Origin: a bacterium
Lineage (GTDB): Bacteria > Bacillota_I > Bacilli_A > RF39 > UBA660
DNA: 48,676 bases
Reading direction: 5' to 3'
NCBI GenBank assembly: GCA_030525085.1
Contig: JAUNFK010000005.1
Coordinates: forward strand, 1-48,676
Below, one piece after another: positions 1 through 48,676 of the stretch. Made by a program: the position numbers and the translations under genes. The notes below the pieces were generated by a model, which saw nothing but the letters and a program-made list of their open reading frames with translations, was not told the origin of the DNA and searched no databases. The first letter of the stretch is position 1. Each line of letters begins with the position of its first letter.

Positions 1-8
1 AAAGATAC

Positions 9-479
9 TTATTCAAGTACCTTATCTAAATATTTATCTATTATATTTCTAACATATTCAAAATCGTTATCATTTTGTATTTTTATACATTTTTCTAATA
101 ATTGACGATTTTTCTTTGAAATACTTTTAAATTTATTTTCTGCATCAATTTCTTCAATAATATTAAATGTAAACATTTTAACACCATTAAACTTAGTAAT
201 AACAAATGCTAATATGCTTTTAGTTTTATTTTTTTTATAAATTATTCTTTTTTTTATAACTCTTCTATTGATTTTTTTGCTTTTTAATAAAATAATCCTA
301 TCCAATTCTTTAAAATAATTAATATCTTTTTCTTGTTTATTTTCAAAATGCATTTCAATTGGATATAAATCTCTAATATTTGCATCTAGATCATACATTT
401 TATTTTTTTCTTTATTTAATTCTATTTCAACAAATTTTTTAAATTTTTCAGTGTGTATTATAGAATTTTTTCCAGTCAA
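9..479 (-). CDS. Unrecognised lysine-rich protein, apparently 5'-truncated
   Basis: I do not recognise this product. It is a 156-residue, very basic, soluble-looking protein rich in Lys, Ile and Asn, with no signal peptide or membrane segment. The only usable start is a TTG at 479 with no ribosome site before it. The same frame stays open upstream as far as 584, without ATG or GTG, and ends exactly where the neighbouring spoVD-like gene breaks off. The simplest reading is that this is the 3' part of a longer gene whose 5' end was removed by the rearrangement at about 570-590. Base composition is even more AT-rich than in the neighbours. It could belong to an inserted element lying mostly to the left of the window. 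Confidence 0.4.
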   Translation of the reverse strand: MTGKNSIIHTEKFKKFVEIELNKEKNKMYDLDANIRDLYPIEMHFENKQEKDINYFKELDRIILLKSKKINRRVIKKRIIYKKNKTKSILAFVITKFNGVKMFTFNIIEEIDAENKFKSISKKNRQLLEKCIKIQNDNDFEYVRNIIDKYLDKVLE

Positions 480-565
480 ATCATTTAATGCAATAAGCTC
501 TACTTCATATTTATAAATTGTTTTGTTAAGTTTACTTACATAGGCATCTTCAAATTCAAAAGTAT

Positions 566-593
566 CTCTTGCTAAAACACAAGGTTACAAGAG
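566..593. repeat. Inverted repeat at the spoVD breakpoint
   Basis: CTCTTG (566-571) and CAAGAG (588-593) form an inverted repeat with a 16-base spacer, placed exactly where homology to SpoVD-type proteins ends. Site-specific recombinases often use short inverted arms around a crossover core, so this is a candidate attachment or crossover site. A 6-base arm is short and could be chance in AT-rich DNA. Confidence 0.25.
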
Positions 594-1630
594 TTTTCAA
601 CAACGTTCAAAAAAGTTTCAGCACCATGACCACCAGCTTTCCAACATTTAATCCTTGCATTTTCAACAGAAATACTTCCGCCATCATAATAAGTATCTGT
701 AAATAAATTAACCTTTTCTTCATTAATCGCACTTGCAAGAGTAATAATTTTAAAAGTACTACCTGGCTCATAACTCATCCATATTGGTAAATTTCTATTT
801 ATTGTTTCAATATCATAATTCTGATAATTATTTGGATCAAAAGTAGGCCTACTACTCATCCCAATAATCTCCCCAGTATTAGGATTCATTACCATAATAA
901 GTGCATTTTCCGGGTTATACTTAGTCACAACATTATCAAGTTCTCTTTCGATTGCTTCTTGAACTCTAACATCTATTGTAAGAGCAATATTATTACCACT
1001 TACTGGTTTATCATAAACTTCACTCATTTTAAGTCTTAAACCTTTACCATCAGAATAATACTTTATTCCTCCATCAGTTCCTTTTAAATATTTATCATAT
1101 AAAAGCTCTATACCACTTAATCCCTGATTATCTATACCAACATAACCAATAACATGAGAAAGCATTTCCTTATAAGGATAATACCTTTTAGATTCTTTAA
1201 GTAAATATACGCCGTCATAATTAAGCGCACTTATTTCCTCTGCAATATCATATGATAATCTTCTACCTTCCGGATGAATTCTTTCAATAGAAGTATGCTT
1301 CGTTAAATGCGAATAAATATTTAAATAATCCGTATTTAAAATTCTTGCTAAATTCTCTGCAACTTCTTCTTTATTCTTAATTTGAACTGGTACAACCACT
1401 AAACTTGTCGTAGTAATATTATCTGCAAGTACTACACCATTACGATCAGTTATTTTACCTCTATCAGCTAGTATAGGTAAATTTCTACTCCATAAACTAT
1501 TCGCTAAATTATCGAGTTTATTTTTACTGAAAACCTGAATATAAAATATTCTTATAACAATTACTAAAAAAACTAAAAAAATTAATATACCAACTATCTT
1601 AATTCTCTTTTGCACAACATAATGAAACAT
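572..1630 (-). pseudogene. spoVD: spoVD-like class B penicillin-binding protein, interrupted after the SxN motif
   Basis: Class B penicillin-binding protein, a transpeptidase for spore cortex or septal peptidoglycan. It has an N-terminal membrane anchor (about residues 13-33), a dimerisation domain with GYVG near residue 155, and the start of the transpeptidase domain with the active-site STFK (in EPGSTFK, about 290) and SCN (in VENSCN, about 345-350). The frame then reads LVF and stops at 572. The KTG motif and about half of the catalytic domain are missing; SpoVD proteins are normally about 640 residues. The last residues LVF are one base from the usual PVF, so the break is just after this point. 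AGGTGATT precedes the start, and the gene follows the spoVA terminator. It may be interrupted by an excisable element, rearranged, or decayed; as it stands it cannot make an active enzyme. Confidence 0.8.
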
Positions 1631-1658
1631 ATAATCACCTATTAATTTTATGCAAACA

Positions 1659-1686
1659 AAAACCTAAGTATCAATCCTTAGGTTTT
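1659..1686 (-). terminator. Rho-independent terminator of the sigF-spoVA operon
   Basis: Perfect 10-base stem AAAACCTAAG/CTTAGGTTTT with an 8-base loop, followed on the minus strand by TTTTTGTTTG. The spoVAE stop codon lies in the loop, so the terminator ends the spoVA transcript just before the spoVD-like gene. Confidence 0.8.
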
Positions 1687-2021
1687 AAAAATAACATTAA
1701 TATAAAGGAAAATACGACAGCAGCTACTACTCCAGTACTAACCTCACCAAGCATCCCACTAAACAAACCTATAAATCCATCTTGAACAAATCCTTTATAA
1801 GCCCCATTAGTAAGAGTGTTACCAAAAGACACAATTGGTAAGTTAGCTCCAGCGCCAACATAATCTGCAATCTTATCATAAACTCCAATTAAACTCAAGA
1901 TAGAACCAATTACAACAAATAAACTGGTAACATGTCCAAAAGTAAGCTTTGTATTTTCAAATATTATCTCACCTATCAAACATATAAGACCACAAAATAG
2001 AAATGAATAAACGAGTGTCAT
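1671..2021 (-). CDS. spoVAE: Stage V sporulation protein AE (SpoVAE/SpoVAEb)
   Basis: Small integral membrane protein of 116 residues, the usual size of the family, with about four hydrophobic segments and the conserved stretch around PIVSFGNTL. SpoVA proteins form the forespore inner-membrane channel that takes up dipicolinic acid and releases it at germination. The start ATG follows AGGTGG and overlaps the spoVAD stop as ATGA, so it is the last gene of the operon. The stop codon falls inside the terminator hairpin. Identification rests on both sequence and order behind spoVAC and spoVAD. Confidence 0.88.
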   Translation of the reverse strand: MTLVYSFLFCGLICLIGEIIFENTKLTFGHVTSLFVVIGSILSLIGVYDKIADYVGAGANLPIVSFGNTLTNGAYKGFVQDGFIGLFSGMLGEVSTGVVAAVVFSFILMLFLKPKD

Positions 2022-2965
2022 CTTTCCACCTCAATTTCTACAGCATGGGTAACCGAAGGAATACTCATCTTCTGATTCACCAATAATGGACTATGTAATG
2101 AACCAGTAGCAAGTAATAATATCTTTTTATACTTTTTATTATAGATAACATTATCAAACAAAAATAGTGGTAATGCTGCTGGCCCACTTGCTCCAGAGCA
2201 ATCAATCGTCTTATAAAAATTTTCTCCTGCATCCATATAATTTTTTAAATTATATCCTTCTTTTTCTAAAACTTTCTTAAAAATTTTACTTCCGCAAGCT
2301 CCCAAATCTCCAGTTAATATCAAATCATAATCAGTTTCACTTTTATGGCTCCTTTTTAAATGCTCTTTAAAAGTATCTACTGCACTAATTGCCATAACCC
2401 CACCCATATTAAATGCATCTTTAACAAAAGAATCTTTGACTTTGCCTAGCGTTGCACTTATAACTTTTATCTTACCTTCTTTATTTGTTACTTTTACTCC
2501 AATAGCTCCAGTAGCTGTGAATGTGCTTCTCACGGGTTTAACAGCTCCATATTCAACTGGAAATCTAAACTGTTTTTCAGCGGCTAAATTATGACTGCTA
2601 GTAATATATATTCCATTTTTAATTTCTTTAGCTTGTATCATATTAGCTATGCTTATTAATCCTGCAGCAAAACTTGCACACGCATTATAAACTCCTAAAA
2701 AAGGAATGTTCTCTTCTTCAGCCATCAAATTAGAAACTATCATTTGGTCCATCAAATCACTAGCACATATTACATCTATATCACTACTTTTTAAATGATT
2801 TAAGACAAACTTTTGCATCTTAACTTCAGCTTTCTCAAAAGTTTTCTCATTAAAATAGTAATCATTTAATCCTAAATTATATTTCTTTAAATTACCATCA
2901 CTTTTTTCTTTTGGTCCAATAATACTATACCAATCATCTATATAAACATTTTTATAATTAAACAT
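2018..2965 (-). CDS. spoVAD: Stage V sporulation protein AD (SpoVAD)
   Basis: Thiolase-fold protein of 315 residues, slightly shorter than the roughly 338 of Bacillus SpoVAD. It is the subunit that binds dipicolinic acid on the forespore membrane for SpoVA-mediated uptake. Recognisable stretches include NACASFAAGL near residue 90, FTATGAIGVK near 150, TGDLGACGSK near 220 and DCSGASG near 255. The start ATG at 2965 follows AGGTGATTATTA, and both ends overlap their neighbours by a few bases, indicating translational coupling with spoVAC and spoVAE. Expression is probably by the sigma factor encoded upstream; no separate promoter is seen. Confidence 0.92.
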   Translation of the reverse strand: MFNYKNVYIDDWYSIIGPKEKSDGNLKKYNLGLNDYYFNEKTFEKAEVKMQKFVLNHLKSSDIDVICASDLMDQMIVSNLMAEEENIPFLGVYNACASFAAGLISIANMIQAKEIKNGIYITSSHNLAAEKQFRFPVEYGAVKPVRSTFTATGAIGVKVTNKEGKIKVISATLGKVKDSFVKDAFNMGGVMAISAVDTFKEHLKRSHKSETDYDLILTGDLGACGSKIFKKVLEKEGYNLKNYMDAGENFYKTIDCSGASGPAALPLFLFDNVIYNKKYKKILLLATGSLHSPLLVNQKMSIPSVTHAVEIEVER

Positions 2966-3398
2966 TAATAATCACCTTTATAACTGCACATATAAAACCA
3001 CTAACAATACCATAAAGTAAAACACTACCGGCAAGTCTAAAAAAATTAGCTCCTACACCAGTAATTAATCCATCATTTTTATAATCTAAAGCACTACTCA
3101 TTATGGAGTGAGCAAAACCTGTTATAGGTATCACAATACCACATCTAAATTTTGAAACAATATCATCAAAAAATCCAAGTCCTGTACACAAACACGAAAT
3201 AAATATTAAGATCACAAGCACATAACTTATAGCTTCACTAACTGGTAAATGATAATAATTTGTACATATCATTTTAATGCCCTCACCAAGAAAACCAATT
3301 AATCCACCAACAGTAAAGGAATTGACATAATTAATAAGTTTCTTATCTTTGGCCGTACACTCTTCTACCACTTTTAAATATTCTTGCTTTTTCATCAT
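2958..3398 (-). CDS. spoVAC: Stage V sporulation protein AC (SpoVAC)
   Basis: Membrane protein of about 146 residues with the family signature FTVGGLIGFLGEG near the start and four hydrophobic segments, including PITGFAHSIMSSALD. SpoVAC is a membrane subunit of the dipicolinate channel and acts with SpoVAD and SpoVAE. A GTG six bases upstream could also be read as a start but looks like part of the GTGATT ribosome site, so I prefer the ATG at 3398. It lies 29-35 bases after sigF. Only C, D and E are present, the minimal spoVA set seen in many Clostridia, without A, B, Ea or F. Confidence 0.88.
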   Translation of the reverse strand: MMKKQEYLKVVEECTAKDKKLINYVNSFTVGGLIGFLGEGIKMICTNYYHLPVSEAISYVLVILIFISCLCTGLGFFDDIVSKFRCGIVIPITGFAHSIMSSALDYKNDGLITGVGANFFRLAGSVLLYGIVSGFICAVIKVIINV

Positions 3399-3433
3399 AA
3401 TCACATTTCTATTATGAGAAAGAAATTTAAAAA

Positions 3434-4087
3434 TTATGCAGCTATAAATTCTTTTATCTTCTGTTTTCCCTTATTTTCTATTCTTGAAACCTTAACCTGA
3501 CTGATTCCAAGAGCTTTTGCTGTTTCCATCTGTGTTAAATCCTCAAAATATCTTATTTTGATAACTTTCTGTTCCATATCATCTAGACTATCTATACCAT
3601 CTTCTATCATCATATTAGTAATGTAATCAGTACTTTCACCAATACACTCTTTTATAGGTAAATAATCACCATTTAAAGTCTGATATTCATCATCTAAACT
3701 CATCATTTTACTTGTTAAAGTGACAACCTCTAAGTAAAGACTAGAATCTATTTCAAGGTATGAACATATTTCATCACTGCTTGGCATCCTTCCAATACGA
3801 TGTGCAAGAGCCATCCTAGCTTCTTCTATCTTTTTATAAAGTTTTAAATAAGCCTTATTAAGCTTAATATCTCTACTTTTATTAGCTAAATCATACATCT
3901 CCCCAAATATATACTTATAAGCATAATTTATAAAGGAAGCTGAAGATGCCTCATCATAATTTCGGTAAGCCTTTATTAAACCAATACACCCAGCCTGATA
4001 TAAATCATCAAGTTCTACATTATAGAACTTTTTAGCTATCTTATATATTAGCTTCTCATACTTTAATGTGAGGCTATATTCATCCAT
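3434..4087 (-). CDS. sigF: Forespore-type RNA polymerase sigma factor (SigF family)
   Basis: Sigma-70 family protein of 217 residues of the SigF/SigG/SigB group. Region 2 is at about residues 10-70 (DDLYQAGCIGLIKAYRNYD, then FINYAYKYIFGEM), region 3 follows with MPSSDEICSYLEI, and region 4.2 at the end is a helix-turn-helix (LTQMETAKALGISQVKVSRI). Its position directly before spoVAC, spoVAD and spoVAE and after a SpoIIAA-like gene matches the spoIIA-spoVA order. The start follows AGGTGATTAA. Unusually, there is no gene for the anti-sigma kinase SpoIIAB between it and the SpoIIAA-like gene. SigG cannot be excluded from sequence alone. Confidence 0.85.
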   Translation of the reverse strand: MDEYSLTLKYEKLIYKIAKKFYNVELDDLYQAGCIGLIKAYRNYDEASSASFINYAYKYIFGEMYDLANKSRDIKLNKAYLKLYKKIEEARMALAHRIGRMPSSDEICSYLEIDSSLYLEVVTLTSKMMSLDDEYQTLNGDYLPIKECIGESTDYITNMMIEDGIDSLDDMEQKVIKIRYFEDLTQMETAKALGISQVKVSRIENKGKQKIKEFIAA

Positions 4088-4095
4088 TTAATCAC

Positions 4096-4410
4096 CTATA
4101 TTTTTATTAATTTTATTGCACTAAGTTCATCTTCAGTTACATGAACATTCTCAAATCTAATACAAGTATTACAAATTATACCTTCTCCTAGATTCTTTCT
4201 AACAGCGCAAATTCCCTCTAAAAGTGATTCTTTACCTTTATCATCTATAACGTTAACGTTCTCTAGATTATAGACAATATACTTAATGCCTTGGTTTCCT
4301 ATAACAGGTATCAAATAATCATTCAAACACTTGTAAGTAACTTTAGTTAAATTACCACAAGGCCTAACAAATAGTATACCTTTTCGGTATTCCATATTTA
4401 TCTTTAACAT
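4096..4410 (-). CDS. SpoIIAA-like STAS-domain protein lacking the phosphorylated serine
   Basis: STAS-domain protein of about 104 residues. In Bacillus, SpoIIAA frees SigF by binding SpoIIAB and is inactivated by phosphorylation of Ser58 in the sequence DSSG. Here the aligned positions read DDKG (in NVIDDKGKES, around residue 55), so there is no serine to phosphorylate. The C-terminal half is also unusual, with two cysteines (CNTC). The ATG at 4416 sits directly on AGGAG, so the ATG at 4410 with a 6-base spacing is more likely. It lies 8 bases before sigF, consistent with co-transcription. It may be a degenerate or rewired regulator of SigF. Confidence 0.65.
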   Translation of the reverse strand: MLKINMEYRKGILFVRPCGNLTKVTYKCLNDYLIPVIGNQGIKYIVYNLENVNVIDDKGKESLLEGICAVRKNLGEGIICNTCIRFENVHVTEDELSAIKLIKI

Positions 4411-4443
4411 ACTCATCTCCTATTCTAATATAAATATTATTTA

Positions 4444-5664
4444 TTATAATTTATACCCTTTCGTCAAAATATACCTATTTTTCCCTATTAAATAAATAAC
4501 TAAAATGCATAATATAATTATTACTCGTTTACACTTTTTATGTTCACAGAAAGTTGTACATTTCTTCTCCTCTAAGATAGTGCAGTTATCTAAATACTTA
4601 TAAACTACCTTTTCTTTAAAACTAGGCATCCTATTTATTTTAATTTCTTTATTATTATCTGGAATATCAACAGTAACATTAAATAAATGATTATTAACCC
4701 ATAAATCATAATCGCCATTTTTATTTAAATCAATATTGCTTTTAATACTACTAACATTACCCTTAACTAATGTAAAAACATCATCCACACTATTAATTAC
4801 ATCTGATACTTCTATCCTATTTCTTTCATAATAATCATAAACTATAATATAATCACTATAATCAAGTTCATAATCGTCATAACTTTCTTCTTTATAATCT
4901 CCTTTTATTACATTTTCTTTAAAACATCCATAATACTTCTCTTCTTTATAAAAATAATTAATCACGTCACTGTAAGGTGTTTTAAATCCTAAAGAATTAA
5001 ATATCTCATCATACTCTTTATCATCAATAACATTCACATATTGCTCACTTACCCAGCGATTAACATAAATATTTGCAATGTATTTATTTAAAAGCGGTGG
5101 AACATAACTGTCATAACTAAAAAATAAAGTATAATTTGCTGAATCAACCTCAAACTCTCCATCATAATAAATAATAAAAGATAAATCTTTAAAATCATAC
5201 GCTTTATTTAAATCTATAATTAAATAAGGATTACTATCAAGATACGGACTTTCCACGTCAAATAATTCATCATATGAAAGAAGTTCATTTTTATAAAAAA
5301 CATCTATATGCTTTATTGGTGGAACAATATCATAATCAAATATCATCAGGTATCGCACTTTTTCAATATAACTACTTCTTAAATTTATCACTGCATTATA
5401 ACCGGCCAAATAATCTTTTTTATAATCCTTTACCGCCTTATAATCATCTAATACAGCTTTTCCATCGCACTCATCAATAAGAGTATACTTATAATCCTTA
5501 TTAACTTTTATATTTCTATAAAGCTTTACTTCCTCTCTTTTAAGTAACTCATTTTCCTCATAAAACTTATCAGTTCTTTCCTTAAACGAATAATCTGTAT
5601 AATATACACTTCCCATAACATTTACGGGAATAAAAACAAATAATAGTAATAAAATCTTAACCAT
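4444..5664 (-). CDS. Secreted or membrane-anchored Asp/Tyr-rich protein of unknown function
   Basis: Not recognised. A 406-residue protein with an N-terminal signal peptide (hydrophobic residues 2-18), a long acidic extracytoplasmic part very rich in Asp and Tyr (for example ESYDDYELDYSDYI near residue 265), several cysteines near the end (NCTILEEKKCTTFCEHKKC), and a C-terminal membrane helix (about residues 383-397) with a short basic tail. The GTG six bases upstream is part of the ribosome site; GGAGGGTGAAT places the start at ATG 5664. It precedes the SpoIIAA-like and sigF genes by 33 bases, the position taken by dacF in Bacillus, so a sporulation or envelope role is possible but unproven. 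Confidence 0.6.
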   Translation of the reverse strand: MVKILLLLFVFIPVNVMGSVYYTDYSFKERTDKFYEENELLKREEVKLYRNIKVNKDYKYTLIDECDGKAVLDDYKAVKDYKKDYLAGYNAVINLRSSYIEKVRYLMIFDYDIVPPIKHIDVFYKNELLSYDELFDVESPYLDSNPYLIIDLNKAYDFKDLSFIIYYDGEFEVDSANYTLFFSYDSYVPPLLNKYIANIYVNRWVSEQYVNVIDDKEYDEIFNSLGFKTPYSDVINYFYKEEKYYGCFKENVIKGDYKEESYDDYELDYSDYIIVYDYYERNRIEVSDVINSVDDVFTLVKGNVSSIKSNIDLNKNGDYDLWVNNHLFNVTVDIPDNNKEIKINRMPSFKEKVVYKYLDNCTILEEKKCTTFCEHKKCKRVIIILCILVIYLIGKNRYILTKGYKL

Positions 5665-5738
5665 ATTCACCCTCCTATTACTTATTGTTGTAAACAGTTC
5701 ACTAATTTCCTTTAATTTTTTTAAAAATTTTAGAGTAC

Positions 5739-5767
5739 TAGACTTTTTATCATATTTGTTATATAAT
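5739..5767 (+). promoter_or_regulatory. Probable sigma-A promoter of the RNase J gene
   Basis: TAGACT (5739-5744), a 17-base spacer and a perfect TATAAT (5762-5767) lie about 50 bases before the ATG, in the divergent gap to the minus-strand gene ending at 5664. A strong AAGGAGG precedes the start codon. Confidence 0.6.
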
Positions 5768-5818
5768 TATTGACAGGAAAAAAGCTTTTCTTTTTATTTT
5801 TTTACAAGGAGGAATTAT

Positions 5819-7489
5819 ATGAATAATAACGAGAAAGTTACGACTATTTTTGCCTTGGGTGGCCTTGGCGAAGTCGGAAAAAATATGTATGTCGTACAAC
5901 ACGACGATGAAATAATAATAATTGATGCTGGAGTTATGTTTCCAGAAAGTGAATTACTTGGAATAGACTATGTAATCCAAGATGTTACTTACTTAAAACA
6001 AAATGAAGACAAAATTAAAGCCTTATTTATTACTCACGGACATGAAGATCATATAGGTGGTATTACATTCTTACTTCAAAATATTAATATACCAGTTATA
6101 TATGCTCCAAGAATTGCTTGTGATCTTATTAAAAACAAATTCTATGATCGAAACATTGGTTACCAAAATCTTGAAGTTTATGATAAAGACAGTGTATTTA
6201 AATATAAATATTTTGAAATATCTTTCGTAACAACAACTCACTCTATCCCAGACAGCTTTGCAATAGTAATTAGAACACCCAACGGAATAATTTTTGAAAC
6301 CGGTGACTTTAAATTTGATTTAACACCAATTGGCCCTATGGCTGATATTCATAAAATGGCTGCCCTAGGTAGTGAAGGAGTTAAACTTCTATTAAGTGAT
6401 AGTACAAACGCATTAAGTCCAGGATTTTCAGCAAGTGAATCTTGTGTAGATGAAGCTTTAAGTGATGTGTTTGCTCGTCATAACTCAAGAATTATCCTAG
6501 CAACATTTGCATCTAACATCTACCGTATTAAACATATTGTTGAAACATGTCGTAAAAATAACCGTAAAATTGTTACATTCGGTCGTTCTATGGAAACTGC
6601 AAAAGAAATTGCTCTAAAAAATAATCTTATAACTGATAAAACAATTTTCATTGAAGCAAATGAAGCTAAAAATTTAAAAAAACATGAAATATGCATTTTA
6701 TGTACTGGTTCTCAAGGTGAACCTCTAGCTGCTCTATCAAGAATAGCTAATGGAACTCATAAACAAATCGAACTTATGCCAGATGACATTGTTGTCTTCT
6801 CATCATCACCTATTCCAGGAAATCGTGCATCTATTAACCGCATAATTAACAAACTATATCTAAAAGGTGTAAAAGTATATACAAACACTGAATTATCCGA
6901 CATCCATACATCCGGTCACGCAAAACAAGAAGAGCAAAAATGGATGCTTAGAATTATCAAACCAGAATACTTTATGCCAATGCATGGTGAATACCGTATG
7001 CTTAAAACTCATGGAGACTTAGCTATCGACTGTGGCATTCCCAAAGAAAATATCTTTATCTGTAAAAATGGTGATTCTGTCGAACTTACAAAAGATGGCG
7101 CTAGACTCGGAAAGAAATACCAAGCTGGCGACGTATACGTAGATGGTTCTCGTATCGGTGACATTGGTTCAGTCGTAATTAAAGACCGTAAACTCATGAG
7201 TCAAGACGGCATCTTAGTAACAATTTTAAATATTAACCCTACAACTAGAGAACTACTAATTAAACCAAACATTACAACAAGAGGTTTCGTATTAGTAAAC
7301 GAAAATGCTGGATTAATAAATAAAATCGAAAACAAAGTTACTGAAATTGTAACCCGTACAATAAAAAATTCATACAACTATGTTGATCTTAAAAATCAAA
7401 TCATCTTAGAATTAAACCCATTTATAAATGAACTAACTGGACGTAGACCAATCATCTTACCAGTAATTATGGAAGTAAAAGACAATTAA
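5819..7489 (+). CDS. rnj: Ribonuclease J
   Basis: Metallo-beta-lactamase/beta-CASP ribonuclease of 556 residues, the usual RNase J length, a major 5'-3' exonuclease and endonuclease for mRNA decay and rRNA maturation in Firmicutes. The catalytic zinc motif is THGHEDHIGG (about residues 71-80). Further metal ligands are the His in TTHSIPDSF and the Asp in TGDF. The beta-CASP domain follows with TFASNIYRI and CTGSQGEP, then HTSGHA and MHGEYR, and a C-terminal domain of about 100 residues. AAGGAGG six bases before the ATG is one of the strongest ribosome sites in the window. J1 and J2 cannot be distinguished here. Confidence 0.93.
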   Translation: MNNNEKVTTIFALGGLGEVGKNMYVVQHDDEIIIIDAGVMFPESELLGIDYVIQDVTYLKQNEDKIKALFITHGHEDHIGGITFLLQNINIPVIYAPRIACDLIKNKFYDRNIGYQNLEVYDKDSVFKYKYFEISFVTTTHSIPDSFAIVIRTPNGIIFETGDFKFDLTPIGPMADIHKMAALGSEGVKLLLSDSTNALSPGFSASESCVDEALSDVFARHNSRIILATFASNIYRIKHIVETCRKNNRKIVTFGRSMETAKEIALKNNLITDKTIFIEANEAKNLKKHEICILCTGSQGEPLAALSRIANGTHKQIELMPDDIVVFSSSPIPGNRASINRIINKLYLKGVKVYTNTELSDIHTSGHAKQEEQKWMLRIIKPEYFMPMHGEYRMLKTHGDLAIDCGIPKENIFICKNGDSVELTKDGARLGKKYQAGDVYVDGSRIGDIGSVVIKDRKLMSQDGILVTILNINPTTRELLIKPNITTRGFVLVNENAGLINKIENKVTEIVTRTIKNSYNYVDLKNQIILELNPFINELTGRRPIILPVIMEVKDN

Positions 7490-7499
7490 GTCTTTTTTT
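7477..7499 (+). terminator. Terminator of the RNase J gene
   Basis: AAAAGAC/GTCTTTT stem with a 6-base loop that contains the stop codon, followed by a run of T. Confidence 0.7.
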
Positions 7500-7536
7500 C
7501 TTTAACCAAAAAGGCATGCTTAGAATACAATAAAGT

Positions 7537-8307
7537 ATGATAAAGTTTTTTAGTGAAATAAATCCAATTATTGCTGCCTTTATCATGGGGCTAGTAACAT
7601 TTGCTATTACATCACTTGGTGCTGCAACAATTTTTCTATTTAAAAAAATAAACCAAAATATAATGGATAAACTCCTAAGCTTATCAGCTGGTATCATGTT
7701 ATCTTCATCAGTATTTTCCTTAATAGTTCCAGCAATCGACCACTCAAAATTGCTTAATTTAACACCATGGATAGTCTGCTCTATTGGTATCCTGTTAGGT
7801 GCTCTCCTTTTATATGGAACAGATAAAATAGAAGAAAAACAAAAAAGTAAAAAAATAGATAAACTATTACTATCCATTACAATACATAACATACCAGAAG
7901 GAGCTGCTATAGGAGTTGCTTTTGGAGCTCTAGCATTAAACAACAGTCCAGAATCCGTAATGAAAGCTCTAACTCTAGCAATCGGGATTGGTATTCAAAA
8001 CTTTCCAGAAGGTCTTGCCATATCATTTCCAATGCTAAAAAAAGGTAACACTAAATTTAAGTCATTTTTAATTGGTAGTTTAAGTGCAATTGTTGAGCCA
8101 ATATCTGCCATGCTAGGTGCCCTTCTCGTAATTAAGATGCAGTTTATCTTACCATTACTTTTATCAGTAGCAGGTGGAGCAATGCTATATGTAATAATTG
8201 TTGAGCTTATCCCTGAAAGCATGGCAAACAAGAAAAAAGAGCTCATGGCTCTTTACACAATAGTTGGTTTTATAATAATGATGATATTAGATATTTCCCT
8301 AGGGTAA
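7537..8307 (+). CDS. ZIP family divalent metal transporter
   Basis: Integral membrane protein of 256 residues with about eight predicted membrane segments. The two metal-binding helices of the ZIP (ZupT-like) family are clear: HNIPEGAAIGVAFG (about residues 112-125) and NFPEGLAISFP (about 155-165). Such proteins import zinc or related divalent cations; which metal cannot be told from sequence. A recognisable ribosome site is missing. A TACAAT six bases before the ATG could be a -10 giving an almost leaderless message, but no good -35 is present, so the start and promoter remain uncertain. The gene follows the RNase J terminator and ends in its own terminator. Confidence 0.88.
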   Translation: MIKFFSEINPIIAAFIMGLVTFAITSLGAATIFLFKKINQNIMDKLLSLSAGIMLSSSVFSLIVPAIDHSKLLNLTPWIVCSIGILLGALLLYGTDKIEEKQKSKKIDKLLLSITIHNIPEGAAIGVAFGALALNNSPESVMKALTLAIGIGIQNFPEGLAISFPMLKKGNTKFKSFLIGSLSAIVEPISAMLGALLVIKMQFILPLLLSVAGGAMLYVIIVELIPESMANKKKELMALYTIVGFIIMMILDISLG

Positions 8308-8317
8308 TATCTTTTTT
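8289..8317 (+). terminator. Terminator of the ZIP transporter gene
   Basis: AGATATT (8289-8295) pairs with AATATCT (8306-8312), followed by six T. The stop codon is in the loop. The convergent minus-strand gene ends at the same place. Confidence 0.75.
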
Positions 8318-9830
8318 ATTCACTTAAAGCACTAATTTTTCTCTTATAATCATCTATCTTATCACTTAACTCACGATTATTTCTTTCAAGTTCATTAATC
8401 TGACTTTCTAACTCTCTTATTCTCATTTGATAATCATATATTTTTTGATTCTTGATTTCTTTTTCTTCTTCTTTTTGGTTTGCTTCACTATTCTTTTTTA
8501 TTGTACTAATATTTTTTTCACTTGAAGTTACTACAATTCTAACTCCACCATATAATGAATAATTGTATACTTCTTTATTCCTTAAATCCTTAACAAATAT
8601 ATCAAGAAGATTCTTAAAACTAAATGTATTATCTCTTTGTAAAACAGATAAATATAACTTATTATCATCAAGTTTAACATCATAATTAGTACTATATTCA
8701 CTATTAGTTACTTCAATATTAACCTTATCATTTAAGCCATCATCAATCTCATAAGTAACATGGTAATAATCTAGAATATCACTATCTAAATAAAGTTTTC
8801 CATTATAATCATAAGAAGCATCATTACTTATTAAAATATCTGCACTTTCTTCATTGTGATAAGTATATTTAGAGCACTCAATTACAAATAGACCACCTGC
8901 TACTCCTATAAAAGCAAGAGAAGCAAGAATTGTTATAAGCATTCTTTTATAACATTGCACTCTATCAAAAATAAAATTATAAATAAACTCTAAAGCAATT
9001 TCATTAAGCATTATTAAACTTACTAACCCTATAAAAATACTAAAAAAGAAAACGCCTCTAAACATAAAATAAATTGAAATAATAAAAGCAAACATAAAAA
9101 ATATAAATGAACAAATAAGTGGAATAGCTCCAATTAAGAAGAACATCTTTATAAAGAACATCACAATACTAACTAGAGCATCAAATATTGAATATCTCTT
9201 TTTTGTTTTAGTACTGGTTATGTTTTGCTTTTCTTCTACCTCAGCGCCACCCTTTTCATCCTGCACGTTTTCAATTATAGTTACTTCTTTTTTATCTAAA
9301 AAACCTATCTTAAATACATAAGCAAGAACAAATAACTTTAAACTATAATATAAAATATTAATAATTAGATTAAAAAAGTTAGAAGAAAAACTAAGTCCTT
9401 TACCCTCCATAAATGAATTAAAAAAACTATATAATCCACTTTTTAAAGCATCAAAAGGATACTCACATAAACCTAAAAATAAATAAACAACAATCATTAT
9501 AATGAAGCATTTAAGAATATCTTTAAATGTACTTCCAGCAAAATAATGATAAGTTTTTTCAATATATTCTTCTACACTACTAGTAATATCACTTACCTTA
9601 CTCTTCTTTTCTCCAGTAAACTCATTTAACTTAATTGTATCATTAGTAAGTTCTTCTAAAGTGCAACCAAATATCTTACATATTGCAAGAAGCTTATCCA
9701 TCTCTGGATACGTCTGACCACTTTCCCACTTAGAAACACTTTGTCTAGTAACATCTAACATATCCGCAAGTTCTTCTTGACTATACTTTTTTTCTTTTCT
9801 TAACTTTTGCAATTTTTCATTAAAATTCAT
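8316..9830 (-). CDS. XRE-type helix-turn-helix protein fused to a multi-pass membrane region
   Basis: A 504-residue fusion. Residues 5-65 are a Cro/CI-type helix-turn-helix (KYSQEELADMLDVTRQSVSKWE). Several hydrophobic segments follow between about residues 100 and 320, then a mostly beta extracytoplasmic-looking region, and a C-terminal coiled coil (about 455-500, heptads rich in Glu, Leu and Lys). This architecture suggests a DNA-binding protein tethered to the membrane that senses an envelope signal; targets are unknown. The GTG nine bases upstream belongs to the GAGGTG ribosome site, so ATG 9830 is chosen. It is monocistronic, with a 68-base gap upstream. Confidence 0.7.
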   Translation of the reverse strand: MNFNEKLQKLRKEKKYSQEELADMLDVTRQSVSKWESGQTYPEMDKLLAICKIFGCTLEELTNDTIKLNEFTGEKKSKVSDITSSVEEYIEKTYHYFAGSTFKDILKCFIIMIVVYLFLGLCEYPFDALKSGLYSFFNSFMEGKGLSFSSNFFNLIINILYYSLKLFVLAYVFKIGFLDKKEVTIIENVQDEKGGAEVEEKQNITSTKTKKRYSIFDALVSIVMFFIKMFFLIGAIPLICSFIFFMFAFIISIYFMFRGVFFFSIFIGLVSLIMLNEIALEFIYNFIFDRVQCYKRMLITILASLAFIGVAGGLFVIECSKYTYHNEESADILISNDASYDYNGKLYLDSDILDYYHVTYEIDDGLNDKVNIEVTNSEYSTNYDVKLDDNKLYLSVLQRDNTFSFKNLLDIFVKDLRNKEVYNYSLYGGVRIVVTSSEKNISTIKKNSEANQKEEEKEIKNQKIYDYQMRIRELESQINELERNNRELSDKIDDYKRKISALSE

Positions 9831-9898
9831 TTCTTTCACCTCACAGCCAATATACTATGAAACCCTGTTGCGTACTACCAAATTTAAGTAGAATTATG

Positions 9899-10543
9899 TC
9901 ACTTTTTAGTTGCACTTTCAAATATTTTCTTAAAATCAGCTGGAATTTCATCTTCGATAACAATTTTTTTATTATTAATTGGATGATTAAACTCTAAATA
10001 GTAAGCATGCAGCCCAAGTCTACCAATTGGATTCTTCTTAGCTCCATATTTCTTATCGCCAATAATTGGATGTCCTAAACTAGAAAAACAAACTCTAATC
10101 TGATTACGTCTTCCAGTTTTAATTAATACATCCATTAAAGAATAAGCTGATGACACATTTAAACATTTATAATCAGTAATTGCAAGCTTTCCTTTATTAC
10201 TAACATAAACTCTTAAAGTTTTATCTTCACTTAAATACTGTTTAACTTCACCCTCACCATTTAACTTGCCACAAACAACAGCATAATATTTTCTTATAAC
10301 CTTATCCCAGTTATCCTGCATAATATTTTTAACTCGTTCACTCTTAGCAAATAACACTAAACCACTAGTATCTCTATCAAGTCTATGAACTACAAAAACC
10401 TTTTGATTTTTCTTATGCAAATAATCATAAACCTCACTATATAATGTATTAAAACTTTTACCATCACTTACTGTAAGAACCTTATCATCTTTTCTTACAA
10501 CTATTAAATCTTTATCTTCATAAAGTATTTTTAATTTCTTCAT
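9899..10543 (-). CDS. RluA family RNA pseudouridine synthase
   Basis: Short pseudouridine synthase of the RluA/RluD family (about 214 residues), converting uridine to pseudouridine in rRNA or tRNA. The catalytic motif HRLDRDTSGL is near residue 55, with the active-site Asp in RDTSG. GRRNQIRV, GHPIIGDKKYG and LGLHAYYLEF are the other family blocks. There is no N-terminal S4 domain, as in the RluA and RluC-short subgroups. The frame opens at 10558, but a TATAAT at 10559-10564 would place transcription start beyond that codon, so the ATG at 10543 preceded by GTGATG is preferred. The exact RNA target cannot be assigned. Confidence 0.85.
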   Translation of the reverse strand: MKKLKILYEDKDLIVVRKDDKVLTVSDGKSFNTLYSEVYDYLHKKNQKVFVVHRLDRDTSGLVLFAKSERVKNIMQDNWDKVIRKYYAVVCGKLNGEGEVKQYLSEDKTLRVYVSNKGKLAITDYKCLNVSSAYSLMDVLIKTGRRNQIRVCFSSLGHPIIGDKKYGAKKNPIGRLGLHAYYLEFNHPINNKKIVIEDEIPADFKKIFESATKK

Positions 10544-10572
10544 AAACATCACGCTCATATTATACCATAAAC

Positions 10573-10605
10573 TAAAAAAAAGATTATAAATTAATTTATA
10601 ATCTT
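10573..10605 (-). terminator. Terminator of surface paralogue A
   Basis: A perfect 26-base palindrome at 10580-10605 (arms begin AAGATTATAAATT) followed on the minus strand by seven T. It overlaps the stop codon of the gene ending at 10604. Confidence 0.8.
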
Positions 10606-12547
10606 ATTTAACGATATAAGGGTCTTCGCTTGTACCAGTTCCGCCGGATAATTGAACACTTGAATCAAGGGCAATAGAAGGTCTGATGCGTGCCTTCATA
10701 GCAACCGGGTCACAATCACTTCCAAGTAAAATGCGATTATTATTTATAACAAACATACATGCTTCAGCACCTGTAAACCAAGCAGGCGTCATCGACCAAT
10801 ATTTTATACCACCAGTATTTTCCCATAAATAATTATAATCACCATTATAAAAACCATAATTACCAGCAAATATAATCTCGTCCATTGTTAAAAGTCCAAT
10901 TTTATAATCTAATGCTCCATTTCCATTAGTTATATCACTTACCGTAAATTTAGATAAATTACCGCCATCATTGTCATTCGAACATTTTAAAGATGGTTTT
11001 ATATTATTTGAAGATGATGCTAACTCTGTTAATCGAAGAGTAGCATTATATCCATTTGCATTTGTTCCATAACCAAAATTAGTGTCATTTTTACTATTAA
11101 CGTATGGAATGTTTATTGTAGTATCAGTTACAACACTTTTATCATTACACCATATCACATCAGCTAGTTTATCTTCATATGACATCAAATTATTTTTATA
11201 CCAAGTTTCTAAATTAGTTAGCACAGTACTTTTATTTATATTAGCTTGAGCCTCTGCATAACTACTGCCACCAGCTGTCCCATACATAAATCCTACATAT
11301 GCATTATCATCACCACTTGTATTAAATACAGAGCCAGTTGCTGTGTCAGAAAATTTAGCAAATGCGCCTGTATTAAGATTATTTACAGATGAGCAGGGAC
11401 TACTTACCCCATTAAGATTATTATTATGTAATACTAATTTAACAGAGCCATTGCCGGTTATTCGTACTATCCTCCAGCACATGTTAGCAAATTCTACATA
11501 ATTATTTTTTACTGTTCCTCTAAAATAATACGAAGTGCCATAATCATCTTCGGTACTCGAAAGAAGTGCTTCAGTTACATTTTTATTAGAACGAATTTCT
11601 TTATATGTAAGACTATCTGCTGTAGCTGAAACAACATAATAAATAGTATATAAATTAGTCGTATCCCTCATTGTTCCTGCGGAAGTGGAAGAAAATTGAT
11701 AAGGTAAATATTTACCAACCAAACTAGAATATGAATTAGCATATGTATCAGTGGTTACTTCAGTTCCAGTCAAGTTTATTTTATAACCGTTTGCTTCATA
11801 TCCAGTACCATAAGTTATATAAACGTTAGTATTCGAAAAAGTATCTGTAGTACTCTCTACATCATTATAGGTATAAGCACTAGGTTCGTACCCTGGATTT
11901 GAAATAGTCTTTTGAACAACATTATCAGCAAGAATCTTTTCACTTAAAGTCGGTTCATTTGAAGCACTAGTTACTACCACTATTTTCCCTGCCCAACTTT
12001 TATTCAAGCCTTGATCTGCAGTAACTGCAGCATCCATCCATATTCTTAAATCATATGTTTTCTCTTCATTAGCTTTTAGATAAATACTACTAAGAATATA
12101 ACCTTTTCTACTATTATCTATATCAGTTAATGTTTGACCACCTAATATAACAGAAGGATTACTTGTAGTACCACCAGGAGATAAATTAACTTTAATATAA
12201 TTATCACTTAAATAAGATGAACTAGTACTAGTTCTATATTCACTATCTATTGTTATATAAGCTTTAACATAAGAAGCACAATTATTTTTTATAGTAAAAG
12301 TAAAAGGTGTTTCCTTTAGTCCGTCAGCATCCGTTAGTGGAAATGCCTCAGTTAAAGCTATCTTTTCAGTATCTTCCGTTAGCGTTGTACTAAAACATGT
12401 CCTAGATGCTATTGTATTATTTTCACTTTGACTTAAATAAAGTCTAAACCAAGCAAAAGAGACTCCAATTATACATAGAACGGTAATAAGCATTCCATAA
12501 TATACTCTAAGTCTCTTTTTATCTGCATTATTTTTGTTATTTGTCAT
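10604..12547 (-). CDS. Surface protein paralogue A: TasA-like N-terminus, Cys/Trp-rich central domain, variable-type C-terminal domain
   Basis: 647 residues. Residues 14-34 form a membrane or signal segment followed by SFAWFRLYLSQSENNTIAS, the layout of SipW-dependent TasA/camelysin proteins, and then a beta-rich domain with the NNCASYVKAYI block. The centre shares with paralogues B and C the blocks YFRGTVKNNYVEFANMCWRI, VGFMYGTAG and ADVIWCNDKS. The last ~70 residues include YWSMTP and IRPSIAL and end in GTSEDPYIVK; this resembles C-type-lectin-like or DUF6273-like domains (inference). No LPxTG is present. Codon use near the C-terminus is only slightly richer in GC than the rest. Own promoter and terminator make it a single-gene cassette between rluA-like and polC. 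Likely an envelope adhesin or sensor; ligand unknown. Confidence 0.7.
   Translation of the reverse strand: MTNNKNNADKKRLRVYYGMLITVLCIIGVSFAWFRLYLSQSENNTIASRTCFSTTLTEDTEKIALTEAFPLTDADGLKETPFTFTIKNNCASYVKAYITIDSEYRTSTSSSYLSDNYIKVNLSPGGTTSNPSVILGGQTLTDIDNSRKGYILSSIYLKANEEKTYDLRIWMDAAVTADQGLNKSWAGKIVVVTSASNEPTLSEKILADNVVQKTISNPGYEPSAYTYNDVESTTDTFSNTNVYITYGTGYEANGYKINLTGTEVTTDTYANSYSSLVGKYLPYQFSSTSAGTMRDTTNLYTIYYVVSATADSLTYKEIRSNKNVTEALLSSTEDDYGTSYYFRGTVKNNYVEFANMCWRIVRITGNGSVKLVLHNNNLNGVSSPCSSVNNLNTGAFAKFSDTATGSVFNTSGDDNAYVGFMYGTAGGSSYAEAQANINKSTVLTNLETWYKNNLMSYEDKLADVIWCNDKSVVTDTTINIPYVNSKNDTNFGYGTNANGYNATLRLTELASSSNNIKPSLKCSNDNDGGNLSKFTVSDITNGNGALDYKIGLLTMDEIIFAGNYGFYNGDYNYLWENTGGIKYWSMTPAWFTGAEACMFVINNNRILLGSDCDPVAMKARIRPSIALDSSVQLSGGTGTSEDPYIVK
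10670..10810 (-). other. C-terminal region of paralogue A corresponding to the variable region of B and C
   Basis: Encodes about residues 579-625, between YLWEN and IRPSIAL. By hand count 40 of 100 bases (10681-10780) are G or C, above the gene average, but coding-strand A is not depleted (27 per 100). It aligns by position with the GC-rich regions of B and C, but shows little sign of recent adenine mutagenesis. Confidence 0.35.
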
Positions 12548-12572
12548 ATCTTCCTACCATTTCTATAATAGA

Positions 12573-12601
12573 ATTATAAACCGCAAAATATTGCGAGTCA
12601 A
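12573..12601 (-). promoter_or_regulatory. Promoter of paralogue A with a palindrome between -35 and -10
   Basis: On the minus strand TTGACT (12601-12596), exactly 17 bases, and TATAAT (12578-12573), close to the sigma-A consensus. The spacer carries CGCAATATTTTGCG (12582-12595), arms CGCAA/TTGCG, filling most of the gap between the two boxes. A repressor bound there would block polymerase, so it is a candidate operator. Confidence 0.75.
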
Positions 12602-12659
12602 GAAATATGACAAAATATTCACTTTTTTTATTTTATTTTACAAATTATTTTACTATGCC

Positions 12660-15600
12660 CTAAAATAAACTTAACTGACTAGATTCTGGCATAGCATCTA
12701 ATACATGCATAGAACGTAATTTTTCAATAAGAGTTTGACTGACTTTGCCACGTAACTGTAAGTCTTCAACACTTATAAACTTACCATTTTCTCTTTCTTT
12801 AACTATCTGCTTAGCAACTGTCTCTCCTAGCCCATCAACAGATGAAAATGGTGGTCTTATACTTGTTTCATCATAAACTCCCCAAACACTTGCATTACTG
12901 TCATACAAATCAATTGGTAAAAACTTAATCCCACGAGCGCACGCCTCTAAACAAACTTTCAAACTTTCAAGTAAGCCCTGTTCTTTATTAGTTGCATCAA
13001 AACCTTTAGCTTGAATTTCAGTAATTCTTCTCTTTATTCCTTCATACCCAAGAGTCATTGTTTCAACATCAAAATCAGTTGCTTTACTAGTAAGCCATGA
13101 CGCATAAAAATATACTGGCATATGAACCTTAAACCAAGCTATTCTAAATGCCGAAATAACATACGCAGCTGCATGAGCTTTCGGGAACATGTACTTAATT
13201 TTATGACAACTCTCAATGTACCAATCTGGAATATGATTATCAATCATTGTCTGTTTATGTTTTTCCCAAGTTTCTTTCTCCTTAGGTTTACTAGCTTTAC
13301 CTTTACGTACAAACTCCATTATCTTAAATGCTTTAATAGGTTCTACACCTTGTTGCATCAAATAAACCATAATATCGTCACGACAACCAATAGTTTCTTT
13401 AAATGGAACTTTAATATTGCCATTTTCATCTGGAGTACACAAATCTCTAGCATTACCAAGCCATACATCTGTACCATGTGATAAGCCTGCAATCTTAATA
13501 AGTTCAGCAAACGTTGTTGGTTTAATCTCATCTACCATACCAATAGTAAAGTTAGTACCAAACTCTGGAATACCTAAAGTACCAGTTGGACACATAATCT
13601 GTTCATTCGTTACGCCTAAGGCTTTAGTGCTTGAGAAAATACTCATTGTTTCTTTATCATCTAGTGGCACTTTACTAACATCCATCTTAGTTAAATCTTG
13701 AATCATTCTAAGCTGTGTTGGATCAGAGTGACCTAAAATATCTAACTTAAGTAAACATTCCTCAATTGAGTGATAACCAAAGTGTGTTGTTCTCCATGCA
13801 CTAGTAACATCATCAGCTGGATACTGAAATGGTGTAAAATCATATACTTCCTTATAATCAGGAACAACAACAATACCACCAGGATGCTGACCAGTAGTTC
13901 TCTTAACACCAGTACATCCTAATGCAAGTCTTTCAATCTCAGCATTTCTTAAAATAATACCCTTATCTTCAGCATAACCTCTAACAAAACCAAATGCTGT
14001 CTTCTCAGCAACTGTACCGATAGTACCAGCACGATAAACATTATCAACACCAAATAGTACCTTTGTATACTCATGAGCACTAGCTTGATTTAAATCTGAG
14101 AAGTTTAAATCGATATCTGGTACCTTATCTGCATTAAAACCTAAGAATGTAGCAAATGGCATATCATGACCATCTTTATATAATTTCTCACCACATTCAC
14201 AAACTCTATCAGGTAAATCTATACCACATGAATAGTTCAAACTTAAATCATTACCATCTTCATCTTGAAAATAACTTTTCTTACACTTTAAACATCTATA
14301 ATGTGCAGCAAGTGGATTAACTTCAGTAATACCCATCATAGTTGCTACAAATGATGAACCTACTGAACCTCTTGAACCAACCAAGAATCCTTCATCATTA
14401 GAGTGTTTAACAAGTCTTTGTGCAATCAAATATATCGGATCGAATCCTCCACCAATGATACCACCTAAACTCTTCTTAACTTTTTTATCTAATGCAGCAT
14501 CACTCATCTCACCATCGTCTTCACTCCAGTGTTCTTTTACGTAATCACGAACCATTTCTTTAACATAATCAACACCAGTATAAATACTCTTATGAACCTC
14601 ATCAAAAACCGCTCTCTCAAAAGATGGATCATCAGGACTCACAGTTGCACTTATCTTCTCTTTACATATTTTATAAACTATATCGCCATATAATTCTTTA
14701 CCAATTCTTTCTTCAATAATAATTGGAAGCTCCTGCCCATACCAACTAGTTGCTCTATCATATACCAAATCAGTAACAACTCTTGGACAGTCCAAATAAG
14801 TCTTACCATCATCAGCTTTAACTCTTGGAGAAAATGGTGTTCCACCAGTATCTGGAATAACTTCAAATTCACTAACCATATCAGCTATCTTATTGGTATT
14901 CTCAATAACAATTCTCTTAGCAACATCTTCACCTAAGAAATTAAAGTCATCAAGCATTTCTTTAGTCGTTCTAAAATGCATTGAAGGTATCTCAGTTATA
15001 CTACTCTTAGCAAGTGGATGTCTTCCTCCACCAGGAACCTTTTGATTAATTATAATCTCACGATAAATCTTATCTTCTCTAAAGAAATGATGAACATCAC
15101 CAGTTGCTACCATTATCTTACCAGTTGTCTCTACCGCATCAACAATCTTTTTAATATGATTAATAAGCTCTGCGCTATTACCAAAATCACCAGTTTGTAG
15201 TAAATGTCCATAAACCTCAGGAGGCTGAACTTCTACATAATCATAAAAACGAATTATGTTAGATAACTCTTCTCCATCTTTACTTTTAGCTTCCATAAAG
15301 ACTTCACTTTCGGCACATCCACTACCAATTAAAATTCCTTCTCTAAGCTCATTTAATTTACTTCTCGGAATTCTAGGTGTCTTATATAAATATGTTGTAT
15401 TAGCTAAACTAACTATCTTAAATAAATTCTTAAGTCCTTCTTTAGTCTTAACAATTGCATTAAAATGATAAGTACGTCCAAATTTATATATTTCATCTTT
15501 ACTAATCAATTTATCTAAATCACTTATAATTTTATAATTTTGACTAGCAAGTCTTTTAAGCATTTTATAAAATACAAGCGCGGTTCCTTCAGCATCATAA

Positions 15601-17264
15601 TCAGCTCTATGATGTGCATCTTCATCAAATACTACATCATATCTTTTAACAAGCGCAGACAAACTATGACGAGAATGTTCCTGATCCATTGCACGAGATA
15701 ACTCTAAAGTATCTACTACTGTATTTTTAAACTCACCTAAACTATACTTCTTCATCGCCATCTCAATAAATGAAATATCAAACTTAGCATTATGAGCAAC
15801 CATTGGAGCATCTCCAGTCCACTCCAAGAAACGTTTAGTAACATTCTCTTCTGTATCTTTCCCTTTTAACATATCATCAGTAATATGAGTTACCTCAGTA
15901 ATTTTAGCTGGAAGTGCTCTACCCGGATCAATTAATTCATCAAATCTATCTGTTATCTCTCCATTACAAATTTTAACTGCACCAATTTCAATCATCTGAT
16001 CTCCACCACCAGCATTAAAACCAGTAGTTTCTGTATCAAATACAACAAATTCACTCTCTAAAAGTGGTAAATCACTTGGCCTTACAACAATATTAACTGT
16101 ATCATCAACAAGCGTAAGCTCAGTACCAAATAATCCTTTAAATCTCTTACTTTCATCTTCAATTCCCTTATTATGATTTTTAATAATCTCATAACAAATA
16201 GGAAACGCTTGACAACCATTATGATCAGTAATAGCTACTGCTTTATATCCAGCATTAATTGCATTCGTAATAAGTTCACAAGAATGCTTATCCAAGTCAA
16301 ATTTAGTAACTGCATCCATCTGACTCATCATTGTATGTGCATGAAGTTCAACTCTCTTCTCTTCAGCGTCATCTTTAAACTTAACTGTTTTATCAGGTAT
16401 CTCGTTAACATCACGAATATTAAAAACCAAATCTTTAGCAAAAGTATCATTCTTAATATAACCTCTAAACTTATACCATTTACCTTCTTTTAAACCACTC
16501 TTATACTTATTAAATTCATCTTCATCTCTAGAAAATATTTTAGCAAGAATACTATCAGTCTTATCACTAATCTTCAAAGTTAATATTCTAAAATTACTTT
16601 TATTTGAAACAAACTCTTCAACTCCAAAAATATAAGCTTCGCAAGTAACATTATTTTCTTCACCTAAAATATCTTTTATCTCTGTAATAGTCTTACTCTT
16701 AATTTCTTCACCAACAATAACTTTATACTCTGGTTCCTCTTTTATTTTAGGTTCCTCTCTTTTTTGAATTTCTTTCTTTACACTACTGCTTGCTTCATCA
16801 CTAATTGTAGAAGTTATCTCTAAATTTTTAAAACCAGAATTACTTAAAAGTTTCAATAGTTTAGAACTATGACTATTTAATAAGTCACACTCCATTCTAC
16901 TAGCAAGAGCCATACTTATTACATTATCATTAATATTGATTTCTGAATCTACCAAACTCATAAGAGAAGGATTATCTATAGATAAATTATTTAAATAAAA
17001 TTTAAAATAATTTTTAACATCATCATCCGTATAATTATCATAATCAATTATAATTGTTATAGTACTAGCATCCATTATTCCTTTAGAGGCTAAAACAGAT
17101 AACTCATTAAAAGCAGCTACATCGATAACACTAGGAGCATGTAAATAAACATCCCAAGAATCATTTTTATTATTAACAACAACCTTAACCACCTTTGCTT
17201 CATTAAAAGCATCTCTATTATTAAAATCTAATTTATTAAAAAATCTTTCTAAAGCTTTATCCAT
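12660..17264 (-). CDS. polC: DNA polymerase III subunit alpha, Gram-positive type (PolC)
   Basis: Replicative polymerase of about 1534 residues, within the PolC range. Order: N-terminal domain, OB-fold (about 190-290), PHP domain beginning VELHAHTMMSQMDAV near 305 and split by a DnaQ-type 3'-5' exonuclease at about 405-575 (DTETTGF, HNAKFD, HHRADYDAEG), then the polymerase core with a zinc-binding segment (CLKCKKSYF, CECGEK) and the catalytic PDIDLNFS, and a helix-hairpin-helix region. The frame opens at a GTG at 17285, but AGGAGGAGTT stands just before the ATG at 17264, which I take as the start. Exonuclease inside PHP and lack of a separate proofreading subunit are diagnostic for PolC. Confidence 0.96.
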   Translation of the reverse strand: MDKALERFFNKLDFNNRDAFNEAKVVKVVVNNKNDSWDVYLHAPSVIDVAAFNELSVLASKGIMDASTITIIIDYDNYTDDDVKNYFKFYLNNLSIDNPSLMSLVDSEININDNVISMALASRMECDLLNSHSSKLLKLLSNSGFKNLEITSTISDEASSSVKKEIQKREEPKIKEEPEYKVIVGEEIKSKTITEIKDILGEENNVTCEAYIFGVEEFVSNKSNFRILTLKISDKTDSILAKIFSRDEDEFNKYKSGLKEGKWYKFRGYIKNDTFAKDLVFNIRDVNEIPDKTVKFKDDAEEKRVELHAHTMMSQMDAVTKFDLDKHSCELITNAINAGYKAVAITDHNGCQAFPICYEIIKNHNKGIEDESKRFKGLFGTELTLVDDTVNIVVRPSDLPLLESEFVVFDTETTGFNAGGGDQMIEIGAVKICNGEITDRFDELIDPGRALPAKITEVTHITDDMLKGKDTEENVTKRFLEWTGDAPMVAHNAKFDISFIEMAMKKYSLGEFKNTVVDTLELSRAMDQEHSRHSLSALVKRYDVVFDEDAHHRADYDAEGTALVFYKMLKRLASQNYKIISDLDKLISKDEIYKFGRTYHFNAIVKTKEGLKNLFKIVSLANTTYLYKTPRIPRSKLNELREGILIGSGCAESEVFMEAKSKDGEELSNIIRFYDYVEVQPPEVYGHLLQTGDFGNSAELINHIKKIVDAVETTGKIMVATGDVHHFFREDKIYREIIINQKVPGGGRHPLAKSSITEIPSMHFRTTKEMLDDFNFLGEDVAKRIVIENTNKIADMVSEFEVIPDTGGTPFSPRVKADDGKTYLDCPRVVTDLVYDRATSWYGQELPIIIEERIGKELYGDIVYKICKEKISATVSPDDPSFERAVFDEVHKSIYTGVDYVKEMVRDYVKEHWSEDDGEMSDAALDKKVKKSLGGIIGGGFDPIYLIAQRLVKHSNDEGFLVGSRGSVGSSFVATMMGITEVNPLAAHYRCLKCKKSYFQDEDGNDLSLNYSCGIDLPDRVCECGEKLYKDGHDMPFATFLGFNADKVPDIDLNFSDLNQASAHEYTKVLFGVDNVYRAGTIGTVAEKTAFGFVRGYAEDKGIILRNAEIERLALGCTGVKRTTGQHPGGIVVVPDYKEVYDFTPFQYPADDVTSAWRTTHFGYHSIEECLLKLDILGHSDPTQLRMIQDLTKMDVSKVPLDDKETMSIFSSTKALGVTNEQIMCPTGTLGIPEFGTNFTIGMVDEIKPTTFAELIKIAGLSHGTDVWLGNARDLCTPDENGNIKVPFKETIGCRDDIMVYLMQQGVEPIKAFKIMEFVRKGKASKPKEKETWEKHKQTMIDNHIPDWYIESCHKIKYMFPKAHAAAYVISAFRIAWFKVHMPVYFYASWLTSKATDFDVETMTLGYEGIKRRITEIQAKGFDATNKEQGLLESLKVCLEACARGIKFLPIDLYDSNASVWGVYDETSIRPPFSSVDGLGETVAKQIVKERENGKFISVEDLQLRGKVSQTLIEKLRSMHVLDAMPESSQLSLF

Positions 17265-17345
17265 AACTCCTCCTGCATAATTCACAACTATAATTATACC
17301 CTATTTATCAAAATAAAAAAATACTTATAAAAGCATTTTTCTCAT

Positions 17346-17501
17346 TTAACAACCTATCCCCTTTAAAGGTTTAACATAATTACTTTCTGGTAAATTATTT
17401 ACCTCAGTATGATTAAAAGTATGTACTATTAACAATAAAAATATTACTATAAAAATTAAAACAGCACAAACTATATAAACAATTTTTTTAAACTCATTCA
17501 T
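17346..17501 (-). CDS. Small single-pass membrane protein (51 residues)
   Basis: Not recognised. A 51-residue ORF beginning MNEFKKIVYIVCAVLIF, with one strongly hydrophobic helix (about residues 7-27) and a polar C-terminus containing HTFNHTE and a final Cys. AGAGGAG, part of which overlaps the stop of the upstream lipase-like gene, is two bases before its ATG, and only 7 bases separate the two genes, so it is almost certainly co-translated with it. It may assist or localise that protein. The remaining bases up to polC (17265-17345) contain no gene I can support. Confidence 0.6.
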   Translation of the reverse strand: MNEFKKIVYIVCAVLIFIVIFLLLIVHTFNHTEVNNLPESNYVKPLKGIGC

Positions 17502-17508
17502 AACTCCT

Positions 17509-18525
17509 CTAAATTTTCATCAGAGCTTGTAACACACTAGATAAATATTTATAAACCTTAGGGTCGATTCCCTTCATATTCTTTAAAATATCCCATATTT
17601 CACTTATATTCAAATGAAAATCAGAATCAAAATCTTTCCCTAGCCCCTTACATAATTCCTCTACAGTATCACCTAATTGTTTTTTATCAATAGCATCTAA
17701 ATTTTTAGTAGTCATCTCATGAATCTGTTTACTAACCTTAGAAAGCTTACCACTAACAAAAAATTCACCATAAGTATTCCAGCCAATTGGATAATGTTCA
17801 CTAAAAGCTAAATCCTTACTCTTAACAGCACTATAATTATCATTATACAAACACATCCCAACAACAGAACCTGTAGGTACAATATTAACAACTTTATTCT
17901 TTATTTTATTAAACTTATTTTCATATTCATCTTTTAAAAATCCAGGTCCGTCAAAATTATATATTTTTGCTACTTTCACTAAAACATTCTCATTCATCTC
18001 CATTGCAGAACTCATTGCTAAATTTCCACCCTTGCTATGTCCTGCAAGATAAATAACTTTATCACTATCTAGTACATTTTTACTAACGTAATCTATCGCT
18101 TTTGCTTGCGTATAAGTTGGATACTGATAATTAAGTCGTAAATTCTCAACCCAACCTATCATCGAACCGTCCGTTCCTTTAAAAACAACTAAAAGATTGT
18201 TATTAAAGCGTACGCACATTGCGCCAAACTGAGTATCTTTATTTCTAACATTTTCAAAATTACTTATTACTATATTTTCATATCTTTTACTAGATTTTAA
18301 CTTTTCTAGAAGTAAAAAAGCACTTGGCTTCATAACTCCACTTAAATCATCACTTTTAAAAGTTTCTGCATACATGTAAAAATCTTTAAATGATTTGCCT
18401 TCCTCAAATGAATCTACTGGTAAATATACCAAACAAGAAAAGACTAATGCATCCATTTGATTAAAACCAATACTATCAAAAGTATAATCTTTATAATAAT
18501 CTAAGTAATCACTTACCGTAAACAT
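17509..18525 (-). CDS. Alpha/beta-hydrolase of the Mbeg1-like/DUF2974 lipase family
   Basis: 338 residues. The nucleophile elbow GHSKGGN (about residues 167-173), preceded by VVFKGTDGSMIGWVENLRL near 120-140, is characteristic of the DUF2974 Mbeg1-like branch of class 3 lipases. NFDGPGF follows at about 200, and HYPIGW near 245 is another family block. The substrate is unknown, and there is no signal peptide, so it is probably cytoplasmic. GAGGTG precedes the start. The 51-residue membrane protein follows it in the same transcript. Confidence 0.72.
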   Translation of the reverse strand: MFTVSDYLDYYKDYTFDSIGFNQMDALVFSCLVYLPVDSFEEGKSFKDFYMYAETFKSDDLSGVMKPSAFLLLEKLKSSKRYENIVISNFENVRNKDTQFGAMCVRFNNNLLVVFKGTDGSMIGWVENLRLNYQYPTYTQAKAIDYVSKNVLDSDKVIYLAGHSKGGNLAMSSAMEMNENVLVKVAKIYNFDGPGFLKDEYENKFNKIKNKVVNIVPTGSVVGMCLYNDNYSAVKSKDLAFSEHYPIGWNTYGEFFVSGKLSKVSKQIHEMTTKNLDAIDKKQLGDTVEELCKGLGKDFDSDFHLNISEIWDILKNMKGIDPKVYKYLSSVLQALMKI

Positions 18526-18601
18526 AATTTACACCTCAAAAACATTTTATCACATTTTTAAAAGAAATATAAATATGTTATAATTAAAATGGTGAATATA
18601 A

Positions 18602-19678
18602 ATGAAAATAATAACTTCAAGCAAAAATCATAAAGAAAGACTAGAAAACAGTAGATACCAAAAACTCCAAACTGGTAAGTATACAATTGATGACTTTGCC
18701 CTAGTAAGGACAACAGACTATCTTCCATCAGATAAAAAAATACTTCCATTATGTGATACGCCATTTTTAACGCATACCACAAATGTCCCAAACAGTGTTA
18801 TATTTAAAATTTTACAAGAAAAATATAACTTAAATCCATTCGATGAAGAGGACTATGAAAAACTAAGAGAAATGGCAGACCGCTATTCTCCATTATCATC
18901 TCAGTATAGATCAACTATACATTTTACATTAAATGGCCTAGTATCAAGTCACAGCAAAGGAAACTTTGACGGTAGAAAATTTATAATAATTGACAAACTA
19001 TCATCACACCTAGGTAAAGAAAACTTTAGATCATTAAGAATGGAAGATTCATTTATCAAAGGTCCATTTGAAATATCTGATGAAGCCATAATTCTTATAA
19101 ACAAAGACAGATATGAAAAACTATTAGAAGAAAATCCTTGGCTTCAAAATTATAATGTTACTCTTTATACAGGTGATGAAAAAGAAGCTGTTGAAACTGT
19201 GTTATTAGATTTAGGCATTACTCCTGAAACTATCGGAGAGCATGGCGCAGAATACTCAAAAAGAACACCTCTTTATAAAGCTGCTTTATCTGATTTAGCC
19301 AAATCATACAACTGCTCAGAAGAAAAACATTTCTATTCAGAAGAATATAAAGAAGACGATCAAAAATCACTACAAATATGGGAAATATTTAATCGTAACT
19401 TCTACGAAGAACTATGTAAAACCTTTAAAATAGAACCAAGCGAAGAAACAATAAACTTTTTATCATCATTTGACTTTGCTCGCCCTAAACTTGAAGAAAA
19501 ATTAAAAGAACTAATAAACCAAATTGGTCTAGAAGAATACTGTGAATTTGTCTTATCATATAATAAAACACTAGAGGGCAGTTTAAACGGTAAAACTTTC
19601 CCAACAAATAATGAAATCCTAAAGCAAGGAAAATTAAATACATCCACAAGTATTATAGATGAAAAAACATACCAGTAA
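18602..19678 (+). CDS. Conserved-looking protein of unknown function (358 residues)
   Basis: I do not recognise this protein. It is soluble, acidic and rich in Lys and Glu, with no signal peptide or membrane segment. Notable stretches are STIHFTLNGLVSSHSKGNFD (about residues 100-119) and IIIDKLSSH. The C-terminal half (about 230-340) looks alpha-helical and ends in a disordered Ser/Thr tail. A TATAAT at 18579-18584 and GGTGAATATAA before the ATG give a plausible independent transcription unit divergent from the lipase-like gene. It ends in a terminator shared with serS. Confidence 0.65.
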   Translation: MKIITSSKNHKERLENSRYQKLQTGKYTIDDFALVRTTDYLPSDKKILPLCDTPFLTHTTNVPNSVIFKILQEKYNLNPFDEEDYEKLREMADRYSPLSSQYRSTIHFTLNGLVSSHSKGNFDGRKFIIIDKLSSHLGKENFRSLRMEDSFIKGPFEISDEAIILINKDRYEKLLEENPWLQNYNVTLYTGDEKEAVETVLLDLGITPETIGEHGAEYSKRTPLYKAALSDLAKSYNCSEEKHFYSEEYKEDDQKSLQIWEIFNRNFYEELCKTFKIEPSEETINFLSSFDFARPKLEEKLKELINQIGLEEYCEFVLSYNKTLEGSLNGKTFPTNNEILKQGKLNTSTSIIDEKTYQ

Positions 19679-19688
19679 GGTATGTTTT
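19664..19688. terminator. Bidirectional terminator between the unknown gene and serS
   Basis: Perfect stem AAAACATACC/GGTATGTTTT with a 5-base loop containing the plus-strand stop codon. A and T flanks on both sides let it serve both convergent genes. Confidence 0.8.
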
Positions 19689-20973
19689 ATTTAATTGGAA
19701 TAAGTTTTTCTTTACCCCCCATATAAGGTCTTAACACATCAGGAATAGTAAGTGTTCCATCTTCATTATAATTATTTTCAAGTACTGCAATTAATCCTCT
19801 AGGGCTAGCTACAACTGTATTATTTAAAGTATGTAAGTAATAGTTACCATTTTCTCCTTTAACTCTAATACCTAATCTTCTAGCTTGAGCATCCCCTAAA
19901 TTAGAACATGATCCAACCTCGAAATACTTTTCTTGTCTAGGACTCCAAGCTTCAATATCACAGCTCTTAACCTTTAAATCAGCTAAATCACCACTACAGC
20001 ACTCTAACTGTCTAACTGGTACATTCATATTTCTAAATACTTCAACGGTATACTTCCACATTTCATCATAGAACTTCATTGAATCTTCTGGTTCACAAAG
20101 AACAATCATCTCCTCTTTTTCAAATTGATGAACCCTATATAAACCACGTTCCTCTAAACCATGAGATCCACCCTCTTTTCTAAAACAAGGTGAATAACTA
20201 GTCATCTTAATAGGTAAACTCTTCTTATCAATAAGTTGTCCTTGGAATCTACCAATCATTGAGTGCTCACTAGTACCAATTAAATATAAATCTTCTCCCT
20301 CAATCTTATACATCATTGCTTCCATCTCAGGAAATGACATAACGCCTGTAACAACACCTGCATGAATCATAAATGGTGGAATTGCATAAGTAAATCCCTT
20401 ATCAACCATATAATCCCTAGCATAAGCAATCATAGCTTCATGAAGTCTAGCAACATCACCTAATAGGTAATAGAACCCTTCGCCACTAGTTCTACCAGCA
20501 GAATCTTTATCTAATCCATTATACATAGCAATAATATCAGCATGATAAGGTATCTCATAACTTGGCTTATAAGCCTCACCAAATCTTTGAACCTCAACAT
20601 TTTCACTATCATCTTTTCCAATTGGCACACTTTCATCTATAATATTAGGTATCACCATCATCTTCTCTTTAATCAATGCATTCTTCTTCTCAAAAGAAAC
20701 TTCTAATATTTTTATTTGTGCATCCATTTCAGCTATTTTCTTCTTAATGTTTTCAGCTTTTTCTTTCTTACCTTCACGCATTAACTTACCAATCTCACCA
20801 GATAACTTATTTTTCTCTGCACGTAAATTATCACCCTTAAGTTTAGCATCTCTTACAGCTTCATCTAATTCATAAATCTCATCAACTAAAGGTAATTTTT
20901 CATCTTGAAACTTCTTCTTAATATTCTCTTTAACTAATTCTCTATTTTCTCTAATAAGTTTAATATCTATCAT
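19687..20973 (-). CDS. serS: Seryl-tRNA synthetase
   Basis: Class II aminoacyl-tRNA synthetase of 428 residues, standard length, charging tRNA-Ser. The N-terminal coiled-coil arm that grips the tRNA spans about residues 30-100. Motif 2 is CFRKEGGSHGLEERGLYRVH (about 264-283), and motif 3 is in the region SPRGLIAVLENN near 398. The start ATG at 20973 follows AAAGGTTGATGG. It lies behind a T-box leader whose specifier is a serine codon, so it is induced when uncharged tRNA-Ser accumulates. Confidence 0.96.
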   Translation of the reverse strand: MIDIKLIRENRELVKENIKKKFQDEKLPLVDEIYELDEAVRDAKLKGDNLRAEKNKLSGEIGKLMREGKKEKAENIKKKIAEMDAQIKILEVSFEKKNALIKEKMMVIPNIIDESVPIGKDDSENVEVQRFGEAYKPSYEIPYHADIIAMYNGLDKDSAGRTSGEGFYYLLGDVARLHEAMIAYARDYMVDKGFTYAIPPFMIHAGVVTGVMSFPEMEAMMYKIEGEDLYLIGTSEHSMIGRFQGQLIDKKSLPIKMTSYSPCFRKEGGSHGLEERGLYRVHQFEKEEMIVLCEPEDSMKFYDEMWKYTVEVFRNMNVPVRQLECCSGDLADLKVKSCDIEAWSPRQEKYFEVGSCSNLGDAQARRLGIRVKGENGNYYLHTLNNTVVASPRGLIAVLENNYNEDGTLTIPDVLRPYMGGKEKLIPIK

Positions 20974-21059
20974 TTTATACCATCAACCTTTCTATCAAAT
21001 AAATTATTAAACATAAGTATTCTATCCGATCGTTTATTCATAAAACCCTCTCTTTCCCT

Positions 21060-21252
21060 AACAAAAAAAGAATGGCACTAAAGGAGCATATAAATGCGGT
21101 ACCATCCTCAATTTAACTTAATTCATATAACGGCTATGCCGGATGCTATTAACATCACTAATAGGTAGATTCATTAAAGTCCTTATTAGTTCTCACCAAC
21201 CACTAACTCTCTTAAAATTATCTTTAACTATAATCCTATATCTTCGCTTTAT
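21060..21252 (-). ncRNA. Serine T-box riboswitch in the serS leader
   Basis: On the minus strand the leader contains the T-box sequence GAGGATGGTACCGC (21109-21096), which pairs with the acceptor end of uncharged tRNA. The competing terminator is GGATGGTAC/GTGCCATTC (21107-21099 with 21078-21070), followed by seven T (21069-21063). Stem I shows the usual GAA-TCT-ACC context with specifier TCT, a serine codon, at 21169-21167, agreeing with the downstream serS. Confidence 0.9.
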
Positions 21253-21258
21253 AAAGTG

Positions 21259-21287
21259 ATTTTAACACTTTAAAACCTAAAAATCAA
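21259..21287 (-). promoter_or_regulatory. Promoter of the T-box/serS transcript
   Basis: TTGATT (21287-21282), a 17-base spacer and TAAAAT (21264-21259) on the minus strand, just after the stop of the MazG-like gene and just before stem I of the T-box. Confidence 0.65.
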
Positions 21288-21293
21288 GTCTAA

Positions 21294-21623
21294 CTATTTC
21301 ATAGTCTTCTCTAAAAATATTTTTTGACTAAACCCGCCTCTTTTTTCTCTTTTGCTATTCATAACCGAAATTATCTTTTCTAAATCTACACCTTCAAGAG
21401 CACCTATTGCACCTAATACCTCAAGTACGTCAGCAAGCTCTTCAATTATTTCATCATGTCTTACTGCACTTAATACTTCATTACACTCTTCTAGAAGTTT
21501 CTTTTCTAATTCTAGCTTATATTCAGCCTCATCTAATATCCTAGTAACTGCTATTTCACCATTACCTTCAATTATCTCAGGAATTCTATCTCTAACAAGT
21601 TTATTAAATACCTTCTCTTCCAT
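21294..21623 (-). CDS. MazG/PRA-PH-like nucleotide pyrophosphohydrolase
   Basis: All-alpha NTP pyrophosphatase-like protein of 109 residues. It begins with the typical KLVRDRIPEII (about residues 7-17), followed by the metal-binding residues in LLEECNEVL (about 40-48) and the pair ELADVLEVL (about 62-70). Such proteins hydrolyse nucleoside triphosphates or phosphoribosyl-ATP. No histidine genes are nearby, so a house-cleaning role is more likely than histidine synthesis. It starts 7 bases after ffh and is probably co-transcribed with it. Confidence 0.75.
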   Translation of the reverse strand: MEEKVFNKLVRDRIPEIIEGNGEIAVTRILDEAEYKLELEKKLLEECNEVLSAVRHDEIIEELADVLEVLGAIGALEGVDLEKIISVMNSKREKRGGFSQKIFLEKTMK

Positions 21624-21630
21624 CTATCAC

Positions 21631-22938
21631 CTAAAATGGCATCTTAAAATTACCATTGCTCATTTTCTTCATCATGTCTTTCATCATCTCAAATTGCTTT
21701 AATAGTCTATTAACTTCTTCAACACTTCTTCCAGAACCCTTTGCTATTCTAATCTTACGACTAGCTTTTAATACTTCTGGATGTCTTCTTTCATATGGTG
21801 TCATAGATAACACAATTGCTTCAACATGAGCCATATCTTTTGGATCAATATTAATATTATTAAGCCCCATATTTCTTGCACCAGGAAGCATCTTTAAAAT
21901 ATTTTCAAGTGGTCCTAACTTTCTTATTTGTTTCATATTAATAAGAAAATCTTCTAAATCATAAGAACCCTTTTTCATCTTACGTGTTAAATCTTTAGCT
22001 TCTGCTTCATCAATAACACTTTCAGCTTTCTCTGCAATAGATAAAATATCTCCCATATCTAAGATTCGCTCTGCCATTCTCTCTGGATAAAAAGGACTTA
22101 ACCCATCTAACTTTTCACTATCACCAACAAACTTAATTGGTATATTTGTTAAATGCCTTACTGATAAAGCAACACCACCTTTAGTATCGCCATCCATCTT
22201 AGTTAAGATAGCACCAGTAAGTGGTAATTTATCATTAAAGCCACGAATAACATTTATTGCATCTTGACCCATCATCGCATCAATTACTAAAATAATTTCA
22301 TCTGGCTTAACTATTTCTTCTATATCTTTAAGCTCATTCATTAACTCTTCATCAACATGTAATCTACCTGCAGTATCGATAATAACATAATCATTATTAT
22401 TAGTCTTAGCATACTCCAAAGCTTCCTTAACAATAACTCTTGGGTCTTCCTTACCCTTAGTAAATACAGGCACACCTAAACTCTTACCTACTTCACATAA
22501 CTGATCAATAGCAGCAGGCCTATAAATATCACAAGCAACAAGTAATGGACTTTTACTATTTTTCTTACGAACTAAATTAGCTATCTTACCACAAGCAGTA
22601 GTTTTACCAGAACCTTGTAAACCAACAAGCATAATACATACAAACTTTTTATCTGTAACAAGTGGTACATAATCAGAACCTAACAAACTAACAAGTTCAT
22701 CCTTAACAAGCTTTATAAAAACTTCATCAGGTTTTAAACTCTTACTAACATCCATACCTAATGCTTTTTCTTTAACATTATTAGTAAACTCTTTAACAAC
22801 TTCATAGTTAACATCAGCTTCTAATAAAGCCATCTTTATCTCACGAATAGCATCACCAATATTTTCCTCAGTAATTCTACCCATTCCTTTTATATTCTTA
22901 ATTGCATTACTAATACGGTCTCCCATATATTCAAACAT
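21631..22938 (-). CDS. ffh: Signal recognition particle protein Ffh (SRP54)
   Basis: SRP GTPase of about 435 residues that binds signal sequences and SRP RNA and docks on FtsY. N domain at 1-90; G domain with the P-loop GLQGSGKTT (about 103-111), DTAGR near 185 and TKMDGD near 243; methionine-rich M domain from about 300 with the SRP-RNA-binding block RRIAKGSG-type sequence (here KIRIAKGSGRSVEEVN). The GTG at 22947 is part of the AGGTGAT ribosome site, so ATG 22938 is the start. A TATAAT lies just upstream, next to the terminator of paralogue B. Confidence 0.96.
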   Translation of the reverse strand: MFEYMGDRISNAIKNIKGMGRITEENIGDAIREIKMALLEADVNYEVVKEFTNNVKEKALGMDVSKSLKPDEVFIKLVKDELVSLLGSDYVPLVTDKKFVCIMLVGLQGSGKTTACGKIANLVRKKNSKSPLLVACDIYRPAAIDQLCEVGKSLGVPVFTKGKEDPRVIVKEALEYAKTNNNDYVIIDTAGRLHVDEELMNELKDIEEIVKPDEIILVIDAMMGQDAINVIRGFNDKLPLTGAILTKMDGDTKGGVALSVRHLTNIPIKFVGDSEKLDGLSPFYPERMAERILDMGDILSIAEKAESVIDEAEAKDLTRKMKKGSYDLEDFLINMKQIRKLGPLENILKMLPGARNMGLNNINIDPKDMAHVEAIVLSMTPYERRHPEVLKASRKIRIAKGSGRSVEEVNRLLKQFEMMKDMMKKMSNGNFKMPF

Positions 22939-22964
22939 ATTTATCACCTAAAAACTATTATACT

Positions 22965-22994
22965 AAAAAAAAGCCCATAAATAAAGGCTATTTT
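22965..22994 (-). terminator. Terminator of surface paralogue B
   Basis: On the minus strand AAAATAGCC and GGGCTTTTTT form a stem around a TTTATTTAT-type loop and run into eight T. It includes the stop codon of the gene. Confidence 0.65.
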
Positions 22995-25102
22995 ACAATA
23001 TATGGGTCTTCTGAGGTGCCAGAACCTCCTGAAATTGTTGTCGATGAGACGAGACTAATTGCGGGACGAACCCCAGCACCGTTGCCAACGTCGCTGGTCG
23101 CCAAATCGCCCGAGCACGTGAACCAAACGTTAGCCCCGCTGCTGTCATAGGTGTTGCGAGGCGACAAGGACCACCAACAATTACTAGTAGAATTTTCATG
23201 TAAATATGTAGAAAGATTACGAGCATAATATTCAAAACCAGAAAATGATATTTCATCAACAGTTAATAATCCGGCTTTATAAGTTAGGTTTCCATTTCCA
23301 TTTGTTGTATCATCTACAGTAAATTTAGAAAACTTTTCTCCATTATTATCATTTGGACATTTTAATGTTGGCTGTTTAGTATAAAACAATCTATTAAATG
23401 CAGCATAATCAGTTGCATTAGTTCCATACCCAAGACCTCCACTTACTGTACTTTTATCATTACACCATATTGTATCAGCAAGTTTACTTTCATATGGTGC
23501 TAAATTATTTGTATACCATGTCTCCAAATTTTTTAGTATTGTACTTTTATTAATATTTGCATGTGTACTTGCATAATCACTTGTTCCGGCAGTACCATAC
23601 ATGAAACCTACATAAGCATTATCATCAACTTTTTCATTAAATTTACTTGTATATTTTGTACCAGAGTATCTTGCAAATGCTGCATTAGTACTATTATTTG
23701 CTGAAGAGCAAGGATTAGCTACTTTTGAAGTATTATCATTGTGAAGAACAAGTTTTACTGAACCATCACCTGTTATTCTTACTATTCTCCAGCATTTACT
23801 AGCAAACTCAACATAGTTGTTTTTAACAGCTCCTCTAAAGTAGTAAGATGTTCCATAATCATCTTCTGCACTAGCAAGTAATGCTTCTGTTGTATTTTTA
23901 TTTGATGTTATTTGTTTATATGTAAAACTATTTTGTGTAGCACTTACTACATAATATACACTATTTAAATTTGTTGTTGTTTTCATTGTTCCTGCAGCGT
24001 TTGAGCCAGAACTTGATATAGATTGATATGGTAAATACTTTCCAACTAAACTAGAATATGAATTAGCATATGTAACACTTGTTACTGCTGTTCCTGTTAA
24101 ATTAAAATTAGTACCATTTGCTTCGTATCCAGTGCCATAAGTTATAAAGTATGCTTGATATGTTGATGAAACACTTGCTGTTGGTGTATAGGTTATATCA
24201 TCTTTTGTATGAGCACTTACTTCTTTTCCTGGTGTTGTAAGTGGAGTCTTAACCTCATTATTTGCTAGTATTGCATCAGCTAAAGTTGGAGGATCAAATG
24301 CTACAACGCATTTAGTATTACCACTTGTTAAGTTAGTTACACCTAAACTCCACTTAGATCCAGTCCATTTTATAGCCGCACCAATGTCTACTGTTTTATT
24401 ATTTTGAGTACATGATACTGATGCAGCATATAAACCAGTTTCTGGAAATGTGCTACTGGCCTTTCCATTTATAGTTGTTGCAATTACTAAATCATCTTTA
24501 GGTCTTGTTTTAACTGTTCCTACTACTGATATTTTAACTTGATATGTTTTATTTTCTAATTCTTCACTTGTCCAGCTAGTTTGATTTTCCCCATCTAACC
24601 ACATTCTAAAATTAAAGGTACGTGTTTCATCTTTAGTAATTCCGTCCCCTTCTTTTAAAACATAATTTTCTTTTATATTATAGCTAGATAAACTTTGAGG
24701 CGTTGAAATTTGTTTTAATGATGTTATTACAGATGGCGACATATCATTATCACCAAGTAAAGATACTTTTATATATTTAGAATCAGCACTAGTTGACGCA
24801 TTTATTACAGATGCTATTACATAATACTCTATATAGTTATCACAGTTATTTTTTACTGTAAATGTATAAGGTGTTTGTTCTAAACCTTTTAAATCCTTTA
24901 TTGGATAATTATTTGTTAAATTAATTTCATTAATACCACTAAACTCCAAGTCGATACATGTTCCAGCTAAAGTATTTGTATCAGTCTGACTGCTATAGCC
25001 AGTAAATACTGCGTAACTTACTCCTGCTAGGAGTACAATAGCAAGCAACATAACATTTAGAGTAATTAGTCTCTTTTTGTATTTTTGCATACTAGTTTTC
25101 AC
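22988..25102 (-). CDS. Surface protein paralogue B with DGR-type variable C-terminus
   Basis: 704 residues. The N-terminus has a membrane segment (about 13-31) and SYAVFTGYSSQTDTNTLAGT, as in TasA/camelysin (SipW-dependent) proteins, followed by a beta-sandwich. About residues 200-270 hold an extra repeat-like domain with two Cys (SCTQNNK, NTKCVV) that A and C lack. The shared centre has YFRGAVKNNYVEFASKCWRI, VGFMYGTAG, ADTIWCNDKS and LKCPNDN. The end, WWSLSP...GVRPAISL, is C-type-lectin- or DUF6273-like (inference), and residues 642-684 are encoded by DNA of a very different composition. Start is GTG after GGAGGAATAGGA; a weak promoter (TTTAAA-17-TATAAT) is upstream. A single-gene cassette between ffh and the 25181 gene. 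Probably a surface binding protein with a diversified ligand site. Confidence 0.72.
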   Translation of the reverse strand: MKTSMQKYKKRLITLNVMLLAIVLLAGVSYAVFTGYSSQTDTNTLAGTCIDLEFSGINEINLTNNYPIKDLKGLEQTPYTFTVKNNCDNYIEYYVIASVINASTSADSKYIKVSLLGDNDMSPSVITSLKQISTPQSLSSYNIKENYVLKEGDGITKDETRTFNFRMWLDGENQTSWTSEELENKTYQVKISVVGTVKTRPKDDLVIATTINGKASSTFPETGLYAASVSCTQNNKTVDIGAAIKWTGSKWSLGVTNLTSGNTKCVVAFDPPTLADAILANNEVKTPLTTPGKEVSAHTKDDITYTPTASVSSTYQAYFITYGTGYEANGTNFNLTGTAVTSVTYANSYSSLVGKYLPYQSISSSGSNAAGTMKTTTNLNSVYYVVSATQNSFTYKQITSNKNTTEALLASAEDDYGTSYYFRGAVKNNYVEFASKCWRIVRITGDGSVKLVLHNDNTSKVANPCSSANNSTNAAFARYSGTKYTSKFNEKVDDNAYVGFMYGTAGTSDYASTHANINKSTILKNLETWYTNNLAPYESKLADTIWCNDKSTVSGGLGYGTNATDYAAFNRLFYTKQPTLKCPNDNNGEKFSKFTVDDTTNGNGNLTYKAGLLTVDEISFSGFEYYARNLSTYLHENSTSNCWWSLSPRNTYDSSGANVWFTCSGDLATSDVGNGAGVRPAISLVSSTTISGGSGTSEDPYIVK
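23050..23180 (-). other. Putative DGR variable region in paralogue B
   Basis: Encodes about residues 642-684 of the gene at 22988. By hand count 63 of the 100 bases 23061-23160 are G or C, against about 27% in the 90 bases that follow it (23201-23290). Many codons are NNC (CGC, AAC, ACC, GAC, AGC, TTC, TGC, GGC), as expected when AAC codons of a template are randomised at A. The borders are sharp: upstream ENSTS and downstream ISGGSGTSED are again AT-rich. Confidence 0.6.
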
Positions 25103-25168
25103 AAAGTTCCTATTCCTCCTTTATCCTAACATTAAAATTATATAACAAAATCTAAATACTTTAAAGTA

Positions 25169-25195
25169 AAAAAAGAACTATTAACAGTTTTCTTT
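25169..25195 (-). terminator. Weak terminator of the Ig/cadherin-like protein gene
   Basis: An imperfect stem around AACT-GTTAAT-AGTT extended by AAGAA/TTCTT is followed by seven T on the minus strand and overlaps the stop codon. Confidence 0.4.
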
Positions 25196-26419
25196 AATCT
25201 TTTCACTAATAGCTACTAATTTTTTCTTATTTTTAACAAGTATCAATATTATTACTAAAAACAAACCTAACGATAAAGCAGCAAGACCATAAATAATTCC
25301 TTCTTTTAAATCCTTATCCTTAACTTCTTTATTATAGTCATCGACATCAAACTTTTGCATTACTTCACCATCAAACTTATAATATGCTTCTTTACCATCT
25401 TCTAAATTAATAGCATACACTATAGTTATTTTACCATCTGTAAAAGCACTAATTTCTTTTTCATTAATCGTAACTGTTTTAGAAGTAAAACCATTTATTC
25501 TATCCTTTGGTGTTACAAAAACTAATGTAAGCCTCTTAGTTAAATATTCATCATAGCTCTTATATTTACCGTCATCATATATAAATAAACTTATATTACC
25601 ACTTTCATCTTTTAATCCAACTAAAGTATATCCAGTTGTTTCATTCTTAAATGCCGGAATATCAAATTCACCAATTTTTACAGTAGCTTCTTCAAACAAC
25701 TCTGGCTTAGTCAAATTTTTACTTTCCTTAACAACAGTATACTTTTTATTATCAACTGTAACCTCAATTGGATTTTGATCTAAAACATTAACCTTTAAAG
25801 AATAAATATTCGCTACTCCCGTTTCACTCGTTACAGTAATGTCAAAAGTATTAACACCTTCACTAACTTCTTTTTCACCTGTACCACTTATAGAAGAATA
25901 TGAGTCTTCTTTAGTTGCTATAATATTAATCTTACTAACAGTAGAAGGAACACTAACTGTATACTCACTAGTCTTTTTATCAAAAGCTGGACTTATCTCA
26001 TAACCTTCAACTGACAAACTTTTTAAATAATTATTACTAGATTTTTCTCTAGGCTTTACAACAGATACATTTCTAGACCCACTTACAGTAATATTATTAC
26101 CACTAGCATCAGTAATATCCCCAGTCATTGTAAAATTAATTGTTCCAATACTCGTTGCTTTACAAGTAACAGTAAAATACTTCGTCGTATTCTGACCATT
26201 ACTAGTAGCATCCGCAAACTTCTGCGTGCATCCACTAGTAGCTCCACTAGAAGATATTTTTATATTCCAAGCAGCTGTACTCTTAACTGTAACAGTTGCA
26301 CTAACTGAGCCACCATTTTCAACGCTACTCTTATTAACTGAAATACTTGCACTTGGTGCAGCATAAACTACAGAAAGATTAAACCCTAAACAAAATATAA
26401 ACATTAATAACTTTTTCAT
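25181..26419 (-). CDS. Membrane-anchored protein with Ig-like and cadherin-like domains
   Basis: 412 residues. Signal peptide at 1-20 (cleavage near VVYAAPSA), an Ig-like beta domain (about 22-120, Ser/Thr-rich, with two cysteines likely disulfide-bonded), a cadherin-like beta-sandwich (about 130-210, beginning LKSLSVEGYEISPAFDKKTS), a further beta domain, and one C-terminal membrane helix (about 378-400) with a basic cytoplasmic tail. It is externally exposed and tethered in the membrane. It starts 12 bases after the dockerin-bearing glucosaminidase, after AGGAG, so the two are co-expressed and may interact. A cohesin function is only a guess. Confidence 0.7.
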   Translation of the reverse strand: MKKLLMFIFCLGFNLSVVYAAPSASISVNKSSVENGGSVSATVTVKSTAAWNIKISSSGATSGCTQKFADATSNGQNTTKYFTVTCKATSIGTINFTMTGDITDASGNNITVSGSRNVSVVKPREKSSNNYLKSLSVEGYEISPAFDKKTSEYTVSVPSTVSKINIIATKEDSYSSISGTGEKEVSEGVNTFDITVTSETGVANIYSLKVNVLDQNPIEVTVDNKKYTVVKESKNLTKPELFEEATVKIGEFDIPAFKNETTGYTLVGLKDESGNISLFIYDDGKYKSYDEYLTKRLTLVFVTPKDRINGFTSKTVTINEKEISAFTDGKITIVYAINLEDGKEAYYKFDGEVMQKFDVDDYNKEVKDKDLKEGIIYGLAALSLGLFLVIILILVKNKKKLVAISEKIKENC

Positions 26420-26431
26420 AAAAACTCCTTT

Positions 26432-28147
26432 TTATCCCTGATTTATCAAATATTGTCTTAACTTTAATAAATCTGCTGAATTAATACTTGTTCCACCAGC
26501 CATTGATGCAGCTTTCAAATATGAACCACTAAGCATATTAGTCTCAAGTAGATGCTGACGAACCTTTAATAAATCTGCTGAATTTATAATTCCGTCACCA
26601 TTAACATCCCCCATTAATACATACTCATAAACTTCATTTTGATTACCATTAATGCATTCTATCTTCATTCCAGTACCTAATAAACTATCACCTAATACTT
26701 CTTCTCCATTATCTCTTTTAACAGTTATTTTAGCATTACCTGTAGCTTTACTAGTTATTTCACTTACCTTTGTTCCTGGATAATATCCACTATAATAATT
26801 TCCGTTTTGTGTTAGATTAAGTAAACTTATAAAGTCTATTTTAACATTTTCATCTTTACCATCACTTGGACCAGGTTCTACTGGTACATCAATCTTAGAA
26901 CCATTATTCTTGCCCTTACCACCATTAGCGAATACTAAACCAGCTAAAGCCGGATTAGACTCACCACTGCTAGCACCTATATTATAAAAATTATATAATC
27001 CAGAATAAGTATATCCTTCATAAGTAAATTCTGCTCCATTTGTAGTATTAGATAACTTTGTTCCAGCCTCTTGTCTTGACAAACTAGCCAGATATAAAGC
27101 AGATACTTTAGCATACCTACCAGCTTCTAAAAATAATGATGAATACGTTTTATTACTAATCGGTTCTATATTATCCATAAAAGTGCCAAAAAGAACACCT
27201 TTAATTAAACTCTCATCAACTTCTCTAAAACCTAAATTCTCAAACATAAAGATATATCTTTCATTTAAGAAATTACGTGGATCTAAGAAGAACGCAACAG
27301 CTTCCCTAGTAGCAATACACCATCCTTTTTCAGTAACATATTGTGGTTGAGCACAATGACCACTACTAATTTCAATACTACTAACATTATTTTCAACAGT
27401 AACACCTTCATAAAAATCATAATTTGTTTTCATTGGTGTAAAAGTCCAATTACTATGAATACTATGAATATATCTTAAATATGGTTTATAACTATCTGGA
27501 AATCCTTTAATAGATTCTTCAAAAGCTTCATCTGCTACAGTATCAATCCTATTAAGCTCTATCTCTTTAAACTTACTATCATATGTAGTTTCAGGCATAT
27601 TTTCAAAATATGGTATTACAAAATCATAAGCTTCATTTAATTTGTTATTCTTACTTAATGAATTATAAGTAGTCGATGCTTCACTAGATGGTGCCCTTAA
27701 ATTAGCCATATACTCATGGTTAAACTGAGGATAATAACCTTCAGGATTAACATTAAACTTCTTCAAATAAGAAGTATACTGGCCTTTAGAAATATAACCA
27801 CTACTAATAAATAACGCTCCACCCGTAATTGCTTTAGCTGGCGTATTCCATGGTCTTTCATAAGATGTACTTTGCTCACCAACTACTCCAACTAATGATG
27901 AACAAACATAGCCATACTCACCACTATAATAAATATAAAACCAAGGTTTCCCACAACCATTCCCAGCTGGAGTGTCCTGATTAATAATTTCGAATTCAGC
28001 ACCCTTAGGTATTTCCATAATCTTTTTTACTGAACTATCTGTAGAAGGTTTATCTCTCATAGTAACCTGACTTTTAACATAACCAGTATCAGCAAAAACA
28101 TTTACATATAGACATGACAAAAATAAAAATAATAATAACTTCTTCAT
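26432..28147 (-). CDS. Secreted SH3-domain N-acetylglucosaminidase-like protein with C-terminal dockerin-like repeats
   Basis: 571 residues. Signal peptide 1-19; an SH3b domain (about 22-90) for wall binding; a central region with the block FLDPRNFLNERYIFMFE (about 288-304) and SRQEAG, typical of clostridial endo-beta-N-acetylglucosaminidases that cut peptidoglycan glycan strands; a Pro/Gly linker (about 425-435); a beta domain; and at the end two dockerin-like repeats. The first repeat has the calcium loop DVNGDGIINSADL; the second keeps SINSADLLKLRQYL but lacks the acidic first half. ATG 28147 follows AGGGTG. It heads a two-gene unit with the Ig/cadherin-like protein. Likely a cell-wall hydrolase or remodelling enzyme. 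Confidence 0.78.
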   Translation of the reverse strand: MKKLLLFLFLSCLYVNVFADTGYVKSQVTMRDKPSTDSSVKKIMEIPKGAEFEIINQDTPAGNGCGKPWFYIYYSGEYGYVCSSLVGVVGEQSTSYERPWNTPAKAITGGALFISSGYISKGQYTSYLKKFNVNPEGYYPQFNHEYMANLRAPSSEASTTYNSLSKNNKLNEAYDFVIPYFENMPETTYDSKFKEIELNRIDTVADEAFEESIKGFPDSYKPYLRYIHSIHSNWTFTPMKTNYDFYEGVTVENNVSSIEISSGHCAQPQYVTEKGWCIATREAVAFFLDPRNFLNERYIFMFENLGFREVDESLIKGVLFGTFMDNIEPISNKTYSSLFLEAGRYAKVSALYLASLSRQEAGTKLSNTTNGAEFTYEGYTYSGLYNFYNIGASSGESNPALAGLVFANGGKGKNNGSKIDVPVEPGPSDGKDENVKIDFISLLNLTQNGNYYSGYYPGTKVSEITSKATGNAKITVKRDNGEEVLGDSLLGTGMKIECINGNQNEVYEYVLMGDVNGDGIINSADLLKVRQHLLETNMLSGSYLKAASMAGGTSINSADLLKLRQYLINQG

Positions 28148-28178
28148 TTTCATCACCCTACCTCAGCACTAGTATACC

Positions 28179-28207
28179 AAAAAAAGACATATTTTTTAAT
28201 ATGTCTT
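28179..28207 (-). terminator. Terminator of recA
   Basis: Perfect stem AAGACATATT/AATATGTCTT with a 4-base loop, followed on the minus strand by seven T. Confidence 0.85.
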
Positions 28208-28252
28208 CAATATATTTATGACAAATCCTTGTCAAAAAGAGAAACTAAATAA

Positions 28253-29281
28253 TTATTTTTCCTTTTTAGCTACAGGAATAAGTGGAATATTATTCGCTTC
28301 TCTAACTTGATTTTCAATCTCAATAGCTAAATCTGGATTTTCCTTTAAGAAAATTTTAACATTCTCTCTACCTTGACCAATCTTTTCACCTTTATAACTA
28401 AACCAAGCACCACTTTTATCAATTACACCAATTTGACTAGCCAAATCAACTAACTCTCCAACATGGCTAACTCCCTCTCCATACATAATATCAACTGTAG
28501 CACTTTTAAATGGAGGAGCAACTTTATTTTTAACAACTTTAATATTAGTCTTATTACCAGCAACACTATCGCCGGCTTTAATTTGCTCACCACGTCTAAC
28601 ATCTAATCTAATTGTTGAATAAAACTTTAAAGCTCTACCACCTGGAGTAGTTTCTGGATTACCAAATAAAACTCCAACTTTTTCTCTTAACTGATTAATA
28701 AAAATAGCAGTAGTTTTAGTCTTAGATATTGTTCCAGATAATTTTCTTAAGGCTTGACTCATTAATCTAGCTTGTAAACCAACATGAGAATCTCCCATCT
28801 CACCTTCAATTTCAGCTTGTGGAACTAATGCTGCAACAGAATCTATTACAACAATATTAACAGCTTCACTCTTAACTAATGCATCACAAATTTCTAATGC
28901 TTGCTCGCCTGTATCAGGTTGACTTAATAATAATTCATCAATATTTACACCTAACTTCTTGGCATAAACAGGATCAAGTGCATGTTCAGCATCTATAAAT
29001 GCGGCAGTTCCACCAGCCTTTTGTACCTCAGCAATAGCATGAAGTGCAATTGTTGTTTTACCACTAGACTCAGGTCCATAAATTTCAATTATCCTTCCTT
29101 TTGGATATCCTCCAACCCCTAACGCAATATCTAAAGTAAGCGAACCTGTTGATGTAACATCAATATTTATATGTTCACTACTTCCAAGTTTCATAATAGC
29201 ACCCTTACCGAATTGCTTTTCGATATCAGCCATTACCTGTTCTAATGCTTTACTCTTTTCTTTTGTATCAATTGTTTTCAA
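28253..29281 (-). CDS. recA: Recombinase RecA
   Basis: DNA strand-exchange and SOS co-protease of 342 residues, standard length. Walker A is GPESSGKTT (about 69-77), the catalytic Glu region IDAEHALD follows near 97, Walker B is VVIDSVAAL (about 144-152), loop L2 begins [10 protein letters not shown] near 199, and GGRALKFYS and MYGEGVS are further blocks. The start is a TTG at 29281 after AGGTGAAATAAC. Promoter and candidate LexA operator are upstream, and a strong terminator follows, so it is a monocistronic unit. Confidence 0.97.
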
Positions 29282-29313
29282 GTTATTTCACCTATTCTTT
29301 CTCTTACACACTA

Positions 29314-29365
29314 ATTGTATAATACCATATTTTATTTGTCAAGCATTTTTTCAAACAAATGTATG
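29314..29365 (-). promoter_or_regulatory. recA promoter with candidate LexA/SOS box
   Basis: Minus-strand TTGACA (29342-29337), 17 bases, TACAAT (29319-29314). Nine bases before the -35 stands CAAACAAATGTATG on the plus strand (29352-29365), similar to the Firmicutes LexA consensus CGAACnnnnGTTCG, with four central bases and imperfect arms. The same arrangement occurs before the damage island at 30862-30913, with 11 of 14 box bases identical. Confidence 0.6.
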
Positions 29366-29431
29366 ACAAATTTTAAAAATTACTAATCTTTAAAATTTGT
29401 CTAAATTTTTATTAGATAATGCCTTCATTCT

Positions 29432-29458
29432 AAGTCGGTGACAATGTGTCACCAACTT
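29432..29458. repeat. Strong hairpin at the 3' end of dinD
   Basis: AAGTCGGTGACA and TGTCACCAACTT pair over 12 positions (one G-T) around a 3-base loop. No T run follows on either strand, so it is not a normal intrinsic terminator. It overlaps the dinD stop codon and may be an mRNA-end stabiliser or a remnant of a mobile-element end. Confidence 0.5.
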
Positions 29459-30206
29459 AATCATCTTCCTTTTTATTATCTATTAATAAGCGCTTTCTTT
29501 CTTTTTCTAATTGTTTTAAAGATTTTTCTGGAGTTGGATAATCCTCTGGCATAGTGCCACCCATTTCTTTTATTGCTTTTCTAACAATTTTTCCAACATT
29601 ATAATGAGTAGTTGTCGCAACTTGCTCACTAGGCTCAATTTGTTTTTTTAATAAATCTTCTGTTTGAGAGATTCTAAATATATTAGCACCTAATTCAGCA
29701 CTTCCCATATTATCTAAAATATCTTGCCTATATCTAAGTTTCTTTCTTCTAGCAATATCATTAGCTGTCTCTCCATTATATAACCCCCTATATCCGGCAT
29801 TAGTAAATTTATCAAAATTTTTAACTCCAGCATTCTTAGCAGCAATATTTAATGAATAATTCCCTTTTCTTGTTATATTTCTTCTATAAAATCTTTTCTC
29901 ATCTTCACTTAATTTGTCATACTCTTCTTCAGTTAATTCCATTTTTCTGGTTTGAACTGCAAAATAAGTTTGGCCTAAAGCAATAGCTTTTTTTCTAGAG
30001 TCTCCATTTTGAACTATTAAATAGCATGCATACCTAGACAATTTATAATCTAACACGCTTCTTTTAGCTCCCTTTGCAAGGTTTATCATTTTCCCGACCT
30101 TGGGAAAATGATCCTCAACATTATAACCGCTATTTTCACATGATTTTTGTGCGTTATCAATAGCATTAGAAAATCTTTCCCATTTACTATATTCAAGTAA
30201 TGGCAT
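29457..30206 (-). CDS. dinD: DNA-damage-inducible protein D (DinD), start region damaged
   Basis: Clear DinD homologue: CENSGYNVEDHF (about residues 23-34), LSRYACYLIVQNGD (about 56-69), QTYFAVQTRKMEL, AGYRGLYNGETA, ILDNMGSAELGANIFRISQT and GGTMPEDYPTPEKS appear in the family order. E. coli DinD (274 residues) inhibits RecA-mediated pairing and is SOS-induced; the role in Firmicutes is unknown. The first usable ATG, at 30206, lies inside the conserved N-terminus (WYARELMPLLEYSKWERF). Recognisable coding sequence continues upstream to about 30300 but has no start codon in that frame. The gene may be inactive at its start or produce a shortened protein. Confidence 0.8.
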   Translation of the reverse strand: MPLLEYSKWERFSNAIDNAQKSCENSGYNVEDHFPKVGKMINLAKGAKRSVLDYKLSRYACYLIVQNGDSRKKAIALGQTYFAVQTRKMELTEEEYDKLSEDEKRFYRRNITRKGNYSLNIAAKNAGVKNFDKFTNAGYRGLYNGETANDIARRKKLRYRQDILDNMGSAELGANIFRISQTEDLLKKQIEPSEQVATTTHYNVGKIVRKAIKEMGGTMPEDYPTPEKSLKQLEKERKRLLIDNKKEDD

Positions 30207-30309
30207 TAATTCTCTAGCATACCAAAATTCATTTCCATTCTCATCTTTATGTTTTATTTTTTCAAAAACACTTTTATCATAATTTTTTAATTTATTTATA
30301 TATAATCAT
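30207..30309 (-). other. Frameshifted N-terminal part of dinD
   Basis: In frame with dinD this segment reads INKLKNYDKSVFEKIKHK and then DENGNEFWYAREL, the expected DinD N-terminus, with no ATG, GTG or TTG. An ATG at 30309 with AAAGGTGAG just before it is one base out of frame, next to a short TA repeat, and runs to a stop after five codons. One inserted base explains all of this. Confidence 0.65.
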
Positions 30310-30561
30310 CTCACCTTTCTTTTTATTAGTTTTGAACTCTGTATTATTAAATAACAAGCATATCTTGATAATTTATATTCTAATATATTTTTTACTCCAT
30401 CATTAGGCATTTTAGATGTTTTACCAACTTGGGTAAAATGTTCATCAATCATGAATTTACTTCGCTTGCAAGTTAACTTTGCGTTTTTTATATTCCAGAA
30501 CTTGTTGTAATTCTCTAGCATACCAAAATTCATTACCATATTCTGCTACATGTTTTATCAT
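30306..30561 (-). pseudogene. Degraded second copy of dinD
   Basis: From ATG 30561 the frame gives MIKHVAEYGNEFWYARELQQ and VLEYKK, then stops. In another frame the DinD sequence resumes as MIDEHFTQVGK, then VKNILEYKLSRYACYLIIQ, and ends shortly after. About two thirds of the gene is missing and the middle is deleted and shifted. The intact-looking dinD follows directly, so this looks like a tandem duplication whose first copy decayed. Confidence 0.75.
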
Positions 30562-30578
30562 TTACATACAATCAAATT

Positions 30579-30834
30579 TCATATGCACGGCATTTTACCA
30601 TCTAATGACTTTAATTTTAACCGTCCGATTTTTTCGGGCACTACATTTTCTTCCAGTTTCAATCTGTATCTTAAAACTTTCCAATAATTTCTTAGATTAT
30701 CACTTTCTAATAAGACCCAACTAAAAGTATTTTTCTTGACTCGCACCCCATACAATTCTAAATGTTTTACTAATTATGTCCAAGCCTATAAAGGCCATTT
30801 CACTAACCTAAATCATCCCATTATCTGAAGTCAT
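30579..30834 (-). pseudogene. Remnant of a Bro-N/antirepressor-like damage-inducible gene
   Basis: The 3' part (30716-30579) reads VLLESDNLRNYWKVLRYRL, then GRLKLKSLDGKM, which fits the Bro-N domain seen in phage antirepressor-like proteins; it ends at TGA after MPCI. The 5' part begins with ATG 30834 (MTSDNGMI) behind AGGAG but stops after eight codons, and the frames between are broken. This remnant accounts for most of the long gap before rpe. Confidence 0.6.
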
Positions 30835-30861
30835 GCTCTCACTCCTAAGCAAGACACCTAA

Positions 30862-30913
30862 ATTGTAACCTTCAAAATTATACTTGTCAAGCATTTTTGC
30901 AAACACTTGTACG
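30862..30913 (-). promoter_or_regulatory. Promoter of the Bro-N/dinD island with candidate LexA box
   Basis: Minus-strand TTGACA (30890-30885), 17 bases, TACAAT (30867-30862). Nine bases before the -35 is CAAACACTTGTACG on the plus strand (30900-30913), nearly the same as the box before recA; the connecting AAAAATGCTTGACAA is also shared. Bases 30914-30960 hold no gene; a small hairpin CAGAT/ATCTG lies at 30915-30931. Confidence 0.6.
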
Positions 30914-30960
30914 CAGATTTTTAATATCTGAAATTCTAAAAATTTGCATACAAAAAGAGC

Positions 30961-31578
30961 CTAATTTCTTAAACTCTCTATCGCCTTTTCGTAATCTTGG
31001 CTCTCACATACATAAGACCCACTAACCACCATATCAGCACCAATAGTTAAATCAATAGTATCTTTATTTACTCCTCCGTCAACCTCAATTAAGAAATCAC
31101 TATAATTATTTAATTCCTTTATTTTATCACTTGACTCAGGTATAAATTTTTGACCACCTTTTCCTGGATAAACACTCATAACAAGTACTGTATCAACTAA
31201 ATCTAAATACTTTTCAATTTGCTCAACTGGTGTATCAGGATTAATTGCTAGTCCAGCTTTAATTCCATAACTATGTATTTTGTTAATCGTCTCATAAATA
31301 TCCTCATCTGCTTCAGCATGAAAAATAATTTGTTTAGTATTTAAAGACGCATAATCTTTAATATAATCAAGTGGATGCCTAACCATTAAATGCACATCTA
31401 AAAGTTTATTAATACCCTCCATAAACGCTTTTATATCACTAAAATCATAATTCTTAGTGCTAACAAACTCTCCATCCATAATATCAACATGAATATAATC
31501 AGCACTTGTACTATCAATTAACTCGATTGTTTTCTTTTCATCATATAAACTTTTTATAAACGAAACTGCTACTTTCAT
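30961..31578 (-). CDS. rpe: Ribulose-phosphate 3-epimerase
   Basis: TIM-barrel enzyme of the pentose phosphate pathway, interconverting ribulose-5-phosphate and xylulose-5-phosphate. At 205 residues it is a little shorter than the typical 215-220. Metal and catalytic residues are in YIHVDIMDGEFV (about 28-39) and DVHLMVRHPLDYI (about 61-73). VMSVYPGKGGQKF (about 133-145) and EVDGGVN (about 166-172) complete the signature. The start overlaps the rsgA stop as ATGA, placing it at the end of the rlmN-prpC-prkC-rsgA-rpe operon. No clear terminator follows. Confidence 0.92.
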   Translation of the reverse strand: MKVAVSFIKSLYDEKKTIELIDSTSADYIHVDIMDGEFVSTKNYDFSDIKAFMEGINKLLDVHLMVRHPLDYIKDYASLNTKQIIFHAEADEDIYETINKIHSYGIKAGLAINPDTPVEQIEKYLDLVDTVLVMSVYPGKGGQKFIPESSDKIKELNNYSDFLIEVDGGVNKDTIDLTIGADMVVSGSYVCESQDYEKAIESLRN

Positions 31579-32399
31579 TTCTCCCCCATAAACTTTTTAT
31601 AATCATCATATCTACTTTTAAGTATCTTACCAGCATTTACATAATCTTTAACCATACAGTTCTTCTCATTCATATGCTTGCAATCTTTAAACTCACAATT
31701 TAAATCAAACTCTACAAATGTATTCTTTAATTCATCTTTAGGTATATGCGAAATATCTAAAGCACTAAAACCAGGAGTATCAGCAATTAAACTATTTTTA
31801 TATTTAAATAACTCAGCATGTCTAGTAGTATGCTTACCTCTTCCTAACGCTTCACTTATTTCATCTGTCTTCAAATTAAGATTTGGATTAAGTCTATTTA
31901 AAAGTGTACTCTTACCAGCACCAGTTTGGCCAGTAAGAACAACTATCTTGCCATCCAGTAATTTAGTAATTTTATTAAGTTTATTGTTAACTGTGCACTT
32001 TATACCAATCTTATTATAATATTTTATAATCTTTCTAAGTGCCATCTTTTCTTTAAAAGTAAGTAAATCAGTTTTACTAAAACATATAATTGGTTCTATT
32101 CCCTTATATGTTATATTACTAATCATCTTGTCTAATAAACTCAAAGAAAGCTCTGGCTTCTTAACACTCGTAACAATTAATGCAGCATCTACATTACTAA
32201 TAGATGGCCTATCTAAATAATTCTTACGCTCTTTTATATCTAAAATATAATTATTAACTTCATCAATTACCACATGATCACCAACCAAAGGAGAAATATT
32301 TGTGTGATAAAACTTTCCCCTAGGTTTACAATCATATAAAGTGCCCCCACAATCAACAGTACATAAATTACTAATTATTCTAACAATTATGCCTTCCAT
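31575..32399 (-). CDS. rsgA: Small ribosomal subunit biogenesis GTPase RsgA
   Basis: Circularly permuted GTPase of about 274 residues that checks 30S maturation. N-terminal OB-fold (about 1-65, with SPLVGDHVVI), then the permuted G motifs: the G4 motif SKTDLL near 110 precedes the P-loop GQTGAGKSTLLN (about 157-168) and DTPGFS near 207. A C-terminal zinc knuckle (CEFKDCKHMNEKNC) follows. The frame opens at 32432 inside prkC, but MEGIIVRI at ATG 32399 matches the family N-terminus and lies just after the prkC stop, so I start there. Confidence 0.92.
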   Translation of the reverse strand: MEGIIVRIISNLCTVDCGGTLYDCKPRGKFYHTNISPLVGDHVVIDEVNNYILDIKERKNYLDRPSISNVDAALIVTSVKKPELSLSLLDKMISNITYKGIEPIICFSKTDLLTFKEKMALRKIIKYYNKIGIKCTVNNKLNKITKLLDGKIVVLTGQTGAGKSTLLNRLNPNLNLKTDEISEALGRGKHTTRHAELFKYKNSLIADTPGFSALDISHIPKDELKNTFVEFDLNCEFKDCKHMNEKNCMVKDYVNAGKILKSRYDDYKKFMGEK

Positions 32400-32400
32400 A

Positions 32401-34122
32401 CTAATCTGTAGCATCCTCAGGTGTATCAGCAATAACTATCTTTAAAGTCATATTACTAATAATAGATGAACCTGCTATTCTAGACTGACTAATAATAGCG
32501 CCTTGCTCATATTCATCAGTCATCTTATATTCAACCTCAAGTTTCAATTTATACTTATCACAGAATGCTTGAATATCACTTAAACTATAATTACCTTTAG
32601 TAAAATCAGGATAACTATCAGTAATATCAGGTACATATAAAGTTATAGTATCTCCCTCTTTAACCTCTGTACCAGCTGCTGGTTCCTGTCTAATTATTTC
32701 ATCTTTTTCATAATTAGAATCATTGCTAACCTCTTCAGTCTTCTGAATTACAAACAACTTATTAATCTGTTCTAATATTGTTTTAACTTCAATATAATTC
32801 TTACCAGTATAATCTTCTAAAGTAATAGTTCCAGCTCCACTTGATTCATATATAACAATCTCTGAGCCTTCCTTAACTGTTCTTCCCTTATTAGGGCTAG
32901 TTTTAACCACTTTACCTTTTTCAATAGTATCACTAGTAATTGTTTTATTTTCTGCACTTATCTTAAGCCCCATCTTAGTAAGAGTATCAACAGCTTCATC
33001 TATAGTCATATTTGAAACATCAGGAACAACTAAATCCTTAGAAGATGTTAATTTAGGAAGTAACACAACTACACTAGTCGTAATAATCGCAAGCGCTGCA
33101 AATACAAAACCTAACACAATAAGAACTTTATTTTCTTTCTTATGATAATCTTTTTCAGTTATCTTCTTCACATCGACTTCTTCTTTCTTAGCCTTAACTT
33201 TTTCTGGCTTTTCCTGTTTCTTTACTTCACTAACCTGTTTCTTATCCTTTTCATCAAGTTCAGGATAATTATAAACATACTTTGGTTCATCTGCTCTGCT
33301 CTTACTTAAACATGTCTTTAAATCTTCATGCATCTCTCTGGCATCAGCATATCTATTTTTAGGATTCTTAGCACAAGCCTTTAAAATAATATTTTCAACA
33401 GGCTGAGGAACATTTGGTAGTTCTTCTCTAATACTAGGTAAAGGATCCTTTAAATGCTTTAAAGCTATCTCAACAGCATTATCACCCTTATATGGAAGCG
33501 TACCAGTCAGTAACTCATAAAACAAAATACCCATTGAATACACATCACTCTGAATAGTGCATCCTTTACCACTAGCTTGCTCTGGAGGTATATAATGAAC
33601 ACTACCCATAACACTATTAGTCTGTGTAAGCTGAGTACTATTAAGTGCCATTGCTATACCAAAATCCGTAATCTTAACAAGACCATTTTCTAAAATCATG
33701 ATATTCTGTGGTTTAATATCTCTATGAATTATATATGAATCATGTGCACAAGCCATACCATCAGTAACTTGAAGCATAATATCAACTGCTTCTTCTAAAG
33801 TGAGTTTACCTCTTCTTTTAAGAAGCTGTTTTAAATGCTTACCCTCAATATACTCCATGACAATATAATAAATACCATCATCTTCACCCACATCATAAAC
33901 TTCAACTATATTAGGATGAGATAATGAACTCGCACTTAAAGCCTCTCTTTGAAAACGTCTAACAAACTTCTCATCATTTGCTAAATCTCCTCTTAAAACC
34001 TTAACTGCAACATTACGTTCTAAAATAGTATCAAACGCTAAATACACATTAGCCATTCCACCTTCACCAATAGACTTAATTATTTGGTAACGGTCATTTA
34101 TTTTTTGCCCCTTTTGTATCAT
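32401..34122 (-). CDS. prkC: PASTA-domain serine/threonine protein kinase (PrkC/Stk1)
   Basis: Transmembrane kinase of 573 residues. Kinase domain 10-270: glycine loop IGEGGMANVYLAFD, Lys in AVKVL, catalytic HRDIKPQN, DFGIA, and a GSVHYIPPEQ activation segment. A charged juxtamembrane stretch of Lys and Glu follows, then one membrane helix (about 343-365) and three PASTA domains outside (about 370-440, 440-505, 505-573) that bind muropeptides or lipid II. It controls growth, wall synthesis and, in spore formers, germination. Both ends overlap or abut neighbours; the cognate phosphatase gene is immediately upstream. Confidence 0.95.
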   Translation of the reverse strand: MIQKGQKINDRYQIIKSIGEGGMANVYLAFDTILERNVAVKVLRGDLANDEKFVRRFQREALSASSLSHPNIVEVYDVGEDDGIYYIVMEYIEGKHLKQLLKRRGKLTLEEAVDIMLQVTDGMACAHDSYIIHRDIKPQNIMILENGLVKITDFGIAMALNSTQLTQTNSVMGSVHYIPPEQASGKGCTIQSDVYSMGILFYELLTGTLPYKGDNAVEIALKHLKDPLPSIREELPNVPQPVENIILKACAKNPKNRYADAREMHEDLKTCLSKSRADEPKYVYNYPELDEKDKKQVSEVKKQEKPEKVKAKKEEVDVKKITEKDYHKKENKVLIVLGFVFAALAIITTSVVVLLPKLTSSKDLVVPDVSNMTIDEAVDTLTKMGLKISAENKTITSDTIEKGKVVKTSPNKGRTVKEGSEIVIYESSGAGTITLEDYTGKNYIEVKTILEQINKLFVIQKTEEVSNDSNYEKDEIIRQEPAAGTEVKEGDTITLYVPDITDSYPDFTKGNYSLSDIQAFCDKYKLKLEVEYKMTDEYEQGAIISQSRIAGSSIISNMTLKIVIADTPEDATD

Positions 34123-34862
34123 TCTATACCACCTTCTTTAACAAGATACGCTACTGTTATATTATCTGTTCCCCCTCTAGCATTACATTTCTTAATTAAC
34201 TTAATAAGTTTTCCCTCCTCATTAAGTTCCTCATCTATTAAAACCTTCTCAATCTGATCTTTAGTTAGCATATTAGTAAGACCATCACTACATAAAAGTA
34301 CAGCATCAACATTTGGATCAACATCAAATATATCAAGTTCTTGCTTTTCAGCAGCTCCGAGTGCTCTCATTAGCACGTTTTTCTTAGGATGATTAGCGGC
34401 TTCTTCAGCACTTAACTCACCGGATTCAACTAGTAAATTAACAAGTGTATGATCTTTAGTTATCTTATGAAGTTTACTATTCTTAAGTACAAACCCACTA
34501 GAATCGCCAATATTAGCAAATATCAAAAATTCTTTAGTAAGTAAGGCCATAACAACTGTAGTTCCTAAACCTGTTGCTTCTGGATTTTCCTCAGCATACT
34601 TAATTATATTAGTATTAATCTCACCTATATTTTCATTAAGCCAGCTAGCAGCATCTAATTTACTACCAATAGTAGAAAGCTCACTAAATCTAGAACCCAT
34701 ATGAGTAACTACCATTGAACTAGCTATCTCACCAGCTCTGTGTCCACCCATACCATCAGCTACGATCATTAAATGCTCACCTGATGCATTTTTAACTATT
34801 GTAACAGAGTCTTCATTATGACTTCTAACTCTTCCTGTATCTGTTAAATAAAATGATTTCAT
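34119..34862 (-). CDS. prpC: PP2C-family serine/threonine phosphatase (PrpC/Stp1)
   Basis: Metal-dependent phosphatase of 247 residues that reverses PrkC phosphorylation. Family motifs: TDTGRVRSHNEDS (about 6-18), IVADGMGGHRAGE (about 33-45), GTTVVMALL near 102, GDSSGFV near 122, LCSDGLTNML near 193 and GGTDNITVA near 230. The conserved aspartates for two metals are present. It overlaps both rlmN and prkC by ATGA, showing tight coupling of phosphatase and kinase production. Confidence 0.95.
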   Translation of the reverse strand: MKSFYLTDTGRVRSHNEDSVTIVKNASGEHLMIVADGMGGHRAGEIASSMVVTHMGSRFSELSTIGSKLDAASWLNENIGEINTNIIKYAEENPEATGLGTTVVMALLTKEFLIFANIGDSSGFVLKNSKLHKITKDHTLVNLLVESGELSAEEAANHPKKNVLMRALGAAEKQELDIFDVDPNVDAVLLCSDGLTNMLTKDQIEKVLIDEELNEEGKLIKLIKKCNARGGTDNITVAYLVKEGGIE

Positions 34863-35875
34863 TTTTCCACCTCTTTAGCTCGTAACTGCCCACATGCTGC
34901 ATCTATATTAGAACCAAACTCACGTCTTACAGTTACATTAATTTTATACTTCTTTAAAGTATCATAAAAAGAGTTTATTTTATTGCTTCTTTTAAAATCC
35001 AAATGACTAGTCTCATTATAAGGAATAAGGTTAACATACACATTCATTCCCCTAAGTAAATTAGCAAGATTTCTTGCATCATCTAAACTATCATTTACAT
35101 TATTAAGCATAACATATTCTATAGTAACTCGTCTATTAGTTTTTGCAATATACTCCTTTAAGGTGTTAACTAAATCGTCAAGTGGATAAGCATTATTTAT
35201 TGGCATAATCTTACTTCTAAGCTCATTTGTTGGTGCATGCAAACTAATCGCTAAATTAACCTGCAAATCAAGATTCATAAACTCCTTTATCTTAGGAATA
35301 ATTCCACATGTACTAACTGTTATGTGTCTAGCCCCAATTGCTAAACCAAACGGATTATTAACAATCTTTATAAAATTAATAATATTATCATAATTATCAA
35401 ATGGTTCCCCTATTCCCATTATAACAATACTGCTTATTCTCTCATTTATGTCCTCACTAATAAGTAATATCTGCTCTATTATCTCAAATGCTTCTAAATT
35501 ACGTACCTTTTTAAGTCTACCACTCTCACAAAAAGCGCACCCCATATTACATCCAACTTGACTAGAAACGCATACACTAAGTCCATAATCATGTTTCATT
35601 AAAACAGCTTCAATAAAGTTTCCATCATTAAGCTTAAATAAATATTTATTAGTGCTCTCACTTCTTTGAGCAGTCACTATTTTTATATAATCAAAACTAA
35701 AATTATCCTTAAGTTTAGAAATAAGATCACCGCTTAAATTTCTCATCTCATCAAAACTCTTAACTTTTTTTTCATAAAGCCACTGCCATATTTGACGCGT
35801 TCTAAACTTTTTCTCACCCAAAGATATAAGTTTCTCTTCTAAATTTTCATAAGTAAAATTATATATATTTGGCAT
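34859..35875 (-). CDS. rlmN: Dual-specificity RNA methyltransferase RlmN
   Basis: Radical-SAM enzyme of about 338 residues that methylates C2 of A2503 in 23S rRNA and A37 of some tRNAs. The iron-sulfur cluster motif is CNMGCAFCESG (about 107-117). The two methyl-carrying cysteines typical of the family are seen in the C-terminal FGSNIDAACGQL and the FCESG region. GEPFDNYDN near 155 and SLHAPTNELRS near 205 are family blocks. The TTG at 35887 is discounted because GGGGTGG directly precedes ATG 35875. First gene of the operon that runs to rpe. Confidence 0.94.
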   Translation of the reverse strand: MPNIYNFTYENLEEKLISLGEKKFRTRQIWQWLYEKKVKSFDEMRNLSGDLISKLKDNFSFDYIKIVTAQRSESTNKYLFKLNDGNFIEAVLMKHDYGLSVCVSSQVGCNMGCAFCESGRLKKVRNLEAFEIIEQILLISEDINERISSIVIMGIGEPFDNYDNIINFIKIVNNPFGLAIGARHITVSTCGIIPKIKEFMNLDLQVNLAISLHAPTNELRSKIMPINNAYPLDDLVNTLKEYIAKTNRRVTIEYVMLNNVNDSLDDARNLANLLRGMNVYVNLIPYNETSHLDFKRSNKINSFYDTLKKYKINVTVRREFGSNIDAACGQLRAKEVEK

Positions 35876-35901
35876 AATCCACCCCAACTTAATTATAAAG
35901 C

Positions 35902-35927
35902 AAAAAAGACTTATTTTAAAGTCTTTT
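35902..35927 (-). terminator. Terminator of the AI-2E family transporter gene
   Basis: Stem AAAAGACTT/AAGTCTTTT around a 6-base loop, followed on the minus strand by a T run; it overlaps the stop codon. Confidence 0.75.
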
Positions 35928-37152
35928 TAACTAACCTTTTACTCTCAGAATTAATTCTTTCTAAGTCATTATAACTTTCCTTATCACTAGGTAATTTCTT
36001 ATCTAATAGCTTATTTTGAACTAAATTATCAAAGTATCCATAAACAAGAGCAAACACTGGAACAGCCACAAGCATACCAACTATTCCAAAAGCATTACCA
36101 AATAATAGTATTGATGCTAAAACCCAGAAACTCTTTAATCCAGTTCTAGAACCACAAAGCCTTGGCTCAATTAAATAACTATCAACCTGCTGAAGAGCAA
36201 TAATAAATAATATAAATATTAAACACTTAGTAGGACTATCCATCAAAATAAGAAGTGCACTAGGAATAGTACCAATATATGGTCCAAAATAAGGAATCAT
36301 ATTAGTAAGACCTATAATAACACCAATTAATAATGAATAAGGATAACCAAAAATCGTTAAAAATATAAATGTAATGAAACCTACACTAAAACCATCTAAT
36401 AACTTACCAATAATAAAATTACCAAATATATAATCAGTGTGTCTTGCATTATCTAAAATCTTATTAACTGTCTTTGTTGGAAGCATCGCATAAAGCATTC
36501 TCTTAAACCCACTAACAAAGCCTTTCTTATCAAGTAAATAATAAATCGAAATAACAAACCCCATAACTATATTAAAGATAACTTTAACAGCGCCAAATAC
36601 ACCATCAGAAAGTGCTATTAACCAAGTTTCTACCTTAGGTAAAAGTTTAGTATTAAGCATTGTTGTCAAATAGTTATTAATCGCATCATAATTATTTAAA
36701 ACAACCTTCTGAATCTCTTTATGATCTTCTAATTTACCAACTAAATAATTCTTAGCTTCAGTAATATATCCTGGCATATTTACCGCAATTGTCTCTATAC
36801 TCTTAAGAAGTTCTGGTAAAATGAAACTAAATAACAAAACAATTAATCCAAGCATTAACACAACAGTAAGTGTAATACTAAGCCCATTACTTACTTTATA
36901 ACTCTTATCATCTTTTTTCTTAAATAATCTAATAAATACCCTATCTCTAAAAAAATTAACGATTGGATTTAATAAATAAGCAAATATAAAACCAATAATA
37001 AATGGTGTAAAAAAACCAACAAAAGTCTTTAAATACCCATAAAGCATTCCTATCTTATAAATTAAAAAATAAAATACAATCGCGCAAGCAATAACCAAAA
37101 ATGCTGTAAGTCCAATTTGAAAATATTTATTTTCTTCTAGTTTTCTTTTCAT
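35911..37152 (-). CDS. AI-2E family transporter (permease)
   Basis: Integral membrane protein of 413 residues with about eight predicted helices and the family pattern: two helices at the N-terminus (IACAIVFYFLIYK, then FFTPFIIGFIFAYLLNPIV), a loop region with a long amphipathic stretch (about 115-185), and a C-terminal group with FGYPYSLLIGVIIGLTNMIP and IALQQVDSYLIEPRLCG. Despite the name, family members export diverse small molecules or ions, and the substrate here is unknown. GGAGAGGAG precedes the start, which overlaps the phosphatidyltransferase gene by 26 bases, so the two are co-expressed. Confidence 0.88.
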   Translation of the reverse strand: MKRKLEENKYFQIGLTAFLVIACAIVFYFLIYKIGMLYGYLKTFVGFFTPFIIGFIFAYLLNPIVNFFRDRVFIRLFKKKDDKSYKVSNGLSITLTVVLMLGLIVLLFSFILPELLKSIETIAVNMPGYITEAKNYLVGKLEDHKEIQKVVLNNYDAINNYLTTMLNTKLLPKVETWLIALSDGVFGAVKVIFNIVMGFVISIYYLLDKKGFVSGFKRMLYAMLPTKTVNKILDNARHTDYIFGNFIIGKLLDGFSVGFITFIFLTIFGYPYSLLIGVIIGLTNMIPYFGPYIGTIPSALLILMDSPTKCLIFILFIIALQQVDSYLIEPRLCGSRTGLKSFWVLASILLFGNAFGIVGMLVAVPVFALVYGYFDNLVQNKLLDKKLPSDKESYNDLERINSESKRLVKKTLK

Positions 37153-37891
37153 TTTTCTTCTCCTCTCCTAATCTTTGAAGTAGCGGTACCCCCCTAGTAT
37201 CATTATAATAATCAGTATCAAATAATGCAAAAATCAAATCATCTTTATTCTTAAGTTTAAATTCCTTAGCATTTAACCCATTCTCTTTAGCTTTCTTAAT
37301 TTCATTCTTATTTCTCGAACGATAATCAGCAGCAACCATAATATCTGCACCAGCAGTAATACTAGCAAGAATCGCCATAATATTATCTTTATTATCTATA
37401 ATATTATTAAACACATCAATCATATATAAACCATTTCTAGTCGTATCATTAAATAAAGTAATTATTGACTCACTATAAATCGTACAAAAACCAACTACTA
37501 TCGCAATACCAAAAAGCCACGTCTTGAACTTACCTAAAAAAGAACTTTCAGTAGAACTTCCTCTAGCAGCACCATTAGTATTAATCAAACAAATAATTGT
37601 CTCAGTAATAATTGGTAAAAACATTATCGGATAACTAAATGCGAGTACAGCAAGTGTTGCAATTCCTAAAAGTTTATCTGCAATCGCATCCAATAACGCT
37701 CCAAATATCGTACAAGCATTAAGCCTTCTAGCCATAATTCCATCAATACTATCAGTAAGAAGTAAAATAATAATATAAAAAATTAACTCTCCTGGACTTA
37801 AAAGCAAACTTATAAAAGGCATTAATAAAGTGCCTATTACTCTAGTCATAGTAATAGAATTAACAAATATCTTAGCACCCTTATTCTTCAT
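37127..37891 (-). CDS. CDP-alcohol phosphatidyltransferase (PgsA-like)
   Basis: Membrane enzyme of 254 residues for phospholipid synthesis. The complete family motif D-x2-DG-x2-AR-x8-G-x3-D-x3-D is visible as DSIDGIMARR (about 47-56) followed by GALLDAIADK. Several hydrophobic helices surround it, and a polar, Lys-rich C-terminal tail of about 55 residues follows, longer than in PgsA proper. The likely product is phosphatidylglycerophosphate, but other CDP-alcohol transferases share the motif. It is 26 bases overlapped with the transporter downstream. Ribosome site is weak (GTGATGAATT). Confidence 0.82.
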   Translation of the reverse strand: MKNKGAKIFVNSITMTRVIGTLLMPFISLLLSPGELIFYIIILLLTDSIDGIMARRLNACTIFGALLDAIADKLLGIATLAVLAFSYPIMFLPIITETIICLINTNGAARGSSTESSFLGKFKTWLFGIAIVVGFCTIYSESIITLFNDTTRNGLYMIDVFNNIIDNKDNIMAILASITAGADIMVAADYRSRNKNEIKKAKENGLNAKEFKLKNKDDLIFALFDTDYYNDTRGVPLLQRLGEEKKNEKKTRRK

Positions 37892-37921
37892 AATTCATCA
37901 CACTACTATTGTACTAAAATA

Positions 37922-37950
37922 ATAAAAAAAAGTCTATATTAAATAGACTT
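37922..37950 (-). terminator. Terminator of surface paralogue C
   Basis: Perfect stem AAGTCTAT/ATAGACTT with a 5-base loop and nine T on the minus strand, 11 bases after the stop codon. Confidence 0.85.
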
Positions 37951-37960
37951 AATACCAAAG

Positions 37961-39523
37961 CTAAACCACTTTGTATGGATTTTCACTTGTACCAACACCA
38001 GTTACAGTAACAGATGCTTTAAGAGAAATCGAAGGACGGACACCGAGACTGCTACCGACACCACCGTTGACGTAGAAGAAACCACTCGAACCGGCAACGT
38101 ACCAAACACGAGCGCGTAAACCAGCGAAATCAACAGGAGACATAGAACTCCACAGAACATCGGTAGCATTTTCTTGCAAGTAAGTAGTTGTATTATTCTG
38201 AGCAAAAGCATAACCAGCAAATGCAAGTTCATCTGCTGTTATTAAGCCTATCTTTGTTGTTATTTCACTCAATCCTTTATTACATTTTAAACTTGGACCA
38301 GTTCCACCAGCACTACCGCTTGCACTGACTAATCGTTTAGTAGCACCATAATAAGTTACATTTCTAGCATATCCTAAACCAGTTGGGAACGAAACAAGCG
38401 GAGCATATGTTGTATCTGTTATATTAGTTTTATCATTACACCATACTGTATCTGATATTTTGTCTTCAAATAGCACAAGATTATTACTATACCATGTTTC
38501 TAAGTTTGTTAGAATTGTACTTTTATTTGTATTTGCATGGGTGCTTGCATAATCTGATGCTCCCACTGTTCCATACATAAATCCCACATATGCGTTGTCC
38601 CTTTCATTCGTATTAAATGCACTTTTGTATGTTGTCCCAGAATATCTTGCAAATGCCGCACTAATATCATTATTTGCTGATGAGCATGGACTAGCAACGC
38701 CTGTTGTATTATCATTATGTAAAATAAGCTTTACTGTACCATCCCCATTAATTCTCACAATTCTCCAACACTTATTTGCAAATTCTACATAATTATTCTT
38801 AACATTACCTCTAAAATAATAACTTGTTCCATAATTATCTTCTGTACTTGATAAAAGAGCCTCACTAGCAATAGACACTGTTGTTCCTGGTGTAGTAACA
38901 GGCACTTTAACTTCATTGTTATATAATACTAATTCTGATAACACTCCATTGATTTTAGGGGCTTTAGTACTTTCAATTTCTACATGTGCACTAAATTCTG
39001 CACCTTGATTTGCATTTTGGCTAATAGTTTTTTTGGGGTAATATATCTTTAAAAGATATGTATGTTTAGCATTACTTGCTTTTGCAAAGTATCCCTTATT
39101 TAAATCAATAGACAAACCAGTGATATCAGTTTTATTTACTGAAGGTATCACCTCTCCATTTGTACTTGTATTAGTACTTACTAATTCATATTGTAATGGA
39201 TCAGATGTTTTAAATGTATTTAAGTCTACTACTAAAGTAAGTTTGTAGTACATTTCTGCATCTGTTGTATTATTTCCAGTTACAGTAATATTTTTAGTAG
39301 CCCATACTTCATCCCTTGGATATATTCCATCAAGACTAATATTTTTCCCACCATCATATGTTATTTTCATAGTTCCCGCGTCTGCTCTAACTGTAGTTGA
39401 TGTTTCTGAGGATAATCCAGCCGTGAAGAAAGCGTAAGAAATTCCAGCTACGCAGATAAGTGATATAACCATTGCATAAATCATTATTTTCTTCGGCATT
39501 TTTTGTTTTCTTTCTTGGCTCAT
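37961..39523 (-). CDS. Surface protein paralogue C with DGR-type variable C-terminus and phase-variable-type promoter
   Basis: 520 residues, the shortest of three paralogues. N-terminal membrane segment (about 13-31) and SYAFFTAGLSSETSTTVRAD as in TasA/camelysin proteins, then a beta-sandwich to about residue 200. It joins the shared central domain directly after NEVKVPVTTPGT, lacking about 90 residues (the YEANG and KYLPYQ region) that A and B have, which suggests recombination between paralogues. YFRGNVKNNYVEFANKCWRI, VGFMYGTVG and SDTVWCNDKT follow. The end, LWSSMSP...GVRPSISL, is encoded by strongly A-depleted, GC-rich DNA. Start ATG after AGGGATT. Monocistronic between pgsA-like and the SPFH gene. 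Probable surface adhesin or receptor. Confidence 0.73.
   Translation of the reverse strand: MSQERKQKMPKKIMIYAMVISLICVAGISYAFFTAGLSSETSTTVRADAGTMKITYDGGKNISLDGIYPRDEVWATKNITVTGNNTTDAEMYYKLTLVVDLNTFKTSDPLQYELVSTNTSTNGEVIPSVNKTDITGLSIDLNKGYFAKASNAKHTYLLKIYYPKKTISQNANQGAEFSAHVEIESTKAPKINGVLSELVLYNNEVKVPVTTPGTTVSIASEALLSSTEDNYGTSYYFRGNVKNNYVEFANKCWRIVRINGDGTVKLILHNDNTTGVASPCSSANNDISAAFARYSGTTYKSAFNTNERDNAYVGFMYGTVGASDYASTHANTNKSTILTNLETWYSNNLVLFEDKISDTVWCNDKTNITDTTYAPLVSFPTGLGYARNVTYYGATKRLVSASGSAGGTGPSLKCNKGLSEITTKIGLITADELAFAGYAFAQNNTTTYLQENATDVLWSSMSPVDFAGLRARVWYVAGSSGFFYVNGGVGSSLGVRPSISLKASVTVTGVGTSENPYKVV
38030..38165 (-). other. Putative DGR variable region in paralogue C
   Basis: Encodes about residues 453-498. 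Of the 100 bases 38041-38140, 54 are G or C, and on the coding strand only 9 are A while 37 are T (hand counts). Codons are dominated by NNC and NNT (TTC, CGC, TAC, GCC, GTC, AGC, CTC). The position, directly before GVRPSISL and before the last ~25 codons, is the same as in paralogue B. Loss of A on the coding strand is what adenine-directed mutagenesis would leave. Confidence 0.65.
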
Positions 39524-39548
39524 AAATAATCCCTATCTTTCTATAGAA

Positions 39549-39577
39549 AGTATATAACAACCTCCCCCCCGTGTCAA
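39549..39577 (-). promoter_or_regulatory. Promoter of paralogue C with a G7 tract in the spacer
   Basis: Minus strand: TTGACA (39577-39572), spacer of exactly 17 bases, TATACT (39554-39549). The spacer contains seven consecutive G (39570-39564) followed by AGG, very unusual in this genome. Gain or loss of one G would move the spacing away from the optimum, so expression could switch by slipped-strand mispairing. Confidence 0.75.
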
Positions 39578-39636
39578 ATTAATATTTTATATAATTTATT
39601 TTATAGAATCAGACTATTTCTAATAAAATAATAAAA

Positions 39637-39663
39637 TAAAAAAAGATAACAACTCGTTATCTT
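39637..39663 (-). terminator. Terminator of the fmt-to-SPFH operon
   Basis: Perfect stem AAGATAAC/GTTATCTT with a 5-base loop followed on the minus strand by seven T. Confidence 0.85.
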
Positions 39664-39667
39664 TCAA

Positions 39668-40789
39668 TTAATCTAATTTTGTTCCGCAGTTAGAGCAGAA
39701 TTTACCAGAAGCTTTAGTTCCACAGTTAGGGCAGAAATTCATCTTACCTGCTGGAGCACTTTCCTCTTTCTTTTCTTCTCCACTTAAATCTGCTTTAGAG
39801 CCTTCAGTATTAGTAAATGCTGCGCCCATTGCATTATTCATCATACCATTAGATGCCATATTTACCATACCAACACCCATCATACCAGTTGCAGCTCCAT
39901 TACTATTATTAGCAGCATCAACTACAGCTTTACTCATACCACCAACAATAGCACCTTGTTGCATGTAATTATTACTTGATAATTCATAATTATCAATCTT
40001 ACGGTTAGATTCTTCATCTAAAGTTACTGACTCAATAATGAATGATTTAATACTCATACCACGGTCTCTGATATTTTGATCAAATACCTTCTCATCCATA
40101 ATTTCTTTAATTTTATCTGTATAAGATGGAAGTTCTAAAACTGGTGCTTTATTTTCAGAATTACCTAATTCATTAAGTACCTTTTGAAAACTAGCTTGAA
40201 CTTCACTACGCATTTGTTCACAAATATCATCTTTATAATAAACATCAGCAGTTCCAGCTACTTCTCTCATAAATACTGCTGGATCAGTAATCTTAAATGT
40301 ATACTTACCAAAACATTTAACATCTACTCTAAGTGGAGTAATTGTATTTGTCATTTGATTTGGAATTGGATGTGAATAATCCTGATAAGGTACTGGAGCT
40401 GGTGTTCCAAACTTATTATCAATAATCTCTTTAGCATTTATAAAGTAAACTGCTTGATCTTTATTAGTTGCTCCATTAAATGTAAAACGAGTCCACATTT
40501 CTTTAAATACTGCTCCAAAGTCACCTGCAAAAAATGATGGAGATGAGCTTTCATCAAAAGTATAAATACCTTCCTCAGCAGTAGCATCTAAAATTTTTCC
40601 ACTTTGGAAAATTACTGCTATTTGTCCTGGTGCTACCTCAATAGCACTCTTCTTAGTAATAACACCATTTTCAGTTGTTTTCTTAACCATTAATGTGTTA
40701 TTATCCATATTTTCACACTTAATAAACTCTTTCCATTGGTCTTTAAGTGTACTTGATACTGCCTTTCCAGCTGCTTTAATTAATCCCAT
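39668..40789 (-). CDS. SPFH-domain protein with C-terminal double zinc ribbon (YdjI-like)
   Basis: 373 residues. An SPFH/band-7-type domain (virion-core-like branch) fills about residues 25-270, with VAPGQIAVIFQSGK near 50 and the long helix region RSEVQASFQKVLNELG. A Met/Gly/Ala-rich linker (about 290-325) leads to a zinc ribbon with CPNCGT and CSNCGT at the extreme C-terminus. Such proteins form membrane-associated scaffolds; in Bacillus the related YdjI works with YdjG and YdjH. Here it closes an operon with two Tim44/zinc-ribbon proteins, so the parts of such an assembly are together. No membrane helix is obvious. Confidence 0.82.
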   Translation of the reverse strand: MGLIKAAGKAVSSTLKDQWKEFIKCENMDNNTLMVKKTTENGVITKKSAIEVAPGQIAVIFQSGKILDATAEEGIYTFDESSSPSFFAGDFGAVFKEMWTRFTFNGATNKDQAVYFINAKEIIDNKFGTPAPVPYQDYSHPIPNQMTNTITPLRVDVKCFGKYTFKITDPAVFMREVAGTADVYYKDDICEQMRSEVQASFQKVLNELGNSENKAPVLELPSYTDKIKEIMDEKVFDQNIRDRGMSIKSFIIESVTLDEESNRKIDNYELSSNNYMQQGAIVGGMSKAVVDAANNSNGAATGMMGVGMVNMASNGMMNNAMGAAFTNTEGSKADLSGEEKKEESAPAGKMNFCPNCGTKASGKFCSNCGTKLD

Positions 40790-40810
40790 AATTTACCTCT
40801 TTCCTTTATT

Positions 40811-41350
40811 TTAAACATCACTTATCGATGTTAAAATCCAATCATAATTTTCATTATCAAATGTTGTTCCGCAATACTCACAGTGGCCACTTCGGTTAAC
40901 ATCTATTGATGCACCACACGATGGGCACTTGCTAACTATTCCTTTATCTTTAACATTCTTTTTTTTATGAAACTCTAAATAATTAGTTTTTTCTATTCTT
41001 CTGTCATTAACACCTCTTTTATATTTAAAAGTAGTTTTATCAATAACATAATCCATATATCTACTTACTAGAGTAACTTTGATAATATACTCATCATCTG
41101 TATCTATTATATCACTAATCTCGGTTGTTTTAACATTAAGTTCATCAAACATTTCTCTTTCATTTACTGCATTTAATTTAGCTATTCTATCTTTCATATT
41201 TTGATAAACTTCATCTGACAAAAAGTGAGCAACTCTCTTTTCATCATCCATCATTATAGCAGTATAATACATAACAAATATATTATTAACTTTAGTGATA
41301 AACATTTGAAGAGAAAAATCTCCTCCAAGTAATCTTATTTTTTCTTCCAT
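40811..41350 (-). CDS. Soluble Tim44-like protein with zinc ribbon
   Basis: 179 residues. A Tim44-like or lipid/peptide-binding alpha-beta domain occupies about 5-130, and the C-terminus has a zinc ribbon (CPSCGASID then CEYCGTTFD). It resembles the C-terminal half of the upstream 41350-42222 protein but has no signal peptide or membrane segment, so the two look like a membrane and a soluble version of the same domain. The frame opens at 41374, but the start ATG at 41350 overlaps the upstream stop as TAATG and follows AAAGGATGAG, so I choose it. Confidence 0.7.
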   Translation of the reverse strand: MEEKIRLLGGDFSLQMFITKVNNIFVMYYTAIMMDDEKRVAHFLSDEVYQNMKDRIAKLNAVNEREMFDELNVKTTEISDIIDTDDEYIIKVTLVSRYMDYVIDKTTFKYKRGVNDRRIEKTNYLEFHKKKNVKDKGIVSKCPSCGASIDVNRSGHCEYCGTTFDNENYDWILTSISDV

Positions 41351-42222
41351 TATCTCATCCTTTGACCAATACAAGTTTTCTTACTCATTACATAATCCTT
41401 TGGTCCGACAACAATTGTACTACCACAGTACTCACACTTGCCACCAGCTACACCTTCAAATGGAGCTCCACAATTAGGACATTTCTCTTCAGAAGATTCA
41501 CTAGCTTTAACAAATGTAATTGAGTACTCAATATCAATTTTATGATTATCTTTTCCTCTAACTGTTTTCTTATCATTATCAACAACATAATCATACATAG
41601 CAGTATGAAGATATACTGTTACATTTACCATTCCAGACTCTTCAGTAACATTTGTAATCTTAACATCAATATACTCAAAGTCCTTCATAATATTTTGTTG
41701 TCCTTTAACCTTTAAGGCATCAAGTTGCATCACATAACTATTATATAATTCATCAGTTAAATGCTTTCTAAGACCATCATAATCAAAATTCATCCACTCG
41801 TTTTGAATTGATTTATATAACTCAAAGGCTAACTTTTTAAACTCATCAGCACTCATACCAATCTTCTTTAATCTATCATCCTTTATATCAGAATAATTGT
41901 TAAAGCTTCTGCTTGATGATGAACCACTGCCACCTTTACCACCACGGTTATTATTGTTTACAATTACATAAATTACGATAATCATTATAACAGTAAAAGC
42001 TATTAAACTTGCTAAACTAGTATCCCCAGAATAACTTCCACCAGATGACGAACTCCAACTACTTCCTGAATCCCAACTGCTGCCAGAGTCCCAGCTTCCA
42101 CCTGAATCCCAGCCACCGCCAGAATCATAACTTGAATCCCAGCCACTATCAGCTTTAACCAAACTAACCCCAGAAAATAACATTCCAATAACTGTTAAAA
42201 ATATTATAAACTTCTTTTTCAT
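41350..42222 (-). CDS. Membrane Tim44-like protein with Gly/Ser/Trp/Asp repeats and zinc ribbon
   Basis: 290 residues. Signal peptide at 1-24; a low-complexity repeat of WDSGS type (about 26-60, for example GGSWDSGSSWDSGSSW); a membrane helix at about 72-88; a second Gly/Ser-rich stretch; a Tim44-like domain (about 125-240); and a zinc ribbon (CPNCGAPF then CEYCGSTI). The low-complexity part faces outside if the helix is the anchor, leaving the Tim44-like and zinc-ribbon parts in the cytoplasm next to the SPFH scaffold. Overlaps the next gene by one base. Confidence 0.72.
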   Translation of the reverse strand: MKKKFIIFLTVIGMLFSGVSLVKADSGWDSSYDSGGGWDSGGSWDSGSSWDSGSSWSSSSGGSYSGDTSLASLIAFTVIMIIVIYVIVNNNNRGGKGGSGSSSSRSFNNYSDIKDDRLKKIGMSADEFKKLAFELYKSIQNEWMNFDYDGLRKHLTDELYNSYVMQLDALKVKGQQNIMKDFEYIDVKITNVTEESGMVNVTVYLHTAMYDYVVDNDKKTVRGKDNHKIDIEYSITFVKASESSEEKCPNCGAPFEGVAGGKCEYCGSTIVVGPKDYVMSKKTCIGQRMR

Positions 42223-42242
42223 CTCTACCTCTTCTTTTTATC

Positions 42243-42806
42243 CTATAAATAATTATACTCTAAAGTATAAACTAAATTGTCTTTTTCATATGTAACTTTA
42301 CAAATTTTATCTTCTTTTATATAAACTACATACCTAGCTCCATCAATATCATAACTATAGCTCTTTTCATCATTAACATTTTTAAGAAGCCCATTATAAC
42401 TATCTATTAATGAAACAATATCACTAGGCAAAAGTAATTTAGTATTTAAATCTGCAAATAAATCAGTTAGAACTTTATTATTCTTATTTACTAAATACAT
42501 TTGACCATCATAATATACTTTATTAGTAACTTCACCACTTTGAATTGTTCCACTAAACGTATTATCTTTTATAACTCCCGTAACATAATAATTTTCTGTC
42601 TCCATAGTTAACATCAGTGAATTATTAGTAAACTCTTTCTTAATATCACTATAAGTTACTGTCTTAGGTTCTTCTTCTTTAACTTGTTCTTGCTTAGGTG
42701 AAATCCTTATAAAAGTAATAACTAAAGCAAAAAATATAAACCATAATCCAAGTCTTATTAAAGCATTATATGTTGGATTGTTCCATACTTCTTTTAACTT
42801 ATTCAT
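42243..42806 (-). CDS. Single-pass membrane protein of unknown function
   Basis: Not recognised. 187 residues with one membrane helix near the N-terminus (about residues 16-34, LGLWFIFFALVITF) and a mainly beta extracytoplasmic domain with repeated Tyr/Asp/Lys patterns. GGAGGAAATA precedes ATG 42806, so the longer frame from 42839 is rejected. It overlaps the LURP-like gene by 8 bases and lies 20 bases before the Tim44-like gene, hence part of the same envelope operon. Confidence 0.62.
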   Translation of the reverse strand: MNKLKEVWNNPTYNALIRLGLWFIFFALVITFIRISPKQEQVKEEEPKTVTYSDIKKEFTNNSLMLTMETENYYVTGVIKDNTFSGTIQSGEVTNKVYYDGQMYLVNKNNKVLTDLFADLNTKLLLPSDIVSLIDSYNGLLKNVNDEKSYSYDIDGARYVVYIKEDKICKVTYEKDNLVYTLEYNYL

Positions 42807-43272
42807 TATTTCCTCCACTATCGCAATGTAATGCATCAATTGATAATACTATCTCTAAAATAAGTAGAGCATCATCTTTATTTTTTATATCTAATTCATA
42901 AACATCAGTAAAACTTAACTTTCTCGAAACTCTTGCAATCACTTCACCATGCCTCTTAATTTCATAATTCCATCTCCAAAAGTTTCCAGTCACTTCTATA
43001 CCCAAATCCTCTATATTAAATACTTCTTTTGCCAAAGCAAACTTTTTAAGTAATACATATTCTTTGCTTCCAACGTTTAAGAAAAATTTTGGAAACCAAG
43101 TAAACATTTTTTGCTTTATAAAACCAAGCTCGTTATCATTTTCATCATAAATTCTTAATAAATGTCCCCAAGCAAATTCGCCTTTAACTTTATAAACAAT
43201 ATTTTCATTTTCGTCAAAGATATTATAACTGTCAAACCAGCTAAATACCTTTTGCTTTAAAAGAAGTTTCAC
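42799..43272 (-). CDS. LURP-one-related family protein
   Basis: 157 residues of the LURP-one-related (tubby-like) fold: FSWFDSYNIFDENENIVYKV near the start and the later LGFIKQKMFTWFPKFFL, with repeated beta strands and the pattern WNYEIKRHGEVIARVSRK near 110. Tubby-like proteins can bind phosphoinositides or act as membrane-associated scaffolds; the bacterial role is unknown. The start overlaps the fmt stop (ATGA) and the end overlaps the next gene, fixing its place in the operon. Confidence 0.78.
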   Translation of the reverse strand: MKLLLKQKVFSWFDSYNIFDENENIVYKVKGEFAWGHLLRIYDENDNELGFIKQKMFTWFPKFFLNVGSKEYVLLKKFALAKEVFNIEDLGIEVTGNFWRWNYEIKRHGEVIARVSRKLSFTDVYELDIKNKDDALLILEIVLSIDALHCDSGGNNE

Positions 43273-44192
43273 TTTAATGCCTTTCCTAAAAGACTTCCAT
43301 AACCATTCTTAAAGTCTCTTACACTCATTATATTTTTACCAGACGGTTTAATTTTAGTAACCTTTAAAGACCCACTAGCACAACCAATAACAAAATAATC
43401 TTTTCCTTCACTAATAATGCTACTAGTTTCTCCTTCTTCATCACTCAAATAACACTCTGCAATCTTATATTCTACATCATCCATTATAAAATTTGGTAAA
43501 GGATTAGGGCTTAATGCTCTAAACTTATTAAATACATCCTTATTACTTAAATTAAAATCTAAATGTTCATCACTTCTTTTGATAATTCTCGCAAAACTTG
43601 CCTTTTCATTATCTTGTTTTATTCTCTCTATTTTTCCATCAGTAATATCCTCTAAATACCTACTAATCATATCAGCACCTAAAAGAGATAATTTATCACT
43701 AAGCGTTTCAATATTATCATTATCCTCAATTTTAACACTTTCACTTACAAGCATATCTCCAGTATCCATTCCTTCATCCATATACATAAGAGTTATACCT
43801 GTTTCTGCTTCTCCATTAATTAAAGCATAATGTATAGGTGCTCCTCCTCTATATTTAGGAAGAAGTGAAGCATGAATATTAATACATCCATACTTTGGTA
43901 TATCAAGTATATCCTTAGATACTATCTGCCCATATGCACACGTAACAATCACATCCGGTTTAGCATCTACTATAGTACTAAAATCTTTACAAACCTTCTC
44001 TGGACTACTTACAGATAATCCAAGTTCTAATGCTCTTTTCTTAACTGGGCAAGGAGTCAAAACTCTCTTTCTTCCAATATAAGCATCAGGCGAAGTAACT
44101 ACTAATACTACATCCCATTTGTTATTAAGTGCCTCTAAAATATTAACACTAAATAAAGGTGTTCCCATAAACACAACTTTTAATTTTTCCAT
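43269..44192 (-). CDS. fmt: Methionyl-tRNA formyltransferase
   Basis: Formylates initiator Met-tRNA using 10-formyl-tetrahydrofolate. About 307 residues, typical. The N-terminal formyltransferase domain has VFMGTP near the start and the catalytic NIHASLLPKYRGGAPIHYAL (about 104-123), then GITLMYMDEGMDTGD. The C-terminal OB-fold is about 205-307. GTG 44201 is part of the AGGTGAG ribosome site, so ATG 44192 is used. It heads an operon of envelope genes rather than the usual def-fmt-rsmB cluster; rlmN, prpC and prkC are about 8 kb away. Confidence 0.95.
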   Translation of the reverse strand: MEKLKVVFMGTPLFSVNILEALNNKWDVVLVVTSPDAYIGRKRVLTPCPVKKRALELGLSVSSPEKVCKDFSTIVDAKPDVIVTCAYGQIVSKDILDIPKYGCINIHASLLPKYRGGAPIHYALINGEAETGITLMYMDEGMDTGDMLVSESVKIEDNDNIETLSDKLSLLGADMISRYLEDITDGKIERIKQDNEKASFARIIKRSDEHLDFNLSNKDVFNKFRALSPNPLPNFIMDDVEYKIAECYLSDEEGETSSIISEGKDYFVIGCASGSLKVTKIKPSGKNIMSVRDFKNGYGSLLGKALK

Positions 44193-44240
44193 CAGTCTCA
44201 CCTTCCAATACTATTCTACCAAAATAAAGTCTAAAATAAA

Positions 44241-44268
44241 AGAAAAAAGAGACTATATATTAGTCTCT
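44241..44268 (-). terminator. Terminator of the ackA-nrnA unit
   Basis: Perfect stem AGAGACTA/TAGTCTCT with a 5-base loop containing the region of the nrnA stop codon, followed on the minus strand by a T run. Confidence 0.8.
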
Positions 44269-45209
44269 CTATAACTTTTACAAGCATCATCTAGTGCTTT
44301 AAATAATTTATCGATATCATCTGGATTTTTTATTCTAGCACCAGAAGCAAACTTATGACCACCACCATTAAACTGCTGAGCAATCTCATTTATAACTGGC
44401 CCTCTAGAACGAATATTAACTTTATATAATTCTGTTTTCTCATCATAAGAAACAAAACTCCAAGCAATAATTTCCTTAATAAAATTAAAATTATTAACCA
44501 TGTTAGACGCACTACCTGCATCTACTCCATATTCATTTATCATATCTTTAGTTATTTTCATATAAGCAAAACCATTTTCAGTTACTGTCATATTAAGAGC
44601 TAAAAACGCTTGAAATTTAAACTCGTTAAGTGGTCTATCATAAAGCATTTTATAACTATTATTTAAATCAAAATTATAATTCTTAACTAAATATGAAGCA
44701 ACGTCTAATGTTCTTGCAGTTGTTGTTGAAAGTAAAAATCTATCACTATCAGCAACCATTCCTAAATAAAGATTTTCTGCTATCTTATCATCCATTTTAA
44801 GTCTAGTATTTTTTATAAGTAAAGAAATAAGTTCACAAGTAGATGAACTACTAGTATCAACTATCTCTAAAGAACCCATCTTATCTTCATATGGATGATG
44901 ATCTATCTTAATAACATCAGCATAATTATTTATATTAGCACTATCTATTCTAGAAATATTAGGTACATCCAAAACAATAAGTAATGGCTTTTCTAATAAA
45001 GAATCATCAATATGATCTAAATGACCAAAATATTTAAATCTAGAAACACTAAGTCCAACCGCATATACATTCTTCTTAGGAAATGTAAGTCTAATTGAAT
45101 CTCTTAAAGCTAGCTGACTGCATACAGCATCTGGATCCGGTCCAACATGTCTAGCAATAACTATATTATTATACTTGCTAATTGCCTTATATATGCTTTT
45201 TTCTAGCAT
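44253..45209 (-). CDS. nrnA: DHH-family phosphoesterase (NrnA-like oligoribonuclease/pAp phosphatase)
   Basis: 318 residues. N-terminal DHH domain with VGPDPDAVCSQLAL (about 22-35) and the family motif KIDHHPYED near 105, followed by the DHHA1 domain ending GGGHKFASGARI (about 279-290). NrnA degrades nanoRNA and 3'-phosphoadenosine-5'-phosphate in Firmicutes; a c-di-AMP/pApA-type specificity cannot be excluded. There is no N-terminal membrane or PAS part, so it is not GdpP. It follows ackA by 12 bases after AAGGAAGTGATGAT and ends in a strong terminator. Confidence 0.85.
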   Translation of the reverse strand: MLEKSIYKAISKYNNIVIARHVGPDPDAVCSQLALRDSIRLTFPKKNVYAVGLSVSRFKYFGHLDHIDDSLLEKPLLIVLDVPNISRIDSANINNYADVIKIDHHPYEDKMGSLEIVDTSSSSTCELISLLIKNTRLKMDDKIAENLYLGMVADSDRFLLSTTTARTLDVASYLVKNYNFDLNNSYKMLYDRPLNEFKFQAFLALNMTVTENGFAYMKITKDMINEYGVDAGSASNMVNNFNFIKEIIAWSFVSYDEKTELYKVNIRSRGPVINEIAQQFNGGGHKFASGARIKNPDDIDKLFKALDDACKSYRETNI

Positions 45210-45221
45210 ATCATCACTTCC

Positions 45222-46400
45222 TTACTTCGCTAAATTATAAGTATCAGTAGCAATCATTAATTCTTCATTTGTTGGAATAACATAAACAGGAATCTTACTA
45301 TTATCAGCACTAATTAAAGCCTCTTTACCTCTTACATTATTTCTTTCTTCATCAGGTTTAACACCTAAACAAGCTAATTTTTCCATAACTTCCATACGAG
45401 TACTAATTGAGTTTTCACCAACGCCAGCAGTAAAGATAATAGCATCACATCCACCAAGTTCAACATAGTACTTAGCAATAAAATCAACTATTCTCTTAAC
45501 ATACATTTTTTGTGCAAGAATACATCTTTCATCACCATTTTTAATACCATCTTCAATATCTCTTGAATCTGATGATACACCACTAATACCTAATAATCCT
45601 GATTGTTTATTAAGTGCTGTATCCATTTCTTTAGCACTCATTCCAGTTTCTTCCATAATATAAGGAAGAATTGTTGCATCAATATCGCCACATCTAGTAC
45701 CCATCATAAGACCAGCATTTGGTGTTAACCCCATAGAAGTTTCAACACACTTGCCACCCTTAACAGCACTAATAGATGCACCATTACCAATATGACATGT
45801 AATAAGTCTAGCTTCATCATTATCTAAAATCTCATTAGCACGCATACTAACATACTTATGACTAGTACCATGAGCACCATATCTTCTTACAGCATACTTA
45901 GTATACCATTCATAAGGAACAGGATATAAATAAACTTCCTCTTCCATAGTTTGATGGAAAGCAGTATCAAATACTAAAGTTTGTGTAGCATTTGGAAATA
46001 CACTTTGAGCTGCACGTAAACCAACTACAGCAGCTGGATTATGAAGTGGAGCTAAACTAGATAACTTCTCAACAATTGAAATATTATCCTCAGTCGCTAA
46101 AACAGTCTTATCAAAGTATGAACCACCTTGAACTATTCTGTGTCCAATACCTGCAATTTCATCTAAAGACTCAACAATCTTATTATTAATTAATTCTTTA
46201 ACTAATAACTCAAAAGCAGCTTTATGATCTTTTAGTTCTGTCTCCTTTTTAATTTTTTCACCATTAAACTTAATAGTATAAAATGAGTTTTCAATTCCAA
46301 TTCTCTCAAAAACTCCACTAATAAGTTCTTTTTCTTCTGGCATCTCAAATAAAGTAAACTTTAATGAAGATGAACCAGCATTAACACTTAATACTTTCAT
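45222..46400 (-). CDS. ackA: Acetate kinase
   Basis: 392 residues. Converts acetyl phosphate and ADP to acetate and ATP in fermentative energy metabolism. N-terminal VNAGSSSLKF, GHRIVQGG (about 87-94), TAFHQTM (about 145-151), HIGNGASISAVKGG near 205, NAGLMMGTRCGDID near 230 and FTAGVGENS near 325 cover the ASKHA-fold active site. AGGTGATTTAGA precedes the start; a TATAAT at 46426-46421 is a likely -10. No pta gene is near. Co-transcribed with nrnA. Confidence 0.96.
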   Translation of the reverse strand: MKVLSVNAGSSSLKFTLFEMPEEKELISGVFERIGIENSFYTIKFNGEKIKKETELKDHKAAFELLVKELINNKIVESLDEIAGIGHRIVQGGSYFDKTVLATEDNISIVEKLSSLAPLHNPAAVVGLRAAQSVFPNATQTLVFDTAFHQTMEEEVYLYPVPYEWYTKYAVRRYGAHGTSHKYVSMRANEILDNDEARLITCHIGNGASISAVKGGKCVETSMGLTPNAGLMMGTRCGDIDATILPYIMEETGMSAKEMDTALNKQSGLLGISGVSSDSRDIEDGIKNGDERCILAQKMYVKRIVDFIAKYYVELGGCDAIIFTAGVGENSISTRMEVMEKLACLGVKPDEERNNVRGKEALISADNSKIPVYVIPTNEELMIATDTYNLAK

Positions 46401-46468
46401 TTCTAAATCACCTATGCCTTATTATACTAGAAAAACAAAGAGATTACCATAATTTTTTTCTGCAAAAG

Positions 46469-46490
46469 AAAAAAACATGCAATTCGCACG
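46469..46490 (-). terminator. Short terminator after the tiny ORF
   Basis: CGTGC/GCATG stem (one G-T pair) with loop GAATT, followed on the minus strand by seven T. It lies five bases after the stop of the small ORF at 46495, suggesting a short separate transcript. Confidence 0.5.
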
Positions 46491-46494
46491 ATTA

Positions 46495-46602
46495 TTATTT
46501 TTTCTTAAAACCATCACTATATTTCGGTTTAATATAACTCTTAAAAATATCTTCTTCTTTATCCTTTAAATTAAAACCATATAAATTATTATATTCATTC
46601 AT
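46495..46602 (-). CDS. Possible 35-residue protein between thiI and ackA
   Basis: Not recognised. From ATG 46602 it reads MNEYNNLYGFNLKDKEEDIF, then KSYIKPKYSDGFKKK. The frame remains open to a TTG at 46644 that lies in the T run of the thiI terminator (49 residues in total, with YSLDCNN near its start). There is no good ribosome site for the ATG, but GGGTGAT precedes the TTG. A terminator follows closely. The sequence looks protein-like, yet the gap is otherwise without a gene and the ORF could be chance. Confidence 0.35.
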   Translation of the reverse strand: MNEYNNLYGFNLKDKEEDIFKSYIKPKYSDGFKKK

Positions 46603-46642
46603 AAGTTTATCTTTATTATTACAATCTAAACTATAACCCTTC

Positions 46643-46676
46643 AAAAAATATCACCCACTTTTATTATGGGTGATAT
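46643..46676 (-). terminator. Terminator of thiI
   Basis: Perfect 9-base stem ATATCACCC/GGGTGATAT with an 11-base loop, followed on the minus strand by six T. Confidence 0.85.
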
Positions 46677-46677
46677 C

Positions 46678-47850
46678 CTATAAAATATTATCAAACTCTT
46701 CTTCTTTTCTAGGTAAAGTAATAGTTTCTTTAGTCTTAATCGCTTCTTTAATTAATGAACTATAATCAAATCTTCCTTCATACTCTCTAGCAAGTTCTTT
46801 TTCTGGATTAATAACTGGATGCTCTGGCACAAATATTGTGCAGCAATCTTCATAAGGCAAAATACTTGTTTCATAAGTACCTATTTTCTTAGATATATCA
46901 ATTATTTCTAACTTATCTAAACAGCATACCGGTCTAATAACTGGCATCTTCACCACTTCATTAATCGCATTCATACTAGTTAATGTTTGACTAGCAACTT
47001 GCCCAATACTTTCTCCATTAACAATACACTTACAGTTCTCTCTATGAGCAAGCATTTCCGCTATTCTATACATACATCTACGCATAATAGTAATCATATA
47101 TTCCTTAGGACAATTCTTATAAATTGCTTCTTGTATATCTGTAAAATGAATAATATGTACTTTTATATAATTACTATAATCTGATAACTTCTCTGCCAAA
47201 GTAAGAACTTTATTTAATGCTTCTTTGCTAGTATGAGGAGGACTATCAAAATAAACACACTCTAATCTTACTCCTCTTTTCATTGCTAAATAACCAGCAA
47301 CTGGAGAATCTATTCCACCACTAAGCATAAGCATACCTTTACCAAGTGTCCCTAAAGGATAACCGCCTAATCCCTTTTCTTTATCAAAATAAATTAAAGA
47401 AGAATCTTTTCTAATCTCAACATTAACAAGAAGCTCTGGAGTATTTACATCAACACTCTTACCAGGAATATTCTTTAAAATAACTCCGCCTAAATATTTA
47501 CTTACTTCCATACTGTTCATTTCATAAGATTTATCACTTCTTTTTGTACTTACCTTAAAAGTATTAAAATCTCTATCCTTAACTAAATCACATAACTCTT
47601 TAGAAATAATATTAATATCATTAGTATCTAACTTATAACCAATCTCATACTCATGAATACCAAAAGTCTTATTTAAAGCATCTTTTACTTTATTGTTAGT
47701 CTGACCAAAAATAATCATTCTTCCATGATCATATTCTACATCATTATCTATCTTTTTACTCAAATCATTTCTTAAAGCTTTTATAAAATAATTTATGTTA
47801 TCTTTCTTTGTATTAAGTTCACCATACTTAATAATTACTACTTTTTCCAT
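46678..47850 (-). CDS. thiI: tRNA 4-thiouridylation / thiazole synthesis sulfurtransferase ThiI
   Basis: 390 residues. N-terminal ferredoxin-like plus THUMP domain (about 60-165) that binds tRNA, then the PP-loop ATP-binding LSGGIDSPVAGYLAMKRG (about 181-198) and the catalytic Cys region YEDCCTIFVPEHP (about 345-357). No rhodanese domain, as usual in Firmicutes, where a dedicated cysteine desulfurase supplies sulfur. That partner, a NifS-like gene, lies directly upstream. The start follows AAAGGGATGATTGT. Confidence 0.94.
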   Translation of the reverse strand: MEKVVIIKYGELNTKKDNINYFIKALRNDLSKKIDNDVEYDHGRMIIFGQTNNKVKDALNKTFGIHEYEIGYKLDTNDINIISKELCDLVKDRDFNTFKVSTKRSDKSYEMNSMEVSKYLGGVILKNIPGKSVDVNTPELLVNVEIRKDSSLIYFDKEKGLGGYPLGTLGKGMLMLSGGIDSPVAGYLAMKRGVRLECVYFDSPPHTSKEALNKVLTLAEKLSDYSNYIKVHIIHFTDIQEAIYKNCPKEYMITIMRRCMYRIAEMLAHRENCKCIVNGESIGQVASQTLTSMNAINEVVKMPVIRPVCCLDKLEIIDISKKIGTYETSILPYEDCCTIFVPEHPVINPEKELAREYEGRFDYSSLIKEAIKTKETITLPRKEEEFDNIL

Positions 47851-47883
47851 ACAATCATCCCTTTAAACAAAAACTATTATAAT

Positions 47884-47910
47884 AAAAAAAGTGTTTTCAG
47901 TAAACACTTT
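47884..47910 (-). terminator. Terminator of the cysteine desulfurase gene
   Basis: Perfect stem AAAGTGTTT/AAACACTTT with a 5-base loop and seven T on the minus strand. A TATAAT overlapping this T run may be the -10 of thiI. Confidence 0.8.
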
Positions 47911-47911
47911 A

Positions 47912-48676
47912 TTATGAATTTAAACTAGATAATTTCTCATAAACATTATCAAATATTCTCAAAAACTCAGTCACTTCTTCACTAGTAGTAAGATAAGATA
48001 AACTAATTCTAATAGTTGTAAGAGCTCTTGTTTTATCATGGTAAAGATTAAAAACTGCTGTACTTATCTTGCCACTACTACACGCTGTATTTGAACCAAC
48101 ATATACTTCATGTTTTTCAAGTGCATGAATAAATGTTTCTGGTTTTATATCCATTAAACTAATATTTAAAATATGTGGAATTGAATAACTAGTCTTATTA
48201 ATTAATATTTTAGGATACTTCTTTAAATCTTCCAAAATCCTATCATTATACTTTTTAACTTTTTCACTTCTCTTATCAATATCTGTTAAGCTAATTCTTA
48301 ACGCTTTAGAAAATGATGCAATAAGTGGTAAAGGTGGTGTTCCTGGTCTAATCTCTTTCTTAGAGCCATAAAATAAAGGTTTAATTCTAACTTTATTACT
48401 TTTATAAAGCATTCCAACCCCTTTAACTCCATATATTTTCTGACTATCAAAAGACGCCATATCAACATCAGCTAAATTAACTGGTACTTTACCTATCGCT
48501 TGAGTCATATCACTATGAAAAAAGCACTTAGGATTTTCTTTATTAATCACTTGTTTAATTGTTTTAAGAGGCTGTCTTATTCCAACTTCACTATTTACTG
48601 CACTAATCGTAACTAAAATAGTCTTATCACTAACTTTTTTCTTTAAATCCTCAAAATCAATTACTCCATTATCATC
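47912..48676 (-). CDS. Cysteine desulfurase (NifS/IscS-like), partial at the window edge
   Basis: PLP-dependent class V aminotransferase. The open frame runs to the window end with no start in view, so the N-terminal ~120-130 residues are missing. The visible part begins DDNGVIDFEDLKKKVSDKT and VTISAVNSEVGIRQPL. The PLP lysine is in SFDSQKIYGVKGVG, and the catalytic cysteine is in NTACSSGK. It probably supplies persulfide sulfur to ThiI, which follows it in the same direction; this nifZ-thiI arrangement is common in Firmicutes. A GTG at 48550 is internal, not the start. Confidence 0.9.
   Translation of the reverse strand, partial: DDNGVIDFEDLKKKVSDKTILVTISAVNSEVGIRQPLKTIKQVINKENPKCFFHSDMTQAIGKVPVNLADVDMASFDSQKIYGVKGVGMLYKSNKVRIKPLFYGSKKEIRPGTPPLPLIASFSKALRISLTDIDKRSEKVKKYNDRILEDLKKYPKILINKTSYSIPHILNISLMDIKPETFIHALEKHEVYVGSNTACSSGKISTAVFNLYHDKTRALTTIRISLSYLTTSEEVTEFLRIFDNVYEKLSSLNS

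Follow-up and report, generated by a model that had tools for sequence, protein, structure and literature searches.

The GC-rich segment at positions 23050-23180 is very probably the variable region (VR) of a gene that is, or recently was, the target of a diversity-generating retroelement (DGR), a natural targeted-mutation system. The sequences of sister species show complete machinery, its templates and members of this protein family rewritten at adenines, and four paralogues in the window's own assembly carry the matching island and bias. With homologues written in this way in two species, G001 and G003, the original prediction of a DGR target is largely, though not in every part, supported.

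The target would encode an exported surface-type protein that shows variable residues on a C-terminal DUF6273-like (C-type-lectin-like) domain. The DGR unit of the lineage would comprise a template repeat (TR) RNA, Avd, a MutS-domain-I-like accessory protein and a DGR reverse transcriptase (RT), copying an AAC/AAT-rich template while misreading its adenines. Acting in trans, the resulting cDNA would replace the matching stretch of several paralogues scattered over the genome, and, this genome being AT-rich, the change of AAC to NNC would leave a sharp GC-rich, NNC-rich island. We infer that a unit of this kind exists, or existed until recently, in the source species, outside the 85% of the genome that was assembled; putative ligands of the diversified face may be carried by other cells, by host surfaces or by phages.

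A GC-rich island at the 3' end of the target gene

The host is a gut/rumen-type bacterium with a small, AT-rich genome. The target gene (22988..25102, minus strand; paralogue B of the original prediction), a 704-aa ORF with homologues, encodes a SipW-type-like signal/N-terminal helix, a beta-sandwich N-terminal region and a C-terminal DUF6273-like domain (residues ~405-704). The hydrophobic N-terminal helix terminates in GVSYA, and the C-terminal domain terminates in ...CWWSLSPRNTYDSSGANVWFTCSGDLATSDVGNGAGVRPAISL.... The VR (23050..23180, minus strand), spanning codons ~642-684 of 704, runs from CWWSLSP (codon 642) to GVRPAISL (GGG GTT CGT CCC GCA ATT AGT CTC), close to the C-terminus. It is 62% GC and NNC-rich, contrasts with its flanks in identity, and mismatches the G001 template in an A-biased manner.

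Recounting gave exactly 63 G/C in 23061-23160 and 26.7% GC in 23201-23290, reproducing the 63 and ~27% reported earlier. No other 120-bp segment in the 48.7-kb window (the whole stretch of DNA that was analysed; mean GC 30.2%, sd 5.3%) is as GC-rich as 23061-23180, at 61.7% (z 5.9). GC3 in the VR reaches 0.74 and NNC codons 45%, against a GC3 of 0.09 in the remaining domain; the island described as sharp-bordered and NNC-rich ahead of GVRPAISL is the GC maximum of the window. The second GC peak, at 38034-38153 (54%), falls on the equivalent site in another paralogue. A third (42025-42144) belongs to the gene of an exported protein outside the family, where it encodes a GWDSGSSWDSG repeat.

Sharp borders and a composition foreign to the genome would also result from an assembly chimera or from a GC-rich segment acquired horizontally. 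The reading frame and the family consensus WWxLSP...GVRPAISL, however, continue through the island, and other paralogues, as well as sister species, have islands of this kind at the equivalent site, making such an origin scarcely credible. Upstream of the target, 25181-28156 encodes a membrane protein with a cadherin-like domain and a second protein that has SH3/dockerin domains and partly matches a glucosaminidase, which suggests a surface-protein neighbourhood.

The variable region lies in a DUF6273-like domain

DUF6273 is matched by 18 of 55 family members (best E 2.6e-7), with the target gene itself matching weakly (E 0.03). The AlphaFold2 model of residues 400-704 (pLDDT 93, pTM 0.91) has several DUF6273 proteins among its best viral fold matches; in the PDB it matches an IgA peptidase of Thomasclavelia (E 3e-5), and its matches to C-type-lectin domains are weak. 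DUF6273 is reported to be the domain that DGRs target in Faecalibacterium prophages and in metagenomic gut phages (PMC11792537, PMC10743442), and its fold is described as C-type-lectin-like (PMC10743442). Within this domain, the VR sits near the 3' end of the gene, in agreement with the predicted placement in a C-type-lectin fold near the C-terminus.

The N-terminal part of the target has no Pfam or NCBIfam match, and its model (pLDDT 77) forms a beta-sandwich weakly matching Pyrobaculum bundling pili (E 0.01). The TasA-like surface anchor proposed for this region is at most a possible relationship, the evidence being a weak TapA-like match (E 0.05) in one paralogue, at 37961-39523, and low-confidence fold matches.

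A family of paralogues with four GC-rich variable regions

The window's own assembly (G000) comprises 942,075 bases in 32 contigs and is 84.9% complete. A protein search with the C-terminal domain returned 25 matches, 24 of them within long open frames totalling ~43 kb, or 4.5% of the assembled genome; the target gene has ~23 paralogues in 0.94 Mb. Three family members lie within the window (22988, 37961 and 10604). In an alignment of 20 paralogues, pairwise identity averages 0.26 within the VR and 0.60 on each side of it; VR lengths vary by indels. Most VRs have low, ordinary GC, the four exceptions being those of the target gene, of the window gene at 37961-39523, and of C10:1546 and C30:22400.

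The second window paralogue (37961..39523, minus strand; 520 aa; homologue match 37967-38776) carries its GC-rich VR at 38034..38153 (minus strand; 54% GC), which departs from a sister-species TR at 25/33 A and 22/80 non-A positions (p 2.7e-6). The third (10604..12547, minus strand; 647 aa) has a VR at ~10620-10739 whose GC, at 47%, is only mildly raised and which lacks A-bias; it is an ameliorated former target or a non-target. No syntenic orthologue of the target gene was found in the sister species for flank comparison, the ffh matches being only ~33% identical.

A lone, frameshifted C-terminal family fragment sits between two unrelated genes at L024 6270-6490 (G000:C11:14270-14490, minus strand) and is a pseudogene remnant. 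It was rejected as a template, being AT-rich, including upstream gene sequence and having no RT nearby.

DGR units in sister species

The DGR unit of G001, a species of the same genus, lies near rpsJ/rplC and is arranged as a template repeat (L070 ~393-515), a MutS-domain-I-like ORF, an Avd-like ORF, the RT and two target-family genes. The RT, 366 aa long, contains IGNMTSQ and YMDD, and its closest solved structure is 8ub7 (PDB 'Reverse transcriptase', E 1.2e-22), which we take to be the Bordetella phage BPP-1 DGR complex. The Avd-like protein matches NF033474 (E 3.2e-6) and PF22296 (6.7e-5), both below the curated cut-off, and the MutS_I-like protein matches PF01624 above it. A phage origin of the RT was rejected, since its viral relatives are distant (<=34% identity) and the G001 unit lies near rpsJ/rplC.

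One template repeat and ~10 VRs are present genome-wide in G001. The best VR differs from the template at 19 of 34 A positions and 1 of 84 others, and the A-bias is significant in all nine VRs tested (p 4e-4 to 4e-14). G001 thus combines an RT with the SQ motif, an Avd (match below the curated cut-off), a TR and A-specific VRs. G003, also of this genus, likewise has a DGR locus that encodes a MutS-like protein, an Avd-like protein and an RT next to template repeats. A VR of G003, compared with its own TR, is changed at 22/36 A and 2/82 non-A positions. At the level of sequence, these patterns demonstrate adenine-directed writing into the target protein family in both species.

The small MutS-domain-I-like protein of G001 (L070 685-1116, G001:C25) is encoded between the template and Avd, with a comparable ORF in G003:C11. 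Its putative role may be that of an accessory acting on mismatched cDNA, aiding repair survival or binding the hybrid. Three DGR units of the genus share a conserved sequence, AGAGAAACAAGYATAKTCC, on the 3' side of the template (L070 570-600 and its equivalents in L071 and L072); it is possibly part of the template RNA required for priming; the region 3' of the G001 template folds no more stably than shuffled sequences (z +1.1). Matches to this RNA motif at G001:C36 and G003:C21 fall within ordinary genes and were set aside as chance.

Three tandem template copies stand upstream of one DGR unit in G003:C11 (L071 2288-2993), with the conserved 3' motif only on the copy nearest the genes. TRb and TRc differ at 11 sites, 7 of which are A in TRc, and TRa and TRc differ by insertions, the in-frame insertions of the copies measuring 6 and 3 bases. 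The array is a template duplication, perhaps of mutagenised templates, and its length differences could, hypothetically, underlie the VR length differences in the family. A second, decayed DGR in G003:C84 (L072 4100-7650) adjoins a transposase; its RT is broken by TAA, its template is shortened and its target stops early in CARPFL.

Adenine bias links the sister templates to the GC-rich islands

Compared with the heterologous G001 TR, the target-gene VR differs at 21 of 33 A positions and 20 of 78 others (p 2e-4); against the best-scoring TR, also from another species, p is 0.03, and 20-23 non-A mismatches remain across TRs. The predicted A-directed mutation is supported by the first comparison and less clearly by the second, and this step, which uses another species' template, is the weakest link in the sequence argument. 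Against heterologous TRs, the four GC-rich VRs of G000 yield log odds of 0.89-2.05, whereas the other 20 range from about -0.6 to 0.75 (Mann-Whitney p 9e-5).

The same coupling of composition and bias appears in G001, where VRs with GC >=0.49 show A-bias at p < 1e-3 in 9/9 genes and those with lower GC in 1/10. The G001 template has a GC of 0.49 and its VRs 0.49-0.61, random rewriting of AAC into NNC leading to higher GC.

The ~24 paralogues might instead have diverged without a retroelement, by gene conversion or under ordinary diversifying selection; this would suit a large paralogous family, the indel differences in VR length and the orphan C-terminal fragment on C11. Neither process predicts that change relative to a separate non-coding template beside a DGR RT is restricted to adenines, or that A-bias goes with GC-richness, and a gene-conversion donor for the target-gene VR is absent from the assembly; we consider this account improbable.

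Diversification by a DGR need not have drawn on one template. The four GC-rich VRs of G000 disagree at non-A, synonymous positions toward their 3' ends, so that they were probably not all derived from one template, and a single template for all four was discarded as unlikely. We tentatively entertain, while leaning against it, a fuller reading in which a multi-template chromosomal DGR with templates of differing length diversifies a ~24-gene surface-lectin family in trans in a genome-reduced bacterium, one retroelement keeping a variable-receptor repertoire with differing loop lengths. If true, a ~24-gene DGR repertoire would resemble multigene antigenic variation.

Search for the machinery in the assembly

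Searches for a DGR RT and for a 100-140 base template repeat, the check attached to the original prediction, recovered neither from the G000 assembly. A DGR RT is absent by PF00078 and by sister-species protein searches of this 84.9% complete assembly, and searches with the sister-species MSL-Avd-RT proteins found neither Avd nor the MutS-like accessory (MSL) there. The sister-species template gave nothing convincing against G000. A template pattern that accepted A or the VR's own base at each position and tolerated as many as 3 mismatches recovered only the VR itself in G000 and had no match in viral contigs; under the same rule the best G001 pair leaves one mismatch, so the pattern is adequate. 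The conserved RNA motif 3' of the template was not found in the 942 kb of G000.

The G000 contig with rpsJ breaks off ~270 bp upstream of that gene, on the side occupied by the DGR and targets in G001. Given this contig end and the 84.9% completeness, absence from the assembly is weak evidence for absence from the genome. As the assembled part yields neither RT nor template repeat, the proposed retroelement elsewhere in the genome is a putative one.

An ancestral DGR may instead have written the VR, with RT and template since lost and the gene frozen. Such a history is a sub-case of the preferred explanation as regards origin and a rival to it as regards present activity. It would account for the joint absence of RT, Avd, MSL, TR and 3' RNA motif from 942 kb; Treponema denticola strains without RT and TR retain target genes (PMC4891356), and 20 of the 24 paralogues lack the island or A-bias, as decayed targets would. 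The incompleteness of the assembly and the position of the rpsJ contig end weigh against it, as does the island itself, which remains sharp, open-reading and unameliorated. We rate loss of the machinery as unlikely, though a serious contender.

The sole RT of G000 was rejected as a DGR RT; it is of retron Ec107/St85 type (NF038233 E 2e-66, RT_Ec107-like E 2e-124) and lacks the SQ motif. Located at L023 7143-8608 (G000:C32), it adjoins a HAD-phosphatase-like ORF, and this retron is likely anti-phage.

Relation to known DGR systems

Cellular DGRs with multiple and remote targets are known, including strains with targets but without RT (PMC4891356, PMC3521204, PMC10907252). The DGR of T. denticola, which has as many as seven lipoprotein-type targets at dispersed sites (PMC4891356), resembles the present case in being cellular rather than phage-borne, in having several remote surface-protein targets and in the occurrence of strains with targets but without RT/TR. 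Different in the present case are the ~10 VRs of G001, the family of 23-24 paralogues in G000, the DUF6273-like domain and the MutS-domain-I-like accessory gene of the unit. The DUF6273 targets of Faecalibacterium prophages and of phages nd4/nd12, including tentaclins, share the domain family (PMC11792537, PMC10743442), and in the Faecalibacterium prophage targets the VR likewise lies at the DUF6273 C-terminus. Those targets belong to phages and mostly occur singly or in pairs, whereas the genes described here are chromosomal, exported and present as many paralogues, and the G001 unit stands beside ribosomal-protein genes. With the BPP-1 DGR (8ub7), the sister-species units have in common the RT family, the Avd-like partner and the TR/VR logic, but RT similarity is distant (E 1e-22), targets are in trans and an extra MutS_I-like protein is present.

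Like the cellular DGR targets of the global survey by Roux et al. 2021 (PMC8144416), the family consists of signal-peptide or membrane-anchored binding proteins. The combination of a surface anchor with a DGR domain, earlier thought little described, is therefore not new in kind, surface-type targets with signal peptides being already known. The target is a known kind of DGR target, and what is notable is the size of the target family and the host lineage. The main text of that survey does not mention Tenericutes, Mollicutes or RF39, and a search on limited terms found no paper on DGRs in this lineage, though one may exist.

The compositional island alone flagged the target gene without assembled machinery, and comparison with sister species explains the island. 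As the rule held for 9/9 islands in G001, 3'-end GC/NNC islands in surface-protein genes of AT-rich genomes may mark DGR targets in incomplete metagenome assemblies. The target family also provides a cellular DGR system, with numerous targets in trans, in Bacilli of small genome size; of 386 genomes in this bacterial family, 130, about one third, contain related DGR-type RTs (E <= 1e-20).
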